Assembly (NCBI GenBank): GCA_017431165.1
Contig: JAFRLO010000018.1
Coordinates: forward strand, 1-55,114
Source of the DNA: Eggerthellaceae bacterium
GTDB lineage: Bacteria; Actinomycetota; Coriobacteriia; Coriobacteriales; Eggerthellaceae
DNA: 55,114 bases
Reading direction: 5' to 3'
The notes beneath the pieces were generated by a model. That model did not search any database. It saw only the letters and a program-made list of their open reading frames with translations, and was not told the origin of the DNA. Shown here one piece after another: positions 1-55,114 of this stretch (the first letter of the stretch is position 1; each line of letters begins with the position of its first letter). The translations under genes and the position numbers were made by a program.

Positions 1-22
1 ATTCCCGCGGAGCGGGAATCAC

Positions 23-304
23 TCAAGTCCCCCCCCGGACCACCACGAACAGTACGCCGTCCTGTTGGACGGCGTTTTTGCTGCTACAAAGGCACGGCTG
101 CGCATCATCTTTGCGCTTTGCTTCAGGCTCATGCACGAAGCATAATTGCCGCAAGGGACGAGCGAAGGCTCTCTGCAAGAATTCGGACTCCTCGTAATAC
201 GTATGTATGAGGTTAATGTCCAGTGTTTCTTTCTCATAGACTTGGCCATCATCTTCGTCTTCGAAGCTTTCGCCTGCTTCTTCGAATTCATTGTAGAGTA
301 TCAT
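23..304 (-). CDS. Doubtful small hypothetical protein
   Basis: This is a 93-residue reading frame with a very acidic N-terminal third (EFEEAGESFEDEDDG) and scattered cysteines. No family is recognised. The start at 304 is chosen because an AAGGAGG motif lies about six bases upstream; the frame stays open another 55 codons further up without such a site. Doubt comes from the 3' end: the last 30 codons run antisense through the + strand terminator at 54-80 and through a run of eight G on the coding strand near the stop. The true C-terminus may therefore differ, either by a frameshift at the homopolymer or because only the first part is real. Confidence 0.35.
   Translation of the reverse strand: MILYNEFEEAGESFEDEDDGQVYEKETLDINLIHTYYEESEFLQRAFARPLRQLCFVHEPEAKRKDDAQPCLCSSKNAVQQDGVLFVVVRGGT
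54..80 (+). terminator. Rho-independent terminator of an upstream + strand unit
   Basis: A 9-bp perfect stem (ACGCCGTCC / GGACGGCGT) with a TGTT loop is followed by a T run. The T run lies on the + side only, so it ends a transcript entering from left of the window. Bases 1-19 also form a short hairpin (ATTCCCGC, GGA loop, GCGGGAAT). The transcript it serves is not identifiable from 53 bases. Confidence 0.75.
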
Positions 305-416
305 TTCCAACCTCCTTGATGCCAAGATGCTCGGATTATTGCAAACGCTGGCATTTTGCTTTTTGGCGATTACAGTATTGAAAGCCACCGCAACGCATCC
401 AAGTTGCCCTAATACG

Positions 417-447
417 TTAAAACAATCACAGGCTTTACAGTTATAAT
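417..447 (+). promoter_or_regulatory. Possible promoter of the first ABC operon
   Basis: A consensus -10 hexamer TATAAT sits at 442-447. The best upstream match (TTAAAA, 417-422) leaves a 19-base spacer, so the -35 is weak. It lies about 50 bases ahead of the AAAGGAGA ribosome site of the gene at 501. No riboswitch fold was found between 305 and 500. Confidence 0.35.
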
Positions 448-500
448 CTATACACAGAGGGGCAATCAATCATCCGTGTTACAACACGAAAGGAGACACG

Positions 501-1055
501 ATGAGGAAGATCCTTGCAATCATAGCTATCTGCGTCTTGGCAATCACCATGCCTGCTGTTGCGTTCGCCGCAGGCGGCGGAGGTGGCGGCGGTGGAAACG
601 GTGGCGGGAGCGGAGAGCCCCTAGTAGTCGAATCCGCAAGCATCGAAGAAGGTGCCACGCTTGATTCCGTCGATTCTATCACTCTCGTGTTCTCGAAGAA
701 CGTGTGCGAGGCAAGTGTTCGCGATGCAAACCTTGCGCTCGGCTCTGTCATCGACGCTAAGGGCAATGCAGTTGCTGCAAAGGTCGTTCTTGCTGATGAC
801 CAGGTCGAACCCGACAAGCGCAACGATATGGTCTTCCAGTTCGAGAAGCCACTGGCCGCTGGAACATACAAGGTCATAGCAAAGGCTGGCATCACTTCGA
901 AAAGCGGTGATTCCCTTGCGGAAGATTACGTTTTGAATTTCACCGTCAAGGGAGCTGCTGCCTCCGGTAGCACGAACGCCGTTCCTATCATCATCGGAGC
1001 AGTTGTCATCATTGCGGTCATCGCGGGCGTGCTTGTTGCCAGAAGAAAGAAGTAA
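501..1055 (+). CDS. Secreted, membrane-anchored Ig-like (SbsA/Big_5-type) surface protein
   Basis: The 184-residue protein has a Sec signal peptide (about 1-23, cleavage after AFA), a glycine-rich linker (24-38, including eight consecutive Gly), one bacterial Ig-like domain of the SbsA/Big_5 kind (about 39-150, with VFSKNV and GTYKV strands), a transmembrane helix (about 161-180) and a basic tail RRKK. There is no LPXTG motif, so the C-terminal helix itself should anchor it outside the membrane. An AAAGGAGA site precedes the ATG. The stop overlaps the permease start by one base, so it heads the importer operon. A role in presenting substrate to the importer is inference from context only. Confidence 0.7.
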   Translation: MRKILAIIAICVLAITMPAVAFAAGGGGGGGGNGGGSGEPLVVESASIEEGATLDSVDSITLVFSKNVCEASVRDANLALGSVIDAKGNAVAAKVVLADDQVEPDKRNDMVFQFEKPLAAGTYKVIAKAGITSKSGDSLAEDYVLNFTVKGAAASGSTNAVPIIIGAVVIIAVIAGVLVARRKK

Positions 1056-2065
1056 TGAAACCAAACAAGGCTAAATGGGCTGCGGCAATCATTGCGGTTG
1101 TCGCGGTATTCCTATTGAGCATCTGTGTAGGAAGGTTCCCCCTTTCTCCTGATCAGGTGCTCCAAGCCTTGTTGCAGCGTTTTTTCGGCATTGATTTCGG
1201 CATCACGCCTGATGCGATTGCCATTGTCGCGGACAATCGTTTCCCTCGTGCCCTTGCGGGTGCCGTTGTGGGCGCATCGCTTGCCGCAAGCGGATGCGCG
1301 TTTCAGGGGTTGTTTCAGAATCCGCTGGTGAGCCAAGGAATCCTTGGTGTTTCATCGGGCGCGAGTTTCGGTGCGGCGCTATCCATCCTTATCTTCTCGA
1401 CCACATTATTCACGCCTGCGTTCGCTTTCGTCTTTGCGCTGTTGGCTGTTGGACTCAGCTTTATGGTTGCGCGCATGTGCGGCGAGGTCACATCGCTGAT
1501 GCTCGTTCTCGGCGGCATGATCATCTCGGCGATTTTTGCTGCGTTGTTGTCGTTCCTTAAGTACGTAGCAGACCCGTATAATCAGCTGGCATCGATCGTC
1601 TTCTGGAACATGGGCAGCTTAGCGTCGCTTGAATCGGCGGTGCTTCCGTACGGCTTCGCCGTCATGATCATCGGATTAGTGATACTGCTTGGTACGTCGT
1701 GGATGCTTAACGTGCTTTCGATGGGCGACCGCGAAGCGAGCAGCATGGGCGTTTCAGTGAAACGAGCGCGTCTTGCCATCGTTTCGGGTGCGTCTTTAGC
1801 AACCGCTGGTGCCGTGAGCATCGCTGGCACCATCGGTTGGGTTGGCCTCGTCATTCCGCATATCGCGCGCTTCATCGTAGGAAGCGATAACCGCACGCTC
1901 ATTCCGTTCAGTATGTTGCTTGGCGCCGCTTTCATGATGCTCGTCGATATTCTGTGCCGTACGGTGACGGGTTCGGAGATACCGCTTGGCATCCTAACCT
2001 CGCTCATCGGCGGCCCGTTCTTCATCTACCTGCTTCGCCGCTACAAGGGGAGGGGGTGGAAATGA
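1055..2065 (+). CDS. FecCD-family ABC importer permease
   Basis: The 336-residue polytopic membrane protein has the length and hallmarks of FecCD/BtuC permeases: an N-terminal helix, the RFPRALAGAVVGASLAASG segment that follows it in this family, and the coupling region GWVGLVIPHIAR. Such permeases form homodimers with a cytoplasmic ATPase and import iron-siderophores, haem, cobalamin or related metal chelates. It overlaps the upstream gene by one base and the downstream ATPase by four, indicating translational coupling. The substrate cannot be told from sequence. Iron, haem or corrinoid are all possible. Confidence 0.9.
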   Translation: MKPNKAKWAAAIIAVVAVFLLSICVGRFPLSPDQVLQALLQRFFGIDFGITPDAIAIVADNRFPRALAGAVVGASLAASGCAFQGLFQNPLVSQGILGVSSGASFGAALSILIFSTTLFTPAFAFVFALLAVGLSFMVARMCGEVTSLMLVLGGMIISAIFAALLSFLKYVADPYNQLASIVFWNMGSLASLESAVLPYGFAVMIIGLVILLGTSWMLNVLSMGDREASSMGVSVKRARLAIVSGASLATAGAVSIAGTIGWVGLVIPHIARFIVGSDNRTLIPFSMLLGAAFMMLVDILCRTVTGSEIPLGILTSLIGGPFFIYLLRRYKGRGWK

Positions 2066-2889
2066 GCCTCCTCGAAGTCAACGACCTTGCGTTTTCTTTC
2101 GGTGATAAGTTGGTGTTCGAGCACGTGAGTTTCACGGTGGATCCCGGACAGGTGTTTTGCCTGGTCGGCCCGAATGGCTGTGGAAAGACGACGTTGGAGC
2201 ATTGTGTGCTCATGCATCTGAAACCCCAGCGGGGAGATATTCGCGTCAACGGCAAGAGCCTTTCCGAATACTCTGAGCGTGAGCTTGCTGGAGAAGTTGC
2301 CTACGTGCCGCAGACGCACGTACGCTCGTTTCCCTATAGGACGATAGACGTGGTTGCTATGGGACGTGCGCGCAAGCAGCGTTTCTTGGACGCGCGGGCA
2401 GATCACGAGCAATATGCGCTCGAGATCATGGATCAGTTGGGAATCGATCACCTAGCGGAAAAGGAATACACTACCTTGAGCGGCGGTGAGCTGCAGATGG
2501 TGCTCCTTGCGCGTGCTTTGGTGCAGGAAAGCAAGATGCTTGTGCTCGACGAGCCCGTTGCGCATTTGGATGTGCGACGTACGCAGGATATCCTGCTGTT
2601 GTTGGCGAAACTTGCGAAGTCTCGCGGGCTTGCAATCTTATTGTCCACGCACGATTTCAATCATCCGCTTATGCTCGAGGACGAAGGCATTGACATTCAA
2701 ATGGGTCTTATGGAAGGCGGACGGATGAGCGAGATAGGTGTTCCAACGCAAATCCTTTCATCTGGCTGCCTCAATGATATCTATGGTATTGAAAGCCAGA
2801 TTGTGGAGATACCAGGTGAGCCTGTCCACCATTTCCTCGCTACTTGGAGTAATGGTAGAAAGGATTGTGTCGATAATGCCAAGCGATAA
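2062..2889 (+). CDS. ABC transporter ATP-binding protein (FecE/BtuD type)
   Basis: This 275-residue ATPase has Walker A GPNGCGKT (36-43), signature LSGGE (139-143), Walker B MLVLDEP (about 159-165) and a switch histidine in STHD. It pairs with the FecCD permease directly upstream (ATGA-type overlap) to power import. The start at 2062 is supported by a GGGGAGGGGG ribosome site; the reading frame is open further upstream but that part lies inside the permease gene. The order permease, ATPase, receptor is usual for metal-chelate importers. Confidence 0.92.
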   Translation: MSLLEVNDLAFSFGDKLVFEHVSFTVDPGQVFCLVGPNGCGKTTLEHCVLMHLKPQRGDIRVNGKSLSEYSERELAGEVAYVPQTHVRSFPYRTIDVVAMGRARKQRFLDARADHEQYALEIMDQLGIDHLAEKEYTTLSGGELQMVLLARALVQESKMLVLDEPVAHLDVRRTQDILLLLAKLAKSRGLAILLSTHDFNHPLMLEDEGIDIQMGLMEGGRMSEIGVPTQILSSGCLNDIYGIESQIVEIPGEPVHHFLATWSNGRKDCVDNAKR

Positions 2890-2980
2890 CACTTCGCATG
2901 CAATCAATCCGGATACTGGTAGCGGGCATGCATACGGAATGGGCGGAACAAATGCGAACGCTTCAGGGGAGAGCCTGTTT

Positions 2981-4072
2981 ATGAGGCGTATCGCTGCAAT
3001 CATTTGCATGCTGCTCGCTTTTTCGCTCGTGCTTTTCGCGGCGTGTTCCCCGTCTCGACCTGCGAATCCACGCACTGGTAACGTTATCACCGATTGTGCA
3101 GGGCGACATGTGGAGGTCCCCGAGAACGCGCAAAGCGTCGCTTGCCTATATGCGTATACGGGGCATGTGTGCGTGCTGTTGGGATGCGAGGACAAGATCA
3201 GCGCTGTGGTCAAAGGCCTGAAGCGCGATCATTTGATGGAACGCAAGATCGAGAATATCGATGATCTTCCCAGCCCGTACGGTCAGGGGGCAATCAATAT
3301 CGAGGAGCTTTCGGCTGTGAAGCCGGATTTGATTCTCGTGCGTTCCAGCGTCCTGCAGGATGCTGGCGAGCTCGAAAAACTCGGAGGTCTTGGGATTCCA
3401 TATTTGATCGTCGACTACACAACTGCTGCCGATCAGATTTACAGCATCGAGATGATGGGCAGTGCATTAGGCTCCGACGACCGTGCAAAAGCATACACCG
3501 ATTATTACCGTTCCACCTTCGACCTTGTACGTGAGCGTGTCGCGTCGATTCCCGCTTCGGAAAAGCTCACGGTGTTCCACTCGGTCAACGAAGCAGTGCG
3601 TACTGATATTCCTGGAACACTTTCGTATGAGGTTCTTGAGAATGCTGGCTGCGTCAACGTTGTTTCCAAGTCTTCCGAGCTGCATCTCGATGGAGAAAAG
3701 GGAAATGCAACTGTGGAGCAAATCTACACTTGGGATCCTGATGTCGTCTTGGTGAACGAGCCAACTGCATGCGAATACATCAAGACTGATAGCAAGTTCT
3801 CCGGCCTGCGCGCGGTGCGCGAAGGGCGCGTGTTCCAGCTGCCCGTTGGCATTTCGCGATGGGCGCATCCAGGTTCGGTCGAATCTCCGATTGCGACGCT
3901 CTACATTGCCAAGTTGCTCTATCCTGATCGTTTCGAGGATATCGACATCAGCCAGGAAACGAAGGATTTCTACGAGCGCTTCTTCGACATCTCGCTCACT
4001 GATGAGGATGTCGAGAGCATTCTCAGCGGCATTGGCATGCGTGAAGCTCGAGAGGGGAGTTCCGTTTCATGA
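2981..4072 (+). CDS. Periplasmic-binding-protein-like lipoprotein of the FecCD importer
   Basis: The 363-residue receptor has a lipoprotein signal peptide ending at Cys22 (LFAAC), then a two-lobe TroA/FecB-type binding fold. Visible hallmarks are the strand opening ITDCAGRHVEVP, the motif IEELSAVKPDLILV and the closing WDPDVVLVN segment. The start at 2981 is chosen because AGGGGAGAG lies about eight bases upstream and the signal peptide begins there; in-frame ATGs at 2852 and 2876 would add a hydrophilic leader. Its stop overlaps the next start by four bases. It should capture the importer's substrate at the outer membrane face. Confidence 0.88.
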   Translation: MRRIAAIICMLLAFSLVLFAACSPSRPANPRTGNVITDCAGRHVEVPENAQSVACLYAYTGHVCVLLGCEDKISAVVKGLKRDHLMERKIENIDDLPSPYGQGAINIEELSAVKPDLILVRSSVLQDAGELEKLGGLGIPYLIVDYTTAADQIYSIEMMGSALGSDDRAKAYTDYYRSTFDLVRERVASIPASEKLTVFHSVNEAVRTDIPGTLSYEVLENAGCVNVVSKSSELHLDGEKGNATVEQIYTWDPDVVLVNEPTACEYIKTDSKFSGLRAVREGRVFQLPVGISRWAHPGSVESPIATLYIAKLLYPDRFEDIDISQETKDFYERFFDISLTDEDVESILSGIGMREAREGSSVS

Positions 4073-4788
4073 AACGATACCTGATCTCATTCGATGACAC
4101 TGACAATCTCCAGACCTTGGGCACAGGCCATGTGCTTGATCGGTTTCTACATGCCATGCCATACGAGTTTTCGTACATAACGCGTCATCAGCTCTTCGTG
4201 AACGAGTTGGTGCCGTACACGTCGCACAATAGCTCGATGTGTTCCGAGCTGTGCGGAGAAATCGCCATGAGCGAATTGGTCGAACTAGCGGGGCGTTTTC
4301 TGGAGGCCGAGAGCGCTGAGGGTTCTGATCCGGGTCTTTGCGTCGCCGATTTGGACGGTATCACCGAGCGCGACTTGCTGATCGATTGGGGTCGCCGTGC
4401 GAAAAAAGAAGTGCTCAACAAGCAGGACGCATACGAGCTTGCGCAACGATGCTCCGTGCATCTGAGCGAGCATGGTGGAGATGGCCAAGGGGTTGTCGGG
4501 GCGCTTGCAGGCGTAGGTCTTCGGCTTTTCGGCAACGATGGTCGCGTGCGCGGGAAAGCGCCTATGGATTTAGGCCCGACAACCGTAGATGAGCTGCTTG
4601 CGAAAACTGGATTCGCACAGGTTTTTGACATGGATGGAATAATTCTGCCCGGAAGTTCAATTATCGAGGTCACTGAGCCAAAGGTGAAGGCGATATATCG
4701 CGATTCCAAACAAACCGTTCCCGTCTCGCGTGAAGGCAACGGCTTCCGCACGCTCAGCAAAGAAGAGATCAGGGCTCTCTGGGATTAG
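4069..4788 (+). CDS. TiaS-like DDTD-motif protein at the end of an ABC importer operon
   Basis: The 239-residue protein opens with a beta strand followed by FDDTDN (D9, D10, D12), the signature of the kinase-like domain of archaeal TiaS, which makes agmatidine in tRNA-Ile. A second TiaS-like element is the glycine motif GQGVVGALAGVG near residue 140. The OB-fold and zinc-ribbon domains that TiaS uses for tRNA binding are absent, so it is about half the usual size and probably does not modify tRNA. It overlaps the receptor gene by four bases (ATGA), so it belongs to the importer operon. A nucleotide-using function linked to the imported ligand is inference. Confidence 0.6.
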   Translation: MKRYLISFDDTDNLQTLGTGHVLDRFLHAMPYEFSYITRHQLFVNELVPYTSHNSSMCSELCGEIAMSELVELAGRFLEAESAEGSDPGLCVADLDGITERDLLIDWGRRAKKEVLNKQDAYELAQRCSVHLSEHGGDGQGVVGALAGVGLRLFGNDGRVRGKAPMDLGPTTVDELLAKTGFAQVFDMDGIILPGSSIIEVTEPKVKAIYRDSKQTVPVSREGNGFRTLSKEEIRALWD

Positions 4789-4890
4789 CTCCCGATTGTT
4801 TCGTTCCACGGGTACGGATACACGTCATCTAGCCGTGTATGCTCTAGACTTTCGTTCGAAGTATGCCTCGCCCTTGCAAGTGCTGGCATG

Positions 4891-5433
4891 CTATTCGATT
4901 GCGGCACCCATGGCGTAGGCTTTGGCGAGCGCTTCGTGACCTTCGATGTCGCCAGGTGCCTTCACGCCACCTGCGAAAACGGTGCCAGCAAGGCGGCTTT
5001 TCGGGAAGCATGCGATCCAGCCCTCGACGCCGCCGATAGCCCGTGTGTCGATGCCCTCATGAGGTTCCGCGGCGGTCGAAAGGAAATAGACGTCCCGGAA
5101 TGCGTAGTCCTTAACCCACAGAGCGTTCGCGCGGTCAATCATCGTTTTCATTTGACCACACATCTCATAGTAATAAATCGGCGTTGCCCATACCACGACA
5201 TCTGCCTCGCCGATTTTATCGGTTATGGCGGGCGCATCGTCCTTGATAACGCAGCTGCCGAGTTTGAAGCAGGCGAAGCATCCCCTGCAGAACGCGATTT
5301 GCTTGTCAGCGAGCCGGATGATTTCAACGTTATGGCCTGCGGATTTCGCACCATCGGCAAAAGCTACGGCAAGCGCGTCTGAGTTGCTGTTCTTTCGCGG
5401 GCTCGTGCTAATCACTACTACGTTCTTTGCCAT
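4891..5433 (-). CDS. Flavodoxin-family NAD(P)H-dependent reductase, iron-sulfur-flavoprotein-like
   Basis: The 180-residue flavodoxin-fold protein has an FMN phosphate loop STSPRKNSNS (9-18) and the aromatic flavin loop WATPIYYYEMCGQMK. A cysteine cluster C49-x2-C52-x2-C55-x5-C61 resembles the compact [4Fe-4S] motif of archaeal iron-sulfur flavoprotein (Isf), so it may carry both FMN and a cluster. Isf-type proteins reduce O2, H2O2 or other small acceptors with ferredoxin electrons. An AAGGAGA site precedes the ATG. It is followed after 18 bases... by no co-directional gene, and preceded by the alpha/beta hydrolase, which may share its transcript. The substrate is unknown. Confidence 0.8.
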   Translation of the reverse strand: MAKNVVVISTSPRKNSNSDALAVAFADGAKSAGHNVEIIRLADKQIAFCRGCFACFKLGSCVIKDDAPAITDKIGEADVVVWATPIYYYEMCGQMKTMIDRANALWVKDYAFRDVYFLSTAAEPHEGIDTRAIGGVEGWIACFPKSRLAGTVFAGGVKAPGDIEGHEALAKAYAMGAAIE

Positions 5434-5451
5434 GACGGTTTCTCCTTAAAG

Positions 5452-6255
5452 CTAGCTAACAAAACGTTCGATATGGCTGTTTACGAAATCAGGCGCATCG
5501 GCATTCGCATTGTGACCCGCATTCGGAACCCACACAAGCGGCAGGTTCTCGCCTGCAGCCCATTTCCGATTGAAGGCTTTCACGTCGCCGGCATGGTCTT
5601 TCTTGCCACACAGCAGAAGCGCTGGGCAATCGAGGTCGTATGCGCGATCGGCTTCAACAGCGTCGGCAAGAATGCGATATCCATGCGCTGCTAAATCGAC
5701 GTACTCCCGCTTAGTGTAATTGTCCATGAACGCTCGCATGAGACTGCGTCCATAATCGGTTTCGGCTGCGCCTCTTGTGCCCCAAGGTTTCAAGAGCGCC
5801 CATGGAATCGAGGCATACATACCTTTCGTGTGGCGCAAGAATTTGACTTCCCATGTGGGGTAATACTTACGTTTAAGTGGTGCGGAATCGATGGAAACGA
5901 AACCGCTTGCCCGTCCTGGATGCAGGTCGATAAACGCCTGTGAAACATAACCACCCATGGATTGCCCTACCAAGACAGGACTATTTATTCCTTCGGCATC
6001 AAGAATGCCATAAACCATGTTCGCCAAATCGTCCATCGTGAAATCGAGTGGATACGGACGCGATTCACCATGAGCTGGAGGATCCCACACCAAGCAGTTC
6101 ACTCGCCCAGAGAAATACTCCATCTGTTTGTTGAACAATCTATGGTCAGCCGTAAGCCCCGGAAGGAAAACAAGCCATATGGATGACTCTGCAGTTGCGT
6201 CAACCCAATATCGGATGATTCCGCTATCTGTTACGTATGTTTTCGGTTGCGTCAT
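5452..6255 (-). CDS. Alpha/beta-hydrolase-fold protein
   Basis: This 267-residue cytoplasmic enzyme has the alpha/beta-hydrolase core: oxyanion strand VFLPGL, nucleophile elbow GQSMGG (Ser99), an acidic residue in CGKKDHAGD and the catalytic histidine in NAGHNANAD (His248). The loop WDPPAHGES matches the usual DxxGxGxS region. It could be an esterase, lactonase or C-C hydrolase; nothing in the sequence fixes the substrate. The start codon has an AAGGAG very close (one base) and GAGGAG about 14 bases upstream, so the start may be read from either. The flavodoxin-like reductase follows 18 bases downstream. Confidence 0.85.
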   Translation of the reverse strand: MTQPKTYVTDSGIIRYWVDATAESSIWLVFLPGLTADHRLFNKQMEYFSGRVNCLVWDPPAHGESRPYPLDFTMDDLANMVYGILDAEGINSPVLVGQSMGGYVSQAFIDLHPGRASGFVSIDSAPLKRKYYPTWEVKFLRHTKGMYASIPWALLKPWGTRGAAETDYGRSLMRAFMDNYTKREYVDLAAHGYRILADAVEADRAYDLDCPALLLCGKKDHAGDVKAFNRKWAAGENLPLVWVPNAGHNANADAPDFVNSHIERFVS

Positions 6256-6282
6256 GCTCCTTATCGGGTCTCCTCGCCATTG

Positions 6283-7755
6283 CTATTTGCGAACAGGCTC
6301 AGGCTTCTCGATATTAGCGAACTTGTCAGGGTCACCCTGCTCACCGATTTCGGTTGGATCGCCGTGGGCGGTGAAGTCATCGTAGCCGGTCGGCTCGTCA
6401 GAGCCAGGAGCATCGAGAAGGTCTTCTTCGCTTACTGCCTTGAAATCGTGGTTGTTGAACACGTTCTTATCGAGCATGCCGCTCAAGCGAGCCATGCATG
6501 TGGTCACAGCAGCATCGCCCGTGACGTTGACGGCGGTACGGCCCATGTCGAGCAAGCGGTCGATACCCATGATCATAGCAACGCCTTCAGCAGGCAGACC
6601 GACCGACTCGAATACCATGGCAAGCATGATGGTGCCTACGCCAGGTACGCCGGCCGTACCGATGGATGCCGACACGGCCGTTAACACGACGGTGAGCAGT
6701 GCGGTCATCGAGAGATCGATACCGAAAGCTTGCGCGATGAAGATAACCGCAGCACCCTGCATGATGGCAGTGCCGTCCATGTTGATGGTGGCTCCTAATG
6801 GAATCGTGAACGAAGCGACCTTCGGGTCGACACCGATTTTCTTCTCGAGGGTTTCCATATTCAAGGGGATGGTCGCGTTCGAGGAGCTCGTCGAGAATGC
6901 GAACAGCATAACCGGAAGCATCTTACGCAGGAATTGCAGCGGGTTGAGACGTGTGAACAGGAATACGAGCAGCATGTATACGATGAGCAGCTGCACAAAC
7001 AGGCCCAGATACACGGTGCCGATGAACTTGAGCATCGGCAAAATGCCCGTCAAACCCAGATTGGCAAATGTGCGTGCAATCAGGCAGAAGATGCCGATAG
7101 GGGCGACTTTCAGGATGAGGCCGATCATGTGCATCATCACAGCGTTGAATTGTGTGAAGAAGCGATTGACGGTTGCAACTTTCTTGCCTAGGCGACCAAG
7201 GATGAAACCGAGGACCAATGCGAAGAAGATGATTTGCAGCATTGTTCCGCTATTCATTGCTGCGATGATGTTGGTCGGGATGATGTTGATAAGCATTTGA
7301 GCAAAGGTTTGGTCTGTTGAGGTCGATGAAGGCTCAACCTTAACGATGGATGCCATATCGAGGCCGACGCCCGGTTGAATCACTTGCGCAAGAAGAATGG
7401 CGATGGTCACAGCGAGTGCCGTGGTGCACAAATACATGAGGATGGTGCCCACGCCGACTTTGCCAAGAAGCTTCGGGTCGCTCATCGATGCTGCACCGCA
7501 CACGATCGAGCAGAATACCAACGGTACGACGAGCATTTGCATCAGGCGGATGAACCACTGACCGAACACGTAGAACACGCCTTCGATAAGGTATTCGTCG
7601 ACAACCGATTTATCGGGAACGGTTATAGAGCAGATAATGCCGACGATAATACCCGCTGCCAGCGAGATGAGAATCCACGTAGTGAGATTCACGCTTTTCT
7701 TAGGCTCTTTCTTTTTGACGATTTCAGCCGTCTGCGCATTTGATGCGTCAGTCAT
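6283..7755 (-). CDS. Dicarboxylate/amino acid:cation symporter (DAACS family)
   Basis: The 490-residue GltP/GltT-type secondary carrier takes up C4-dicarboxylates or acidic amino acids with Na+ or H+. Family hallmarks are the serine-rich re-entrant loop FSTSSSNATIPL, the cation site TINMDGTA and the AGVPGVGT loop of the second hairpin. Membrane segments begin at about residue 25 after a charged N-terminal tail. A C-terminal extension of about 60 acidic residues is longer than in the well-studied members. An AAGAGG site precedes the ATG, and a likely promoter with a palindrome over its -35 lies upstream. Confidence 0.92.
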   Translation of the reverse strand: MTDASNAQTAEIVKKKEPKKSVNLTTWILISLAAGIIVGIICSITVPDKSVVDEYLIEGVFYVFGQWFIRLMQMLVVPLVFCSIVCGAASMSDPKLLGKVGVGTILMYLCTTALAVTIAILLAQVIQPGVGLDMASIVKVEPSSTSTDQTFAQMLINIIPTNIIAAMNSGTMLQIIFFALVLGFILGRLGKKVATVNRFFTQFNAVMMHMIGLILKVAPIGIFCLIARTFANLGLTGILPMLKFIGTVYLGLFVQLLIVYMLLVFLFTRLNPLQFLRKMLPVMLFAFSTSSSNATIPLNMETLEKKIGVDPKVASFTIPLGATINMDGTAIMQGAAVIFIAQAFGIDLSMTALLTVVLTAVSASIGTAGVPGVGTIMLAMVFESVGLPAEGVAMIMGIDRLLDMGRTAVNVTGDAAVTTCMARLSGMLDKNVFNNHDFKAVSEEDLLDAPGSDEPTGYDDFTAHGDPTEIGEQGDPDKFANIEKPEPVRK

Positions 7756-7827
7756 GATTACCTCTTTTCCAAAATTGCGGCGATGCCTGGATAGGGCGAT
7801 TGTCGAGATAAGAAATCCTTTTTACCT

Positions 7828-7858
7828 ATTGTACAACGTCAGAGGTCTATTCGAATAG
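7828..7858 (-). promoter_or_regulatory. Probable promoter of the dicarboxylate symporter gene with palindromic operator
   Basis: On the minus strand a -35 TTCGAA (7850-7855), a 16-base spacer and a -10 TACAAT (7828-7833) precede the symporter gene. The -35 lies in the centre of a perfect 12-bp palindrome CTATTCGAATAG (7847-7858), a typical placement for a repressor site. The regulator is unknown. Confidence 0.5.
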
Positions 7859-7902
7859 CATTTGGAAAAAGAGAGAATGCACGATACCCGCCAATATACG
7901 CG

Positions 7903-8334
7903 TCAATCGCGTGATATCAGGGTTTTTCCCAGCTCGTTTGCAAGGATGGGAAACAGTTCCTCGAACGTGTCATCGATGGTTTTCTTCTTTAGCTGACACT
8001 CCCATAGAACATGCACTTTCCAGCCTGCTTCTTCAAGCGCCTTCAAGTTTTTGGCATCGCGTTCGACGTTTCTATCGAATTTGATGGTCCAATACTCCAC
8101 GTTACTTTTCGGAAGAGGGAGATTGCAATGCGGGCAGCGATGCCAGAAGCATCCGTTTACCATGATGGCGACTTTCTTTCCCGGCCATGCGATGTCTGGG
8201 CGACCAGGTACTTTCCATTGAAGTCGGTATCCCAAGAGGCCTGCTTCGCGCAAGCGCTGACGCACGAGAAGCTCGGGCTTGGTGTTCGCCCGTTTATTGC
8301 CCTGCATCGCTTTGCGTGTTGCTTCAGAAACCAT
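7903..8334 (-). CDS. vsr: Very short patch repair (Vsr) endonuclease
   Basis: The 143-residue protein is a Vsr-family nickase that cuts next to T:G mismatches arising from deaminated 5-methylcytosine. Hallmarks are NKRANTKPELLVRQRLR at the N-terminus, the metal-binding aspartate in PGRPDIAW (Asp47), the motif GCFWHRC (His65, zinc-site cysteines) and FDRNVERDAKN. The length is normal. A cytosine methyltransferase usually lies beside vsr, but none is present within the window, so it is an orphan here. It is divergent from cbiL with a short shared upstream region. Confidence 0.92.
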   Translation of the reverse strand: MVSEATRKAMQGNKRANTKPELLVRQRLREAGLLGYRLQWKVPGRPDIAWPGKKVAIMVNGCFWHRCPHCNLPLPKSNVEYWTIKFDRNVERDAKNLKALEEAGWKVHVLWECQLKKKTIDDTFEELFPILANELGKTLISRD

Positions 8335-8367
8335 GTAGTGTCCTTCTCGTCTATCGGTCTATTACAT

Positions 8368-8378
8368 TACAATATTGT
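8368..8378 (+). promoter_or_regulatory. -10 element and overlapping palindrome ahead of cbiL
   Basis: TACAAT (8368-8373) is a good -10 about 30 bases before cbiL and lies inside a perfect 10-bp palindrome ACAATATTGT (8369-8378). No convincing -35 is seen. No cobalamin riboswitch precedes cbiL, unlike the other cobalamin units here. Confidence 0.4.
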
Positions 8379-8400
8379 GCAAACGACGAAAGGCAATGCA

Positions 8401-9090
8401 ATGCAAAAAGGCACGTTATATGGCGTAAGCGTTGGTCCAGGCGATCCCGAGCTTTTGACGCAGAAGGCGATTCGCGTCATTCGAGAAGCCGATGTGGTTG
8501 CTGTTCCCAATATCGGGCATAAACGACAGACGGCGTATGAGATTGCTGCGGAGTACCTGCAAGGCAAGGAGTTGCTCGACTGCCCGACACCAATGACGAA
8601 GGATCGCAGCGAGGCGGAGGCTTCCTACGTAGCGATAGCCGATGATTTGTGCGCATTGCTCGAGGCGGGCAAATCGGTGGCATATCTGTGCCTTGGCGAT
8701 ATCGGCATCTATTCGACATACATCTATATTCACGATATCGTTCGCGCACGTGGTTACGAAATCGAAATCGTTCCGGGTGTCACCTCGTTTTCAGCGGCAG
8801 CAGCCACGTTGGGCATCGCTCTCTGCGAAGGACCCGAGCGGCTGATTGTGGCACCTGTGTTGGCTTCCGACGTAGATGAGGTCCTCACGTTTCCCGGGAA
8901 TAAAGTGTTCATGAAGTCAGGAAAGGCGTTGTTCGAACTACGCGACAAGCTCGGACTTTATGGTCAACTGGATGGTGCGAGCATGGTCGCGAATTGCGGT
9001 CTGCCCGACGAGAAAGTGTTCGAGCGTTTTTCAGACGTCGACAGCGATGATTATTTCTCGGTTGTCATCGTGAAAGAAGACGCGCGCTGA
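8401..9090 (+). CDS. cbiL: Cobalt-precorrin-2 C20-methyltransferase
   Basis: This 229-residue SAM-dependent methyltransferase of the tetrapyrrole methylase fold has the nucleotide loop VSVGPGDPELLT at the N-terminus, the CLGDIGIYST SAM-binding motif and the PGVTSFSAAAA segment. It adds the C20 methyl to cobalt-precorrin-2, the first step after cobalt insertion. The start at 8401 has GAAAGG eight bases upstream; the longer upstream reading frame runs antisense through vsr. It is the only pathway gene on the + strand and is separated from the main operon. A bidirectional terminator follows. Confidence 0.93.
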   Translation: MQKGTLYGVSVGPGDPELLTQKAIRVIREADVVAVPNIGHKRQTAYEIAAEYLQGKELLDCPTPMTKDRSEAEASYVAIADDLCALLEAGKSVAYLCLGDIGIYSTYIYIHDIVRARGYEIEIVPGVTSFSAAAATLGIALCEGPERLIVAPVLASDVDEVLTFPGNKVFMKSGKALFELRDKLGLYGQLDGASMVANCGLPDEKVFERFSDVDSDDYFSVVIVKEDAR

Positions 9091-9121
9091 GAAAGAAGAG
9101 ACAAGGTCGCAGGAAGCGTGC

Positions 9122-9160
9122 AAAAGGGGCCGCAACGGTATTCGTCGCGGCCCCTTTCTT
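9122..9160. terminator. Bidirectional terminator between cbiL and the lipoprotein gene
   Basis: An 8-bp GC stem (GGGGCCGC at 9126-9133, GCGGCCCC at 9147-9154) is flanked by AAAA on the left and TTTCTT on the right. It can end cbiL on + and the lipoprotein gene on -. Confidence 0.85.
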
Positions 9161-9207
9161 GTATCAACAGTGAGCTTTTGTGTGCGGAATGCGCTCAGCG
9201 CAAGGTG

Positions 9208-9690
9208 TTAGTTCGACGCCGGTTCGGGATTTGAGACCGAAACCTTGTGGTCGTACCACTTGCCCTCTTTGCCGACGAGTGCAAGATCGAATGTCTTATC
9301 AAGGTAGGGGACCGGGACATCGAAGCCGTACACCTCTTCGGTGTAGCCGTCGTCGTAGGTTACCTTGTCAACCGTCGGCTCGATGAGCTTTGCGCCGCTT
9401 TTTTGGGCATCGGCTTTCGTGCCGAGGAACAGCTTCTCGATGTTCTTCGAAACGAGCGAGATGTGAATCGTCATCTGCTTGTCTTTTACAGAAAGCGTGC
9501 CTTTGCCCTTAAGGGCTTCGTTTACATGGAACATTGACGAATCGGTCTTGAAATCAGCCGTATAGGTGCCATTCTCCAGCGGGCAATCGACGGTGACGCC
9601 GCCGCTTTTAGCTCCGCCTGAACAAGCTGCGAGGGCAACGCATGCTGCCAACATGAGCATAACAGTGCAAATTGCAAGATATTTCTTCAT
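9208..9690 (-). CDS. NEAT-like lipoprotein downstream of cbiK
   Basis: The 160-residue lipoprotein has its lipobox at LAAC (Cys23). The mature part follows the beta-sandwich pattern of NEAT (iron/haem transport-associated) domains: an opening NGTYTADF strand, a hydrophobic KDKQMTIHISL strand, then a GFDVPVPYLDK strand and a closing WYDHKVSV strand. The canonical haem-binding YxxxY of Isd NEAT domains is not complete. The layout is shared with the lipoprotein at 26388, and both sit in cobalamin transcription units, so a role in binding a metal-tetrapyrrole or corrinoid at the cell surface is inferred. It has a GGAGGAAG ribosome site just after the cbiK terminator. Confidence 0.6.
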   Translation of the reverse strand: MKKYLAICTVMLMLAACVALAACSGGAKSGGVTVDCPLENGTYTADFKTDSSMFHVNEALKGKGTLSVKDKQMTIHISLVSKNIEKLFLGTKADAQKSGAKLIEPTVDKVTYDDGYTEEVYGFDVPVPYLDKTFDLALVGKEGKWYDHKVSVSNPEPASN

Positions 9691-9699
9691 TCTCTTCCT

Positions 9700-9747
9700 C
9701 CGAAAAACAAGGAGCTTTCGACCAGATTATTCTAGTCGAAAGCTCCT
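9700..9747 (-). terminator. Intergenic terminator after cbiK
   Basis: A perfect 13-bp stem (AGGAGCTTTCGAC and its complement, at 9710-9722 and 9735-9747) is followed on the minus strand by TGTTTTT. It lies between cbiK and the NEAT-like lipoprotein gene. No clear promoter follows, so it probably lowers rather than abolishes downstream transcription. Confidence 0.85.
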
Positions 9748-9783
9748 GCATTAAAGGCGACAATAATTAGCTCGTTTCCGAGA

Positions 9784-10908
9784 TTAGAGGGAAGCAACAG
9801 CTGCCGCAGTGTGGGCAACGTAAAGCTGCTGCACAGCTGCGATTTGGCCAAGACCAGCGATTTGGCATTTAACGTCATCGAACGCGCCAGAGCCGGTGAA
9901 CTGCCTGAACCAGGACTCTTCGTCATCAGGGTCGGCCATATCGTTGTTTGCATGATCGCCAGCGACAACCATGAGCGGACGCAGGATAACGTTCTTATAA
10001 CCAGCATCTTTCACCTTAGCGATGATGGATGCGGCATCAGTGCCTTCGGGCTCACCCTCGACGGTGCCGACGAACACGTTCTTGTAGCCGAGCTGATCCA
10101 TCATGGTCTGCATCTGGCTGTAGGTGACGTTAGCAGTGTGAGAGGTGCCGTGACCCAGGAGCACCAGAGCGGTGTCGGAGGGGGCAGCGGCCTCGGCAAC
10201 GACGGCCTCGGCGACAGTCTTCTTATCGTCATTGATGACGGAAGCGTCAGCACCGACTTCACCGAGCAGCGGCTCAGCATAAACGATGGTCATCTTGTCG
10301 GCGTATTTGTCGATGGCAGCTTTAAGCTCGTCATACTCAGCGCCATGCATCAGATGCGTCGGCTGAACGACCAGGGTCTTCACGCCATTGGCGACGGCGC
10401 GATCCATGGCCTGCTGGACGTTGTCGATTTTCTCGCCGTCACGAGCCTGGATGTGGTTGATGATGATCTGCGCGGTGAATGCGCGGCGTACGGACCAATC
10501 CGGATACGCGGCAGCGATGGCCTTCTCGACGCCGCCGATCGTGGCAACGCGGCTATTGTTGAAGCTGGTGCCGAAGCTGACGGCCAGGATTTCCTTCTCG
10601 CCGATTCCGTCTTGGTTCAGCGGATCGTCAGCGGAAGCGTCGCCGGTGTCGTCGCCGAAGTAACCAGGATCGGCATTCTCGCCCGTGACCATTTCCTTCT
10701 GCTTCTCGGTCAAAGCGTCCCAAGCCTTCTTTGCGGCTTCGCAATCGGCATCGGTGGTGCTGGTGCGCTCTTGCACGTAGATCTTGTCGATGAGTTTGCC
10801 AACATTCTTGGCCTTGGCTTCATCGGAGTTGCCGCATCCAGCAAGGCAGCATGCCAGAGCAGCCACCATCGCGATGCATGCGCACGCTAATAGATACTTC
10901 TTCTTCAT
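9784..10908 (-). CDS. cbiK: Lipoprotein CbiK-type sirohydrochlorin cobaltochelatase
   Basis: The 374-residue protein starts with a lipoprotein signal (lipobox LAGC, Cys25), then an alpha-helical stretch resembling FIVAR-type surface repeats (AKKAWDALTEKQKEMV, about 60-74) and an acidic linker. The CbiK chelatase core begins near residue 104 (EILAVSFGTS). Candidate metal ligands are His253 (LLGHGTSH), His319 (VAGDHAN) and Glu284/286, in the order known from Salmonella and Desulfovibrio CbiK. Known CbiK inserts Co2+ into sirohydrochlorin. Exported relatives include Desulfovibrio periplasmic CbiK and the Porphyromonas haem lipoprotein IhtB. The start at 10908 follows AGGAAGGGG. It is controlled by the upstream cobalamin riboswitch. 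Confidence 0.9.
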   Translation of the reverse strand: MKKKYLLACACIAMVAALACCLAGCGNSDEAKAKNVGKLIDKIYVQERTSTTDADCEAAKKAWDALTEKQKEMVTGENADPGYFGDDTGDASADDPLNQDGIGEKEILAVSFGTSFNNSRVATIGGVEKAIAAAYPDWSVRRAFTAQIIINHIQARDGEKIDNVQQAMDRAVANGVKTLVVQPTHLMHGAEYDELKAAIDKYADKMTIVYAEPLLGEVGADASVINDDKKTVAEAVVAEAAAPSDTALVLLGHGTSHTANVTYSQMQTMMDQLGYKNVFVGTVEGEPEGTDAASIIAKVKDAGYKNVILRPLMVVAGDHANNDMADPDDEESWFRQFTGSGAFDDVKCQIAGLGQIAAVQQLYVAHTAAAVASL

Positions 10909-10920
10909 GATTCCCCTTCC

Positions 10921-10949
10921 TAAAAAGCCCGTAAGCTTTCGCCACGGGC
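10921..10949 (-). terminator. Riboswitch-linked terminator in the cbiK leader
   Basis: On the minus strand GCCCGT and ACGGGC (10944-10949 and 10927-10932) form a stem followed at once by TTTTT and then the cbiK ribosome site. Its place between the cobalamin aptamer and the gene makes it the likely expression platform, stopping transcription when cobalamin is bound. Confidence 0.75.
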
Positions 10950-11045
10950 CTGAAGTCAACCGGGGAAGTTGAAGACAGAAGACACACTGTCGGCAATCCC
11001 TCTGTTGGCATCAGACCAGGTTCTCGTGGCCATACGATACGTTTT

Positions 11046-11242
11046 TCTTACAGGCAGGTTTCCTGACTGACGGGAGTCGCGCGTCCTCGCCTTCCCGCAG
11101 ATTCTGCAGTGGCTGGAAAGCACCTGTCGCCGAAGCGCTTTCCGTGAAGACGTACATTCCGATCACAGTAGCGAGTCTGTGCGGGATTCTCACCCGCTTC
11201 CCTCTTAGCTTTTCAGATTGAAATCTTCAAAGCACCTGTAAG
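11046..11242 (-). promoter_or_regulatory. Cobalamin riboswitch, full-size class I, controlling cbiK
   Basis: Read on the minus strand the element contains the conserved core GGTGAGAATCCCGCACAG, then CGCTACTGTGA, then a large peripheral domain with CCACTG and GGGAAGG, and the B12 box GTCAGGAAACCTGCC at about 11052-11069. These match the class I (AdoCbl) consensus in order. The element lies in the cbiK leader, followed by an intrinsic terminator, so cobalamin should repress cbiK and probably the downstream lipoprotein. Confidence 0.95.
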
Positions 11243-11249
11243 CTTTCTA

Positions 11250-11277
11250 AGTATATCATCGCCTATGCAGGAGACAA
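11250..11277 (-). promoter_or_regulatory. Promoter of the cbiK riboswitch transcript
   Basis: On the minus strand TTGTCT (11272-11277), a 16-base spacer and TATACT (11250-11255) stand just upstream of the cobalamin aptamer. The remaining bases to 11429 show a small TTGCAC/GTGCAA hairpin near 11315-11335 but no convincing terminator for the operon arriving from the right. Confidence 0.6.
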
Positions 11278-11429
11278 TGCGAAGGCGCATAAAACCCCTG
11301 TTGAGAGCAATAAAATGCAAACTTCTTGCACAGATGAGTGCAATCTTTGAGTAATGCAGCGTCAGGCTCCGTTAAAGGAGGTTTGAGAGTCGCGATTTCG
11401 TCGCAGCGTGCAGTATATGCAGCCTCGAT

Positions 11430-11696
11430 TTATTTCTTTGTGCTAGCTTCCTGAATGAGCGTCCAGCGTTCTTTCACAAGGTCGATGCCGTCGGTTCCCC
11501 GATGCGGTTTGGAGCAGCCTACGCAGCTTTTCACGCCCGATTCGAGGTACTTGTAATCGCCTCCGCAGTCAGGACCAAGCATGTAGAGCGGACAGTAGCA
11601 GAATGCACAGTTGAATTCTTCCGGAGAAACCCCCTCGTGGCACGGGAACTTATCGCACTCCGTATTCGAGAAGAACGGATATCGCTTTTCTGCCAT
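11430..11696 (-). CDS. Cysteine-rich small domain protein
   Basis: This 88-residue protein has ten cysteines arranged as FCYCPLY, GPDCGGD and SCVGCSKPH blocks. It matches the Cys-rich small (CPC) domain found alone or fused to cobalamin enzymes in anaerobes; the pattern suggests Fe-S or zinc binding. No enzymatic role has been established for the family as far as I know. The start at 11696 is preceded by GAAAGG. It is the last gene of the long cobalamin operon, 13 bases after the ABC receptor gene, consistent with a link to cobalt or corrinoid handling. Confidence 0.75.
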   Translation of the reverse strand: MAEKRYPFFSNTECDKFPCHEGVSPEEFNCAFCYCPLYMLGPDCGGDYKYLESGVKSCVGCSKPHRGTDGIDLVKERWTLIQEASTKK

Positions 11697-11709
11697 CGCT
11701 TGTGCCTTT

Positions 11710-12879
11710 CTAAACCAATCTGCGAAGATACACGAGCTCATCATCGCTGATGTCAGGGTTCTCGAGGATCTTCTTGACATCGACGATGAAGTTGCCGAAT
11801 CCCATAGAGTCTTGGTACATGTTCTGCGAGGTGATCCACACATGCCCTGCCTTCACGGCATCGAAATTGCTCAGGAACTCGCTCTTTGAGATCATGTCGT
11901 CCAAGGAACCCATCAAGCTATCGATGGTTGAATTGTAGATGAGCACATCGGCGTTCTTTGCCTTCTCGTAGAAATTCTCCATTTGCAGTGTCTTGCTCGA
12001 TGCGTTCGAATTCTCGTTGACCAAGTCGGAATACACGTACTTGCCGCCTGCGAGCTCGATCATTATCGGGATGTAGTCATCTCCCACGCGTACGCTAACC
12101 GCACCGCTTGTGGTGATATAGAAGAACGCAACGGTGGGCGAGTTCGCGAGCTTTCCGCTGCTGGTTGCCTCCTCGAACAGTTGCTTTTGCTTATTGAATG
12201 CGGCATCCGCTTCTTCCTCGTGATTTGTAATGGCACCGTATACCTTCACCCACTCGACACGCCCTAAAGGATCGCCCTCGTAGCTCGACTGGTCGACCAA
12301 AACGGGGATACCGCGGGCTTCAAGTGCTTCTTTCACATCGGGTGTGTGATAAATCATGCCCGACTCGATGGCAAGATCGCAGTTATTGGAGAGGATGACC
12401 TCGTAGTCAGGCATGCTGTACTTGCCCGCGTAGACGATCTGTCCGCTTTCCATGCGTTCAACCGCTTCGGGGATGTACCAGTCGGAGACTTTCGTGCCGG
12501 TCATCTTGATCATATCGAGTGCGTCGATTGCGCGGAACATGTCCATGGTCGCCGTGGCGACGAGATAGATGTTCTTCAGCGGTTGTTGAATGACGACGAT
12601 ATCGTCTTTCAGGTCGCCCGGTGCGGTTTTGCCTTCGGGGACGACGAGGAATTGGCCTTCGTTGTCAATGGAGATGAGCTTGTAACCGTCGTTGTAGTAG
12701 TCGATGGAAAAGCCCGTTGCATTCGTTATCTCAGCAGATCGCTCGTGCGTAAGTTCCTTGCTGATATCGGTTGAATAACCAGAGCCCGAGGAGCCGCATC
12801 CTGCGAAAACCAACGCGCACAGCATCATGCACGCGGCAAGCGCGGCGGCCAGGAGCTTATTGTTCCGACGGTTCTTCAA
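11710..12879 (-). CDS. ABC importer substrate-binding lipoprotein in the cobalamin operon
   Basis: The 389-residue receptor has a lipoprotein signal ending at Cys28 (VFAGC) and a FecB/TroA-like fold, with QPLKNIYLVATATMDMF opening the first lobe and YIPIMIELAGGKYVYSD in the second. It probably begins with TTG: AAAGGATG lies just upstream, and the nearby ATG is in the frame of the ATPase, which it overlaps by 23 bases. It works with the permease and ATPase encoded just upstream. Close residence in the cobalamin operon points to a corrinoid, cobalt-chelate or tetrapyrrole ligand, but a siderophore cannot be excluded. Confidence 0.88.
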   Translation of the reverse strand: MKNRRNNKLLAAALAACMMLCALVFAGCGSSGSGYSTDISKELTHERSAEITNATGFSIDYYNDGYKLISIDNEGQFLVVPEGKTAPGDLKDDIVVIQQPLKNIYLVATATMDMFRAIDALDMIKMTGTKVSDWYIPEAVERMESGQIVYAGKYSMPDYEVILSNNCDLAIESGMIYHTPDVKEALEARGIPVLVDQSSYEGDPLGRVEWVKVYGAITNHEEEADAAFNKQKQLFEEATSSGKLANSPTVAFFYITTSGAVSVRVGDDYIPIMIELAGGKYVYSDLVNENSNASSKTLQMENFYEKAKNADVLIYNSTIDSLMGSLDDMISKSEFLSNFDAVKAGHVWITSQNMYQDSMGFGNFIVDVKKILENPDISDDELVYLRRLV

Positions 12880-13954
12880 GATTCATCCTTTCAATAAGGC
12901 TTGATAATCCATTTTCTTCAAGCTGCTCGCGGTTGAGCGTGCACACAATGGTGGGACATTCATCCAAAAGCTTGCTCACGCGTGCGATAGAGGCTTCGTC
13001 TGCTTTGTGGAAGGCGGGAACACTGACCACTTCAGAAGCAAGCGAGCACGCCACGGGATAGTCGAGGTCGTTTTCGGCGAGCACGCCCGTTGCAAAGGGA
13101 ATGCCTAAACGTTGAAGCGAGCGGAACAACCTGGTTCCGGTCCCATTGCCTGCCGTCACGAAGTACTGAGGTTTGCCGGTGATGGCTGGCAGTTCAACGC
13201 GTCCGAGCACTTCGTCGTAGGAGCCCACGGTCAAGCCGTACAACTGCTTGATGTAGTCGCCTGTGAAGATCTCTTCCGGAGGACCGAAGCGATCGACCTT
13301 GCCGTTGCCGATGCAGGCGATCTTGTCAGAAACGCGTTCGGCTAAATCGATTTCATGCAGCGACATCAGGACGGTCATGCCTTTGGAGCGTGCCAGATCC
13401 TGCAGGGTCGAGAGGAGCTCAAGCTTGTAGCGGATGTCCAAGAACGAGGTGGGCTCGTCGAGGATCATGAGTTCCGGCTCCTGGCAGATGGCGCGTGCGA
13501 GCATCACGCGTTGTCGTTGACCATCTGAAATGGCCATGTAGTCGCGGTCGCGAAGCTCAGTCACATGGATGAGGTCCATGGCCTCGTCGACGATGCGCTG
13601 ATCGTCATCGTTTAAGATGCCGAGTGCGCCCGTGTGAGGATAACGGCCCATCGCAACGACGTCTTCGCAGGTCATAAGCTCAGGATTCGGGCGATCGGTC
13701 AAAAGGACCGAAACCTTCTTCGCGAATTCCTTGCGTGGAATCGTATCAAGAGGCTCACCGTCGAGTTCGGCGCTTCCGGAGATGGCGGGCAGCTGCCCGA
13801 TGATGGTCTTCAGGATAGTTGACTTGCCTGCGCCGTTTGGGCCGATCAGGGTGACGATTTGGCCCTTCTCGATGTTGATGTCAACGTTTTCGATGATGAC
13901 CTTTTCGCCATAACCAACAGATAGGGAGGAGGTTTTCAGGAATACATTCGACAT
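12857..13954 (-). CDS. ABC importer ATPase with C-terminal extension
   Basis: The 365-residue ATPase has Walker A GPNGAGKS (38-45), an altered signature ISDGQRQR (LSGGQ becomes SDGQ), Walker B LMILDEP and SLHEID with the switch histidine. The ABC domain ends near residue 255. A further ~110 residues (starting around ITGKPQYFVTAG) form a separate domain with a GNGTGTRLFR loop, seen in some cobalamin/FecCD importer ATPases and possibly regulatory. It follows the permease by nine bases, with an AGGAGG ribosome site, and overlaps the receptor gene. Confidence 0.9.
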   Translation of the reverse strand: MSNVFLKTSSLSVGYGEKVIIENVDINIEKGQIVTLIGPNGAGKSTILKTIIGQLPAISGSAELDGEPLDTIPRKEFAKKVSVLLTDRPNPELMTCEDVVAMGRYPHTGALGILNDDDQRIVDEAMDLIHVTELRDRDYMAISDGQRQRVMLARAICQEPELMILDEPTSFLDIRYKLELLSTLQDLARSKGMTVLMSLHEIDLAERVSDKIACIGNGKVDRFGPPEEIFTGDYIKQLYGLTVGSYDEVLGRVELPAITGKPQYFVTAGNGTGTRLFRSLQRLGIPFATGVLAENDLDYPVACSLASEVVSVPAFHKADEASIARVSKLLDECPTIVCTLNREQLEENGLSSLIERMNLEEPSEQ

Positions 13955-13963
13955 GGAGACCTC

Positions 13964-14995
13964 CTACATCCTCGACTTGTGGCGACGGATGAGCACCCAT
14001 ATGACGACCGGCGCGCCGAACACTGCTGTTACCGTGGAGATGGAGAGCTCCGTCGGTGCGAACGCGATGCGTGCGATGAGATCGCAGAACAAGCAGAACA
14101 CGCCGCCGCCCAGGAAGCAGGCGGGAATCATCAGAATGGGTTTCGAGGTTTTGAACATGCCCTTAATCAGCTGCGGGACTGCGATGCCGACGAATGAAAT
14201 CGGACCGGCGAACGCGGTGACGCATGCTGCGAGCAAGCTTGAAAGCAGCACGAGCAGCGCGCGGAACACCTTAACATTCACGCCGACGTTGGCCGCATAA
14301 TTCTCACCGAGTTGGTAAGCCGAAATCGGCTTGGACAGCATGAATACGGCGATTGAGGCAGCCATAACGACGATGAACGATACGCTGACGTTGCTCCACG
14401 TGATGCCGCTGAAACTGCCAAGTGACCAATTGTGCAGGTTCACGATGTCCGAGTCGTTCGCGAACGTGATGATGAGCTCGGTGATAGCGCTGCAAATATA
14501 GCCGATCATCACGCCGCCGACGATCAGCATGCCTTGTCCCTTGATGCGCTTCGAAAGCACGAGGACGAAGCCCATGGCCATCATCGCGCCGAAGAAGGCA
14601 GCGACGATCATCAGCGTGGACGACATCTTGATACCAGCCTGCAGCGCGAACACCATGCAGATCGCGATGATGAGTTTCGCGCCGCTCGAGATACCAAGCA
14701 CGAACGGACCTGCGATAGGATTATGGAAGAACGTCTGCAGCAAATAGCCTGCAAGCGCCAATGCGCCGCCGAGAATGACGGCGGCGAGTGCGCGCGGGAT
14801 GCGCATTTGCAGAACGATATCGGAATACAGTGAGTCGCCGCTTCCGGTGAAAACCGCTAGGATGTCCGACATCGACATATTCACGCTGCCCGCGATGACA
14901 TTGACGATGAAGAACGCGATCAGCGCCACGAACAAGATCACGAATGCGATGATCGAACGCGATTTCCGCTGTTGTTTTGTGAGTTCATTAGCCAT
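13964..14995 (-). CDS. FecCD-family ABC permease of the cobalamin operon
   Basis: This 343-residue permease has the family segment MRIPRALAAVILGGALALAG after the first helix and the coupling motif GPISFVGIAVPQLIK. BtuC-type permeases of this family import vitamin B12, haem and siderophores. It starts six bases after the cbiC stop, so it is transcribed with the biosynthetic genes and should respond to the same riboswitch. Together with the following ATPase and receptor it forms a complete importer. It is not closely similar to the permease at 1055, as judged by eye. Confidence 0.92.
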   Translation of the reverse strand: MANELTKQQRKSRSIIAFVILFVALIAFFIVNVIAGSVNMSMSDILAVFTGSGDSLYSDIVLQMRIPRALAAVILGGALALAGYLLQTFFHNPIAGPFVLGISSGAKLIIAICMVFALQAGIKMSSTLMIVAAFFGAMMAMGFVLVLSKRIKGQGMLIVGGVMIGYICSAITELIITFANDSDIVNLHNWSLGSFSGITWSNVSVSFIVVMAASIAVFMLSKPISAYQLGENYAANVGVNVKVFRALLVLLSSLLAACVTAFAGPISFVGIAVPQLIKGMFKTSKPILMIPACFLGGGVFCLFCDLIARIAFAPTELSISTVTAVFGAPVVIWVLIRRHKSRM

Positions 14996-15001
14996 ACGTG
15001 C

Positions 15002-15661
15002 TTATAGGCTCCTTCCCGTTGCGATATAAAGAAGGGCGTTAACAATGCAAGCTGCGATGTTGCTGCCGCCTTTGCGTCCGCGCGCGACGATGTAGTCGAC
15101 GTCTCTCTCCATGATGATCTCCTTGCTGACCTCAACGTTCACGAAGCCGACGGGGGCACCGATGACCAGTTTAGGTTTGAGCGTCCCTTCGTCTATCAGC
15201 TCTGCAACGCGGATGAGCGCGGTGGGAGCATTGCCGATGGCGATGATTACATCGCCATCGATTTCGGCGGCCTTGTCCATGCAGATCGTCGAACGTGTGC
15301 AACCCGATTCCTTCGCGCGCAAAGCAACGTCCTCATCGGCGATGAAGCATGCTGCTTGGCAGCCGAGCTTCGCAAGCGTCGGCTTGCTGATGCCGCTATA
15401 GGCCATTTTCGTATCGGTAACGATGGTGCAGCCTGCCTTGAGGGCTTCATTCGCTGCTTCGAGGGCGTGCGGCGAAAACGCGAGGTTACGCGCGTAGTCA
15501 AAATCGGCGGATGTGTGGATGCACCTCTTGATGACCGGAGCCTGCGCAGGATCGAGTGCGATGCCGAGCGCGCTCAGTTCCTCATCGATGATCTGCATGC
15601 TCCGCCGTTCGATGTCGTTCGGCAGCACGTTTTCGATTTTCAGCATTCCTATTCGTTCCAT
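15002..15661 (-). CDS. cbiC: Cobalt-precorrin-8 methylmutase
   Basis: The 219-residue CbiC/CobH enzyme moves the C11 methyl to C12 and yields cobyrinate. The catalytic histidine is His49 in KRCIHTSADFDYA, and the active-site loops TDTKMAYSGI and GAPVGFVNV are present. It overlaps cbiP by 13 bases. The first ATG is preceded by GAGGAGG at short spacing; a second in-frame ATG five codons on would also be possible. Confidence 0.95.
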   Translation of the reverse strand: MERIGMLKIENVLPNDIERRSMQIIDEELSALGIALDPAQAPVIKRCIHTSADFDYARNLAFSPHALEAANEALKAGCTIVTDTKMAYSGISKPTLAKLGCQAACFIADEDVALRAKESGCTRSTICMDKAAEIDGDVIIAIGNAPTALIRVAELIDEGTLKPKLVIGAPVGFVNVEVSKEIIMERDVDYIVARGRKGGSNIAACIVNALLYIATGRSL

Positions 15662-17169
15662 ATGCCCTCCTCGATGATCTGCATGAGTTTATCCATGTCC
15701 AAAGCAGCTTCGACCGCATCGGCCAGCGCATCGTATTGTGATTCCTTGTAATCTGCAAAACTCAATTCCGGTGAGCCTTCGTCGGCTATGCCCGTTTTCT
15801 CGCAAAGAAGGGAGATAAGCGCCTTAACGAAGCTGCCGTCTTCGAACAATCCGTGGCAGTAGGTGCCCATGATGTTGCCGCTCACGCATCCATCGAGTTT
15901 TTCCTCGCCCGTTGCCGCATCGACGATGGTCGCGAACGCCTGCGCGTCTGGGGCAAGTGTCGTCGATCCCATGTGGATCTCGTAACCGGTAAGCGTGGTA
16001 TCCGAAAGAGGGGAGAGCGGTTCGGGGAAATCGTGCGTACGTGCATGGATGCGTGTCTGGGTTTTCTCGGTTGTGAAAACGGTCGTGACCGGCAGAAGCC
16101 CGAGGCCTTCTGCCATACCGCCAGCTTCCATCCCATCAGGGTCATCGATGGTTTTGCCGAGAATCTGATAGCCGCCGCAGATTCCGAGCACGATGGTGCC
16201 GGCAGATGCGCATGCGCAAATCGCATCGGCGAGGCCTTGCTCTTTGAGCCACGCAAGGTCGTACAGCGTGTTCTTCGCACCGGGGATGACGATAAGGTCG
16301 GGCTGACCGAGACGACTGAGCCTGTCAACATAACGCACCGATACCTGACGATACCGTTCGAGAGGATTGAGGTCGGTGAAATTGCTGACGTGCGGCAGCC
16401 TGATGACCGCTACGTCGATTTTTCCAGGTGTTGCCTCGTACTGCACGATGCGGCTGGAAAGGGAATCCTCGTCATCGATGTCGAGACGCAGGTAGGGTAC
16501 GACGCCGAGGCACGGTACGCCACACAGTTCTTCCAACTTATCGAGACCAGGCGTAAGCAGCGACTCATCGCCGCGGAACTTGTTGATGATCGTTCCTTTG
16601 ACGAGCGCACGCTCGTCTTCTTCAAGCAAGGCGATGGTGCCGAACAGGCTTGCGAATACGCCGCCACGGTCGATATCGCCCACGATGAGTACGGGCGCGT
16701 TGAACATCTTCGCAACGCCCATGTTCACGATGTCATCGCTCTTCAGGTTGATTTCCGCAGGGGATCCCGCTCCTTCGATGACTATGATGTCATGGGTTTC
16801 TGCGAGCTTCTCGAATGCCGCACGAATCTGAGGTTTCAGGGTGTGTTTGAACGCGAAGTAATCCACAGCCGACATATTGTCGAGCACCTGTCCATTGACG
16901 ATGATCTGGCTACCCGTATCGCCAGTCGGCTTGAGCAAAATCGGATTCATGGCCACATCGGGCTCGATGCCCGCTGCCTCTGCCTGCATAACCTGTGCGC
17001 GACCCATCTCCATGCCATCATGCGTGATGAAGCTGTTCAAGGCCATATTCTGGCTCTTGAACGGCGCAGGCGAGAAGCCTCTGCGCTTAAGGATGCGGCA
17101 CAATGCGGCAACCGTATAGCTCTTGCCAGCATCGGACGTGGTTCCTTGTATCATGATCGCTTTCGTCAT
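15649..17169 (-). CDS. cbiP: Adenosylcobyric acid synthase
   Basis: The 506-residue glutamine-dependent amidase converts four side chains of (adenosyl)cobyrinate diamide to amides. The N-terminal dethiobiotin-synthetase-like ATPase has GTTSDAGKS (9-17), and the C-terminal class I glutaminase has the nucleophile elbow GICGGYQ and a YCHGLFE histidine. The length is typical. The start follows AGGAGAAG and sits one base after the cobD stop, so the two are coupled. Confidence 0.95.
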   Translation of the reverse strand: MTKAIMIQGTTSDAGKSYTVAALCRILKRRGFSPAPFKSQNMALNSFITHDGMEMGRAQVMQAEAAGIEPDVAMNPILLKPTGDTGSQIIVNGQVLDNMSAVDYFAFKHTLKPQIRAAFEKLAETHDIIVIEGAGSPAEINLKSDDIVNMGVAKMFNAPVLIVGDIDRGGVFASLFGTIALLEEDERALVKGTIINKFRGDESLLTPGLDKLEELCGVPCLGVVPYLRLDIDDEDSLSSRIVQYEATPGKIDVAVIRLPHVSNFTDLNPLERYRQVSVRYVDRLSRLGQPDLIVIPGAKNTLYDLAWLKEQGLADAICACASAGTIVLGICGGYQILGKTIDDPDGMEAGGMAEGLGLLPVTTVFTTEKTQTRIHARTHDFPEPLSPLSDTTLTGYEIHMGSTTLAPDAQAFATIVDAATGEEKLDGCVSGNIMGTYCHGLFEDGSFVKALISLLCEKTGIADEGSPELSFADYKESQYDALADAVEAALDMDKLMQIIEEGIWNE

Positions 17170-17170
17170 A

Positions 17171-18229
17171 TCACTTCTCCTGCAAAGCTTCTTCTAAAGC
17201 TGCGATGAGCTTTTCATTCTTCTCATGTGAGAGAATCGCGATGCGATAGCTGCCTGCCTTCAGTCCAGGGAAATTCGAGCAGTCGCGGATAAGGATGCCG
17301 TGTTGCCTTAAGCGACAGACGAGCTTTCCTCCATCGTCAAGCTCGAAGAACAGGTAGTTCGCTTCGCCTTGCGCACGGATGCCGAGTTGGGCGAGTTTTT
17401 CCTTCATGAACGCGCGCTCGACCTGTACAAGCTCCCGGAGGTTCTCCACGTAGCCCGTGCTGGAAAGAGCCGCAATGCCAGCAGTCTGCGCAACAGTCGA
17501 AACGGCCCAGGGCTGTTCGGCGCTGCGCAGCCGATCGACAAGCGTTGTATCGGCGCATAGTAGATATCCCAGACGAAGACCCGCCATGCCATAGAGTTTC
17601 GTGAACGCTTTTAAGATGATGAGTTTCTCGCCATCGGCAAAACGTGTTTCCATAGTCGTGGCAGTAGGGTTGTCGATGAATTCGATGAAGCATTCATCGA
17701 CAATGAGCCAAGCATCGATTTCATTGCAACGAGTCAATACGCGTTCGATTATGTCGCGTGGCGTGATGAGTCCGCATGGATTGTTGGGTTGGCAGATGAA
17801 TACCACATCGATGTCATCGGTGATGGCAGCGATGAAGGATTCATCGAGTGCATAACCAGTGTCAGATGCCAGGAAATGGTGTTTGATATTGCAATTGACC
17901 TGCGATAGTGCTGTTGCGTATTCCGAGAAAGTCGGAGCGGCGAGCAGGGCGCGTTTCGGTTCGAGTACGCGGGCGATACGATAAATGAGGTCTGAGCAAC
18001 CATTTCCGCACAGGATGTGCGTAGGGTCGATGCCATGATGCGCGCCAAGCGCGGTGGTCAGCTTGCGACATAACGGATCGGGGTATGCAGCAAGGCCTGC
18101 TATACATCCTTCGATTGCCTTCACGACTTCATCGGGAAGGCCTAGAGGCGAAACGTTTGCGGAGAAGTCGAGAGGTTCGTAACCGAACTCATCGATGAAA
18201 CCCTGGATGTCTCCACCATGGTCAAGCAT
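17171..18229 (-). CDS. cobD: Threonine-phosphate decarboxylase-like aminotransferase
   Basis: The 352-residue PLP-dependent fold-type I enzyme of the HisC/CobD group opens with the CobD-typical LDFSANVSPLGLP. The PLP lysine is in the LKAFTKLYGMAG segment, with CQPNNPCG and GLRLGY also present. CobD makes (R)-1-amino-2-propanol phosphate, the linker of the nucleotide loop. Location between cbiB and cbiP supports this over histidinol-phosphate aminotransferase. The gene abuts cbiB directly and has a GAGGGGG ribosome site inside the cbiB end. Confidence 0.9.
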   Translation of the reverse strand: MLDHGGDIQGFIDEFGYEPLDFSANVSPLGLPDEVVKAIEGCIAGLAAYPDPLCRKLTTALGAHHGIDPTHILCGNGCSDLIYRIARVLEPKRALLAAPTFSEYATALSQVNCNIKHHFLASDTGYALDESFIAAITDDIDVVFICQPNNPCGLITPRDIIERVLTRCNEIDAWLIVDECFIEFIDNPTATTMETRFADGEKLIILKAFTKLYGMAGLRLGYLLCADTTLVDRLRSAEQPWAVSTVAQTAGIAALSSTGYVENLRELVQVERAFMKEKLAQLGIRAQGEANYLFFELDDGGKLVCRLRQHGILIRDCSNFPGLKAGSYRIAILSHEKNEKLIAALEEALQEK

Positions 18230-19213
18230 CTAAAACACCCCCTCTCCGATAGTGAAGAGCAATGCAAACCTTATTGCGCAAAACACGAGCGTGGAGGCGA
18301 TGACCGCGCCGTACATGAGGTGGTTGGTCCGCTTAATGTCTTCGGGTTCGATGGCGCGCACCTCATCCCCGATGAATTCCTTTTCATGCAGAACGCCGAA
18401 GTAATACATAGGCCCAAGCAGTTTCACGCCGAGTGCGCCAGCCACAACGCTTTCGGTCTGAGCGGAGTTCGGCGATGGGGATTTGCGGCGGTCACGACGC
18501 CAGATTCTAAAGGCGCGCGATGCGTCAGCGTCTTTAACGAAGAGGGCGGAGAACATGAGGGCGAATGCGCTCAGCCGCGCGGGAATCCAATTGGCGACAT
18601 CGTCCAGAAGCGCCGCGCATGTCCCGAAGTACCGGTATTGATCGTTCTTATAGCCGATCATGGAATCCATCGTGTTTATGGCCTTGTAGAGCATTGCAAG
18701 GGGAGCGCCGCCGATAACGAACCAGAAAACGGGGGCGATGATGCCATCCGATGTGTTCTCTGCGATAGTTTCGACGGTGCCGCGAACGACACCCGCCTCA
18801 TCCAATCGGTCGGTATCCCTGCCGACGATCATGCTCACGGCTTTCCTTGAGGCGTCTAGGTCGCCTGATGCGAGCGCATCGTAGACCGTCATGCCAGCAT
18901 CGGCCAAGCCTTTTGTTGCAACGATCTGGTAGAGCCAGAATGCCGAGATGATGATAGGAAGCCATTCCCAAATCAACCCACAGAGCAAAAGAATCGCCCA
19001 GGGCACGACGAAGGCGATGGTGCACACAATGAGCACTAAAAGGATGCCAGTGGTCCGCTCGCCTTGCTTGGTGGCGGGGAAGCGCTTGCGAAGCGCGGGT
19101 TCGAGTGCAGCGATGAGCTTGCCGAAAAGCACAGCAGGACAGATAGCGCTTAAGCGCTCTCCGAGTACGAAGTCGAGTGCGACTCCAACGATGCACGCGA
19201 GGATGAGACGCAT
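18230..19213 (-). CDS. cbiB: Adenosylcobinamide-phosphate synthase
   Basis: This 327-residue integral membrane protein joins aminopropanol phosphate to adenosylcobyric acid. Family marks are LDFVLGE near the N-terminus, ENTSDGIIAPVFW and the KAINTMDSMIGYKN segment. The start at 19213 overlaps the cbiA stop by one base (TAATG) and has AAGGAGG upstream; a longer frame further up lies within cbiA and is rejected. Confidence 0.95.
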   Translation of the reverse strand: MRLILACIVGVALDFVLGERLSAICPAVLFGKLIAALEPALRKRFPATKQGERTTGILLVLIVCTIAFVVPWAILLLCGLIWEWLPIIISAFWLYQIVATKGLADAGMTVYDALASGDLDASRKAVSMIVGRDTDRLDEAGVVRGTVETIAENTSDGIIAPVFWFVIGGAPLAMLYKAINTMDSMIGYKNDQYRYFGTCAALLDDVANWIPARLSAFALMFSALFVKDADASRAFRIWRRDRRKSPSPNSAQTESVVAGALGVKLLGPMYYFGVLHEKEFIGDEVRAIEPEDIKRTNHLMYGAVIASTLVFCAIRFALLFTIGEGVF

Positions 19214-20601
19214 TATTCTTTTGCCTCCTTGAATGCGGAGGCAGCTCGGACGAAGTTCTCTGCGAAACGGGGTGCGGCGGGCAGGTACAGATGCGGGAAA
19301 CCTGCAAATAGGTGACTGTCCGAATAGCAGCAATCCCAGTTGCGTTTCGAAAGAGGTTTCTGCGCATGGAATGCCGTGCCGTTCTCATCGCTGTCGTAAT
19401 AATGGAATTCGTGTGCCCTGAAGGTTTCGCCTGGTTGTGCGGCGAAACCTGCCTGTTGAGCTGTAAGTTCGATGTATCCGAAGCGCGAGAGCTTGCCTGT
19501 ATAGTGAGCGCCGCCCGGCAAGATGCCTGCCTGTGGCCACTCGTCTCCATCCATGTCGGTAAGGCGTTCCTTAAGATAGAGGAAACCGCCGCATTCTGCG
19601 AAGATAGGCATGCCCGTCTCGTAAGCGCGCTTTACCGATGAGCGCATCGATTCATTCGCGGAAAGCTGTTCAGCATACAGCTCAGGATAGCCGCCACCTA
19701 GATAAAGGGCATCCGCAACTTTTGGCAATTCGTCGTCATGCAAAGGGGAGAAATCGACGAGCGTTGCACCGAGTTGATGCAACCGCTCGAGGCTTTCTTC
19801 GTAGTAGAAGCAGAAGGCGTTGTCATGGGCTACTGCAATGACGGGTGCGTTCTTAACGACAGGCTCGATCTCTAAGGGATCGTATGCGAACGCTTCAGCG
19901 TCTCTCGCGATGGCGATAAACCTGTCGATATCCACGGAGTCCTCGAGCAGGTCGGCCATCTTGTCGATGCGCGCTTGCAAATCGGTGACTTCATCAGCGG
20001 TGATAAGACCCAAGTGCCTGCTTTCAAGTGCTGCGTCGTGCTCAACCGGCACGAAGCCGAGCACGGGGACTTTGCACTCCGTCTCAACGGCGCGTGAAAT
20101 GAGGGAGAAGGCGCTTTTCGAACAGCGGTTGACGATGACGCCGGCGATATGGCTTTGTTCGCGGAACTCCTGTACGCCTTTGATTACCGAAGCGAGCGTA
20201 AGCGAGGTGCCGCGTCCATCCGCGATAAGGACAACAGGCGTCTGTGTTGCTTTTGCCACATGATAGGCGCTAGCCTGTGTCGTTGTACCACCTAATCCAT
20301 CATAGAAGCCCATGACGCCTTCAAGCACGGCCAGATCAGCACTTTGCGAGCTTTGGCCAAGAAGCGTTCGCACTTCATCTTCTGTTGAGAAGAAAAGGTC
20401 GAGGTTGCGGCATGGTGTATCGAGCACGCGCTTGTGGAACATAGGATCGATATAGTCGGGTCCGCATTTGTAGGCTTCGAGTTTCATGCCGCGTCGCGTA
20501 AGGCAGCGCAGCAAGCCACTCGTGATAGTCGTCTTTCCCGAGCCGCTCGAGACGGCCGAGATCAGAATGCGGGGTGTTGAACACTGGCTCATCGAGTTCA
20601 C
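19213..20601 (-). CDS. cbiA: Cobyrinate a,c-diamide synthase
   Basis: The 462-residue glutamine amidotransferase amidates the a and c side chains of cobyrinate. The ATPase half has SSGSGKTT (18-25) and GVMGFYDGLGG; the glutaminase half has the nucleophile Cys in FAECGGFLYL. The start is probably GTG at 20601, overlapping the cbiET stop in a GTGA arrangement, with an in-frame ATG three codons later as an alternative. Confidence 0.95.
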   Translation of the reverse strand: MNSMSQCSTPRILISAVSSGSGKTTITSGLLRCLTRRGMKLEAYKCGPDYIDPMFHKRVLDTPCRNLDLFFSTEDEVRTLLGQSSQSADLAVLEGVMGFYDGLGGTTTQASAYHVAKATQTPVVLIADGRGTSLTLASVIKGVQEFREQSHIAGVIVNRCSKSAFSLISRAVETECKVPVLGFVPVEHDAALESRHLGLITADEVTDLQARIDKMADLLEDSVDIDRFIAIARDAEAFAYDPLEIEPVVKNAPVIAVAHDNAFCFYYEESLERLHQLGATLVDFSPLHDDELPKVADALYLGGGYPELYAEQLSANESMRSSVKRAYETGMPIFAECGGFLYLKERLTDMDGDEWPQAGILPGGAHYTGKLSRFGYIELTAQQAGFAAQPGETFRAHEFHYYDSDENGTAFHAQKPLSKRNWDCCYSDSHLFAGFPHLYLPAAPRFAENFVRAASAFKEAKE

Positions 20602-21893
20602 GCATCCGTTTCTTCCGATGGGCTGCTCAGTGCGGCGGACCCATGCGTTTCGAACACGAAAATCGGGTTCTCGGCGGTCATGAGATGATAGCGACCTGCT
20701 TCGCGAGATGTGGCAACCGAAATCTGGGTTGCCTGATAGCCATCGATTATGCCGTGTTCGGCAAGGTCGGCGAGCAGAGCCTGGGTTTGCGCGACGGTTT
20801 CAAGCGTGATGGCCGAGATGACGATGCGTGCCTTTCGGTTCGCGGCAAGCACCGTATCGATGATCTGCGCAAGACCTCCGGTGCTTCCGCCGATGAACGC
20901 GACATCGGGTGCGGGAAGACCGTTAAGAGCCTCAGGTGCGCGACCTCGCACAACGGTGACGTTGAACGCGCCAAAGCGCACGCGGTTCTGCTCGATAAGC
21001 GTGCAGCCTTCCTCTTTGCATTCGATGGCATATACGCGGGCGGAGGGTTGCATGCATGCAGCCTCGATGCTCACCGAGCCCGTGCCTGCACCGATATCCC
21101 ATACGACATCATCGTTTGCTACGCGCATTTTGGAGGTGCACAGAGCGCGAATAACGCGCTTTGTCATCGGCACGGTCCCACGGATGAACGCATCATCGGG
21201 AATGCCGGGGAAGCCCGCATACGCAGCAACCTCGTCATCGCATAACTGTCCGCGAGAAATCCAAATGGCGGACAAAGAATCGAATCCATGCCCAATCAAT
21301 TCAGCGGCAGTTCCCGTGGTAATGCGCTCATCTTCATACGAGAGGCGCTCACCAACAGCGACTTCGCAGAATCCCAGACCGCATCCGACAAGCTCGTCGA
21401 TGATCGTCTGCGGCGTCAATTCGCCGCCCGTGAGCAAGAATACCTGCTCATGCGAAAGCACCATACCCAACACGTTGCACGTTTTGCCGTGTGCACTTGC
21501 AAGTGCGACGCTTTGCCAAGGTTTGGCGAGCTTCGATGCGAAGTATTGTACGGTAGTGATGCCGGGGATAAGCTCGATGTCAGCACGTGGCAGGCGCTCA
21601 TTGATGGTTCGGATGACGCTGGTCGCCAAGCTGTAGAAGCCCGTATCACCCGAGCATAAGATCGCAAAGCATCCTACATCGCCAATCGATTCGATGGCGC
21701 TGACGATGGCATTAGGCGAAATCGCTTTCAGCTCCATAGCGACGTCTTTGCCAGCAGTCGTCCTTGCGGTTTGCGCGCTTTCAAGCATGCGTTGAGCGCC
21801 AATGAGCACGTCGGCATCTTGAATGGCCTGTGCTGCCTGCGTGGTCATTGTTGCCGTATTGCCCATGCCGATGCCGACTATCTTAATCACCAT
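20598..21893 (-). CDS. cbiET: Fused cobalt-precorrin-7 C5-methyltransferase / C15-methyltransferase (decarboxylating)
   Basis: The 431-residue fusion comprises CbiE (about 1-205), a tetrapyrrole methylase with the IGMGN loop and CSGDTGFYS motif, and CbiT (about 220-415), a Rossmann SAM methyltransferase with VWDIGAGTGSVSIEAA. Together they methylate C5 and C15 and decarboxylate the acetate chain. The same fusion occurs as CobL in aerobic pathways. The ATG follows AGGAGA inside the cbiJ end, with a seven-base overlap. Confidence 0.95.
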   Translation of the reverse strand: MVIKIVGIGMGNTATMTTQAAQAIQDADVLIGAQRMLESAQTARTTAGKDVAMELKAISPNAIVSAIESIGDVGCFAILCSGDTGFYSLATSVIRTINERLPRADIELIPGITTVQYFASKLAKPWQSVALASAHGKTCNVLGMVLSHEQVFLLTGGELTPQTIIDELVGCGLGFCEVAVGERLSYEDERITTGTAAELIGHGFDSLSAIWISRGQLCDDEVAAYAGFPGIPDDAFIRGTVPMTKRVIRALCTSKMRVANDDVVWDIGAGTGSVSIEAACMQPSARVYAIECKEEGCTLIEQNRVRFGAFNVTVVRGRAPEALNGLPAPDVAFIGGSTGGLAQIIDTVLAANRKARIVISAITLETVAQTQALLADLAEHGIIDGYQATQISVATSREAGRYHLMTAENPIFVFETHGSAALSSPSEETDA

Positions 21894-22642
21894 AGCAATC
21901 TCCTAGAATTCATTATCGCGTCGAACGCGTCATCGGGGTAAAAGCCGTCATTCGAATCATCTGGTCGTGCGATGACGATGCATGTGACATTGCACTCTCG
22001 ACACGCTTCGACTTTTTCGGGGAAGCCGCCTGCCGCACCGCTATCTTTCGTGACAAGAGCCGTGATGCCGTAGTGTTCGATGTCATCGATGTTGTCCCGC
22101 AACGAAAACGGGCCGCGCTTAGCGAGGATGTGATCATCGGCAAGACCTGCCGCATGGCATGCATCGACAGATGCTGCATCGTTGAGCACACGCGCGTACA
22201 CACGCTCGGTAAATCGCGGCAGTACGGCGTAAGCGCCGATTTGCTTGCTGCCTGTGGTTGTCAGCACGATGGCATCATCGTCAATGAGCGCAATCGCTTC
22301 TTCGAGCGTGGGTGCAACCAAACATCCGGCTAAATCAGACGGTTCGCGCACCACCCGGATAAGCGGTTTCCCTAAAGCCTCTGCGGCTTCTTTAACATGC
22401 GTGCTGATGGATTTTGCATACGGGTGAGTTGCGTCGACGATCACGTCGAAGTCTGCAAACAGCTTTAACTTTTCTTCATAGGTCAATGGTCCAACGATGG
22501 TTTCGAGCCCGCTGACATCGGTCGGCATGCTGCGCGCACCGACGTCGCTTGCTACGCTTACGTAGGTGTAGACGCCTGCATTCGCCAAGCGGATCGCAAG
22601 CTCCTTACCTTCGGTGGTGCCACTGAACAGAAGTACCTGCAT
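21887..22642 (-). CDS. cbiJ: Cobalt-precorrin-6A reductase
   Basis: The 251-residue NADH-dependent reductase of the CbiJ/CobK family has FSGTTEGKELA at the N-terminus, IVDATHPYA (the family signature) and LVTKDSGAAGGFPEK near the C-terminus. It reduces the macrocycle before C5/C15 methylation. The start overlaps the cbiGH stop by one base (TGATG); the longer upstream frame is inside cbiGH. Confidence 0.95.
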   Translation of the reverse strand: MQVLLFSGTTEGKELAIRLANAGVYTYVSVASDVGARSMPTDVSGLETIVGPLTYEEKLKLFADFDVIVDATHPYAKSISTHVKEAAEALGKPLIRVVREPSDLAGCLVAPTLEEAIALIDDDAIVLTTTGSKQIGAYAVLPRFTERVYARVLNDAASVDACHAAGLADDHILAKRGPFSLRDNIDDIEHYGITALVTKDSGAAGGFPEKVEACRECNVTCIVIARPDDSNDGFYPDDAFDAIMNSRRLLW

Positions 22643-24408
22643 CAGGTCATCGACCTCATCTCGGATTTCTTCTCGTAACCGCGAGGCGTGACCATCTTGC
22701 CGTCGATGACGCGCGTTTTCGCATTGCCAACGAACGCGGTGCAGAACATATCGCATTCGTAATCGCGCAACTCGGCAAGCGTTCCGACCCAGAAAGACTG
22801 ATCATCACGCCCGATTTGGCGAACGACGCCGCAAACCGTTTCCGGATCGCGATGTTCAAGCAGGATATCGCACGCCTTTTGCAAGTGGAGCGGGCGATGA
22901 TGGCTCATTGGGTTATAAAGCGCGATGCAGAAATCCGCATCGCCAGCTGCATGCAGGCGTTTTTCGATTTCTTCCCACGGAGTAAGCTGGTCGGAGAGCG
23001 ATATGGTGCAGAAATCGTTCGTCAAAGGCGCGCCGAGGACTGCTGCGCCCGAAAGCGCTGCCGTAACTCCGCAGACCACATCGATTTCGATGGGGTCGAA
23101 CTCATGGGCGAGCTCCATGATAAGTCCTGCCATGCCGTAGACGCCTGCATCGCCGCTGCAGACCATTGCGACATCTTTGCCTTCGCTTGCTAGGCGCAAT
23201 GCCTCGCGACAGCGATCGATTTCTTTGCGCATCGGCGTGGTGAACACGGGCGTATCAGGTACAACGGCGCTTGCCAGGGCTGTATAAACGTGGTACCCGC
23301 AGATGATATCGGCGTTTTTCAAGGTCTCAATCGCTGCTTGGGTCATGAAGCGCTCATTGCCCGGCCCGAGTCCAACGATATGCAAGGTTCCGCTCATAGG
23401 CGAATCACCCCAATTCAACGTGCATGGTTTCACTGCTAATGCGAACGTGATGCCATCGATAACGGTTTTCGGAATCGCGAGAGTACCTCCTGCTGCAACG
23501 CTTGCGCGTTCGCAGACGCAGCCGACGCCAGTGATTCCTTGAACGAATTCTGAAGAGCTGAATGGACCCTCAAGGGCATTGAGCTCGGTTTCGTTGAAAG
23601 TCTGGAACGGTAAGCCTGCCTCTTGCGCGAACGCCACAAGGCCCGGTTCGTCCTTCTTCAAATCGATGCTCGCGATGGCGCAGACTGCTTCCCGAGCGAC
23701 ATTGTTCTCGTTCAAAAACGTTGAGAAAGCGGCCGAGATGCGCGCCTGCTCGGTACCTTTTCGACAGCCGATGCCAACGATGGCGATGCGGGGGATGAGG
23801 TTCAGCCCCATCGTGCTCGGATGGATGCCGATATGGATGTCGGCATCCATATCGCCGTACGTGGCTTCAACGCCTTGAGGTAGCATGCCAACGATGGGAA
23901 GCTCGCTTTCGAACGATACCGTCTCGCCTGCGAGAAGGCGAGAGGTCACTCTTTTGATGGCAGGCGTGTTGAGCACCTTGAGACCTTGCTCGGTTGCCCA
24001 GGTATCGACCGAGAATACACCGTTTACGTCCGATGCGGTTGTGACGGCGAATGAGGCGCCCGTGATAGCGCAAATACGTTTCGCGAGAGCGTTTGCGCCG
24101 CCTATATGTCCGCTCAAAAGCGGGATGCAATAGTTGGCGCCTTCGTCTATCACGATGACGGCCGGATCTTGATCTTTTGCCACAACATGAGAAGCGATGC
24201 TTCTGACGGCGATGCCCGTTGCCGAAACGAACACGAGCGCATCCGCCTCAGAGAATGCTTTTGCAGTCCAGTCGCGGTGATTGACCTTGCCTTCGCCAAA
24301 GCCTTTCGTGCACGAAGCGACATCCCCAGCGGATGCAAGGCCGTCGGCGATTCGCTCGGAGAGATCGAGTCCTTTTTGGGTGAACGCTATGAGGCGGATG
24401 TCCGACAT
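22642..24408 (-). CDS. cbiGH: Fused CbiG (cobalt-precorrin-5A hydrolase) and CbiH (cobalt-precorrin-3 C17-methyltransferase)
   Basis: The 588-residue fusion has a CbiG part (about 1-335) with the N-terminal FVSATGIAVRSIA and LSGHIGGANALA motifs and the C-terminal VGIGCRKGT segment. The CbiH part begins near residue 338 (LHIVGLGPGNERFMT) with CSGDAGVYGMAG and ALYNPMSHHRP. CbiH makes the ring-contracted lactone and CbiG opens it, so the fusion groups two near-consecutive steps. The start at 24408 follows AAGGAC and lies four bases after the cbiF stop. A separate start for CbiH at the internal Met is possible. Confidence 0.94.
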   Translation of the reverse strand: MSDIRLIAFTQKGLDLSERIADGLASAGDVASCTKGFGEGKVNHRDWTAKAFSEADALVFVSATGIAVRSIASHVVAKDQDPAVIVIDEGANYCIPLLSGHIGGANALAKRICAITGASFAVTTASDVNGVFSVDTWATEQGLKVLNTPAIKRVTSRLLAGETVSFESELPIVGMLPQGVEATYGDMDADIHIGIHPSTMGLNLIPRIAIVGIGCRKGTEQARISAAFSTFLNENNVAREAVCAIASIDLKKDEPGLVAFAQEAGLPFQTFNETELNALEGPFSSSEFVQGITGVGCVCERASVAAGGTLAIPKTVIDGITFALAVKPCTLNWGDSPMSGTLHIVGLGPGNERFMTQAAIETLKNADIICGYHVYTALASAVVPDTPVFTTPMRKEIDRCREALRLASEGKDVAMVCSGDAGVYGMAGLIMELAHEFDPIEIDVVCGVTAALSGAAVLGAPLTNDFCTISLSDQLTPWEEIEKRLHAAGDADFCIALYNPMSHHRPLHLQKACDILLEHRDPETVCGVVRQIGRDDQSFWVGTLAELRDYECDMFCTAFVGNAKTRVIDGKMVTPRGYEKKSEMRSMT

Positions 24409-24412
24409 ATGC

Positions 24413-25216
24413 TTAGTCCTTGTCGGTCGTGTCTGCATTGCTGACGCTTGCAGCTGCATGGCTGCTCGCTGCACGGAATCCCGTCGAGAAGGTAGGATCG
24501 TAGAGTTTCGAACGATCGTATTCGGAGCCGAGGAAGCCGCCTACGCATACGAGGGTGGTCTTGGTCATGTTGTTCTCACGTGCGGTTTGTGCAATCGTGC
24601 CTACCGTGCAGTGGGCGACGCGCTCATCGGGCCATGTTGCCTTGTACACTAGCGCGGCCGGTGTATCTGCGGAATATGCGCCTCCCGCGATGAGCTCTTC
24701 CTGCAAGGCATCGAGCAGGCTTGCCGAAAGGAAGATGACCATCGAGCAACCGTGGCTCGCCATCTTCCTCATTGCCTCGCCTTCGGGGACGGGCGTACGG
24801 CCTTCCATGCGCGTGATGATGACGCTTTGCGAGACATTCGGCAGCGTGTACTCCGCTTTGAGTGCAGCCGCTGCACCGCAGAAGCTCGAAACGCCTGGCG
24901 TATATGCGTAAGAGATCCCTTTTTCGTCAAGTACATTCATCTGCTCGCGTATAGCGCCATACAGGCATGGGTCGCCCGTATGCAAGCGCACGGTGTGTTT
25001 TCCCTGCGCTTCGGCATCGATCATCACGTCGAGCACTTCTTCGAGCGTCATCTTCGCGCTGTTGTAGATTATGCAATCGGGTTTCGCATAGTCGAGCAGC
25101 GCTGGATTAACCAAGCTTCCCGCATAGATGATGACATCCGCCTGCTCGAGTAAGGTCTTTCCCCTTACGGTGATGAGGTCAGCGGCACCGCTTCCTGCGC
25201 CTACGAAATCAATCAC
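24413..25216 (-). CDS. cbiF: Cobalt-precorrin-4 C11-methyltransferase
   Basis: This 267-residue tetrapyrrole methylase has VGAGSGAADLITVRG at the N-terminus, LHTGDPCLYGA (SAM loop) and PGVSSFCGAAAAL. It methylates C11 of cobalt-precorrin-4. GTG at 25216 is taken as the start because it overlaps the cbiD stop in a GTGA arrangement and follows GAAAGG; the upstream part of the frame is inside cbiD. A Ser/Ala-rich tail after residue 240 is longer than usual. Confidence 0.94.
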   Translation of the reverse strand: MIDFVGAGSGAADLITVRGKTLLEQADVIIYAGSLVNPALLDYAKPDCIIYNSAKMTLEEVLDVMIDAEAQGKHTVRLHTGDPCLYGAIREQMNVLDEKGISYAYTPGVSSFCGAAAALKAEYTLPNVSQSVIITRMEGRTPVPEGEAMRKMASHGCSMVIFLSASLLDALQEELIAGGAYSADTPAALVYKATWPDERVAHCTVGTIAQTARENNMTKTTLVCVGGFLGSEYDRSKLYDPTFSTGFRAASSHAAASVSNADTTDKD

Positions 25217-26382
25217 TGGTTCACCTTTCTTTCGTCGGCATCTTCGATGCTGTTTGCATTCCAATCGTTGATTATCGTCTGAGCTTCGGGCGTGACAGCC
25301 AAAAGCCCGTAAACGTTCGAGAAGATGATTACGCCTATTCGGACGAACTCTCCGACACGGCGATCGACGGCTCCTTGCACGGCGCGGGCTATACGATCGA
25401 TCACCTGGTCACGCAGATTCACGTCATCAAGTATCTTGATGCAAGCATCGGTCGTCATCGATTCGAACAGTTCGTGGATGGTTTCGGTAGATGCCCCGCA
25501 CCATGCTGCATGTGCTGCGAATATCTCGCGTCTGCAATCTGCCATGCGCGAATGCGTGTCCATGATGCTGCCTGCAACCTTGACAAGCTTTCCGATATGG
25601 CCGATAAGCAGAACATTCTCGAAACCGTTGACCGCGATGCAATCCAGTGTTTCTCCGATGAAATTCGCGCATTTGATCAAAGGCATGTTAGGCGGAAGCT
25701 CGAGTGAAAGAGAGAACGACTCGCCGTAGTTGCCCGGTGTCACGATAACGTCTTTATGTCCCTGTGCCGCTTGATAGCGAATCTCAACATCGAGCGCATC
25801 TTTCAAGGCCTTCAGGCTGCGCGGCTCTACGATGCCGGTTGTGCCGATGATGGAAATGCCTCCCTCAATGCCGATGGAAGGATTGAACGTTTTCTTGGCG
25901 ATTTCCTCTCCGTTGACCACTTCCACAAGCACGCTGATACCCTTAAGGCAATCGTACATGTCAAGGCATTCTTGAACGGCGGCTTGGATTTGCTTTCGAG
26001 AACCTGAATTGATCGCAGCATTTCCCGGAGGCTGGTCAAGGCCCTTTGCCGTTACGCGACCAACACCCGATCCCCCATCGATATCAATGCCTGATTCGAT
26101 GAACCGCACGGTGCAGCGTACTTCAGCGCCGTTCGTGACATCGTAGTCATCGCCTGCATCCTTTATAACGCCGAAGGTTGCTTCGTCGGCCGACAAGCTG
26201 ACTGAAGTCGGCTCGACAGTCACCTCGATACCTGCAGGGGTCATAACCGATACGGTTAAGGGGGCCTTGCCCGTCAGCAATGCTATAGCGCCAGCCTTAG
26301 CAGCCAGCGTAGCGCACGTGCCGGTGGTATATCCGCGTCGGAGCCGCTCCGTGCCTGAGTAGGTGTATTCCTCAAATGCCAT
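25213..26382 (-). CDS. cbiD: Cobalt-precorrin-5B C1-methyltransferase
   Basis: The 389-residue CbiD enzyme methylates C1 after CbiG has released acetaldehyde. Family marks are RGYTTGTCATLAAKAG near the N-terminus, GVGRVTAKGLDQPPGNAAINS and VTPGNYGESF. The length is normal. It starts five bases after the lipoprotein stop with only a weak ribosome site, so it is probably translated by coupling. Confidence 0.95.
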   Translation of the reverse strand: MAFEEYTYSGTERLRRGYTTGTCATLAAKAGAIALLTGKAPLTVSVMTPAGIEVTVEPTSVSLSADEATFGVIKDAGDDYDVTNGAEVRCTVRFIESGIDIDGGSGVGRVTAKGLDQPPGNAAINSGSRKQIQAAVQECLDMYDCLKGISVLVEVVNGEEIAKKTFNPSIGIEGGISIIGTTGIVEPRSLKALKDALDVEIRYQAAQGHKDVIVTPGNYGESFSLSLELPPNMPLIKCANFIGETLDCIAVNGFENVLLIGHIGKLVKVAGSIMDTHSRMADCRREIFAAHAAWCGASTETIHELFESMTTDACIKILDDVNLRDQVIDRIARAVQGAVDRRVGEFVRIGVIIFSNVYGLLAVTPEAQTIINDWNANSIEDADERKVNQ

Positions 26383-26387
26383 GTATC

Positions 26388-26819
26388 TTATGCGGCTTTC
26401 AACGATTTCGAGTCAAATGTAAGCTTGTAGTCGATGAGGTGCGGTTGGCTCATCGCGGTTGTTTCCGCCTGGACCGCAATGGGTGTATCAAGTGCGCTTA
26501 TCGGTACTTCGAAAGTGGAGCCGCCATCAGTGGTAGTCGGCTTGAGTTCTTTGCCATCGACAATCATCAGGTCATAGCTGCTGCTGCTCCAAACAACGGT
26601 TGCCACCATCGTTCCATTTTCAGATTTGAGCTTTACGGGAGATTTGATGGTAGCCTTACCAGTTCCGCCCTCGAGCGTTACGGCAACTGAATAGGTGCCA
26701 TGTGCGGCGATGCCGTTTTCGACTTTCACGTTCGACGAACTTGAGGAGCAGCCAGAAATGGCGAACAACGCTCCGAATACGAGCATCGAAGCAATCAATA
26801 GCGCGGCGATTCTCTTCAT
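26388..26819 (-). CDS. NEAT-like lipoprotein, first gene of the cobalamin operon
   Basis: The 143-residue lipoprotein has a signal peptide ending at the Cys in AISGC (about residue 24), a serine linker and one small beta-sandwich. The order of strands (GTYSVAVTLEGG, SPVKLKSENGTMVATVVW, TFEVPISALDTPIAVQ, IDYKLTFD) parallels both NEAT domains and the lipoprotein at 9208. A tyrosine pair typical of haem NEAT domains is not complete. Being first behind the cobalamin riboswitch, it is likely produced when corrinoid is scarce. Binding of a corrinoid or tetrapyrrole is inference. Confidence 0.62.
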   Translation of the reverse strand: MKRIAALLIASMLVFGALFAISGCSSSSSNVKVENGIAAHGTYSVAVTLEGGTGKATIKSPVKLKSENGTMVATVVWSSSSYDLMIVDGKELKPTTTDGGSTFEVPISALDTPIAVQAETTAMSQPHLIDYKLTFDSKSLKAA

Positions 26820-26945
26820 AATGACTCTTTCTATCTACTCGTCCTGATATGCATAGCAGCACGCTGCAAACTGTTAGGCAAAGGGGGAACGGAAAGAGGG
26901 GCATCTGTCGGTCGCTTACGATTTTTGAAGCGATCTGACGGCACC

Positions 26946-27107
26946 AAGCATGTGCTATGGCTCGTAGCAGCATGCTTCCGCAGTAGGAGCAGCGATCTGG
27001 CTTGACCTGGCGGGTCTCACAGTAGCGGCACTGCGCAGGATTTGCACCTGCTTCCCTGTATTCCCATGCCTATTTTTGGCGTTTCATCTCAGAAAAACGC
27101 TACCTTT
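26946..27107 (-). promoter_or_regulatory. Short (class II-like) cobalamin riboswitch ahead of the main operon
   Basis: On the minus strand the core GGTGCAAATCCTGCGCAG is followed by CCGCTACTGTGAG, a tiny hairpin (GACC/GGTC) in place of the large peripheral domain, and a B12-box-like AGCCAGATCGCT at 26991-27002. A 12-bp hairpin with one bulge (26946-26977) follows and may be P13. The compact form fits class II cobalamin riboswitches. No T-run terminator is seen after it, so control may be translational or use another structure. Confidence 0.85.
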
Positions 27108-27108
27108 C

Positions 27109-27137
27109 AATATAACGTTTGCAGGTGTAACTTACAA
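27109..27137 (-). promoter_or_regulatory. Promoter of the main cobalamin operon
   Basis: On the minus strand TTGTAA (27132-27137), a 17-base spacer and TATATT (27109-27114) lie immediately upstream of the riboswitch. Spacing and position are ideal for the start of the operon transcript. Confidence 0.65.
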
Positions 27138-27231
27138 GCTAAACGGGCTGCCCGCAACGGGTGAGAAAGGGCTAGCTGCACGCTTGAAAACACCATGCAT
27201 CCAGCAATGCCGCCGCGCGTTCAGCAAGGGG

Positions 27232-27260
27232 TTATCAGGAAGTGTGTTTTGAAATACAAT
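27232..27260 (+). promoter_or_regulatory. Promoter of the lipoprotein gene at 27329
   Basis: TTATCA (27232-27237), a 17-base spacer and TACAAT (27255-27260) precede the + strand lipoprotein gene. It is divergent from the cobalamin operon promoter about 100 bases away. Confidence 0.5.
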
Positions 27261-27328
27261 CGTCCTGACACGAAACGCTCGCTTATCAATTCGTATATCC
27301 AGGTTCCATCCAGAAGAAAGGACGACCT

Positions 27329-27892
27329 ATGAAACGTTTCGCAATTGTACTCGCTGTTCTTATGATGGCCGGTTGCCTGGCAGCCTGCAGCTCGTCGCAG
27401 GGTCAGAAGACGGGCGGCCAGCAGATCCCGAATCCGATGGAGGCAAGCTCAGCACAGGGTATCATCGACGCAACGGGCATCGCCCTGCCTACTCCCGAGG
27501 GTGCGACCGACGTGCAGTACTTCGTCTACAAGACTGAGAAGCCCATCGCCGAGATGCGCTTCACACTTGACGGCAAGAAGGCGTTTTTGCGTGCTCAGAT
27601 GACTAACCTGACGGATCTTTCCATCGATATGGAGAAGGCCAAGAGCGATCAGGCTTCCTATGCCGATATCAACATCTCAGGCTTGAATTACAAGTGGGAG
27701 TCCATCGGCACGCAGATCGTGAAGGATCGCGCGGCGATTTGCTTCGTTTCGGGTAAAACGGGCTTCATCACGTGGATCGACGCAGTGCCGGGAATCCTGT
27801 ACAACCTGGGCATGGAAGACGGTGCAACGTACGAAACGCTCGTGCAGATGGCAGATGCCTCGTTCGTGCCCGTGCAGGGCGACGTTAAGTAA
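27329..27892 (+). CDS. Lipoprotein of unknown function
   Basis: The 187-residue lipoprotein has a lipobox LAAC (Cys20), a Ser/Gln-rich linker and a globular domain of about 150 residues. The segment DATGIALPTPEGATDVQYFVY is followed by alternating strands. No named family is recognised with confidence. An AGAAAGGA site precedes the ATG. It is followed 76 bases later by a drug/metabolite transporter gene; a functional link is not evident. Confidence 0.8.
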   Translation: MKRFAIVLAVLMMAGCLAACSSSQGQKTGGQQIPNPMEASSAQGIIDATGIALPTPEGATDVQYFVYKTEKPIAEMRFTLDGKKAFLRAQMTNLTDLSIDMEKAKSDQASYADINISGLNYKWESIGTQIVKDRAAICFVSGKTGFITWIDAVPGILYNLGMEDGATYETLVQMADASFVPVQGDVK

Positions 27893-27968
27893 TTCGCCGC
27901 TCTGTCCGCGATGTGACCGCAGAACGTACGTAACGACAACCGATTGACGACAGGAGTCGGAAAGCTCC

Positions 27969-28877
27969 GTGGAACGCATGCGCGTACATAGGGAGATTCC
28001 GCCGGCGGGTTACCGGCTGATGCTCGTGCTCGCCCCTGTCATCTGGGGCTTGAGCTTCGTCATCATGAAGGATTCTGTCCAGGTGATTCCACCTGCGCAG
28101 CTCATCGGGGTTCGCTTCCTGTGCGCAGGCGTGCTGCTCGGGGCCGTGTTCTTCAAGCGAGTACGTGCCGCATTTTGCCGCGATATGCTGGTGCGGGGTG
28201 CGATTCTGGGCACCTTGCTGTTCCTGGCGTTCTGGTTCCAGACCATCGGCGTCGCGAATACCACGCCTGGAAAGAACGCGTTTCTTACAGCGATATATGT
28301 CGTGCTTGTGCCGTTCGGATGGTGGATCATCGCACGCAGACGCCCCGGCATCCACAACCTCGTTGCAGCAGTGCTCTGCCTTGCGGGTATCGGTTTCGTC
28401 TCGCTCGATAGCGATCTGACGGCGGGTTACGGCGACTTGATGACGCTCGTCGGTGCGGTATGGTTCGCCGTGCACATGATCTACGTTGCGAAATTCTCCG
28501 AGGGGCGCGATATGGTGGTGCTCACCGTGTACCAGTTCTTCGCCATGGGCATATGGGGCACGCTCATCGGGCTTGTTATCGAGCCTCTTCCCGCTTTGTC
28601 ATCGATAACGGGCGGCTTCATCGGGGAGATGGTGTACCTCATCGTCTTCGCGTCGTGCGCCGCCCTGTTGTTCCAAAATGTGGCCCAGGCGCATGTGCCG
28701 CCGGCGCAGGCGTCGCTGCTGCTCAGCCTCGAGGCCGTGTTCGGGGTCCTGTTTTCGGTGCTCATCTATGGCGAGCTAATCAGCATTCGCCTGATTGTGG
28801 GGTTCGTTTTGGTATTTGTTGCTATAGTGGTCAGCGAAGTTTTTCCCGAGAAAATGAAACCATTGATAGAGAAGTGA
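27969..28877 (+). CDS. EamA/DMT-superfamily transporter
   Basis: The 302-residue protein carries two EamA repeats and about ten membrane helices: the first repeat opens with LVLAPVIWGLSFVIMKDSVQ, and the second has a conserved HVPPAQASLLLSLEAVFG segment. Such carriers export amino acids or other metabolites. The start is probably GTG at 27969, behind GGAAAG; an ATG three codons on is an alternative. The gene ends nine bases before the shikimate kinase gene, so the two may be co-transcribed. Confidence 0.88.
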   Translation: MERMRVHREIPPAGYRLMLVLAPVIWGLSFVIMKDSVQVIPPAQLIGVRFLCAGVLLGAVFFKRVRAAFCRDMLVRGAILGTLLFLAFWFQTIGVANTTPGKNAFLTAIYVVLVPFGWWIIARRRPGIHNLVAAVLCLAGIGFVSLDSDLTAGYGDLMTLVGAVWFAVHMIYVAKFSEGRDMVVLTVYQFFAMGIWGTLIGLVIEPLPALSSITGGFIGEMVYLIVFASCAALLFQNVAQAHVPPAQASLLLSLEAVFGVLFSVLIYGELISIRLIVGFVLVFVAIVVSEVFPEKMKPLIEK

Positions 28878-28886
28878 GTTGTTCTC

Positions 28887-29414
28887 ATGACGAATACGGG
28901 TGTGCAGAATCAAAACATCATCCTCATCGGCATGCCGGGAGCAGGTAAATCGACGCTTGGTATCGTATTAGCGAAGATCATGAATAAATCGTTCATCGAT
29001 GCCGACCTGATCATTCAGAATCAGTGCGACAAGACGTTGCAGAAGATTATCGATTCGCTTGGCCCTGACGGCTTTATCGAGGTCGAGAATCAGATCTTAA
29101 GCGAGATTACCGCCGAGAACACCATTATCGCAACGGGTGGCAGTGCCGTTTACTCCGAAGCAGCCATGAATCATCTTAAGACCATTGGCACCGTGGTATA
29201 TCTGAAGATATCGTACGAGACGCTGGTTGCCCGCCTGAGTGATTTCAGCGAGCGCGGCGTGGTACTAAAGGGCGGAATGGGCATGAGCATGCGCGAGCTG
29301 TACGATGAACGCCGCCCGCTGTATGAGAAGTACGCTGATGTCACCATCGACGTTAACGATTTGAGCATTACGGCGGCGGCGCGCAAGGTGGCCGACGCCC
29401 TTACTGTTAAGTAG
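28887..29414 (+). CDS. aroK: Shikimate kinase
   Basis: The 175-residue P-loop kinase has GMPGAGKST near residue 15 and the shikimate-binding DADLIIQ. The ATGGSAV loop and the lid/C-terminal RRPLYEKYAD segment are also present. It phosphorylates shikimate in aromatic amino acid synthesis. The length matches single-domain AroK. No other shikimate pathway genes are nearby, and it sits between two exporters. Confidence 0.9.
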   Translation: MTNTGVQNQNIILIGMPGAGKSTLGIVLAKIMNKSFIDADLIIQNQCDKTLQKIIDSLGPDGFIEVENQILSEITAENTIIATGGSAVYSEAAMNHLKTIGTVVYLKISYETLVARLSDFSERGVVLKGGMGMSMRELYDERRPLYEKYADVTIDVNDLSITAAARKVADALTVK

Positions 29415-29436
29415 TTTTAATAGAAACCGAGCATAT

Positions 29437-31038
29437 ATGTCCGAGCAGGCTCGAAAAAACATCGAGGAGTCTATGGCTGCGCTTAATGAAGCGCCGCTGA
29501 ACGACGCTCCTTTGACGGCTGGTGGATCCGAGGGCGTTTCTGCTCCGGCTGCACCTGTCAACTCGCGCGCTGCACGGAAAGCTCGCAAGGATGATCCGAC
29601 GCGCCTTGGTCGGGATTCGATCGGTAAACTGCTTGTTGAGTTTTCCATTCCAGGCGTCATCAGCATGGTGTTCAGCTCGCTGTACAACCTGATCGATACC
29701 GCCTTTCTCGGTCAAGCGCTTCCCGATGGATCGGGCGTTGCGGTTACCACCCTTGCACTTCCAGTGATGACCGTTCTCATCGCGTGCTCGATGATTGCCG
29801 GTCAAGGTGGCAATTCCCTTGCTGCCATTCAGCTTGGGCAGGGTGATAGGGAGGAAGTTGAACGCACGCTTGGCAATTCGGCCGTGCTTCTTTTTGCTAT
29901 CTCGGCCGTTATCGCTGTTATGGCCATCGTGTTCATCGATCCAGTGCTGACGATCATCGGCACTCCTGACATCCTCTGGGACAAGACGAAGGTCTTCGTT
30001 CAGGTTTCCTGCATCTTCTTCGCCTTCCAATCGGTAGGTTGGGGTTTGAGCCACTTCATCAGGACTGCAGGACGCCCAGTTTTCTCGCTGATGACCTCGG
30101 TAGTCGGCACAATCATGTGCATTGTGTTCAACTACTGGTTCGTGCTGGTCCTGGATTGGGGCGTTGCAGGAAGCGCATGGGCTAACATTTGCGGGCAAGC
30201 CATCGGCATGGTGCCCGTCATCTGGTTCTTCACAGCCAACAAGAACACGCCCTTCAAATTGCGTTGGCGTTGCTGCAAACCGAACCTGCGCCTCATGCTC
30301 AAAATACTCACTTTGGGTCTTGCGCCGTTCTGCATGCAAGTTGCCTCGACGGTCGTCAACATCGTTTTCAATCAAGTTGCCGGCTACTATGGAGCGTTAA
30401 GTCCCATTGGCGTGCAGGGTGCGCTCGCATCGCTCGGTGTGGCGCAGAAAGTATCATGGTTCGCATTCTCCCCGTTCATCGGCCTGACGATGGGTGCGCA
30501 ACCGCTGTTCGGTTTCAACTACGGTGCATCGAATTGGAATCGCGTACTGAGGACTTATAAGATCACGGTCATCACTGCAGTGATCATGGGCGCGTTCTGG
30601 CTGCTCATAACGCGTCTTTTCTCGAATCCTATCGTGGTGCTGTTCGGTGTTACGGGTGAGCTGGAGGAGTTTTCCAACATCGCCTTGCTCATCTACACCG
30701 TGATGTTTCCGCTGGTTGGTTTCCAAGCGGTTGGTTCGAATTATTTCCAAGCAAGCGGTCAGCCGTTGAAGTCGGCGATCCTGGTGTTGACCCGCCAGGT
30801 CATCTTCTTGATCCCGTTCTATTTCATCATTCCGAATCTTGCCATCGAGCTGTTCGGCGTGGACGGATTGTATGGCGTTGCCGCATGCGTTCCCGCTGCC
30901 GATTTATGTTCCGTGATCGTCACTGCGGTCTTCGTGGTTATCGAGCTGCGCAAGCTTCTCCGCTGGCGCAAAGAGGGTTACATCCTTCCGAAGATCATGC
31001 AGAGCTCAGAATCCAAGCAGGAGATGGCTCAGTCCTAA
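29437..31038 (+). CDS. MATE-family multidrug/metabolite exporter
   Basis: The 533-residue protein has twelve membrane segments in two MATE repeats. The hallmark first-helix region is LVEFSIPGVISMVFSSLYNLIDTAFLG. A hydrophilic N-terminal extension of about 60 residues (Ala-rich, basic end) precedes the first helix and is longer than usual. MATE proteins exchange Na+ or H+ for organic cations. The ribosome site is weak. It converges on the MFS gene at its 3' end. Confidence 0.92.
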   Translation: MSEQARKNIEESMAALNEAPLNDAPLTAGGSEGVSAPAAPVNSRAARKARKDDPTRLGRDSIGKLLVEFSIPGVISMVFSSLYNLIDTAFLGQALPDGSGVAVTTLALPVMTVLIACSMIAGQGGNSLAAIQLGQGDREEVERTLGNSAVLLFAISAVIAVMAIVFIDPVLTIIGTPDILWDKTKVFVQVSCIFFAFQSVGWGLSHFIRTAGRPVFSLMTSVVGTIMCIVFNYWFVLVLDWGVAGSAWANICGQAIGMVPVIWFFTANKNTPFKLRWRCCKPNLRLMLKILTLGLAPFCMQVASTVVNIVFNQVAGYYGALSPIGVQGALASLGVAQKVSWFAFSPFIGLTMGAQPLFGFNYGASNWNRVLRTYKITVITAVIMGAFWLLITRLFSNPIVVLFGVTGELEEFSNIALLIYTVMFPLVGFQAVGSNYFQASGQPLKSAILVLTRQVIFLIPFYFIIPNLAIELFGVDGLYGVAACVPAADLCSVIVTAVFVVIELRKLLRWRKEGYILPKIMQSSESKQEMAQS

Positions 31039-31097
31039 CGTCCGCTTGAGGCACAGCATTTTAGATGAGGCAAGCGCGGCCCAACCGCAACAGCCCC

Positions 31098-32429
31098 CTA
31101 CTTTTTCACGGAATCGATGCCCGCGAAGTCCTTCGCCCAGAGTTTCTTGAAAATCAAGGACACGATAAACACGCATCCGAGGTTGATTGCCGCGATGACG
31201 AAGAACTCGAAGCGCGCATCGGGGCCGAGGATGCTTGAAACCACGATGTTGATCAGCGCGGCAGGTAAAACGCAGAAATTGACGATCGCCAGGTTAATGG
31301 GATAGCGCTTCGCTCCGAAACGCAGGCGAACGAATGCCGACGAGAGTACTGGGTTGTAGATGACGATGGATGAGAGTGCGCCAATCACATACAGCGTAGG
31401 AAGGCCGAAGATGAACGAAGCGAGGATGCACAGCATGCCGAGCAGGGTGACTATTGCCTCGAGGATGTAGGTGAACGGAACGCCCTTGCGGTCGATGATA
31501 GCTCCTAAGACAATGCGGATCAGCCCATTGCTCAGGGCAACGAGACCGACGAGCGTGGAGGAGAACAGTTCGCTTAGGCCGAGCATCATGCCATCGCTGG
31601 CAATCGAGCCGATGACGCCAAGGCCCATGACGGAAGCAAGGGTATATGCCACGAAGTAGATTAAGAAGATAGGCGTCTTTAGAACGTTGTCGTTCTCGAA
31701 ACGGACCGAAGGATCGTAGCGCTCCTCATCACTGGCGATGTTCGCAGTCGATCCGTTCGCCTCCGAAGGAGAAGCGATGGATGGTTCGGGTCCATCGGCT
31801 GAGCCTGTCGCCATGATTTGCGCGATGTTCTTTGGCGGATGCGTAAGCAGTGTTGATAGCAAGAACGAAAGCACAGCGCCTGCAATGCCAACACCGACGA
31901 ACACAGTGCCGATGTTGCCCGTAATGGAACGCATGAAGAGGACGATGTTACCGAGCAAAAGGCTTGAAATGCCGAATCCGAGCAGCAAAAGGCCCGATGC
32001 GAGACCTGTTCTATCAGGAAACCATGGAACGATGGTGCCGACAACGGCGGTGTATCCTGCTCCTGATGCAAGCCCGCCGAGAACGGCATAGCTCACATAT
32101 AATACGGAAACACCCACGCGCTCCCCGAGTAATCCTGTCGTGCAGAAAGCGATAGCGAACAGGATGGCTGCAACGATCATCATGATTCGAGGCGCAAAGC
32201 GCTTGAGCATAAATGAACAGCTTAAGGTGCCGATGCAGAACGCAACCATCATTATGTAGAAGACAGGTCCGATGTCATCAAGCCCGAAGTCTTCTCTCAT
32301 GGGCAAGACGAACATCGAATAGCCGTAAATCAGGCCGATGAACAACAGGCAGATCATGCCCAGCACTAAAAGAACCAGGCGCTTTCGAGAAAGCGCCTGG
32401 CGAGTTAGCGTGTTGGTTGATGCTGTCAT
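31098..32429 (-). CDS. MFS transporter, oxalate/formate antiporter-like
   Basis: This 443-residue major facilitator has twelve helices. Motifs are YGYSMFVLPMREDFG in helix 1-2, the GLASGAGYTAVVGTIVPWFPDRTGLASG region typical of the OFA/monocarboxylate group, and LSNGLIRIVLGAIIDRKG in the second half. A central cytoplasmic loop of about 60 residues is Ser/Glu-rich. The likely substrate is an organic acid. An in-frame TTG two codons upstream is an alternative start. It follows the zinc-ribbon gene by 16 bases and probably shares its transcript. Confidence 0.88.
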   Translation of the reverse strand: MTASTNTLTRQALSRKRLVLLVLGMICLLFIGLIYGYSMFVLPMREDFGLDDIGPVFYIMMVAFCIGTLSCSFMLKRFAPRIMMIVAAILFAIAFCTTGLLGERVGVSVLYVSYAVLGGLASGAGYTAVVGTIVPWFPDRTGLASGLLLLGFGISSLLLGNIVLFMRSITGNIGTVFVGVGIAGAVLSFLLSTLLTHPPKNIAQIMATGSADGPEPSIASPSEANGSTANIASDEERYDPSVRFENDNVLKTPIFLIYFVAYTLASVMGLGVIGSIASDGMMLGLSELFSSTLVGLVALSNGLIRIVLGAIIDRKGVPFTYILEAIVTLLGMLCILASFIFGLPTLYVIGALSSIVIYNPVLSSAFVRLRFGAKRYPINLAIVNFCVLPAALINIVVSSILGPDARFEFFVIAAINLGCVFIVSLIFKKLWAKDFAGIDSVKK

Positions 32430-32445
32430 TCGCAATTCTTATTCG

Positions 32446-33348
32446 CTAGTTCTTCATGATGTACGTATCGGTGGTGGCGTTGGTCAATGATTGATAGTAG
32501 CTCTTGACCGAAAGCTGGAATGAGGAGCTCGCCGAGTTCCCCAACGCGCCGCTTGCGTCGGAGGTTGTCAAAAGACCGGAAACCACGATGCCGGAGTTGT
32601 TCCCGTACTTGCTGTCAACAGGAAGCTCGAACGTGAACGCATCGTCCGCAAAGGTGCCTTCGACGTTGGTGAACTCGAGGACGACATCATCGGAAGAGGA
32701 GTCCATATCGCCTTTCAGCTTGCTGCGTTCGTGGCCGTGGTATACAACGGACAGGTCGGCAAGGATTGTGCCCTTTGTCGAATCGATTTCCTTGATGTTG
32801 ATGCGCACCGAAGCCTGCTTGGCCTTTCCGCCGTAGCACGCCGGATTCATGGTGGTGTTCTCGAAGCTATCAACCTTCCATGAACCGATCAGCGGGTTGG
32901 TCGTATCGGTATTGGAGGGCGTAACGTTATTGCCCTTCTCGTATTCTGCGATCTTATTGGAAAGCTCTTTGTTTTCCGTGGTGAGTTTCTCAACCTGCGC
33001 TTGGAGCTCCTTGTTCTCATTGGTAAGGTTCTCGACCTTCGGATTGAGGTAAAACCAAGCAGCGACTGCACCGCCTACTGCAAGCGCAAGGGCGAGAATG
33101 ACGCAAAGCACGACCAACGGGACGCGCGATTTGCCCGCGGCTTTGCGCGCAGCCTTGTACGCCGCCTTCGCATCTTTGTATTGGGCCTTGCTGAGCTTAG
33201 AATAGTTGATGGTTGCTTGGCTGCTCGTGCTCTTTGCCGGAGCAGGTTCTTCGACTACGGCCGAGACCGTTGCGATGGGGTCGCTTCCGCAGTTCGGGCA
33301 CAAGATTGATTCGTCGGGAATCTCTGTTCCGCAATTTGCGCAAATCAT
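32446..33348 (-). CDS. Zinc-ribbon, single-TM, coiled-coil protein
   Basis: The 300-residue protein has an N-terminal zinc ribbon (C3-x2-C6 and C17-x2-C20), a Lys/Ala-rich helix, one membrane helix (about 78-101) and a leucine/asparagine heptad coiled coil (about 105-138, with ENKELQAQVEKL). An extracellular beta-rich domain with Ser-rich edges completes it. This topology, zinc ribbon inside and sensor-like domain outside, is common in Coriobacteria and Firmicutes but has no assigned role. It is co-directional with the MFS gene. Confidence 0.78.
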   Translation of the reverse strand: MICANCGTEIPDESILCPNCGSDPIATVSAVVEEPAPAKSTSSQATINYSKLSKAQYKDAKAAYKAARKAAGKSRVPLVVLCVILALALAVGGAVAAWFYLNPKVENLTNENKELQAQVEKLTTENKELSNKIAEYEKGNNVTPSNTDTTNPLIGSWKVDSFENTTMNPACYGGKAKQASVRINIKEIDSTKGTILADLSVVYHGHERSKLKGDMDSSSDDVVLEFTNVEGTFADDAFTFELPVDSKYGNNSGIVVSGLLTTSDASGALGNSASSSFQLSVKSYYQSLTNATTDTYIMKN

Positions 33349-33474
33349 AGCGTCTCCTTTCCCCGCGTATCCGAAAACGTGTTCTCGTGCATATCATAGC
33401 CAATTTGCAGGATGCGCACAGACCGATTCAGTTAATTACGCGAAAAAAGCGTAGAGCTCCCGACCTGCGCAAGC

Positions 33475-34884
33475 GTGCTATGCTGCGAAATTGTGGAAAA
33501 ACGCATAAAAACGCAACGCAGGAAAAACCAGATCGACATGCTCCAGGGCAACATCTGGAAGGGTTTGCTGCGCTTTGCCTTGCCTTTGGCGGCAACGAAC
33601 CTCCTTCAGCAGCTGTTCAATGCTGCTGACATGGCGGTAGTTGGGCATTTTGCAAGCAGTGAAGCCCTATCAGCTGTTGGGGTGAACGCACCGTTGACCA
33701 ATTTGGTCGTCAATATCTTCGTTGGGCTTTCGGTAGGTACGAACGTTGTGGTTGCCAACTTGCTCGGCAAGAAAGATGCGCAAGGCGTTAGCCGCGCTGT
33801 ACATACATCCATTGTCGTAGCGCTCATTAGCGGTATTCTCGTCGGAGTGCTCGGACCCTTGCTCGTCGATATGATGCTTGGTTGGATGCAAACCCCCGAG
33901 AACATCTTCGAGATGGCGCACACCTATCTGACGATCTATCTGCTCGGCGCGCCGTTCATCATGCTTTTGAACTTCACGTCGGCGATTCTGCGTAGCAAAG
34001 GGGATACGCGCCGGCCGTTCATCGTGCTCGTTATCGCTGGCGTGATCAACGTTGTTTTAAATATCGTGTTCGTCGTTGGCTGTGGCATGGATGCGGACGG
34101 CGTAGCATTGGCCACGGTTATCGCGAATGCAATAAGCTCCATCACATTGCTCGTGATTCTCTTCCGCGAGACCGACGAAGTACGCGTTGAGTTAAAGAAG
34201 CTTTGCTTCGATTGGCCCCTGTTCGTCAGGATTTTCGCGCTGGGTGTTCCTGCGGGCATCCAAGGTTTGATGTTCTCCCTTTCGAACGTGATCATCCAGG
34301 TCGGGCTCAACGAGCTCGGCTCTCAAGTCGTCGCGGGTAGCACTGCCGGGCTTAACATGGAGATCATGTGCTATATGATCTCCGCTGCATTCGGTCAGGG
34401 TGCAATGACCTTTGTCAGCCAGAACCATGGTGCGGAAAACTATCCACGTTGTCGCAGCATTGTTCGATGGGCAGCTCTTTTACTGATAATCATCGTCGGT
34501 GTGGTGAGCGTGCTCATCGTCGTGTTCGCATCGTTCTTCTCCGGATTGTTCTCGGCAGACCCTGAAGTCATTGGTTTTTCGAACATCCGAATCTACTATG
34601 TCACTTCATTCGAGATCATTTGCGGCCTTATCGAGGTCTATTCGGGAGCCTTGCGCGGCCACGGGAAATCGATGACCCCCGCCGTCATCTGCATCGCGGG
34701 AATCTGCGTCCTGCGTATCGCATGGGTATACACCGCATTCGCCGTTTGGCACACGTACGAATGCCTGCTTATCGCGTACGCGCTAAGCTGGATAGTCGCT
34801 CTCGCCGGCATGGTCGTCGCTTATCTTCTGTGCGTGCGCAAACTTGAAAGCAAAGTGCCTTCGGCCCCGAACTCCTCTTGCTGA
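33475..34884 (+). CDS. MATE-family exporter (second copy)
   Basis: The 469-residue protein has the MATE signature RFALPLAATNLLQQLFNAADMAVVG and a repeat in the second half (FALGVPAGIQGLMFSLSNVIIQVGLN). The N-terminal KNQIDMLQGNIWKG matches the segment usually found before helix 1, so the start must lie upstream of the ATG at 33538: GTG at 33475 or 33493. Neither has a ribosome site. A -10-like TATGCT (33479-33484) ends eight bases before GTG 33493, so a leaderless message is possible. Confidence 0.9.
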   Translation: MLCCEIVEKRIKTQRRKNQIDMLQGNIWKGLLRFALPLAATNLLQQLFNAADMAVVGHFASSEALSAVGVNAPLTNLVVNIFVGLSVGTNVVVANLLGKKDAQGVSRAVHTSIVVALISGILVGVLGPLLVDMMLGWMQTPENIFEMAHTYLTIYLLGAPFIMLLNFTSAILRSKGDTRRPFIVLVIAGVINVVLNIVFVVGCGMDADGVALATVIANAISSITLLVILFRETDEVRVELKKLCFDWPLFVRIFALGVPAGIQGLMFSLSNVIIQVGLNELGSQVVAGSTAGLNMEIMCYMISAAFGQGAMTFVSQNHGAENYPRCRSIVRWAALLLIIIVGVVSVLIVVFASFFSGLFSADPEVIGFSNIRIYYVTSFEIICGLIEVYSGALRGHGKSMTPAVICIAGICVLRIAWVYTAFAVWHTYECLLIAYALSWIVALAGMVVAYLLCVRKLESKVPSAPNSSC

Positions 34885-34988
34885 CAATGCGTTTCTATGG
34901 ATGCCGTGGAGCTGCTTGAACGTGCTTGTGCGCATGCGGTATCCTAGCAGGCAACTTCATACCCACAAGCTCTGTCAGAAGGAACCCG

Positions 34989-36179
34989 ATGGCACACGCA
35001 CGGGGGCACATACCTAAAAACTGCAGCATGCCCGCCGAACGAACAAGCAGTCTATATTCTAAGATCCGCGTTGCGGCGGTCTGTCTTGTCGCGTCTTTGA
35101 GCCTCATCGTTTCCATGATGCCGATTGCTCCCGTTGCTGATTCAGCTTATGCGGATACGGAAAGCGAGTTGAATGCCGCGAAAGAGCGGTTCGATGAGGT
35201 TCAGGCACAACTCGATAGCCTGATTGCCGAATGCTCTGCAATCAGTGCGCAGCAAGCTGAAACGCAGGAGAAGATCGATGCCACTCGCGAAAGCATTCGC
35301 GAGGCAGAGGAACTCATCGCCCAAAAGGAGAAGGAGCTCGCAGTTCACCAACAGCAACTCTCCGATTTCGCAGTAGAGAGCTATAAGTCCGATTCCGTCG
35401 GCTTCCTCGATGTGCTCATGTCGTCGCAATCGTTCGAGTCCTTTATCTCGATGTGGCGATATGTCGAGCGTATCAACGCACAGAAAATGTCTTTGATAGA
35501 GCAGGTTCGCACTATCAAAGAAGAGCTCAGCCAACGCAAGGCGCAGCTCGAAAGCGACATGGCAGAGCTGGAAACGCTCAGCGCGCAACTCGAAGAGCAG
35601 ATGCAGAGTCTGACCGCGAAGCAAGCGGAAACGCAAGCGCTCCTCGATGGCCTCGATGAGGAAGTCAAGAAGCTGACCGAGCAGTATGACCGCGAGCTCG
35701 CAGCTCGTGCGGCTGCCGAGGCGGCGGCTCGCAATGCGTGGGCGAATAACATGTCATATGCCGAGCTTGGCTACGAAGCGCCCGATCTTGTTGTCACCGG
35801 CGAAGGCTCGCTGTCGGACGTCATCGCCGCATGCTATGCCACGGGAAGCCCTGGTTATAACCTGTGTGCAGCATGGGTAACCTACGTTTTCAACAACGCG
35901 GGCGTCGGACGTTTCAACGGTAACGCGAACGATATGTATGCCAATTGGTGCTATAGCTCCGATCTCTCGGAACTGCAACCGGGCATGATCGTCGCGGTCG
36001 GCACGAACCCAAAGGGTGGATGGGCAGGTTTGGTCTATGGCCATGTCGGCATCTACATCGGTGACGGTATCGTGATGGAGAACATCGGATATATCGCGAG
36101 AACCCCGATTTCGGAATGGATAAGCTGGTATAACGTTTCGCCCCGTTGGGGATGGCTCGGTGGCGTGGTCCTCTATTAG
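34989..36179 (+). CDS. Secreted coiled-coil peptidoglycan hydrolase (PcsB-like with CHAP/NlpC-type domain)
   Basis: The 396-residue exported protein has a long signal peptide (about 20-54), an extended coiled coil (about 56-245, heptads with AQLDSL and EKELAVHQQQL) and a C-terminal cysteine peptidase domain. The domain has Cys in YNLCAAWVTYVF (about residue 293), His in YGHVGIYIG (about 352) and a polar residue in VMENIG. PcsB/CwlO-type proteins are activated at the membrane by FtsEX. AAGGAA precedes the ATG; an upstream frame without a ribosome site is rejected. A strong terminator follows. Confidence 0.88.
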   Translation: MAHARGHIPKNCSMPAERTSSLYSKIRVAAVCLVASLSLIVSMMPIAPVADSAYADTESELNAAKERFDEVQAQLDSLIAECSAISAQQAETQEKIDATRESIREAEELIAQKEKELAVHQQQLSDFAVESYKSDSVGFLDVLMSSQSFESFISMWRYVERINAQKMSLIEQVRTIKEELSQRKAQLESDMAELETLSAQLEEQMQSLTAKQAETQALLDGLDEEVKKLTEQYDRELAARAAAEAAARNAWANNMSYAELGYEAPDLVVTGEGSLSDVIAACYATGSPGYNLCAAWVTYVFNNAGVGRFNGNANDMYANWCYSSDLSELQPGMIVAVGTNPKGGWAGLVYGHVGIYIGDGIVMENIGYIARTPISEWISWYNVSPRWGWLGGVVLY

Positions 36180-36230
36180 AATCGGCTTGAAGAATAGATT
36201 ACCAGCTAGAAGCCTGTGTGACGCGATTAT

Positions 36231-36265
36231 GGATGCGACAAGATTTCCTATGTCGCATCCTTTTT
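36231..36265 (+). terminator. Terminator after the peptidoglycan hydrolase gene
   Basis: A perfect 10-bp stem (GGATGCGACA / TGTCGCATCC) with a 10-base loop is followed by TTTTT. The bases between it and galE at 36360 include a weak GATAAT-type -10 near 36290. Confidence 0.93.
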
Positions 36266-36359
36266 CTTTCAGTCATAATGGCGAGGTGCGATAATCTCAG
36301 CACATGTTGGGCCCGAGCCAAAGGAAGCGCGTAAGGGCTGAAAAGCCAAGGAGGTCGTC

Positions 36360-37490
36360 ATGGCGAATCGTAGTCTTGCGAAAGCTGCCGAAGATTGCTG
36401 CATCCTGGTGACCGGTGGAGCCGGTTTCATCGGCAGTCATACGGTCGTGGAGCTGCTTGAACGCGGCTATCGCGTTGTGGTCGTTGACGATTTGAGCAAT
36501 TCGAGCAGCGTGGCTCTCGATCGTGTCCGTCAGATCACGGGAGCGGGCGAAGACCAGTTGCGCTTTGTGAAAGCGAGCATTCTTGACAGGGATGCTCTCG
36601 AGACCGTTTTCAGCGAAAACCCCATCGACGCCATCATCCATTTCGCAGGGTTCAAGGCGGTTGGCGAAAGCGTTCGCAAGCCGCTTGAATACTATTGGAA
36701 CAATATCGCCGGCACGCTTATTTTGTGCGACGTCTCTCGTAATCACGATGTGAAGAACATCGTGTTCAGCTCGAGCGCTACCGTATACGGCGAGCCGGAG
36801 TTCGTGCCCATTACCGAAAGCTGCCCGAAACATACGCCAACCAATCCGTATGGGCAGACCAAGAGCATGCTCGAGCAGATCTTAAGCGATCTGTATGGTG
36901 GCGATCCCGAATGGAATGTAGTGCTTTTGCGATACTTCAACCCGATCGGGGCGCATGAAAGCGGTCTTATCGGCGAGGACCCGAAGGGCATTCCCAACAA
37001 TCTTCTTCCGTATGTTGCACAGGTCGCAGTTGGCAAGCTTGAGTGCGTCGGCGTGTTCGGCAACGATTATCCGACACCTGATGGCACGGGTGTGCGCGAC
37101 TACATCCACGTAGTCGATCTAGCGCGCGGTCATGTCGCTGCGCTTGACTGGATGGCAGGACGTGTTGGTACGGGCGAGGCGATAGGCATAGGCTCCGTCC
37201 AAGGAGCTCAGGCAGAAGACGGAATGCGCAGCGGTGTGGGTATCTTCAATCTTGGTACTGGTCGCGGATCGAGCGTGCTCGATGTAATCCATGCGTTCGA
37301 GCAGGCATGTGGGCACGAGTTGCCGTACAAGATCATGCCGCGCCGTGCCGGCGACATCGCGGAGAATTATGCGGCGTGCGATAAAGCACGCGACGAGTTG
37401 GGCTGGGTTGCAGAGTACGACTTGGCGCGCATGTGCCAAGATAGTTGGCGTTGGCAATCGATGAATCCGAACGGATACGCTTCGGCGTAA
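36360..37490 (+). CDS. galE: UDP-glucose 4-epimerase
   Basis: The 376-residue extended short-chain dehydrogenase has NAD-binding GGAGFIG (19-25), Ser/Thr in SSSATVYG and the catalytic pair in NPYGQTK (Tyr about 163). It interconverts UDP-glucose and UDP-galactose for surface glycan synthesis. It is longer than the usual ~338 residues: ten extra residues at the N-terminus and an insertion of about 25 residues (GTGEAIGIGSVQGAQAEDGM) before the IFNLGTG strand. AAGGAGG precedes the ATG. Confidence 0.93.
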   Translation: MANRSLAKAAEDCCILVTGGAGFIGSHTVVELLERGYRVVVVDDLSNSSSVALDRVRQITGAGEDQLRFVKASILDRDALETVFSENPIDAIIHFAGFKAVGESVRKPLEYYWNNIAGTLILCDVSRNHDVKNIVFSSSATVYGEPEFVPITESCPKHTPTNPYGQTKSMLEQILSDLYGGDPEWNVVLLRYFNPIGAHESGLIGEDPKGIPNNLLPYVAQVAVGKLECVGVFGNDYPTPDGTGVRDYIHVVDLARGHVAALDWMAGRVGTGEAIGIGSVQGAQAEDGMRSGVGIFNLGTGRGSSVLDVIHAFEQACGHELPYKIMPRRAGDIAENYAACDKARDELGWVAEYDLARMCQDSWRWQSMNPNGYASA

Positions 37491-37517
37491 GGTTCTTTCG
37501 AGAGGAGAATCCTACAG

Positions 37518-38189
37518 ATGTATGTCGTAATCGTTGGTGGAGGCAAGGTTGGAGAATACCTTGCATCGGTGCTCCTGAAAAGCGGAAACGAAGTTGTCGT
37601 CATCGAGAAAGACAGGCGGACGGCCGATCGCCTTTCCATCGTGCTTGAAGGACGTTACATGGTCATTCAAGGCGATGGGTGCGACTCACGTTATCAAGAG
37701 GACGCGGGTGTCCGTCGAGCCGAGGTTTTCGTTGCGACCACAGGCCAGGATGAAAGCAATCTGGTTGCGTGCCAAATCGCGCAGCGCGTGTTCGACGTGC
37801 CCCGTTGCGTGGCACGCGTGAACAGTCCGCAGAACATGCGCATCTTCCGTTCGGTCGGCATCGAAAGCGTTTCGTCAACGGTGCTAATCGCGAACCTGAT
37901 CGAGGAGGAAGCTCTTTTGGGCTCCATGAGCGCGGTGAATTCACTTTCGCATGGCAATGTGCTGCTATCGGAAGTTGCCATTCCACGATTCCGCCAGCAT
38001 TCCGAGAAGGAAGGCGTGCTTGCCTCGAGTGTCCCACTGCCTTCTGGTTGCCTGATCGTGGCCATCTCGACGAAGGACGATACCGAACTGTACACACCGG
38101 AATCGGTCATCTTCCCGGGGGATAAAGTCATTATCGCGACAAACAGCGACGAGCTCGACGCTGCCCGTACGGCGTTGCGATCGCTGTAG
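37518..38189 (+). CDS. TrkA-type potassium channel regulatory protein
   Basis: The 223-residue cytoplasmic protein has an RCK/TrkA-N Rossmann domain (GGGKVGEYLA, about 7-16; EKDRRTAD acidic ribose-binding residue) followed by a TrkA-C domain (about 140-222). Such proteins gate TrkH/KtrB or other transporters in response to NAD(H) or cyclic dinucleotides. No channel gene is adjacent. It lies 27 bases after galE and 19 bases before the hydantoinase-like gene, with a GAGGAGA ribosome site. Confidence 0.88.
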   Translation: MYVVIVGGGKVGEYLASVLLKSGNEVVVIEKDRRTADRLSIVLEGRYMVIQGDGCDSRYQEDAGVRRAEVFVATTGQDESNLVACQIAQRVFDVPRCVARVNSPQNMRIFRSVGIESVSSTVLIANLIEEEALLGSMSAVNSLSHGNVLLSEVAIPRFRQHSEKEGVLASSVPLPSGCLIVAISTKDDTELYTPESVIFPGDKVIIATNSDELDAARTALRSL

Positions 38190-38208
38190 AGAAAAACGAG
38201 AAACAAAC

Positions 38209-40278
38209 ATGATGGGAATCGGTATCGACACGGGTGGAACGTATACGGATGCTGTTGCATACGATATGGACACGAAAGAGGTTATCGCTAAAGGCAAAGC
38301 TCGAACAACGAAAGAGGATCTTTCCGTTGGAATCTGCGCGGCGCTTGACTCCCTGCCCGTTGAATTGCTGACAGAGGCCCGCCAGGTTGTTCTTTCGACG
38401 ACGCTTGCAACCAATGCGTGCGTCGAGGGGAAAGGCGGTCGCGCACGGCTTGTGCTCGTGGGAACGAATGAATCGGTGCTCCATCGCATCGAGGCTCCCG
38501 TACGATATGGCTTCTCATATGACGATGTGCTTTGCATCGATGTGACAGGCGAGTTCGACGGAAGCTCGGTCGTCCAACCTGATTGGGATGCGTTCCTTGA
38601 AGAATACGATGAATGGCTTAAGCAGGCGCAAGCCTTCGGCATCGTCGAGATGAACGCGGCGCGCAACGGTGCGGTTGTGGAGCGTGCTGGCAAAAAAGCG
38701 CTCGCTGAGAGATATCACGTACCCGTCATCATGGCGAGCGAACTCGTGAACAAGCTCAACATGATGGAACGAGGCGCAACGGCGATCTTGAATGCGCGCC
38801 TTCTGCCCATCATCGAAGACTTCCTCGATTCTGTAAAGCGTGCGCTGCGTGACCGCGGTGTGACGGCTTCCGTGTCTATCGTTCGAAGTGATGGATCGCT
38901 TATGGGCGAGGAGCAAACACGTCAAACACCAGTCGAGACAATGGTGAGTGGTCCTGCGGCAAGCGTGCAGGGCTGCTGTCATTTGGTAGGCTGCGATACG
39001 GCGCTCATCGTGGATATGGGCGGCACGACGACTGATATCTCCCTTATCGAGCAGGGAGCGCCGATAAAGACGAAAGGCATCCGCATCGGGAACTGGCGCA
39101 CGCAGATTCCAGGTGTGTATATCGATACATTCGGTCTTGGCGGAGACAGCGCGGTTAAAATCGGAAGCGACGAACTGTATTTGAGCGAACGTCGCGTCGA
39201 ACCGATTTGCATGGCTGCATCACGTTGGCCCGAGCTGTGCGATTCGTTCAAGAAGATACTCGACGATGCAGCAATGTGGGTGCGGCGCGAACTGTACGAA
39301 GTGCTGTATCTTGCTCGTGACCCGCAATGTCTCGATAACTATTCGCAAAACGAGAAACGCCTTATCGAAGTGCTCCGAGGCGGCCCGATGGTTATCGGCG
39401 ACCAGCACTACTTCGAGCCTTACGATCTTGGTGTCGGCCGTATTGCTGAGCGCCTCGAAGTGGAAGGCATCGTCATGAGGTGCGGGTTGACTCCTACGGA
39501 TATCATGCATATCCGCGGAGACTTCGATGCTTTCGATACGCATGCAAGCGAGCTCGCTGCAACTTACGTATGCAAGGTCATCGAGCGTTATTCTACGTGG
39601 CAGCGGAGCGCTGATGGCAAGGCCGATCAGAAGGTGTTCCATCTTTCGGCATTATGCGATGACGTGTATGACCTCGTGAAGCGCAAGCTCTATTTGAACA
39701 TCGTACGCATCCTACTCGAACGGCAATTCCCCCGTGCGTTCGCAAATGGCGTGCCTGCCGAGGTCTTGAAGGCGTTTGACACGCAGTGGGATTATGTGAA
39801 GAAAAGCGGGCGTGTTCCCTTCAATACGAAAAAGCCCCTGATCGGCCTCGATTTCCTCGCAACCGCTCCGCTTATCGGCGTCGGAGCGCCGACGCACATC
39901 TTCCTTCCTGATGTGGCAGCTGCTTTGGGGACCGAATGCATCATTCCCGAACATGCTGAAGTAGCGAATGCCATAGGCGCGATTTCGGCACGTATCCTTG
40001 CCCAATCTACGGTAATCGTTGCAGCTGACTGGGGCCCCAACGGCATCAAGGGCTATGCGGTGTTGCTTGGTGACGAGCGGGTGTACATCAAAGATCGCCA
40101 AGAGGCGGAGAACCTTGCCTGCCTGCATGCGCAGAAGGATGCCGAACGCAAGGCGCGGCAACGTGGAGCTACGGGAGATATTGAGATCACGTATACGTGG
40201 GACGAAGAGAATTCATCTGCGTCCGGAGTATCGCTTCTGTTCAAATCGATTGTAACGGCGACTGCGGCCCCTAAATAG
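38209..40278 (+). CDS. Hydantoinase/oxoprolinase-family protein (HyuA-like)
   Basis: The 689-residue actin-fold ATPase has phosphate loops GIDTGGTYTDAV (N-terminus) and IVDMGGTTTDISL (central), and the ETMVSGPAASVQG segment typical of HyuA/oxoprolinase/acetone-carboxylase beta subunits. Family members cleave or activate cyclic amides or carbonyls with ATP. The partner HyuB subunit is absent, so substrate and activity are unclear. The ribosome site is weak. Its 3' end overlaps the convergent oxidoreductase gene by eight bases. Confidence 0.85.
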   Translation: MMGIGIDTGGTYTDAVAYDMDTKEVIAKGKARTTKEDLSVGICAALDSLPVELLTEARQVVLSTTLATNACVEGKGGRARLVLVGTNESVLHRIEAPVRYGFSYDDVLCIDVTGEFDGSSVVQPDWDAFLEEYDEWLKQAQAFGIVEMNAARNGAVVERAGKKALAERYHVPVIMASELVNKLNMMERGATAILNARLLPIIEDFLDSVKRALRDRGVTASVSIVRSDGSLMGEEQTRQTPVETMVSGPAASVQGCCHLVGCDTALIVDMGGTTTDISLIEQGAPIKTKGIRIGNWRTQIPGVYIDTFGLGGDSAVKIGSDELYLSERRVEPICMAASRWPELCDSFKKILDDAAMWVRRELYEVLYLARDPQCLDNYSQNEKRLIEVLRGGPMVIGDQHYFEPYDLGVGRIAERLEVEGIVMRCGLTPTDIMHIRGDFDAFDTHASELAATYVCKVIERYSTWQRSADGKADQKVFHLSALCDDVYDLVKRKLYLNIVRILLERQFPRAFANGVPAEVLKAFDTQWDYVKKSGRVPFNTKKPLIGLDFLATAPLIGVGAPTHIFLPDVAAALGTECIIPEHAEVANAIGAISARILAQSTVIVAADWGPNGIKGYAVLLGDERVYIKDRQEAENLACLHAQKDAERKARQRGATGDIEITYTWDEENSSASGVSLLFKSIVTATAAPK

Positions 40279-41584
40279 TGGGAGGAAAGCGCTTTTCGCT
40301 ATCCTTCTCGATCTGCATAGTGAGCATGGCTCCGAGATCGTACGCGTCTCCTCCGCGCTCATCATGGTCGCATGCGATATTGAACCCTACGAGATATCGA
40401 TTTCCTTGGCCGTCCTCTTCGATGACGGTCATGATGAGCATATCGTCGATTTCTCGTGATTCGGTATGGCGTTTTTCGTTGAGTTCAAGCGTTCCAGCGG
40501 AGATGAACAGCGTATCGCGGATGACGATCGTGTTCGTTGCTACCGCACCAGGATATATCGCGGCCTCATGGATGCCTTTGCCTGCAAGTTCTGCCGCAAT
40601 CGCTTCTCCCGCGCATGCACCTTGCAAAGCAGCGCTTTTCCAGATGCCGACGATGCGTTTTTCCCCACTTGTGAGCTCGAACGCCTGGGCGACATCTCCT
40701 GCGGCGTAGATGTCGGGGTCGCTCGTGCGCATATGCTCATCGACGACAAGGGCCCTGTCGAGCTCAAGAGCATCTTTCTCTAGAAACGCGAGACTCGAGC
40801 GAACGCCATGCGCAACGATGATGTTATCGAAGAAGTCGACATCTCCGTTCGAAAACGTCACCTCTAAGCGACCCTTCTTTGCATCGGCATCGTCAGCGAA
40901 TCTCACTTTTTTGATGACCATGCCCAGCCGTAAGGTCATGCCATAGTCGCGCAAAGCCGCCTCGACGCGCATCGCCGTTTCGGGGAATGCATTGAAGTCG
41001 AGTACATGGGGATTCATGCCTACAAGCGTGGTGTCGATGTCGCGATTCAGGCATGCTTCGGCGGCCTTGAGGGCGATCATAGAGGCGCCGCTTATGAGGA
41101 TGCGCTTGCAAGCGGGGTCGAGCAGCGCCTGCTTGAGGCGTTCCGCTTCGTCTAAAGTGCGCAGAACAAGTGGCGAGAAGCCTTCGAATTGAGGGAATCC
41201 GGCGCAATGCGCTTTGGCTCCCGATGCGATGATGCACTTGGTATAGGCAAAATCACCTTCGGGGGTGCTGATGGTATGCGCTTCTGGGTCGAGTTTGGTG
41301 ACCGGACAATCAAGGTGAACTTCGGCTTTAAGGGAATCGAGTTCTTCTGGGCTCCAGGGGAAGACCGCTTCATACGGTTTCATGCCGCCTGCATAGTATG
41401 AAGTCAGGATGGGGCTGTAGGGAAGCGTATCGGTGTCGGAGAAGACGATGATATGTCCCTCGTATCCGTGCGTACGGAGCGCGATCAATGCGTTCACGCC
41501 TGCGGTACCATACCCGATGATGGCAACGGTCGGGTCGGACGACAAGGATGCGTGCTCGTTGTTCTTGAAATCCAATTGTCTCAC
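40271..41584 (-). CDS. FAD/NAD(P)-dependent pyridine nucleotide-disulfide-type oxidoreductase
   Basis: The 437-residue flavoprotein has the N-terminal FAD loop IIGYGTAGVNAL, a second nucleotide loop ILISGASMIALKAAE and the FAD ribityl motif DIYAAGDVAQAF. It resembles NADH oxidase/NirB-type reductases rather than disulfide reductases: the CxxxxC redox pair is missing. The start is GTG with a poor ribosome site, just after the CCG iron-sulfur gene (41701), so the two are probably co-expressed. An NAD(P)H-linked redox pair is inferred; the electron partner is unknown. Confidence 0.85.
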   Translation of the reverse strand: MRQLDFKNNEHASLSSDPTVAIIGYGTAGVNALIALRTHGYEGHIIVFSDTDTLPYSPILTSYYAGGMKPYEAVFPWSPEELDSLKAEVHLDCPVTKLDPEAHTISTPEGDFAYTKCIIASGAKAHCAGFPQFEGFSPLVLRTLDEAERLKQALLDPACKRILISGASMIALKAAEACLNRDIDTTLVGMNPHVLDFNAFPETAMRVEAALRDYGMTLRLGMVIKKVRFADDADAKKGRLEVTFSNGDVDFFDNIIVAHGVRSSLAFLEKDALELDRALVVDEHMRTSDPDIYAAGDVAQAFELTSGEKRIVGIWKSAALQGACAGEAIAAELAGKGIHEAAIYPGAVATNTIVIRDTLFISAGTLELNEKRHTESREIDDMLIMTVIEEDGQGNRYLVGFNIACDHDERGGDAYDLGAMLTMQIEKDSEKRFPPTI

Positions 41585-41700
41585 CTAACCTGTCCGCTAT
41601 CTCGATGCTTGCTTCATCTCGGGCGCATAACGGAACGTCATCGCGAGCCAAACGGCATATTCGCCCGTCCACATGCCATCCACTTGGTCTTTGACGGTTT

Positions 41701-42828
41701 TCAGTCGAATTGATTCTCGAAGAGCAGCTCCGCATAGTGCTTGTTATTGATGGGTCGAGGCTTTTCAAGCAGATAGCTACCATATGTATAGGTGCATGTG
41801 GGGCACATCGAGACGACAGTTGAATCGTCAGTTGCGAACGAAAGCTTCTTTTCGGTACGCTTCTGCTGTCGTTCGGGGTCATAGGAGCTCACCGCGCCAC
41901 CTGCTCCGCAGCAACCATGATAGATTGCAGCTTCGTCCATATCGATGCCGAGCAGCTTGCTCGTTTCCTCAAGATAGCTGCCATCACGATCCTGGCATGC
42001 TTTCGAAAGGAAGATCTTGCCGTCGGGCAGTTTTTGTTTCGGCTCAAAGCCGTGATCGTTGAGGAATTTCGGCAGGCTTATGATCTCGACATCGGTTATG
42101 CCGTTTCGCTTGAAAGTGGTGCGCATGGCGTTTGCACAACCGGGACATACGCACACAAGCTGCTTGGCGCCTGAGAAAGTGATTTCTTCGGCAATCAAAT
42201 CACACAACGCGATTGCACGGTCGTAGAAACCGTTGCTTTTGAGCGGTGACCCGCAGCAGTGGTCTATAAGCGTCGTTTTGCCACCTAGTTCCTGGATAGC
42301 ATCGAAGATCTCAACGGTTAGCTCAGACCCGTATGCCGTAAGTGCACATCCGGGGAAAAACGCGATATCGCAATCGGACTCAGGTTCGTGCGTGGTTGTC
42401 AGGACGTGCCGTATCTGGTCAGGATAGCCAATGCCGTAAATGGCGCGATATGCGGTGAACGTATCCCATTCCTTGTCGACTTGCACGCCAATCCAGGAAT
42501 CAGGTTCTATGAGACCGAGGTTCTGGAAATCGGCACGTGCGCTGTAAATCAAATCGCATACATCGTTGTGCGCGAAGCAGGTGTTCTTGCAGGTAGTGCA
42601 GAAGAAGCAGCCGCGAACAGCTTTGACAAGGCGTTCGTTTGCGCGGATGGCGGCAGCTAGCTCCTCTTTGGTCGATGAGGCGCGTTCGGCGGCGAGCATC
42701 ATCTGTGCGATCTGCCCGAGGGTCACGTCGTTATTCGTTAGCGAGGAACACGCTTTCGTGCATGAGCCGCACTGGGCGCATTGTCCCGCGAATTTCCAGT
42801 ATGCCGATGAACGTTCGAGCAAACTCAT
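41701..42828 (-). CDS. CCG-domain iron-sulfur protein (GlpC/HdrD-like), apparently frameshifted at the C-terminus
   Basis: The 375-residue protein has an N-terminal ferredoxin-like region (CAQCGSCTKAC and CFFCTTCKNTC) for two [4Fe-4S] clusters, and two CCG domains (DHCCGSP, then HGCCGAGG) like HdrB/GlpC. These carry electrons to quinones or heterodisulfides. The frame ends at FDTGA, but restoring one base (TGA to TGGA) continues through a sensible tail, including VDGMWTGEYAVWLAM, to a stop at 41597-41599. That tail looks native to the family. AAAGGAAC precedes the ATG. It is followed by the FAD oxidoreductase. Confidence 0.85.
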   Translation of the reverse strand: MSLLERSSAYWKFAGQCAQCGSCTKACSSLTNNDVTLGQIAQMMLAAERASSTKEELAAAIRANERLVKAVRGCFFCTTCKNTCFAHNDVCDLIYSARADFQNLGLIEPDSWIGVQVDKEWDTFTAYRAIYGIGYPDQIRHVLTTTHEPESDCDIAFFPGCALTAYGSELTVEIFDAIQELGGKTTLIDHCCGSPLKSNGFYDRAIALCDLIAEEITFSGAKQLVCVCPGCANAMRTTFKRNGITDVEIISLPKFLNDHGFEPKQKLPDGKIFLSKACQDRDGSYLEETSKLLGIDMDEAAIYHGCCGAGGAVSSYDPERQQKRTEKKLSFATDDSTVVSMCPTCTYTYGSYLLEKPRPINNKHYAELLFENQFD

Positions 42829-42852
42829 GACGTTGTTCCTTTCGGGGTTTGC

Positions 42853-44328
42853 TTAATAGGGTGCATAGACCTTGACGAGCGTGCAGTACATGCGGTCGCC
42901 ATCGATGGGTCTATCGTCGATGTTCGTGTAAGTGACGATGTAATCGCTTATACCCGTGGTTGCCAGGTAATCGCCGTAGTCGGGCGATCCGCTGTGCGTG
43001 TCGAGCGTGAAGTACTGCTTGTTCTCCATGTTGACGCCGCATACGACGTGCGTCGATTTGATCATGAACAGATTTCCGCACCAGCAGGCTGGCGCACTCG
43101 GAGTACGGTTCAGAGCGAACCATGGGGAGTCGCTGTAGGATTTCGGAGTGAATTCCTTGGAAGCCAGTGGCGATGCGGTCGTTTCCTCGATTGAGCGCGA
43201 AGATGATTCTTGCTGATTGGAAGGCGCTTCGACAGCGGGTTCTTTGAGTACGCGCTTTTCAAGTGGTGTGTATGTGCCGAGATTCGAGATGCCGTCTCCA
43301 TAGTTATAGATAGCATCGAATGAGAAGTTGAAGCCATTCGTGCCGTACCCGATTTCCAGAGGCCTCATTGATTGGGGAAGGACCATGGTGTCGAGGACGG
43401 CGTCATCTTTTGCCCGCAGGTTCGTGAGTTGGTAATACATGCCTTCTGCATTGGCGCGCGGCGAGATGATGACGCTTTCGGCGGTCGTGGTCGGAGGGGT
43501 AGCCATACGACCTGTCGATTGGTAAACGACCGAAGAGATCGTCGTGCCAATTTGGGCCTTTTTGAGCAACGACTGCTCTGTGGTGTGCGTTCCCGAAAGA
43601 CTCGGCAGCAACTGCCAATAGACATAGCGGCCTACCGCAGCAAGCGTCGGAGTCTCCCATTCGCGATCTCCCTCTTCGAGCAGCACAGGTTCGCCAAGCA
43701 CGTCATCATCAAGAACGGCAGCGTATACGCGCCATGTTCCTTCCATGATATTGACCTCGGTCCAGATGAGACCGTTTTCGCTTCCGCGCGCATCGAAGAT
43801 CTCGAATCCATCGGAAGACCCAACTGCCTGGTTGAGTACGACGGGACAGTAGCCAGACGAGAGGAACAGGACGCCAAGGTGGTTTAAGGGGCTGCCGGAA
43901 TCACCGGGGATCAGACAAGCGGCCATTGACCCGTTTGCCCACAAAAGCGTTCCATAGGGGAGCTCATACTCGGCATCTAAATACATGTACTCTTCAGCAT
44001 CGACCTGTTCGAAGTCGGCCATGGACGTCACCGATGCGTTGGGAACGGATAAGATGTCGAGGCTGGCTTCATCGCCGAATTGCTTGGAGATAACCGAGCT
44101 TCCAACGCCTATGCCTGCGACAGCTACGACACCAGCGGCGCCGATAAGCAGATGGCGTCTCGTCAGCACCACGTCACCCAGTTTTGTCGGAACGTTAACG
44201 GCGACTTGGTCAAGCGAGCTCTCTTGCGCTTTGACGGCTGCACGCAGACGCGCGGTGCGACGTTTTCTACCTGATATGAAGCTGGTATGTTTGCTTTTTT
44301 TCGATGCCATAGGGGAATATTGTGTCAT
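42853..44328 (-). CDS. Exported protein with twin-arginine-like signal, function unknown
   Basis: This protein of about 490 residues has a basic cytoplasmic head, then TRRHLLIGAAGVVAVAGIG (about 55-75), which resembles a Tat signal or membrane anchor. The exterior part is rich in beta strands with repeated aromatic/glycine turns, suggesting a beta-propeller-like fold, with a Ser/Glu-rich linker about two-thirds along and a CWCGN motif afterwards. No catalytic motif is recognised. The start is uncertain between 44328 and 44310 as neither has a clear ribosome site; the longer frame upstream is antisense to the response regulator. Confidence 0.75.
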   Translation of the reverse strand: MTQYSPMASKKSKHTSFISGRKRRTARLRAAVKAQESSLDQVAVNVPTKLGDVVLTRRHLLIGAAGVVAVAGIGVGSSVISKQFGDEASLDILSVPNASVTSMADFEQVDAEEYMYLDAEYELPYGTLLWANGSMAACLIPGDSGSPLNHLGVLFLSSGYCPVVLNQAVGSSDGFEIFDARGSENGLIWTEVNIMEGTWRVYAAVLDDDVLGEPVLLEEGDREWETPTLAAVGRYVYWQLLPSLSGTHTTEQSLLKKAQIGTTISSVVYQSTGRMATPPTTTAESVIISPRANAEGMYYQLTNLRAKDDAVLDTMVLPQSMRPLEIGYGTNGFNFSFDAIYNYGDGISNLGTYTPLEKRVLKEPAVEAPSNQQESSSRSIEETTASPLASKEFTPKSYSDSPWFALNRTPSAPACWCGNLFMIKSTHVVCGVNMENKQYFTLDTHSGSPDYGDYLATTGISDYIVTYTNIDDRPIDGDRMYCTLVKVYAPY

Positions 44329-44434
44329 TTCAGGTGCAAAAAAAGGGCGAGCACTTTGATTTGATACAATAAACGCAGAATACGGTCCCAAAGCAAGACA
44401 CTTTGCATTTATGGGTAATGGTAAGGAGAAGCAC

Positions 44435-45141
44435 ATGAGCAACGAACACGCAGGATTCTGTTGGTCGAAGACGAGAAAGCCATCCGCGATGCGGTTGCAG
44501 CCTATCTTGAGCGCGAGAACTATTGGGTCACCGGTGTGGGCGATGGCCAGGAAGCACTCGAGGAGTTTGGCAAGCATCATTTCGATCTGGTGATTCTCGA
44601 CTTGATGCTCCCACGCGTTCCAGGCGAGCGCGTTTGCCGTGCTATCCGCGATAATTCCGATGTTCCGATAATCATGCTAACCGCGAAGGGCGAAGTGGAA
44701 GATCGCATTATCGGCCTTGAACTTGGTGCAGATGACTATCTGATTAAACCGTTCAGCCCGCGTGAGCTTGTCGCACGTGTCCGTGCGCTGCTCCGTCGCG
44801 TGCATGCTGATTCGGAGCCTCAGCGCGAAGTCCTTGAGTTCGGCGAGCTGACCATCGATGTTTCTGGTCATAAGGTCATGGTGAGCGGCAAGGAAGTCGA
44901 TTTGACTGCAAGCGAGTTCAAACTGTTGACCACGCTTTCGCGTTATCCCGGACGTGTCTATTCCCGTATGGAGTTAGTCGAAAAGGTGCTCGGGTACGAT
45001 TTCGAAGGATACGAGCGCACAATCGACTCTCACGTGAAGAACCTGCGCGCGAAAATTGGCGACAATCCGCGTAATCCTCGTTGGTTGCATACGGTCCATG
45101 GTGTAGGCTATCGTTTCGAGGATCCCTCGAAAACCGCCTAG
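44435..45141 (+). CDS. OmpR/PhoB-type response regulator, with apparent one-base frameshift near the start
   Basis: The receiver domain has the acidic pocket VEDE, phospho-acceptor Asp in VILDLMLPR, Thr in MLTAKGE and Lys in DYLIKPFSP. A winged-helix DNA-binding domain follows, ending in HTVHGVGYRF. The ATG at 44435 has an ideal AAGGAG site but reads out of frame with the rest. Adding one base near 44450-44452 gives MSNEHARILLVEDE, the normal family start. In the sequence as given, the open frame has no start with a ribosome site and would lose the first strand. It is either a real mutation or an assembly error. The cognate kinase is next. Confidence 0.85.
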
Positions 45142-45199
45142 CATCCATTACGTGCGGGTGACCTGAAAAACGCCGCTGGATAAGCGTAAGCCATCGCAC

Positions 45200-46708
45200 A
45201 TGATGAAACGAAAGAAATCCGACAATTCCGCGTCGAGCCAGCACGGCAAAATGAAGTCGTGGTGGGGCAACTTGTCGTACACCACGCGAATGACGTGCTC
45301 ATTCGCGCTTATCGCTTTGATGACTGCACTTGTGGCGGCAGGATTTCTGGCGTTCGTGTGGGAACAGCATTTCCAAACATACACGCGTGAGAATATGCAA
45401 ATAACCGCCGATTCGACAGCTGCTCGCATCGCGGAGCGCTATGTCGAAGAAGGCGGATGGACGACGGAAACGGTTTCAGCTGCCGCTTACGTGGGCGTGA
45501 CGTATCCAGGCGTCGGCATTGTCGTTGCCGACAGTTCGGGTACTACCCGTTACGACTCCACGAACGTCGTTAACCCAGAGCAAGGAAGTTCGGCCCGATC
45601 CCTCGCGCCGCCTGATCCTGACAGCGTTGCGACGGCTGACATCATGGTAAACGGCGAATCGGTCGGCCTCGTGCGGGTTTGGGTATATGGTTCGGATGGT
45701 CTGCTGCGTCAGACCGATCTTGCATTCCGAGAGAACTCCTATCAAGCCATGGCTATCGCATCGGTGTTAGCCATCGTGCTTGCATCGGGAATCGGTTTTC
45801 TGTTCGCGCGCAGTCTAGTGCGACCGATCAAGCGCATGACGCAAACTGCAAAAGCCATAGGAAGCGGTGATTTGACTGCTCGAACGGGTTTGCAGGGCGA
45901 TGATGAGATCTCGCAGTTGGGAGAGACTTTCGATGCCATGGCCGAATCGGTCGAGAAGGACAGGAAGCTCGAACGTCGTCTCACCACTGACGTTGCCCAT
46001 GAGTTGCGCACGCCCCTCATGGCGATCCGCTCGACCGTCGAAGCTATGATCGATGGCGTATTCGTGCCAGACGAGGAGAGGCTTGCCACAGTTAATTCGG
46101 AAGTCGAGCGCTTAAGCAGGCTTGTCGATGCGCTTTTGAAACTCTCGCGTTTGGAGAACCGTTCGACGCCCATGAAGAACGAGCTCGTCAATGTCGGCGA
46201 TCTGGTCTCGAGCATCATCGGCGCACACGAGGCATTTGTAGTGGATTCGGGACTTGAGATGGTCTACGAAGCAGAAAGCGACGTACTCGTGCGCGGCGAT
46301 GCCGATATGATCAGGCAGGCGACAGCGAATCTGATTTCGAATGCGGTTCGCTATACGCCTGAAGGCGGCATGATCACCGTCAAGGTATACAAGGGCGAGA
46401 TTATGGCGTCGATCATGGTACAGGATACCGGCATCGGTCTGACGCCCGAAGAGGCCAAGATGGTGTTCTCTCGTTTCTGGCGTGCCGAAGCGGGACGCAA
46501 TCGCGAAAGCGGTGGCTTGGGAATCGGCCTTTCGGTGGTCAAGGAGATTGTCGATCGACACGGTGGTTGGGTTGAAGTGCAGGGCAAGAAGGATGAGGGC
46601 GCACGCTTCATCATCCATCTGCCGCTTTACAGCAAGGAGCGCGAGTTAGCACAGCAGCGTGAGGCAGCGCGTCAACAGCGGAGGCTGGGAAAACGCGCCA
46701 ACCGATAG
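45200..46708 (+). CDS. Two-component sensor histidine kinase
   Basis: The 502-residue membrane kinase has TM1 (about 30-52), an extracytoplasmic sensor region, TM2 (about 178-200) and a HAMP domain. HisKA follows with phospho-acceptor His in DVAHELRTPLM, then HATPase_c with NLISNAVRYTPEGG (N box), DTGIGLTPEE and GGLGIGLSVVKEI. A basic Gln/Arg-rich tail ends it. It lies 58 bases after the response regulator and should phosphorylate it. The stimulus is unknown. The ribosome site is weak (GGATAAG). Confidence 0.93.
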   Translation: MMKRKKSDNSASSQHGKMKSWWGNLSYTTRMTCSFALIALMTALVAAGFLAFVWEQHFQTYTRENMQITADSTAARIAERYVEEGGWTTETVSAAAYVGVTYPGVGIVVADSSGTTRYDSTNVVNPEQGSSARSLAPPDPDSVATADIMVNGESVGLVRVWVYGSDGLLRQTDLAFRENSYQAMAIASVLAIVLASGIGFLFARSLVRPIKRMTQTAKAIGSGDLTARTGLQGDDEISQLGETFDAMAESVEKDRKLERRLTTDVAHELRTPLMAIRSTVEAMIDGVFVPDEERLATVNSEVERLSRLVDALLKLSRLENRSTPMKNELVNVGDLVSSIIGAHEAFVVDSGLEMVYEAESDVLVRGDADMIRQATANLISNAVRYTPEGGMITVKVYKGEIMASIMVQDTGIGLTPEEAKMVFSRFWRAEAGRNRESGGLGIGLSVVKEIVDRHGGWVEVQGKKDEGARFIIHLPLYSKERELAQQREAARQQRRLGKRANR

Positions 46709-46731
46709 TTTTCCGATTCTCGTATTCACAG

Positions 46732-46760
46732 CTGACATTGTCGTGCGCTTGCGCTACAAT
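46732..46760 (+). promoter_or_regulatory. Promoter of the basic membrane protein gene
   Basis: CTGACA (46732-46737), a 17-base spacer and TACAAT (46755-46760) form a near-consensus promoter about 60 bases before the ATG at 46821. Confidence 0.7.
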
Positions 46761-46820
46761 TTTCGGACGCACTCATTACATACAAGAGCGCATGGGCGCT
46801 GCACATAAGGAGAATCATAC

Positions 46821-47447
46821 ATGGGCATTCGTGAAAAACTCGATCTAGAGCCGATCGAAGATTCGTCTGAAAAGGACAAGAGCACGTATTACCGCAAGAG
46901 CGCGGCATCGCTGAAACCGAAGAGCAAAGCCGCTTCTTCGGTTGTGCTGGAATCTGAGCGTAAGCCGAAGACGCGCGCTGAGAAGAAGGCAGCAAAGGCC
47001 GAAGAGAAAAAGAAGAAGGAATCGAACCCGCAAAACAGCTATCGCTACGAGAAACCGACATCGGAGCGCTATAAGAACCTGCGTAAGCTCTGGTGGGTTC
47101 TCATCGGCATCGCGGTAGTCCTCATGGTGATTGTCGCCGTTGGGCAAGCGTGGTTCACCGAAACGTCGAATGAGCCCCTCTTCTACGCCATCCTGTTTGC
47201 AGGTTGGGGTTTCCTGATTGCTGCCCTGATCGTCGATTTCGGCCCTGTGCGCAAGGAGCGCAAGCGTTGGGAGGCCGAGCATGGCATCGGTGCTGTGAAG
47301 ACCAAGGCCGAGCGTAGGCTCGAAAAGACGAAGAAGGCCGAGGAGAACGCCCGTCGCGCCAAGGAGCGTGAGGCTGTCGCTCGCGGCGAGGAGATTGCTC
47401 CTGTGGAAGAAGAGCCTGCCAAGAAGAGCCGGCGATTCTGGAAGTAG
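46821..47447 (+). CDS. Basic two-TM membrane protein of unknown function
   Basis: The 208-residue protein has a highly charged Lys/Glu/Ala-rich N-terminus (1-90), two membrane helices (about 91-112 and 119-140) and a second basic, helical cytoplasmic tail (about 145-208, with repeats of RRLEKTKKAEENARRAKE type). Both ends face the cytoplasm. It resembles no named family that I recognise. AAGGAG precedes the ATG, and promoter and terminator flank it, so it is a single-gene unit. Confidence 0.82.
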   Translation: MGIREKLDLEPIEDSSEKDKSTYYRKSAASLKPKSKAASSVVLESERKPKTRAEKKAAKAEEKKKKESNPQNSYRYEKPTSERYKNLRKLWWVLIGIAVVLMVIVAVGQAWFTETSNEPLFYAILFAGWGFLIAALIVDFGPVRKERKRWEAEHGIGAVKTKAERRLEKTKKAEENARRAKEREAVARGEEIAPVEEEPAKKSRRFWK

Positions 47448-47492
47448 GGCTTGCCGGCACTCCGCCAACGAAACAACAGCGAAAGATACCGA

Positions 47493-47517
47493 GGGCGCAC
47501 TGCGGTGCGCCCCTTTT
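47493..47517 (+). terminator. Terminator before purL
   Basis: An 8-bp GC stem (GGGCGCAC, TGCG loop, GTGCGCCC) ends in CTTTT. It closes the basic membrane protein unit. Confidence 0.88.
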
Positions 47518-47551
47518 CGTGATAGGGTGTGAATAGACATTTTTTGCGGCT

Positions 47552-47574
47552 TGCGATGCATCGCACGATAGTAT
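47552..47574 (+). promoter_or_regulatory. Palindrome and -10-like element ahead of purL
   Basis: A perfect 14-bp palindrome TGCGATGCATCGCA (47552-47565) lies just before a TAGTAT -10-like hexamer (47569-47574), about 65 bases upstream of the purL start. A TTGCGG at 47544-47549 could be a -35 with a 19-base spacer. The palindrome is placed as an operator would be. Confidence 0.5.
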
Positions 47575-47637
47575 TTCGTGGGTCCATCGCTGACCGGGGC
47601 GTTTCGTATAGCGACAAGCGAAAGGGAAGAGTGCACG

Positions 47638-50600
47638 ATGGTTTCGCGGATCTATGTGGAGAAAAGGCCAGGCTTCGATGTGGCAGCGCAAGGTCTCGCT
47701 GGCGAATTGCATGACATAGTCGGCATCGCAAGCCTTACAGGTGTGAGGCTCATCAATCGCTATGACGTCGAGGGTATCTCGAGTGAGTTGTTCGAGCAGT
47801 GCATCGATACCGTGTTCAGCGAACCGCAAAGCGACGTTTCTATGCGCGAACTACCCGAGTTAACCGATGAGGCGGTTTTCGCGGTGGAGTATCTGCCAGG
47901 TCAGTTCGATCAACGCGCAGACTCAGCAAGCGAGTGCATTCAATTGATTTCTTGCGGCGAGCGCCCGCTGGTACGAAGTGCGACCGTGTACGTGCTTTCG
48001 GGTGAGCTTTCTGCGCAGGATGTGGATGCAGTGAAGTCGTATGTCATCAATCCGGTCGAAGCACTAGAGGCAAGCCTTGATCTTCCCGATACGCTTGCCA
48101 TGGAATATGTCGTTCCCGACAAAGTCGAGATCCTCGATGGCTTTTGCGAGATGACCAGCGAGGAGCTCTCCGCGTTCATCGATGCGCGCGGGCTCGCGAT
48201 GGATTTGGCTGACATCACGTTCTGCCAAGAATATTTCACGGAAGAGAAACGCGACCCTACCATCACAGAGATCAAGATGATCGACACGTACTGGTCCGAT
48301 CATTGCCGTCACACTACGTTCAATACCGAACTTGAGGATATCGCCATCGAGGACGAGCAGGTGTGCGCTGCGTTTGTGCGTTACCTCGAATTACGCAAAG
48401 AGCTCGGCCGTGAGGAGAAACCCGTGTGCCTGATGGACATGGGCACTATCGGTGCGAAATATCTGAAAGCAAAGGGCATTTTGAAGAACCTCGACGAGTC
48501 CGACGAGATCAATGCTTGCACTGTGAAGGTCAAGTGCGATGTCGATGGAGAAGAGCAGGATTGGTTGTATCTGTTCAAAAACGAGACGCATAACCATCCG
48601 ACGGAGATCGAACCATTTGGTGGTGCGGCAACCTGCGTCGGCGGCGCGATCCGCGATCCGCTTTCGGGACGCAGCTATGTGTATCAGGCGATGCGCGTGA
48701 CCGGCGCTGCCGATCCTCTCGTACCGGTAGACCAGACGATTCCCGGTAAGCTTCCGCAGCGCAAACTGGTCATGACGGCAGCTGCGGGCTATTCATCCTA
48801 CGGCAATCAGATCGGTCTTGCTACGGGACAGGTCAACGAGCTGTACCATCCAGGCTATGCGGCGAAGCGCATGGAAATCGGTGCCGTGGTAGGCGCAACG
48901 CCTGCAAGCCATGTACGTCGCGAAGAACCTGCACCAGGTGATGTGGTCGTGCTTTTGGGTGGACGTACCGGCCGTGACGGCATCGGCGGCGCGACGGGAT
49001 CCTCGAAGGCCCATAAAAAGACGAGCCTTGCTACGTGCGGTGCCGAGGTGCAGAAGGGCAATCCTCCCGTAGAGCGCAAACTACAGCGTCTGTTCCGCCG
49101 CGAAGACGCATGCAAGTTGATAAAGCGTTGCAATGATTTCGGTGCGGGTGGCGTATCGGTCGCCATCGGCGAGCTTGCGAACGGCCTCTCGATCGAGCTC
49201 GATCGCGTTCCCAAGAAATACGAGGGTCTCGATGGTACCGAGCTTGCGATTTCCGAGAGCCAAGAGCGCATGGCAGTTGCTTTAGCGGCACAAGATGTCG
49301 ACGCCTTCATCGCTATGGCGCATGAGGAAAACCTCGAAGCGACGCCTGTTGCCGTAGTAACCGATGATGAGCGCGTGCGGATGCAATGGGCTGGTGATAC
49401 CATCGTTGATGTGAGCCGTGCATTCCTTGGCAGCAATGGTGCACCGAAGCACATGACCGTGAAGGTCGGCGAGCAGGGCACGTATGAGCGTTCGTGGGAA
49501 GGCGATACGCTGACCGAGCGTTTGGAAGCGGTGCTCAGTGATCTGAACGTATGCTCGAACAAAGGCCTTTCGGAGCGTTTCGACTCTACCATCGGCGCGG
49601 CAACTGTGCTCATGCCCTTTGGCGGCAAGCGTCAGCTCACACCATCCATGGCGATGGTCGCGAAGCTTCCCGTCGATGGGGAGACGACCACGTGCAGTGG
49701 CATGGCTTGGGGCTTCAACCCTTACCTTTCATCGGCGAACCAGTATCAGGGCGCGTATCTCGCCGTGGTCGAAAGCGTTGCCAAGCTTGTAGCAGCTGGC
49801 TTTGACCATCACGAGGCTTACCTAACCTTCCAAGAATACTTCGAGAAGCTCGGTGCCGATCCTGCTCGCTGGGGCAAGCCTACAGCCGCGCTGCTCGGTT
49901 CCCTGATGGCGCAAGTCGATTTGGGCGTGGGTTCCATCGGCGGTAAGGATTCTATGAGCGGAAGCTTCGAGGATTTGGATGTTCCGCCAACTTTGGTGAG
50001 CTTTGCCACAGCAGTCGGATCGATTCATCGCGTGATGTCGCCCGAATTCAAGTGTGCAGGAAGCCGCATCGTGGCGCTGAAACCTGTCTACGATGGCTTG
50101 ATTCCGCGCAAGGACGGTCTGCTCGATGCGATTAGTGTTGTTGAGGAGCTTACGGCTGCAGCTGGCGAGGCGGAAGAAGCTGGCAAGGATGCGCCGGTTC
50201 GCGCCATTGCAACGATCGGCTACGGTTGTGCGGCTGAGACGCTGTTCAAGATGTGCGTCGGCAACGGTCTTGGTATCGCGTTCGATGAGACATTCGACCC
50301 CGAGCGCCTGTTCTGCCCAGCGTACGGTAGCTTCATCGTGGAGCTTCCCGAGGATGCTTTGTCTGTGACAGGCACTGCGAACATGCAAGTCATCGAGTTG
50401 GGAAGCGTGACAGAAGCATATCAATGGTCCATTGCTGGTGAGGCTATCGAGCTTGCAGCGCTGCAGGAGGCATGGGAAAGCAAGCTCGAGCCCGTGTTCC
50501 CGTATCGCGGCTCGGGCGACGAGGTCAAGCAGCAAACATACGATTCACAGCCTCCGCTCGTCTTCAGCGAGAACTTCGCGAAGCCGCGTGTCATCATTCC

Positions 50601-51378
50601 CGTGTTCCCGGGAACCAATTGCGAATACGACACCGCGCGTGCGTTCCGTCGTGCAGGCGCACTGCCGACAACGCTCGTCATCAATAACCTATCGCCTGAA
50701 GCGGTTGCGGAAAGCACGCAAGCGCTTGCCGATGCCATTAAGCAGAGCCAGATCATCATGATCCCCGGCGGCTTCAGCGGCGGCGATGAACCCGATGGTT
50801 CCGCCAAGCTGATCACGGCGTTCTTCCGTTCTCCATGGGTGACAGATGCTGTGCGTGATTTACTGCATGAGCGGGAGGGTCTGATGCTGGGCATCTGCAA
50901 CGGATTCCAAGCGCTGGTCAAGCTCGGCTTGGTTCCCTTCGGCGATGTCGTCGACATGGAGCCCAACTATCCAACCTTGACGTTCAACAGCATCGGTCGT
51001 CATCAAAGCCGCCTTGTGCGTACGCGCATCGCCAGCTCGGTGTCTCCGTGGCTGAGCTTGTGCAACGTGGGCGATATCCATACGGTTGCCATCAGCCATG
51101 GCGAAGGCCGTTTCACCGCACCGGAAGGCTTGTTACGGCAGCTGTCCTATGCGGGCCAGATAGCGACGCAATACGTTGACGAGTACGGTCAGCCGTCCAT
51201 GGATTTGGATGTGAATCCCAACGGTTCGGATTGGGCAATCGAAGGCATAACGAGCCTTGATGGCCGTGTTCTGGGCAAGATGGGTCACTCCGAGCGTGCT
51301 GCTGACGGGTTGTATAAGAACGTTGCGGGGAATACGTTCCAGCCAATCTTCGAAGGCGGTGTCGCGTACTTTGCCTAG
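47638..51378 (+). CDS. purL: Phosphoribosylformylglycinamidine synthase, single-chain
   Basis: The 1246-residue enzyme converts FGAR to FGAM in purine synthesis, combining the PurS-like N-terminus, two ATPase half-domains and a glutaminase. Visible motifs are TYWSDHCRHTTF, ETHNHPTEIEPFGGAATCVGG, GGKDSMSGSF and the glutaminase elbow GICNGFQALV with the nucleophile Cys and SHGEGRF histidine. The start at 47638 follows AAGGGAAG; the frame is open 20 codons further upstream without support. Other purine genes are not in the window. A palindromic site precedes it. Confidence 0.96.
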   Translation: MVSRIYVEKRPGFDVAAQGLAGELHDIVGIASLTGVRLINRYDVEGISSELFEQCIDTVFSEPQSDVSMRELPELTDEAVFAVEYLPGQFDQRADSASECIQLISCGERPLVRSATVYVLSGELSAQDVDAVKSYVINPVEALEASLDLPDTLAMEYVVPDKVEILDGFCEMTSEELSAFIDARGLAMDLADITFCQEYFTEEKRDPTITEIKMIDTYWSDHCRHTTFNTELEDIAIEDEQVCAAFVRYLELRKELGREEKPVCLMDMGTIGAKYLKAKGILKNLDESDEINACTVKVKCDVDGEEQDWLYLFKNETHNHPTEIEPFGGAATCVGGAIRDPLSGRSYVYQAMRVTGAADPLVPVDQTIPGKLPQRKLVMTAAAGYSSYGNQIGLATGQVNELYHPGYAAKRMEIGAVVGATPASHVRREEPAPGDVVVLLGGRTGRDGIGGATGSSKAHKKTSLATCGAEVQKGNPPVERKLQRLFRREDACKLIKRCNDFGAGGVSVAIGELANGLSIELDRVPKKYEGLDGTELAISESQERMAVALAAQDVDAFIAMAHEENLEATPVAVVTDDERVRMQWAGDTIVDVSRAFLGSNGAPKHMTVKVGEQGTYERSWEGDTLTERLEAVLSDLNVCSNKGLSERFDSTIGAATVLMPFGGKRQLTPSMAMVAKLPVDGETTTCSGMAWGFNPYLSSANQYQGAYLAVVESVAKLVAAGFDHHEAYLTFQEYFEKLGADPARWGKPTAALLGSLMAQVDLGVGSIGGKDSMSGSFEDLDVPPTLVSFATAVGSIHRVMSPEFKCAGSRIVALKPVYDGLIPRKDGLLDAISVVEELTAAAGEAEEAGKDAPVRAIATIGYGCAAETLFKMCVGNGLGIAFDETFDPERLFCPAYGSFIVELPEDALSVTGTANMQVIELGSVTEAYQWSIAGEAIELAALQEAWESKLEPVFPYRGSGDEVKQQTYDSQPPLVFSENFAKPRVIIPVFPGTNCEYDTARAFRRAGALPTTLVINNLSPEAVAESTQALADAIKQSQIIMIPGGFSGGDEPDGSAKLITAFFRSPWVTDAVRDLLHEREGLMLGICNGFQALVKLGLVPFGDVVDMEPNYPTLTFNSIGRHQSRLVRTRIASSVSPWLSLCNVGDIHTVAISHGEGRFTAPEGLLRQLSYAGQIATQYVDEYGQPSMDLDVNPNGSDWAIEGITSLDGRVLGKMGHSERAADGLYKNVAGNTFQPIFEGGVAYFA

Positions 51379-51437
51379 AGCGTAACGGCATTCTTGCAAG
51401 TATCGAGGTGCTCTCTGATTTTGTTAGGAGATTTCTC

Positions 51438-51707
51438 ATGCGCGTCAAGTTCGTTGCAACATACCGGCAGATCACCGGATGCAAATCCTGTGAAATGCCT
51501 GCCCCAGACGATGTTTTGTCGCTTCTGAAAGCGTTGAAGGATCGCTGGCCTGAGTTTCGGTATCTCCTCAACGAGGACGGTACGGATGCAAGCGACTACG
51601 TAAGCATTGTGGTAAGCGGCCGCTATATTGAGCATCTCGACGGTGTGGCAACCAAACTTGCCGAACAAGACGAAGTCGTCATCACCCCCGTGGTTTCAGG
51701 CGGCTAG
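51438..51707 (+). CDS. MoaD/ThiS-family ubiquitin-like sulfur carrier
   Basis: The 89-residue beta-grasp protein ends in GG, the thiocarboxylation site, preceded by the EVVITPVVSGG segment typical of MoaD. It starts behind TAGGAGA. MoaD relatives donate sulfur for molybdopterin, ThiS for thiamine; tungsten-enzyme-associated MoaD2 proteins are another possibility. No activating MoeB/ThiF enzyme or cofactor gene lies nearby. It follows purL by 59 bases and may be transcribed from it. Confidence 0.88.
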   Translation: MRVKFVATYRQITGCKSCEMPAPDDVLSLLKALKDRWPEFRYLLNEDGTDASDYVSIVVSGRYIEHLDGVATKLAEQDEVVITPVVSGG

Positions 51708-51901
51708 GAAACCGATTCGTCCGGAAAGCTGTTTTCGGGAAAAGCCATTTGCCATTGTCGCGGCTTGGAAAAACGCAATTATCGCGACTGCAAACGAATA
51801 CCATTCAGTGAGTCAAAATGCTATGATGAAATGTAGCGTTTAGAAGGCTATTTTTCGGTCATTAATCTATGGTCAATTGGGATAAGGAGGTAGAACCGCA
51901 T

Positions 51902-53872
51902 ATGTTCGACAATCTTTTCAAGCCGATAAAAATCGGTAGCTTGGAGGTAAAAAACAGGATTGTGAATGAGCCCATGGGCCTTTCGTATTGCGATGAGAAC
52001 GGCAAATGCACCGACCGTGAGAGCGCATTTTATGCCGAGCGCGCCAAAGGCGGAATCGGCTTAGTTCTCACCGAATGCATGCCGGTCGTGCCCGGCGGTC
52101 CGATTGGCGTGCGCGGTGGTGGTAACTCCCGCCAGTTCCTCGTCACCACCGATGATGCGATTCCCGAACTCAAGAAGCTTGCCGATGCGGTTCACGCAGA
52201 GGGCGGCGCGGTCATGATCGAGATCTATCATTCCGGCAACCAGGGCGAGTATTACTCTGAGGCTGATGGGCTTACCTTGTCCCCGTCCGGCCAGGAGTCT
52301 GCTCTCACCCATGCGCCTACGCGCGCGATGACAGTTGATGAGATCCACGAAGTCATCCAGTGCTTCGTCGACGCAACGGTTCGCGCACAGAAGGCTGGCA
52401 TCGACGGTGTCGAGCTCCATGGCGCACACGGTTATCTAATCAACGAGTTTTTAAGCCCATACAGCAATCATCGCACCGACGAATACGGCGGAAACACGGA
52501 GAACCGCTGCCGCATCGTCAAGGAGATCATGGAAGGCATCCGTGCAGTGCTTCCGGATTATCCTGTGATTATCCGCTACAGCGCAGACGAGTATCTGCGT
52601 TGCACGCCTGCTGGCGATGTGGGCATCACGCTCGAAGAGGGCGTGAAGATCGCCAAGGAATTCGAGAAATACGGCATCGATGCCATCGATGTTTCCGCCG
52701 GTACCTACGAGACCATGAACTGGGCATGGGAGCCGGTCGGTTTCGAGCAAGGCTGGAAGATCGGCAATGCAAAGGCCGTCAAAGAAGCAGTGAACATTCC
52801 AGTCATCGCCTGCTCCGTACTGCGTGATCCTGCATATTGCGATAAGATCATCGCTGAGGGCTACGTCGACATGGTCGGCTCTGCCCGCCAGTTCCTCGCA
52901 GACCCTTATTGGCCCACCAAGGCGAAGGAAGGTCGCATCAACGAGATTCGTCGTTGCATCTCCTGCCTTAACTGCATGGAGACCCTTATGGGCGACGGCG
53001 TCGGTTGCTCGATTAACCCGCGTGCGGGTCACGAGGCCGAACTTGGGAAGCCTGCCAAGGACGGCGACGGACGTAAGGTCGTCATTGTCGGCGCAGGTCC
53101 TTCGGGCATGGAGGCGGCGCACGTTCTTGCGGAGCGCGGCTTTAAGCCTGTCATCCTCGAGGCGAAGGCCCAGACGGGCGGTCAACTCAACTATGCTGAC
53201 AAGGCACCGTTCAAGTATCGCATCGATTGGCTCATGGGCTTCCAGCGCACTTTCTGCGAAAAACATGGCGTGCAGATCAAGCTCGATACTCCCGGTACGG
53301 TCGAGAACATCCAAGCTGAAGAGCCCTACGCGGTCATCTGGGCAGCTGGTGCTGCTCCTGTCAAGCCCGGCTCCATCCCTGGCGTGAACCTCGATTGCGT
53401 CGTAACGCCGCCGCAGGTTCTTTCGGGTGACGTTATGCTTCTGGGCAAGAAGATATGCGTTGTCGGCTCCGGCATGACGGGCATCGAGACCGCCGAGTTC
53501 CTTGCCGAGAAGGATAAGGGCAACACGGTCGATGTGTACGAGATGGCCGAAAAGATCGGTCCTGGCATGCATTTCCAGACTCTCATCGACGTCATGGGAC
53601 GTCTCGTGCCCACGGGCGCGGGTCTGTTCCCGGGTCACAAGCTCATCGAGATCCGCGAGGGCGAAGCCGACTTCGAGAAGGTCGACACAGGTGAAAAGGT
53701 GACGGCCACGTTCGATGTCCTCGTTCTCTCGCTCGGCACGCGTGGCCTCCCGGTTCCCGAGGACGTCAAGGCTGCGTTCCCTGACATCATCGTGGCTGGC
53801 GATGCCGAACATGCTGGTCGTATCGCCCATGCAACCTCAACAGGCTACATGGCTGCCTACAACCTCAAGTAA
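51902..53872 (+). CDS. Old yellow enzyme-type NADH:flavin oxidoreductase (2,4-dienoyl-CoA reductase/BaiCD-like)
   Basis: The 656-residue three-domain enzyme has an FMN TIM barrel (about 1-340) with the OYE motif HGAHGYLINEFLSP. A [4Fe-4S] site follows with cysteines in CISCLNCME and a fourth in GVGCSINP. FAD- and NAD(P)-binding Rossmann domains (VVIVGAGPSGMEAA; ICVVGSGMTGIETAE) complete it. Relatives reduce C=C bonds of enoyl-CoAs, bile-acid intermediates or flavonoids such as daidzein. The start is set by AAGGAGG; the spacing is long. The zinc alcohol dehydrogenase follows. The substrate is unknown. Confidence 0.92.
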   Translation: MFDNLFKPIKIGSLEVKNRIVNEPMGLSYCDENGKCTDRESAFYAERAKGGIGLVLTECMPVVPGGPIGVRGGGNSRQFLVTTDDAIPELKKLADAVHAEGGAVMIEIYHSGNQGEYYSEADGLTLSPSGQESALTHAPTRAMTVDEIHEVIQCFVDATVRAQKAGIDGVELHGAHGYLINEFLSPYSNHRTDEYGGNTENRCRIVKEIMEGIRAVLPDYPVIIRYSADEYLRCTPAGDVGITLEEGVKIAKEFEKYGIDAIDVSAGTYETMNWAWEPVGFEQGWKIGNAKAVKEAVNIPVIACSVLRDPAYCDKIIAEGYVDMVGSARQFLADPYWPTKAKEGRINEIRRCISCLNCMETLMGDGVGCSINPRAGHEAELGKPAKDGDGRKVVIVGAGPSGMEAAHVLAERGFKPVILEAKAQTGGQLNYADKAPFKYRIDWLMGFQRTFCEKHGVQIKLDTPGTVENIQAEEPYAVIWAAGAAPVKPGSIPGVNLDCVVTPPQVLSGDVMLLGKKICVVGSGMTGIETAEFLAEKDKGNTVDVYEMAEKIGPGMHFQTLIDVMGRLVPTGAGLFPGHKLIEIREGEADFEKVDTGEKVTATFDVLVLSLGTRGLPVPEDVKAAFPDIIVAGDAEHAGRIAHATSTGYMAAYNLK

Positions 53873-53886
53873 AACATTTCGATTAT

Positions 53887-53912
53887 GCGGAGTGGCTGAA
53901 AGGCCGCTCCGC
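53887..53912 (+). terminator. Hairpin between the OYE and alcohol dehydrogenase genes
   Basis: A 10-bp stem with one G-T pair (GCGGAGTGGC / GCCGCTCCGC, loop TGAAAG) is followed by TTCAGTT, a poor T run. It may attenuate readthrough or stabilise the upstream message. Confidence 0.5.
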
Positions 53913-53954
53913 TTCAGTTAAAGCTATAAAGTGCAAACGAAAGGAGCACGCAAC

Positions 53955-55058
53955 ATGAAGATTAAAGCAGCGGTAGTCGAGGAGCACGGTGCTCCGTTCA
54001 CTTTCAAAGAGCTTGAGATTGCCGATCCGCGCGAGGACGAGATTCTCGTTCGCGTCGTGTCCTCCGGCTTGTGCGGCACCGACGAGCATGCACGTCTCGG
54101 CCACATCCCTGTCCGTACGCCCATCGTGCTCGGTCATGAGGGCGCCGGCATCGTCGAGAAGGTCGGCTCGGCCGTCACGGATATCGCCGTCGGCGACCAT
54201 GTCGTCATGTCTTTCGGCGCTTGCTTCGAGTGCAAGCACTGCGAGGAGATGGGCCCCTATGCGTGCGACGATTGGAAGAAGGTCAACTTCGGCGGTCGTA
54301 TGCTTGACGGCTATACGCCTCTTAAGACCGAGGATGGCGAGGAAGTGAACGACTTTTTCGCACAGAGCTCGTGCGCGACATATGCGGTCTGCAAGGCGAA
54401 TCAGGCTGCGGTCATCGATCCCGACTTCGATCTCGAGATCGCCGGTCCGCTCGCATGCGGCATCCAGACTGGTTGCGGCATCGTCATGAACACTCTCAAG
54501 ATGCAGGAGAATCCTTCTCCTCAGAGCTTTGCCGTTTACGGCTGCGGTTCCGTTGGCATGGCCGCCCTCATGGCAGCCAAGATCTGCGGCGCTGACCCCA
54601 TCATCGCAATCGGTGGTAGCGAGAAGAAGCTTGCGCTTGCTAAGGAGCTCGGTGCCACGCATGTCATCAATCGCAAGGAAGTCGACAACCTCGAGGAAGC
54701 CGTCCGCGCAATCTGCCCGCAGGGCGTCGAGAATGCGGTCGAGACCTCTGGCAACGCCACCATGGCCCTGACGATGCTGCACACGGGCAGCTTCCTGGGC
54801 AAGTGCGTCAATGCTGGCGCATCCAGGCTCGACTCGTGGCATTTCCCGTCCGAGCTGGGCTCGAAGTCCCTGTACGGCGTGAGCATGGGCTGGTCCAATC
54901 CCAAGACGTTCATCCCGTATCTTGCCGAGCTTTACAAGGAAGGCAAGCTTCCGTATGACAAGATCATCACGAAGTTCCCGTTCTCCGAGATCAATGAGGT
55001 TGCCAAGGCCTCTGCCGCCGGCGAGATCATCAAGGGCGTCATCATCATGGACAAGTAG
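53955..55058 (+). CDS. Zinc-dependent alcohol dehydrogenase
   Basis: The 367-residue medium-chain dehydrogenase has catalytic zinc ligands Cys in GLCGTDEH and His in LGHEGAG, a structural zinc loop C-x2-C-x2-C-x7-C (CFECKHCEEMGPYAC) and the nucleotide motif GCGSVGMAAL. It resembles benzyl/aryl-alcohol dehydrogenases. AAAGGAG precedes the ATG. It probably acts with the OYE reductase upstream in one reductive pathway. The 56 bases after its stop are GC-rich (GGCGTCGCGCG...) and may begin a terminator cut by the window end. Confidence 0.93.
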   Translation: MKIKAAVVEEHGAPFTFKELEIADPREDEILVRVVSSGLCGTDEHARLGHIPVRTPIVLGHEGAGIVEKVGSAVTDIAVGDHVVMSFGACFECKHCEEMGPYACDDWKKVNFGGRMLDGYTPLKTEDGEEVNDFFAQSSCATYAVCKANQAAVIDPDFDLEIAGPLACGIQTGCGIVMNTLKMQENPSPQSFAVYGCGSVGMAALMAAKICGADPIIAIGGSEKKLALAKELGATHVINRKEVDNLEEAVRAICPQGVENAVETSGNATMALTMLHTGSFLGKCVNAGASRLDSWHFPSELGSKSLYGVSMGWSNPKTFIPYLAELYKEGKLPYDKIITKFPFSEINEVAKASAAGEIIKGVIIMDK

Positions 55059-55114
55059 CGTCCATCCGGAACGGAACGCATTCAACAAGGAGCGGCGTCG
55101 CGCGTGCGGCGCCG

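Follow-up and report, generated by a model that had tools for sequence, protein, structure and literature searches.

Why does a bacterial protein built like the catalytic domain of the archaeal tRNA enzyme TiaS sit in the operon of a FecCD-type importer, and what might it do there? The question is raised by the start of a 55,114-nucleotide stretch of DNA from an Eggerthellaceae bacterium (contig JAFRLO010000018.1), referred to here as the window, whose genome is 66% complete in the genome collection. Five genes on the + strand form an operon in this region:

501-1055, + strand: Big_5/CopC-like extracytoplasmic protein with a C-terminal membrane anchor (Pfam Big_5, 1.3e-7)
1055-2065, + strand: FecCD permease of the MolB-like branch (Pfam, 6e-85; best PDB match HI1471/MolB, 1e-63)
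2062-2889, + strand: the importer's ABC transporter ATPase (Pfam ABC_tran, 1.3e-31)
2981-4072, + strand: FecCD-type substrate-binding lipoprotein, the receptor (Pfam Peripla_BP_2, 2.5e-20)
4069-4788, + strand: TiaS-like (TCKD) protein of 239 amino acids, the DDTD protein (open reading frame; AlphaFold2 model; structural match to TiaS)

According to Pfam, the first four include a complete FecCD-type ABC importer set of FecCD permease, ABC ATPase and Peripla_BP_2 receptor, with the DDTD gene last in the operon. An earlier note, made from the letters of the sequence, had described an open reading frame with FDDTDN and GQGVVGALAGVG motifs that is translationally coupled to a metal-chelate ABC receptor. 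Both observations hold: the frame exists, its motifs occupy residues 8-13 and 139-150, respectively, and the TGA of the Peripla_BP_2 receptor gene (4070-4072) overlaps the ATG of the DDTD gene (4069-4071) to give ATGA at 4069-4072. Three of the four junctions in the operon overlap in this way, the other two being TAATG at 1053-1057 between the Big_5 and FecCD genes and ATGA at 2062-2065 between the FecCD and ATPase genes, and operon coupling therefore reaches further 5' than that note had said.

We began with the protein itself, which neither Pfam nor NCBIfam names above cut-off. On its own, the window sequence matches the Pfam TiaS_TCKD family (PF22641) weakly, with an E-value of 0.053 and 14 bits against a curated cut-off of 27, and the NCBIfam TiaS model with an E-value of 0.0046 and 15.6 bits against a cut-off of 600. 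Its best NCBIfam match is methanogenesis marker protein 11 (TIGR03280; 7e-8), in which residues 1-151 align to model positions 132-282; the score of 31.9 bits falls short of the full-length cut-off of 255.8, and the model's N-terminal 131 residues are absent. At the level of the family, a profile of 19 sequences finds TiaS in the PDB at an E-value of about 3e-10, the NCBIfam TiaS and TIGR03280 models each match 91 of 99 DDTD family members individually (best 1.4e-15 and 2.7e-17, respectively), and Pfam TiaS_TCKD matches 50 of the 99 at 0.01 or better (best 5.5e-7). An AlphaFold2 model built from 83 sequences (mean pLDDT 92.6, pTM 0.85) ranks TiaS first in a Foldseek search (5e-10), thereby bearing out the kinase-domain likeness proposed from motifs, and in VIA-align it superimposes on TiaS with a Z of 22.5 and an rmsd of 1.8 over 150 aligned residues; the next fold groups are the ACT domain (Z 7.9) and HPPK pterin pyrophosphokinases (Z 7.8). 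Collectively, these data place the TiaS resemblance of the DDTD family far beyond chance.

The conserved positions of the family fall within this shared core. Residues D9, D10, G20, R39, H53 and N54 are invariant in 99 of 99 relatives, T11, D12, Q41, Y50, T51 and S52 are nearly so, and a YTSHNSSMC loop forms a family signature in place of the corresponding TiaS segment. TiaS autophosphorylates a threonine, Thr18; the profile-to-PDB alignment pairs it with Thr19 of the DDTD protein, which is kept in 91 of the 99 relatives. One review cites work on TiaS under the title of a dual protein and RNA kinase (PMC6313347). The DDTD chain stops at the point from which TiaS would continue into its tRNA-binding part: by length (239 against about 420 amino acids) and by profile scans, FLD, OB and zinc-ribbon domains are absent, as had been claimed, and a Pfam FLD match appears in one of 99 family members, at an E-value of 0.005. 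Homology to the catalytic domain of TiaS speaks for an enzyme that modifies RNA and happens to be encoded in an importer operon, yet we regard this explanation as highly improbable given the missing tRNA-binding domains, the pairing with a single importer clade described below, and the presence of several DDTD paralogues in one genome, which is ill-suited to a housekeeping tRNA role.

An alignment-based scan for the strict motif YTSHNSS[MA][CAV] recovered 475 relatives among 84,980 species genomes, whereas a single-protein scan of named genomes found none. The best 80 of these 475, to which all locus counts out of 80 refer, come mostly from anaerobes, chiefly Clostridia and Desulfobacterota and their relatives, together with a few Delongbacteria and Kiritimatiellota, one Bacillus and others, and copies occur in 25 of 296 Coriobacteriia genomes sampled. 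On a haloarchaeal plasmid, the copy points away from a divergent receptor/FecCD/ATPase set. A plasmid record of 3.8 kb from Pimelobacter (L007, NZ_CP097987.1), possibly an assembly fragment, includes among its three annotated genes a DDTD relative labelled 'hypothetical protein'. In Syntrophomonadaceae and relatives (L085, L100, L122, L138) DDTD paralogues occur in tandem, and one copy lacks the DDTD motif (reading DDS[LR]) and Thr19 while keeping D9, D10, R39, H53 and N54, as expected of a pseudo-enzyme partner.

A gene-neighbourhood survey, which the earlier note had suggested, indicates that the association with the importer recurs across phyla. Among the best 80 of 475 relatives, a receptor gene lies immediately upstream of the DDTD gene at 29 loci, with a median gap of about 19 bp (range -23 to 104), and receptor, FecCD or CbiQ genes are found within 6 kb at 56; at 54 of these, every such gene has the same orientation as DDTD. 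The window shows the usual arrangement, in which Big_5 is followed by FecCD, ATPase, receptor and DDTD. As controls we used 40 FecCD loci without DDTD, taken from 18 of the DDTD-bearing genomes; Big_5 homologues occur at 42 of the best 80 DDTD loci and at none of these 40, and a small four-Cys protein or domain accompanies DDTD at 54 of the best 80 against none of the 40. The four-Cys domain is fused to the DDTD C-terminus in some Coriobacteriia, and neither a separate nor a fused form adjoins the window's copy. Maximum-likelihood analysis groups all 46 FecCD permeases linked to DDTD, the window's among them, in a single clade (support 100/99), which contains none of 45 unlinked permeases and spans Actinomycetota, Bacillota, desulfobacteria and Kiritimatiellota. 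The nearest relative of the window permease, at 73% identity, comes from a goat-caecum Clostridia genome, and horizontal transfer is therefore likely. In Geobacter, Sporomusa and relatives the arrangement differs, with ECF importers (CbiQ, an S-like component and ABC) that diderms combine with a TonB-dependent receptor. Overall, the link between DDTD and importer is real.

What, then, does the importer carry? FecCD importers mostly transport iron, cobalt, nickel or heme-type ligands. Compared with solved structures, the window permease scores 219 bits to MolB, 165 to FhuB and 116 to BtuC, and two control FecCD permeases prefer HmuU or FhuB over MolB. Among PDB matches of the receptor, MolA (HI_1472) ranks third at 1e-22, behind two uncharacterised binding proteins. 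MolBC-A is a molybdate/tungstate importer (PMC4031551). An unlinked sister permease (L194) is also MolB-like, so the resemblance to MolB is not specific to DDTD linkage. That Syntrophomonas importer (L194:4980-11213), sister to the DDTD-linked FecCD clade, is interleaved with a NifH-like and two NifDK-like genes, and its cargo may be related.

The genes around DDTD point to molybdenum and tungsten. Apart from transport genes, recurrent neighbours include MosAB-like storage proteins, TupA/TupB, MoeA, MOSC, MobB, a MOT1-like protein and AOR, of which MoeA, MobB and MOT1 were identified from sequence by eye. Such Mo/W genes occur at 24 of the best 80 DDTD loci compared to 2 of 40 control FecCD loci (Fisher p 0.0018) or, with AOR left out, at 23 of the best 80 compared to 0 of 40 (p 4e-5), although these p-values are optimistic because the families behind the profiles had first come to notice beside DDTD, and because several of the loci are close relatives. 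Within the best 80, the association is stronger at loci without FecCD (15 of 41) than at those with it (9 of 39), and a MosAB homologue adjoins DDTD at five loci where no importer gene is present. The MosAB-like neighbour matches MoSto at 3e-63; at eight loci (L071, L083, L088, L091, L094, L130, L134, L049) it and an unnamed protein of 70-90 amino acids form a conserved pair beside or near DDTD. A Coriobacteriia class-C DDTD subfamily adjoins TupABC, MobA, MoeA and MoaA. Across Coriobacteriia, TupA is present in 20 of 25 DDTD genomes against 51 of 271 others (p 8e-10) and the AOR family in 23 of 25 against 129 of 271 (p 1e-5), both comparisons being confounded by ancestry; the AOR family is also found in 20 of 20 non-coriobacterial DDTD genomes. 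The genome to which the window belongs has three AOR-family proteins, its assembled two thirds contain no TupA or ModB over cut-off, and no Mo/W gene adjoins the window operon.

These observations bear on a second explanation: the importer would serve a different chelated metal or cofactor, such as iron, cobalt, nickel or heme, DDTD would still modify the ligand brought in, and the Mo/W link would only mirror an anaerobic lifestyle. The usual ligands of FecCD importers agree with it, as does the majority of DDTD loci, 56 of the best 80, having no Mo/W gene within about 10 kb. So do the DUF2149 and ExbB-like genes beside some coriobacterial copies, since the Bacteroidota heme operon hmu has the same pair as its HmuU/HmuV (PMC10434189). 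Nonetheless, we consider it unlikely: the excess of Mo/W neighbours is measured against controls drawn from genomes of the same types, the presence of MosAB and TupABC nearby is difficult to account for in this way, and cobalamin genes are depleted near DDTD.

In monoderm Coriobacteriia, MotA/TolQ/ExbB-like and/or DUF2149 genes lie beside DDTD at eight loci (L050, L053, L054, L056, L041, L043, L047, L062), and no DUF2149 was found in the window's own, 66% complete genome. The window also contains a cobalamin cluster 4-22 kb from the DDTD operon and two cobalamin/AdoCbl riboswitches, at 11036-11254 and 26943-27079, both on the - strand. The former is situated upstream of the gene for CbiK; close by are another, unrelated FecCD-type importer (11710-14995) and a cluster for cobalamin synthesis (15.0-26.4 kb). 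The cobalamin or tetrapyrrole role that this B12 cluster and its riboswitches brought to mind was rejected: cobalamin genes were found at 0 of 80 and 0 of 29 DDTD loci against 9 of 40 control FecCD loci, and no riboswitch was found at the DDTD operons scanned.

A further candidate cargo is suggested by the ECF-type and class-C DDTD loci, nine of which (L041, L042, L048, L050, L053, L054, L036, L120, L124) encode a small membrane-anchored extracytoplasmic protein with a PruR/sulfite-oxidase fold, for example at L050:13693-14136 on the - strand. Pfam gave no match for the member scanned. Its AlphaFold2 model (pLDDT 88.5) matches PruR in Foldseek at 9e-5 and with Z 12.4-13.6, and the molybdopterin domains of sulfite oxidases (a sulfane dehydrogenase) with Z 14.8. 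The conserved pterin contacts of PruR-like proteins are a Trp and a Tyr (W160 and Y104 in Agrobacterium tumefaciens); four of eight aligned sequences have a Trp near the C-terminus. Pterin binding by PruR proteins takes place outside the cytoplasmic membrane, and the route of pterins across membranes is still open (PMC13259868). Conceivably, the module imports molybdopterin, tungstopterin or their breakdown products, which DDTD, as a pterin kinase, would then rephosphorylate or activate; the modelled fold of the anchored protein in these sister loci may be read in this way, as may the HPPK matches in the second tier of DDTD fold hits, the MoeA, MOSC and MobB neighbours, and the use of TonB, ECF and FecCD importers, which suit a cofactor-sized cargo. 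We find this version doubtful. Of 45 DDTD genomes, 43 have MoaA above its cut-off, a probable sign of de novo synthesis, so that pterin salvage is not needed and the case for Moco salvage as a necessity is weakened. PruR is moreover considered too small for Moco (PMC13259868), the window has no PruR-like gene, and an HPPK Z under 8 may reflect a mere common ferredoxin-like fold.

Taking these lines of evidence together, we favor the explanation that DDTD is an ATP-dependent enzyme of TiaS type (TCKD) that works on its own in the cytoplasm, in all likelihood as a phosphotransferase, and belongs to a Mo/W acquisition module; we assign this explanation a probability of roughly 0.4. The fold, the conservation of the catalytic core, coupling within the operon, pairing with one importer clade and the surplus of Mo/W genes nearby are observed, and from them we infer kinase activity, a Mo/W cargo and a phosphate acceptor. 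The Big_5 surface protein and the receptor would capture a Mo- or W-bearing species, either an oxyanion or organically bound, and the MolB-like FecCD/ABC importer would carry it inside, a task that would fall in other genomes to an ECF importer, joined in diderms by a TonB-dependent receptor. Because DDTD pairs with FecCD, ECF and TonB routes, the cargo would, at least in part, exceed a bare oxyanion in size; free oxyanion as the sole cargo would fit poorly with TonB receptors and ECF importers. In the cytoplasm, the DDTD motif would bind Mg-ATP, the protein would autophosphorylate Thr19 at the position of TiaS Thr18, and the phosphate would be passed to the imported species. This step would either trap the species or free its metal, and metal or ligand would be handed on to MosAB-like storage or to insertion into the cofactor by MoeA. 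DDTD would thus probably act as a kinase on imported Mo/W, whether organically bound or oxyanion. The earlier note had proposed nucleotide-dependent modification of the imported ligand; the residues for kinase chemistry are conserved, which is compatible with such a role and does not prove catalysis. Mo/W as the likely cargo, suggested by gene content, is an addition to that proposal.

Alternatively, the same protein might be a pseudo-kinase, serving as a regulatory subunit that senses nucleotides or metal and either gates the importer or passes the metal on, itself modifying nothing. The degenerate Syntrophomonadaceae tandem copies fit this description, the conserved H53, C58, C91 and H135 could bind metal, and the four-Cys protein found at 54 of the best 80 loci would be in keeping with it. 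We nevertheless think it rather improbable, as the main copies retain the whole TiaS kinase core including Thr19 and copies also occur beside ECF importers or without any importer.

The kind of importer and the TiaS kinase fold are both already known, and a standing partnership between FecCD importers and a TiaS-like protein, or a TiaS relative outside RNA modification, was not found in Pfam, NCBIfam or the literature searched. This unnamed family is widespread among anaerobes, including gut bacteria with tungsten-enzyme genes. If the Mo/W link is true, the TiaS kinase fold has a second, non-RNA job, the catalytic domain of a tRNA enzyme having been reused for acquisition of a scarce metal; the family would serve as a genetic marker of a further W/Mo uptake route beside Tup, Wtp and Mod, and methanogenesis marker 11 would gain a testable function. 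In its boldest form, to which we give little credence, anaerobes would import organically bound Mo/W, perhaps as the pyranopterin cofactor or its fragments, through the dedicated FecCD clade or ECF importers, a TiaS-derived cytoplasmic small-molecule kinase would phosphorylate the imported pterin or chelate, and methanogenesis marker 11 would be its archaeal cousin in W/Mo handling.

Set beside known systems, the DDTD protein is closest to TiaS, the archaeal tRNA(Ile2) agmatidine synthetase (PDB 3AMT, 4RVZ), with which it has in common the fold of residues 1-160, the DDTD motif, the position of the autophosphorylation threonine, Arg39, Asn54 and a GxxGAxAG segment; unlike TiaS, it is bacterial and importer-linked, dispenses with FLD, OB and zinc-ribbon domains and has its own YTSHNSSMC loop. 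Methanogenesis marker 11, a methanogen protein, matches residues 1-151 and extends beyond them by the N-terminal portion missing here. The HmuSTUV heme module of Bacteroidota (PMC12583661, PMC10434189) has DUF2149 and ExbB-like proton-channel genes that also flank some coriobacterial DDTD genes, but its importer differs from the DDTD-linked one. MoSto (MosA/MosB), the ATP-dependent molybdenum storage protein and homologue of the recurrent neighbour, likewise handles Mo/W at the expense of ATP, with an amino acid kinase family fold that is not homologous to the DDTD protein. Finally, MolBC-A of Haemophilus influenzae (HI1470-1472), an importer of the FecCD type for molybdate and tungstate, provides the best solved homologue of the window permease and the third-best of the receptor, and the available part of its description (PMC4031551) mentions neither a TiaS-like nor a Big_5 protein.
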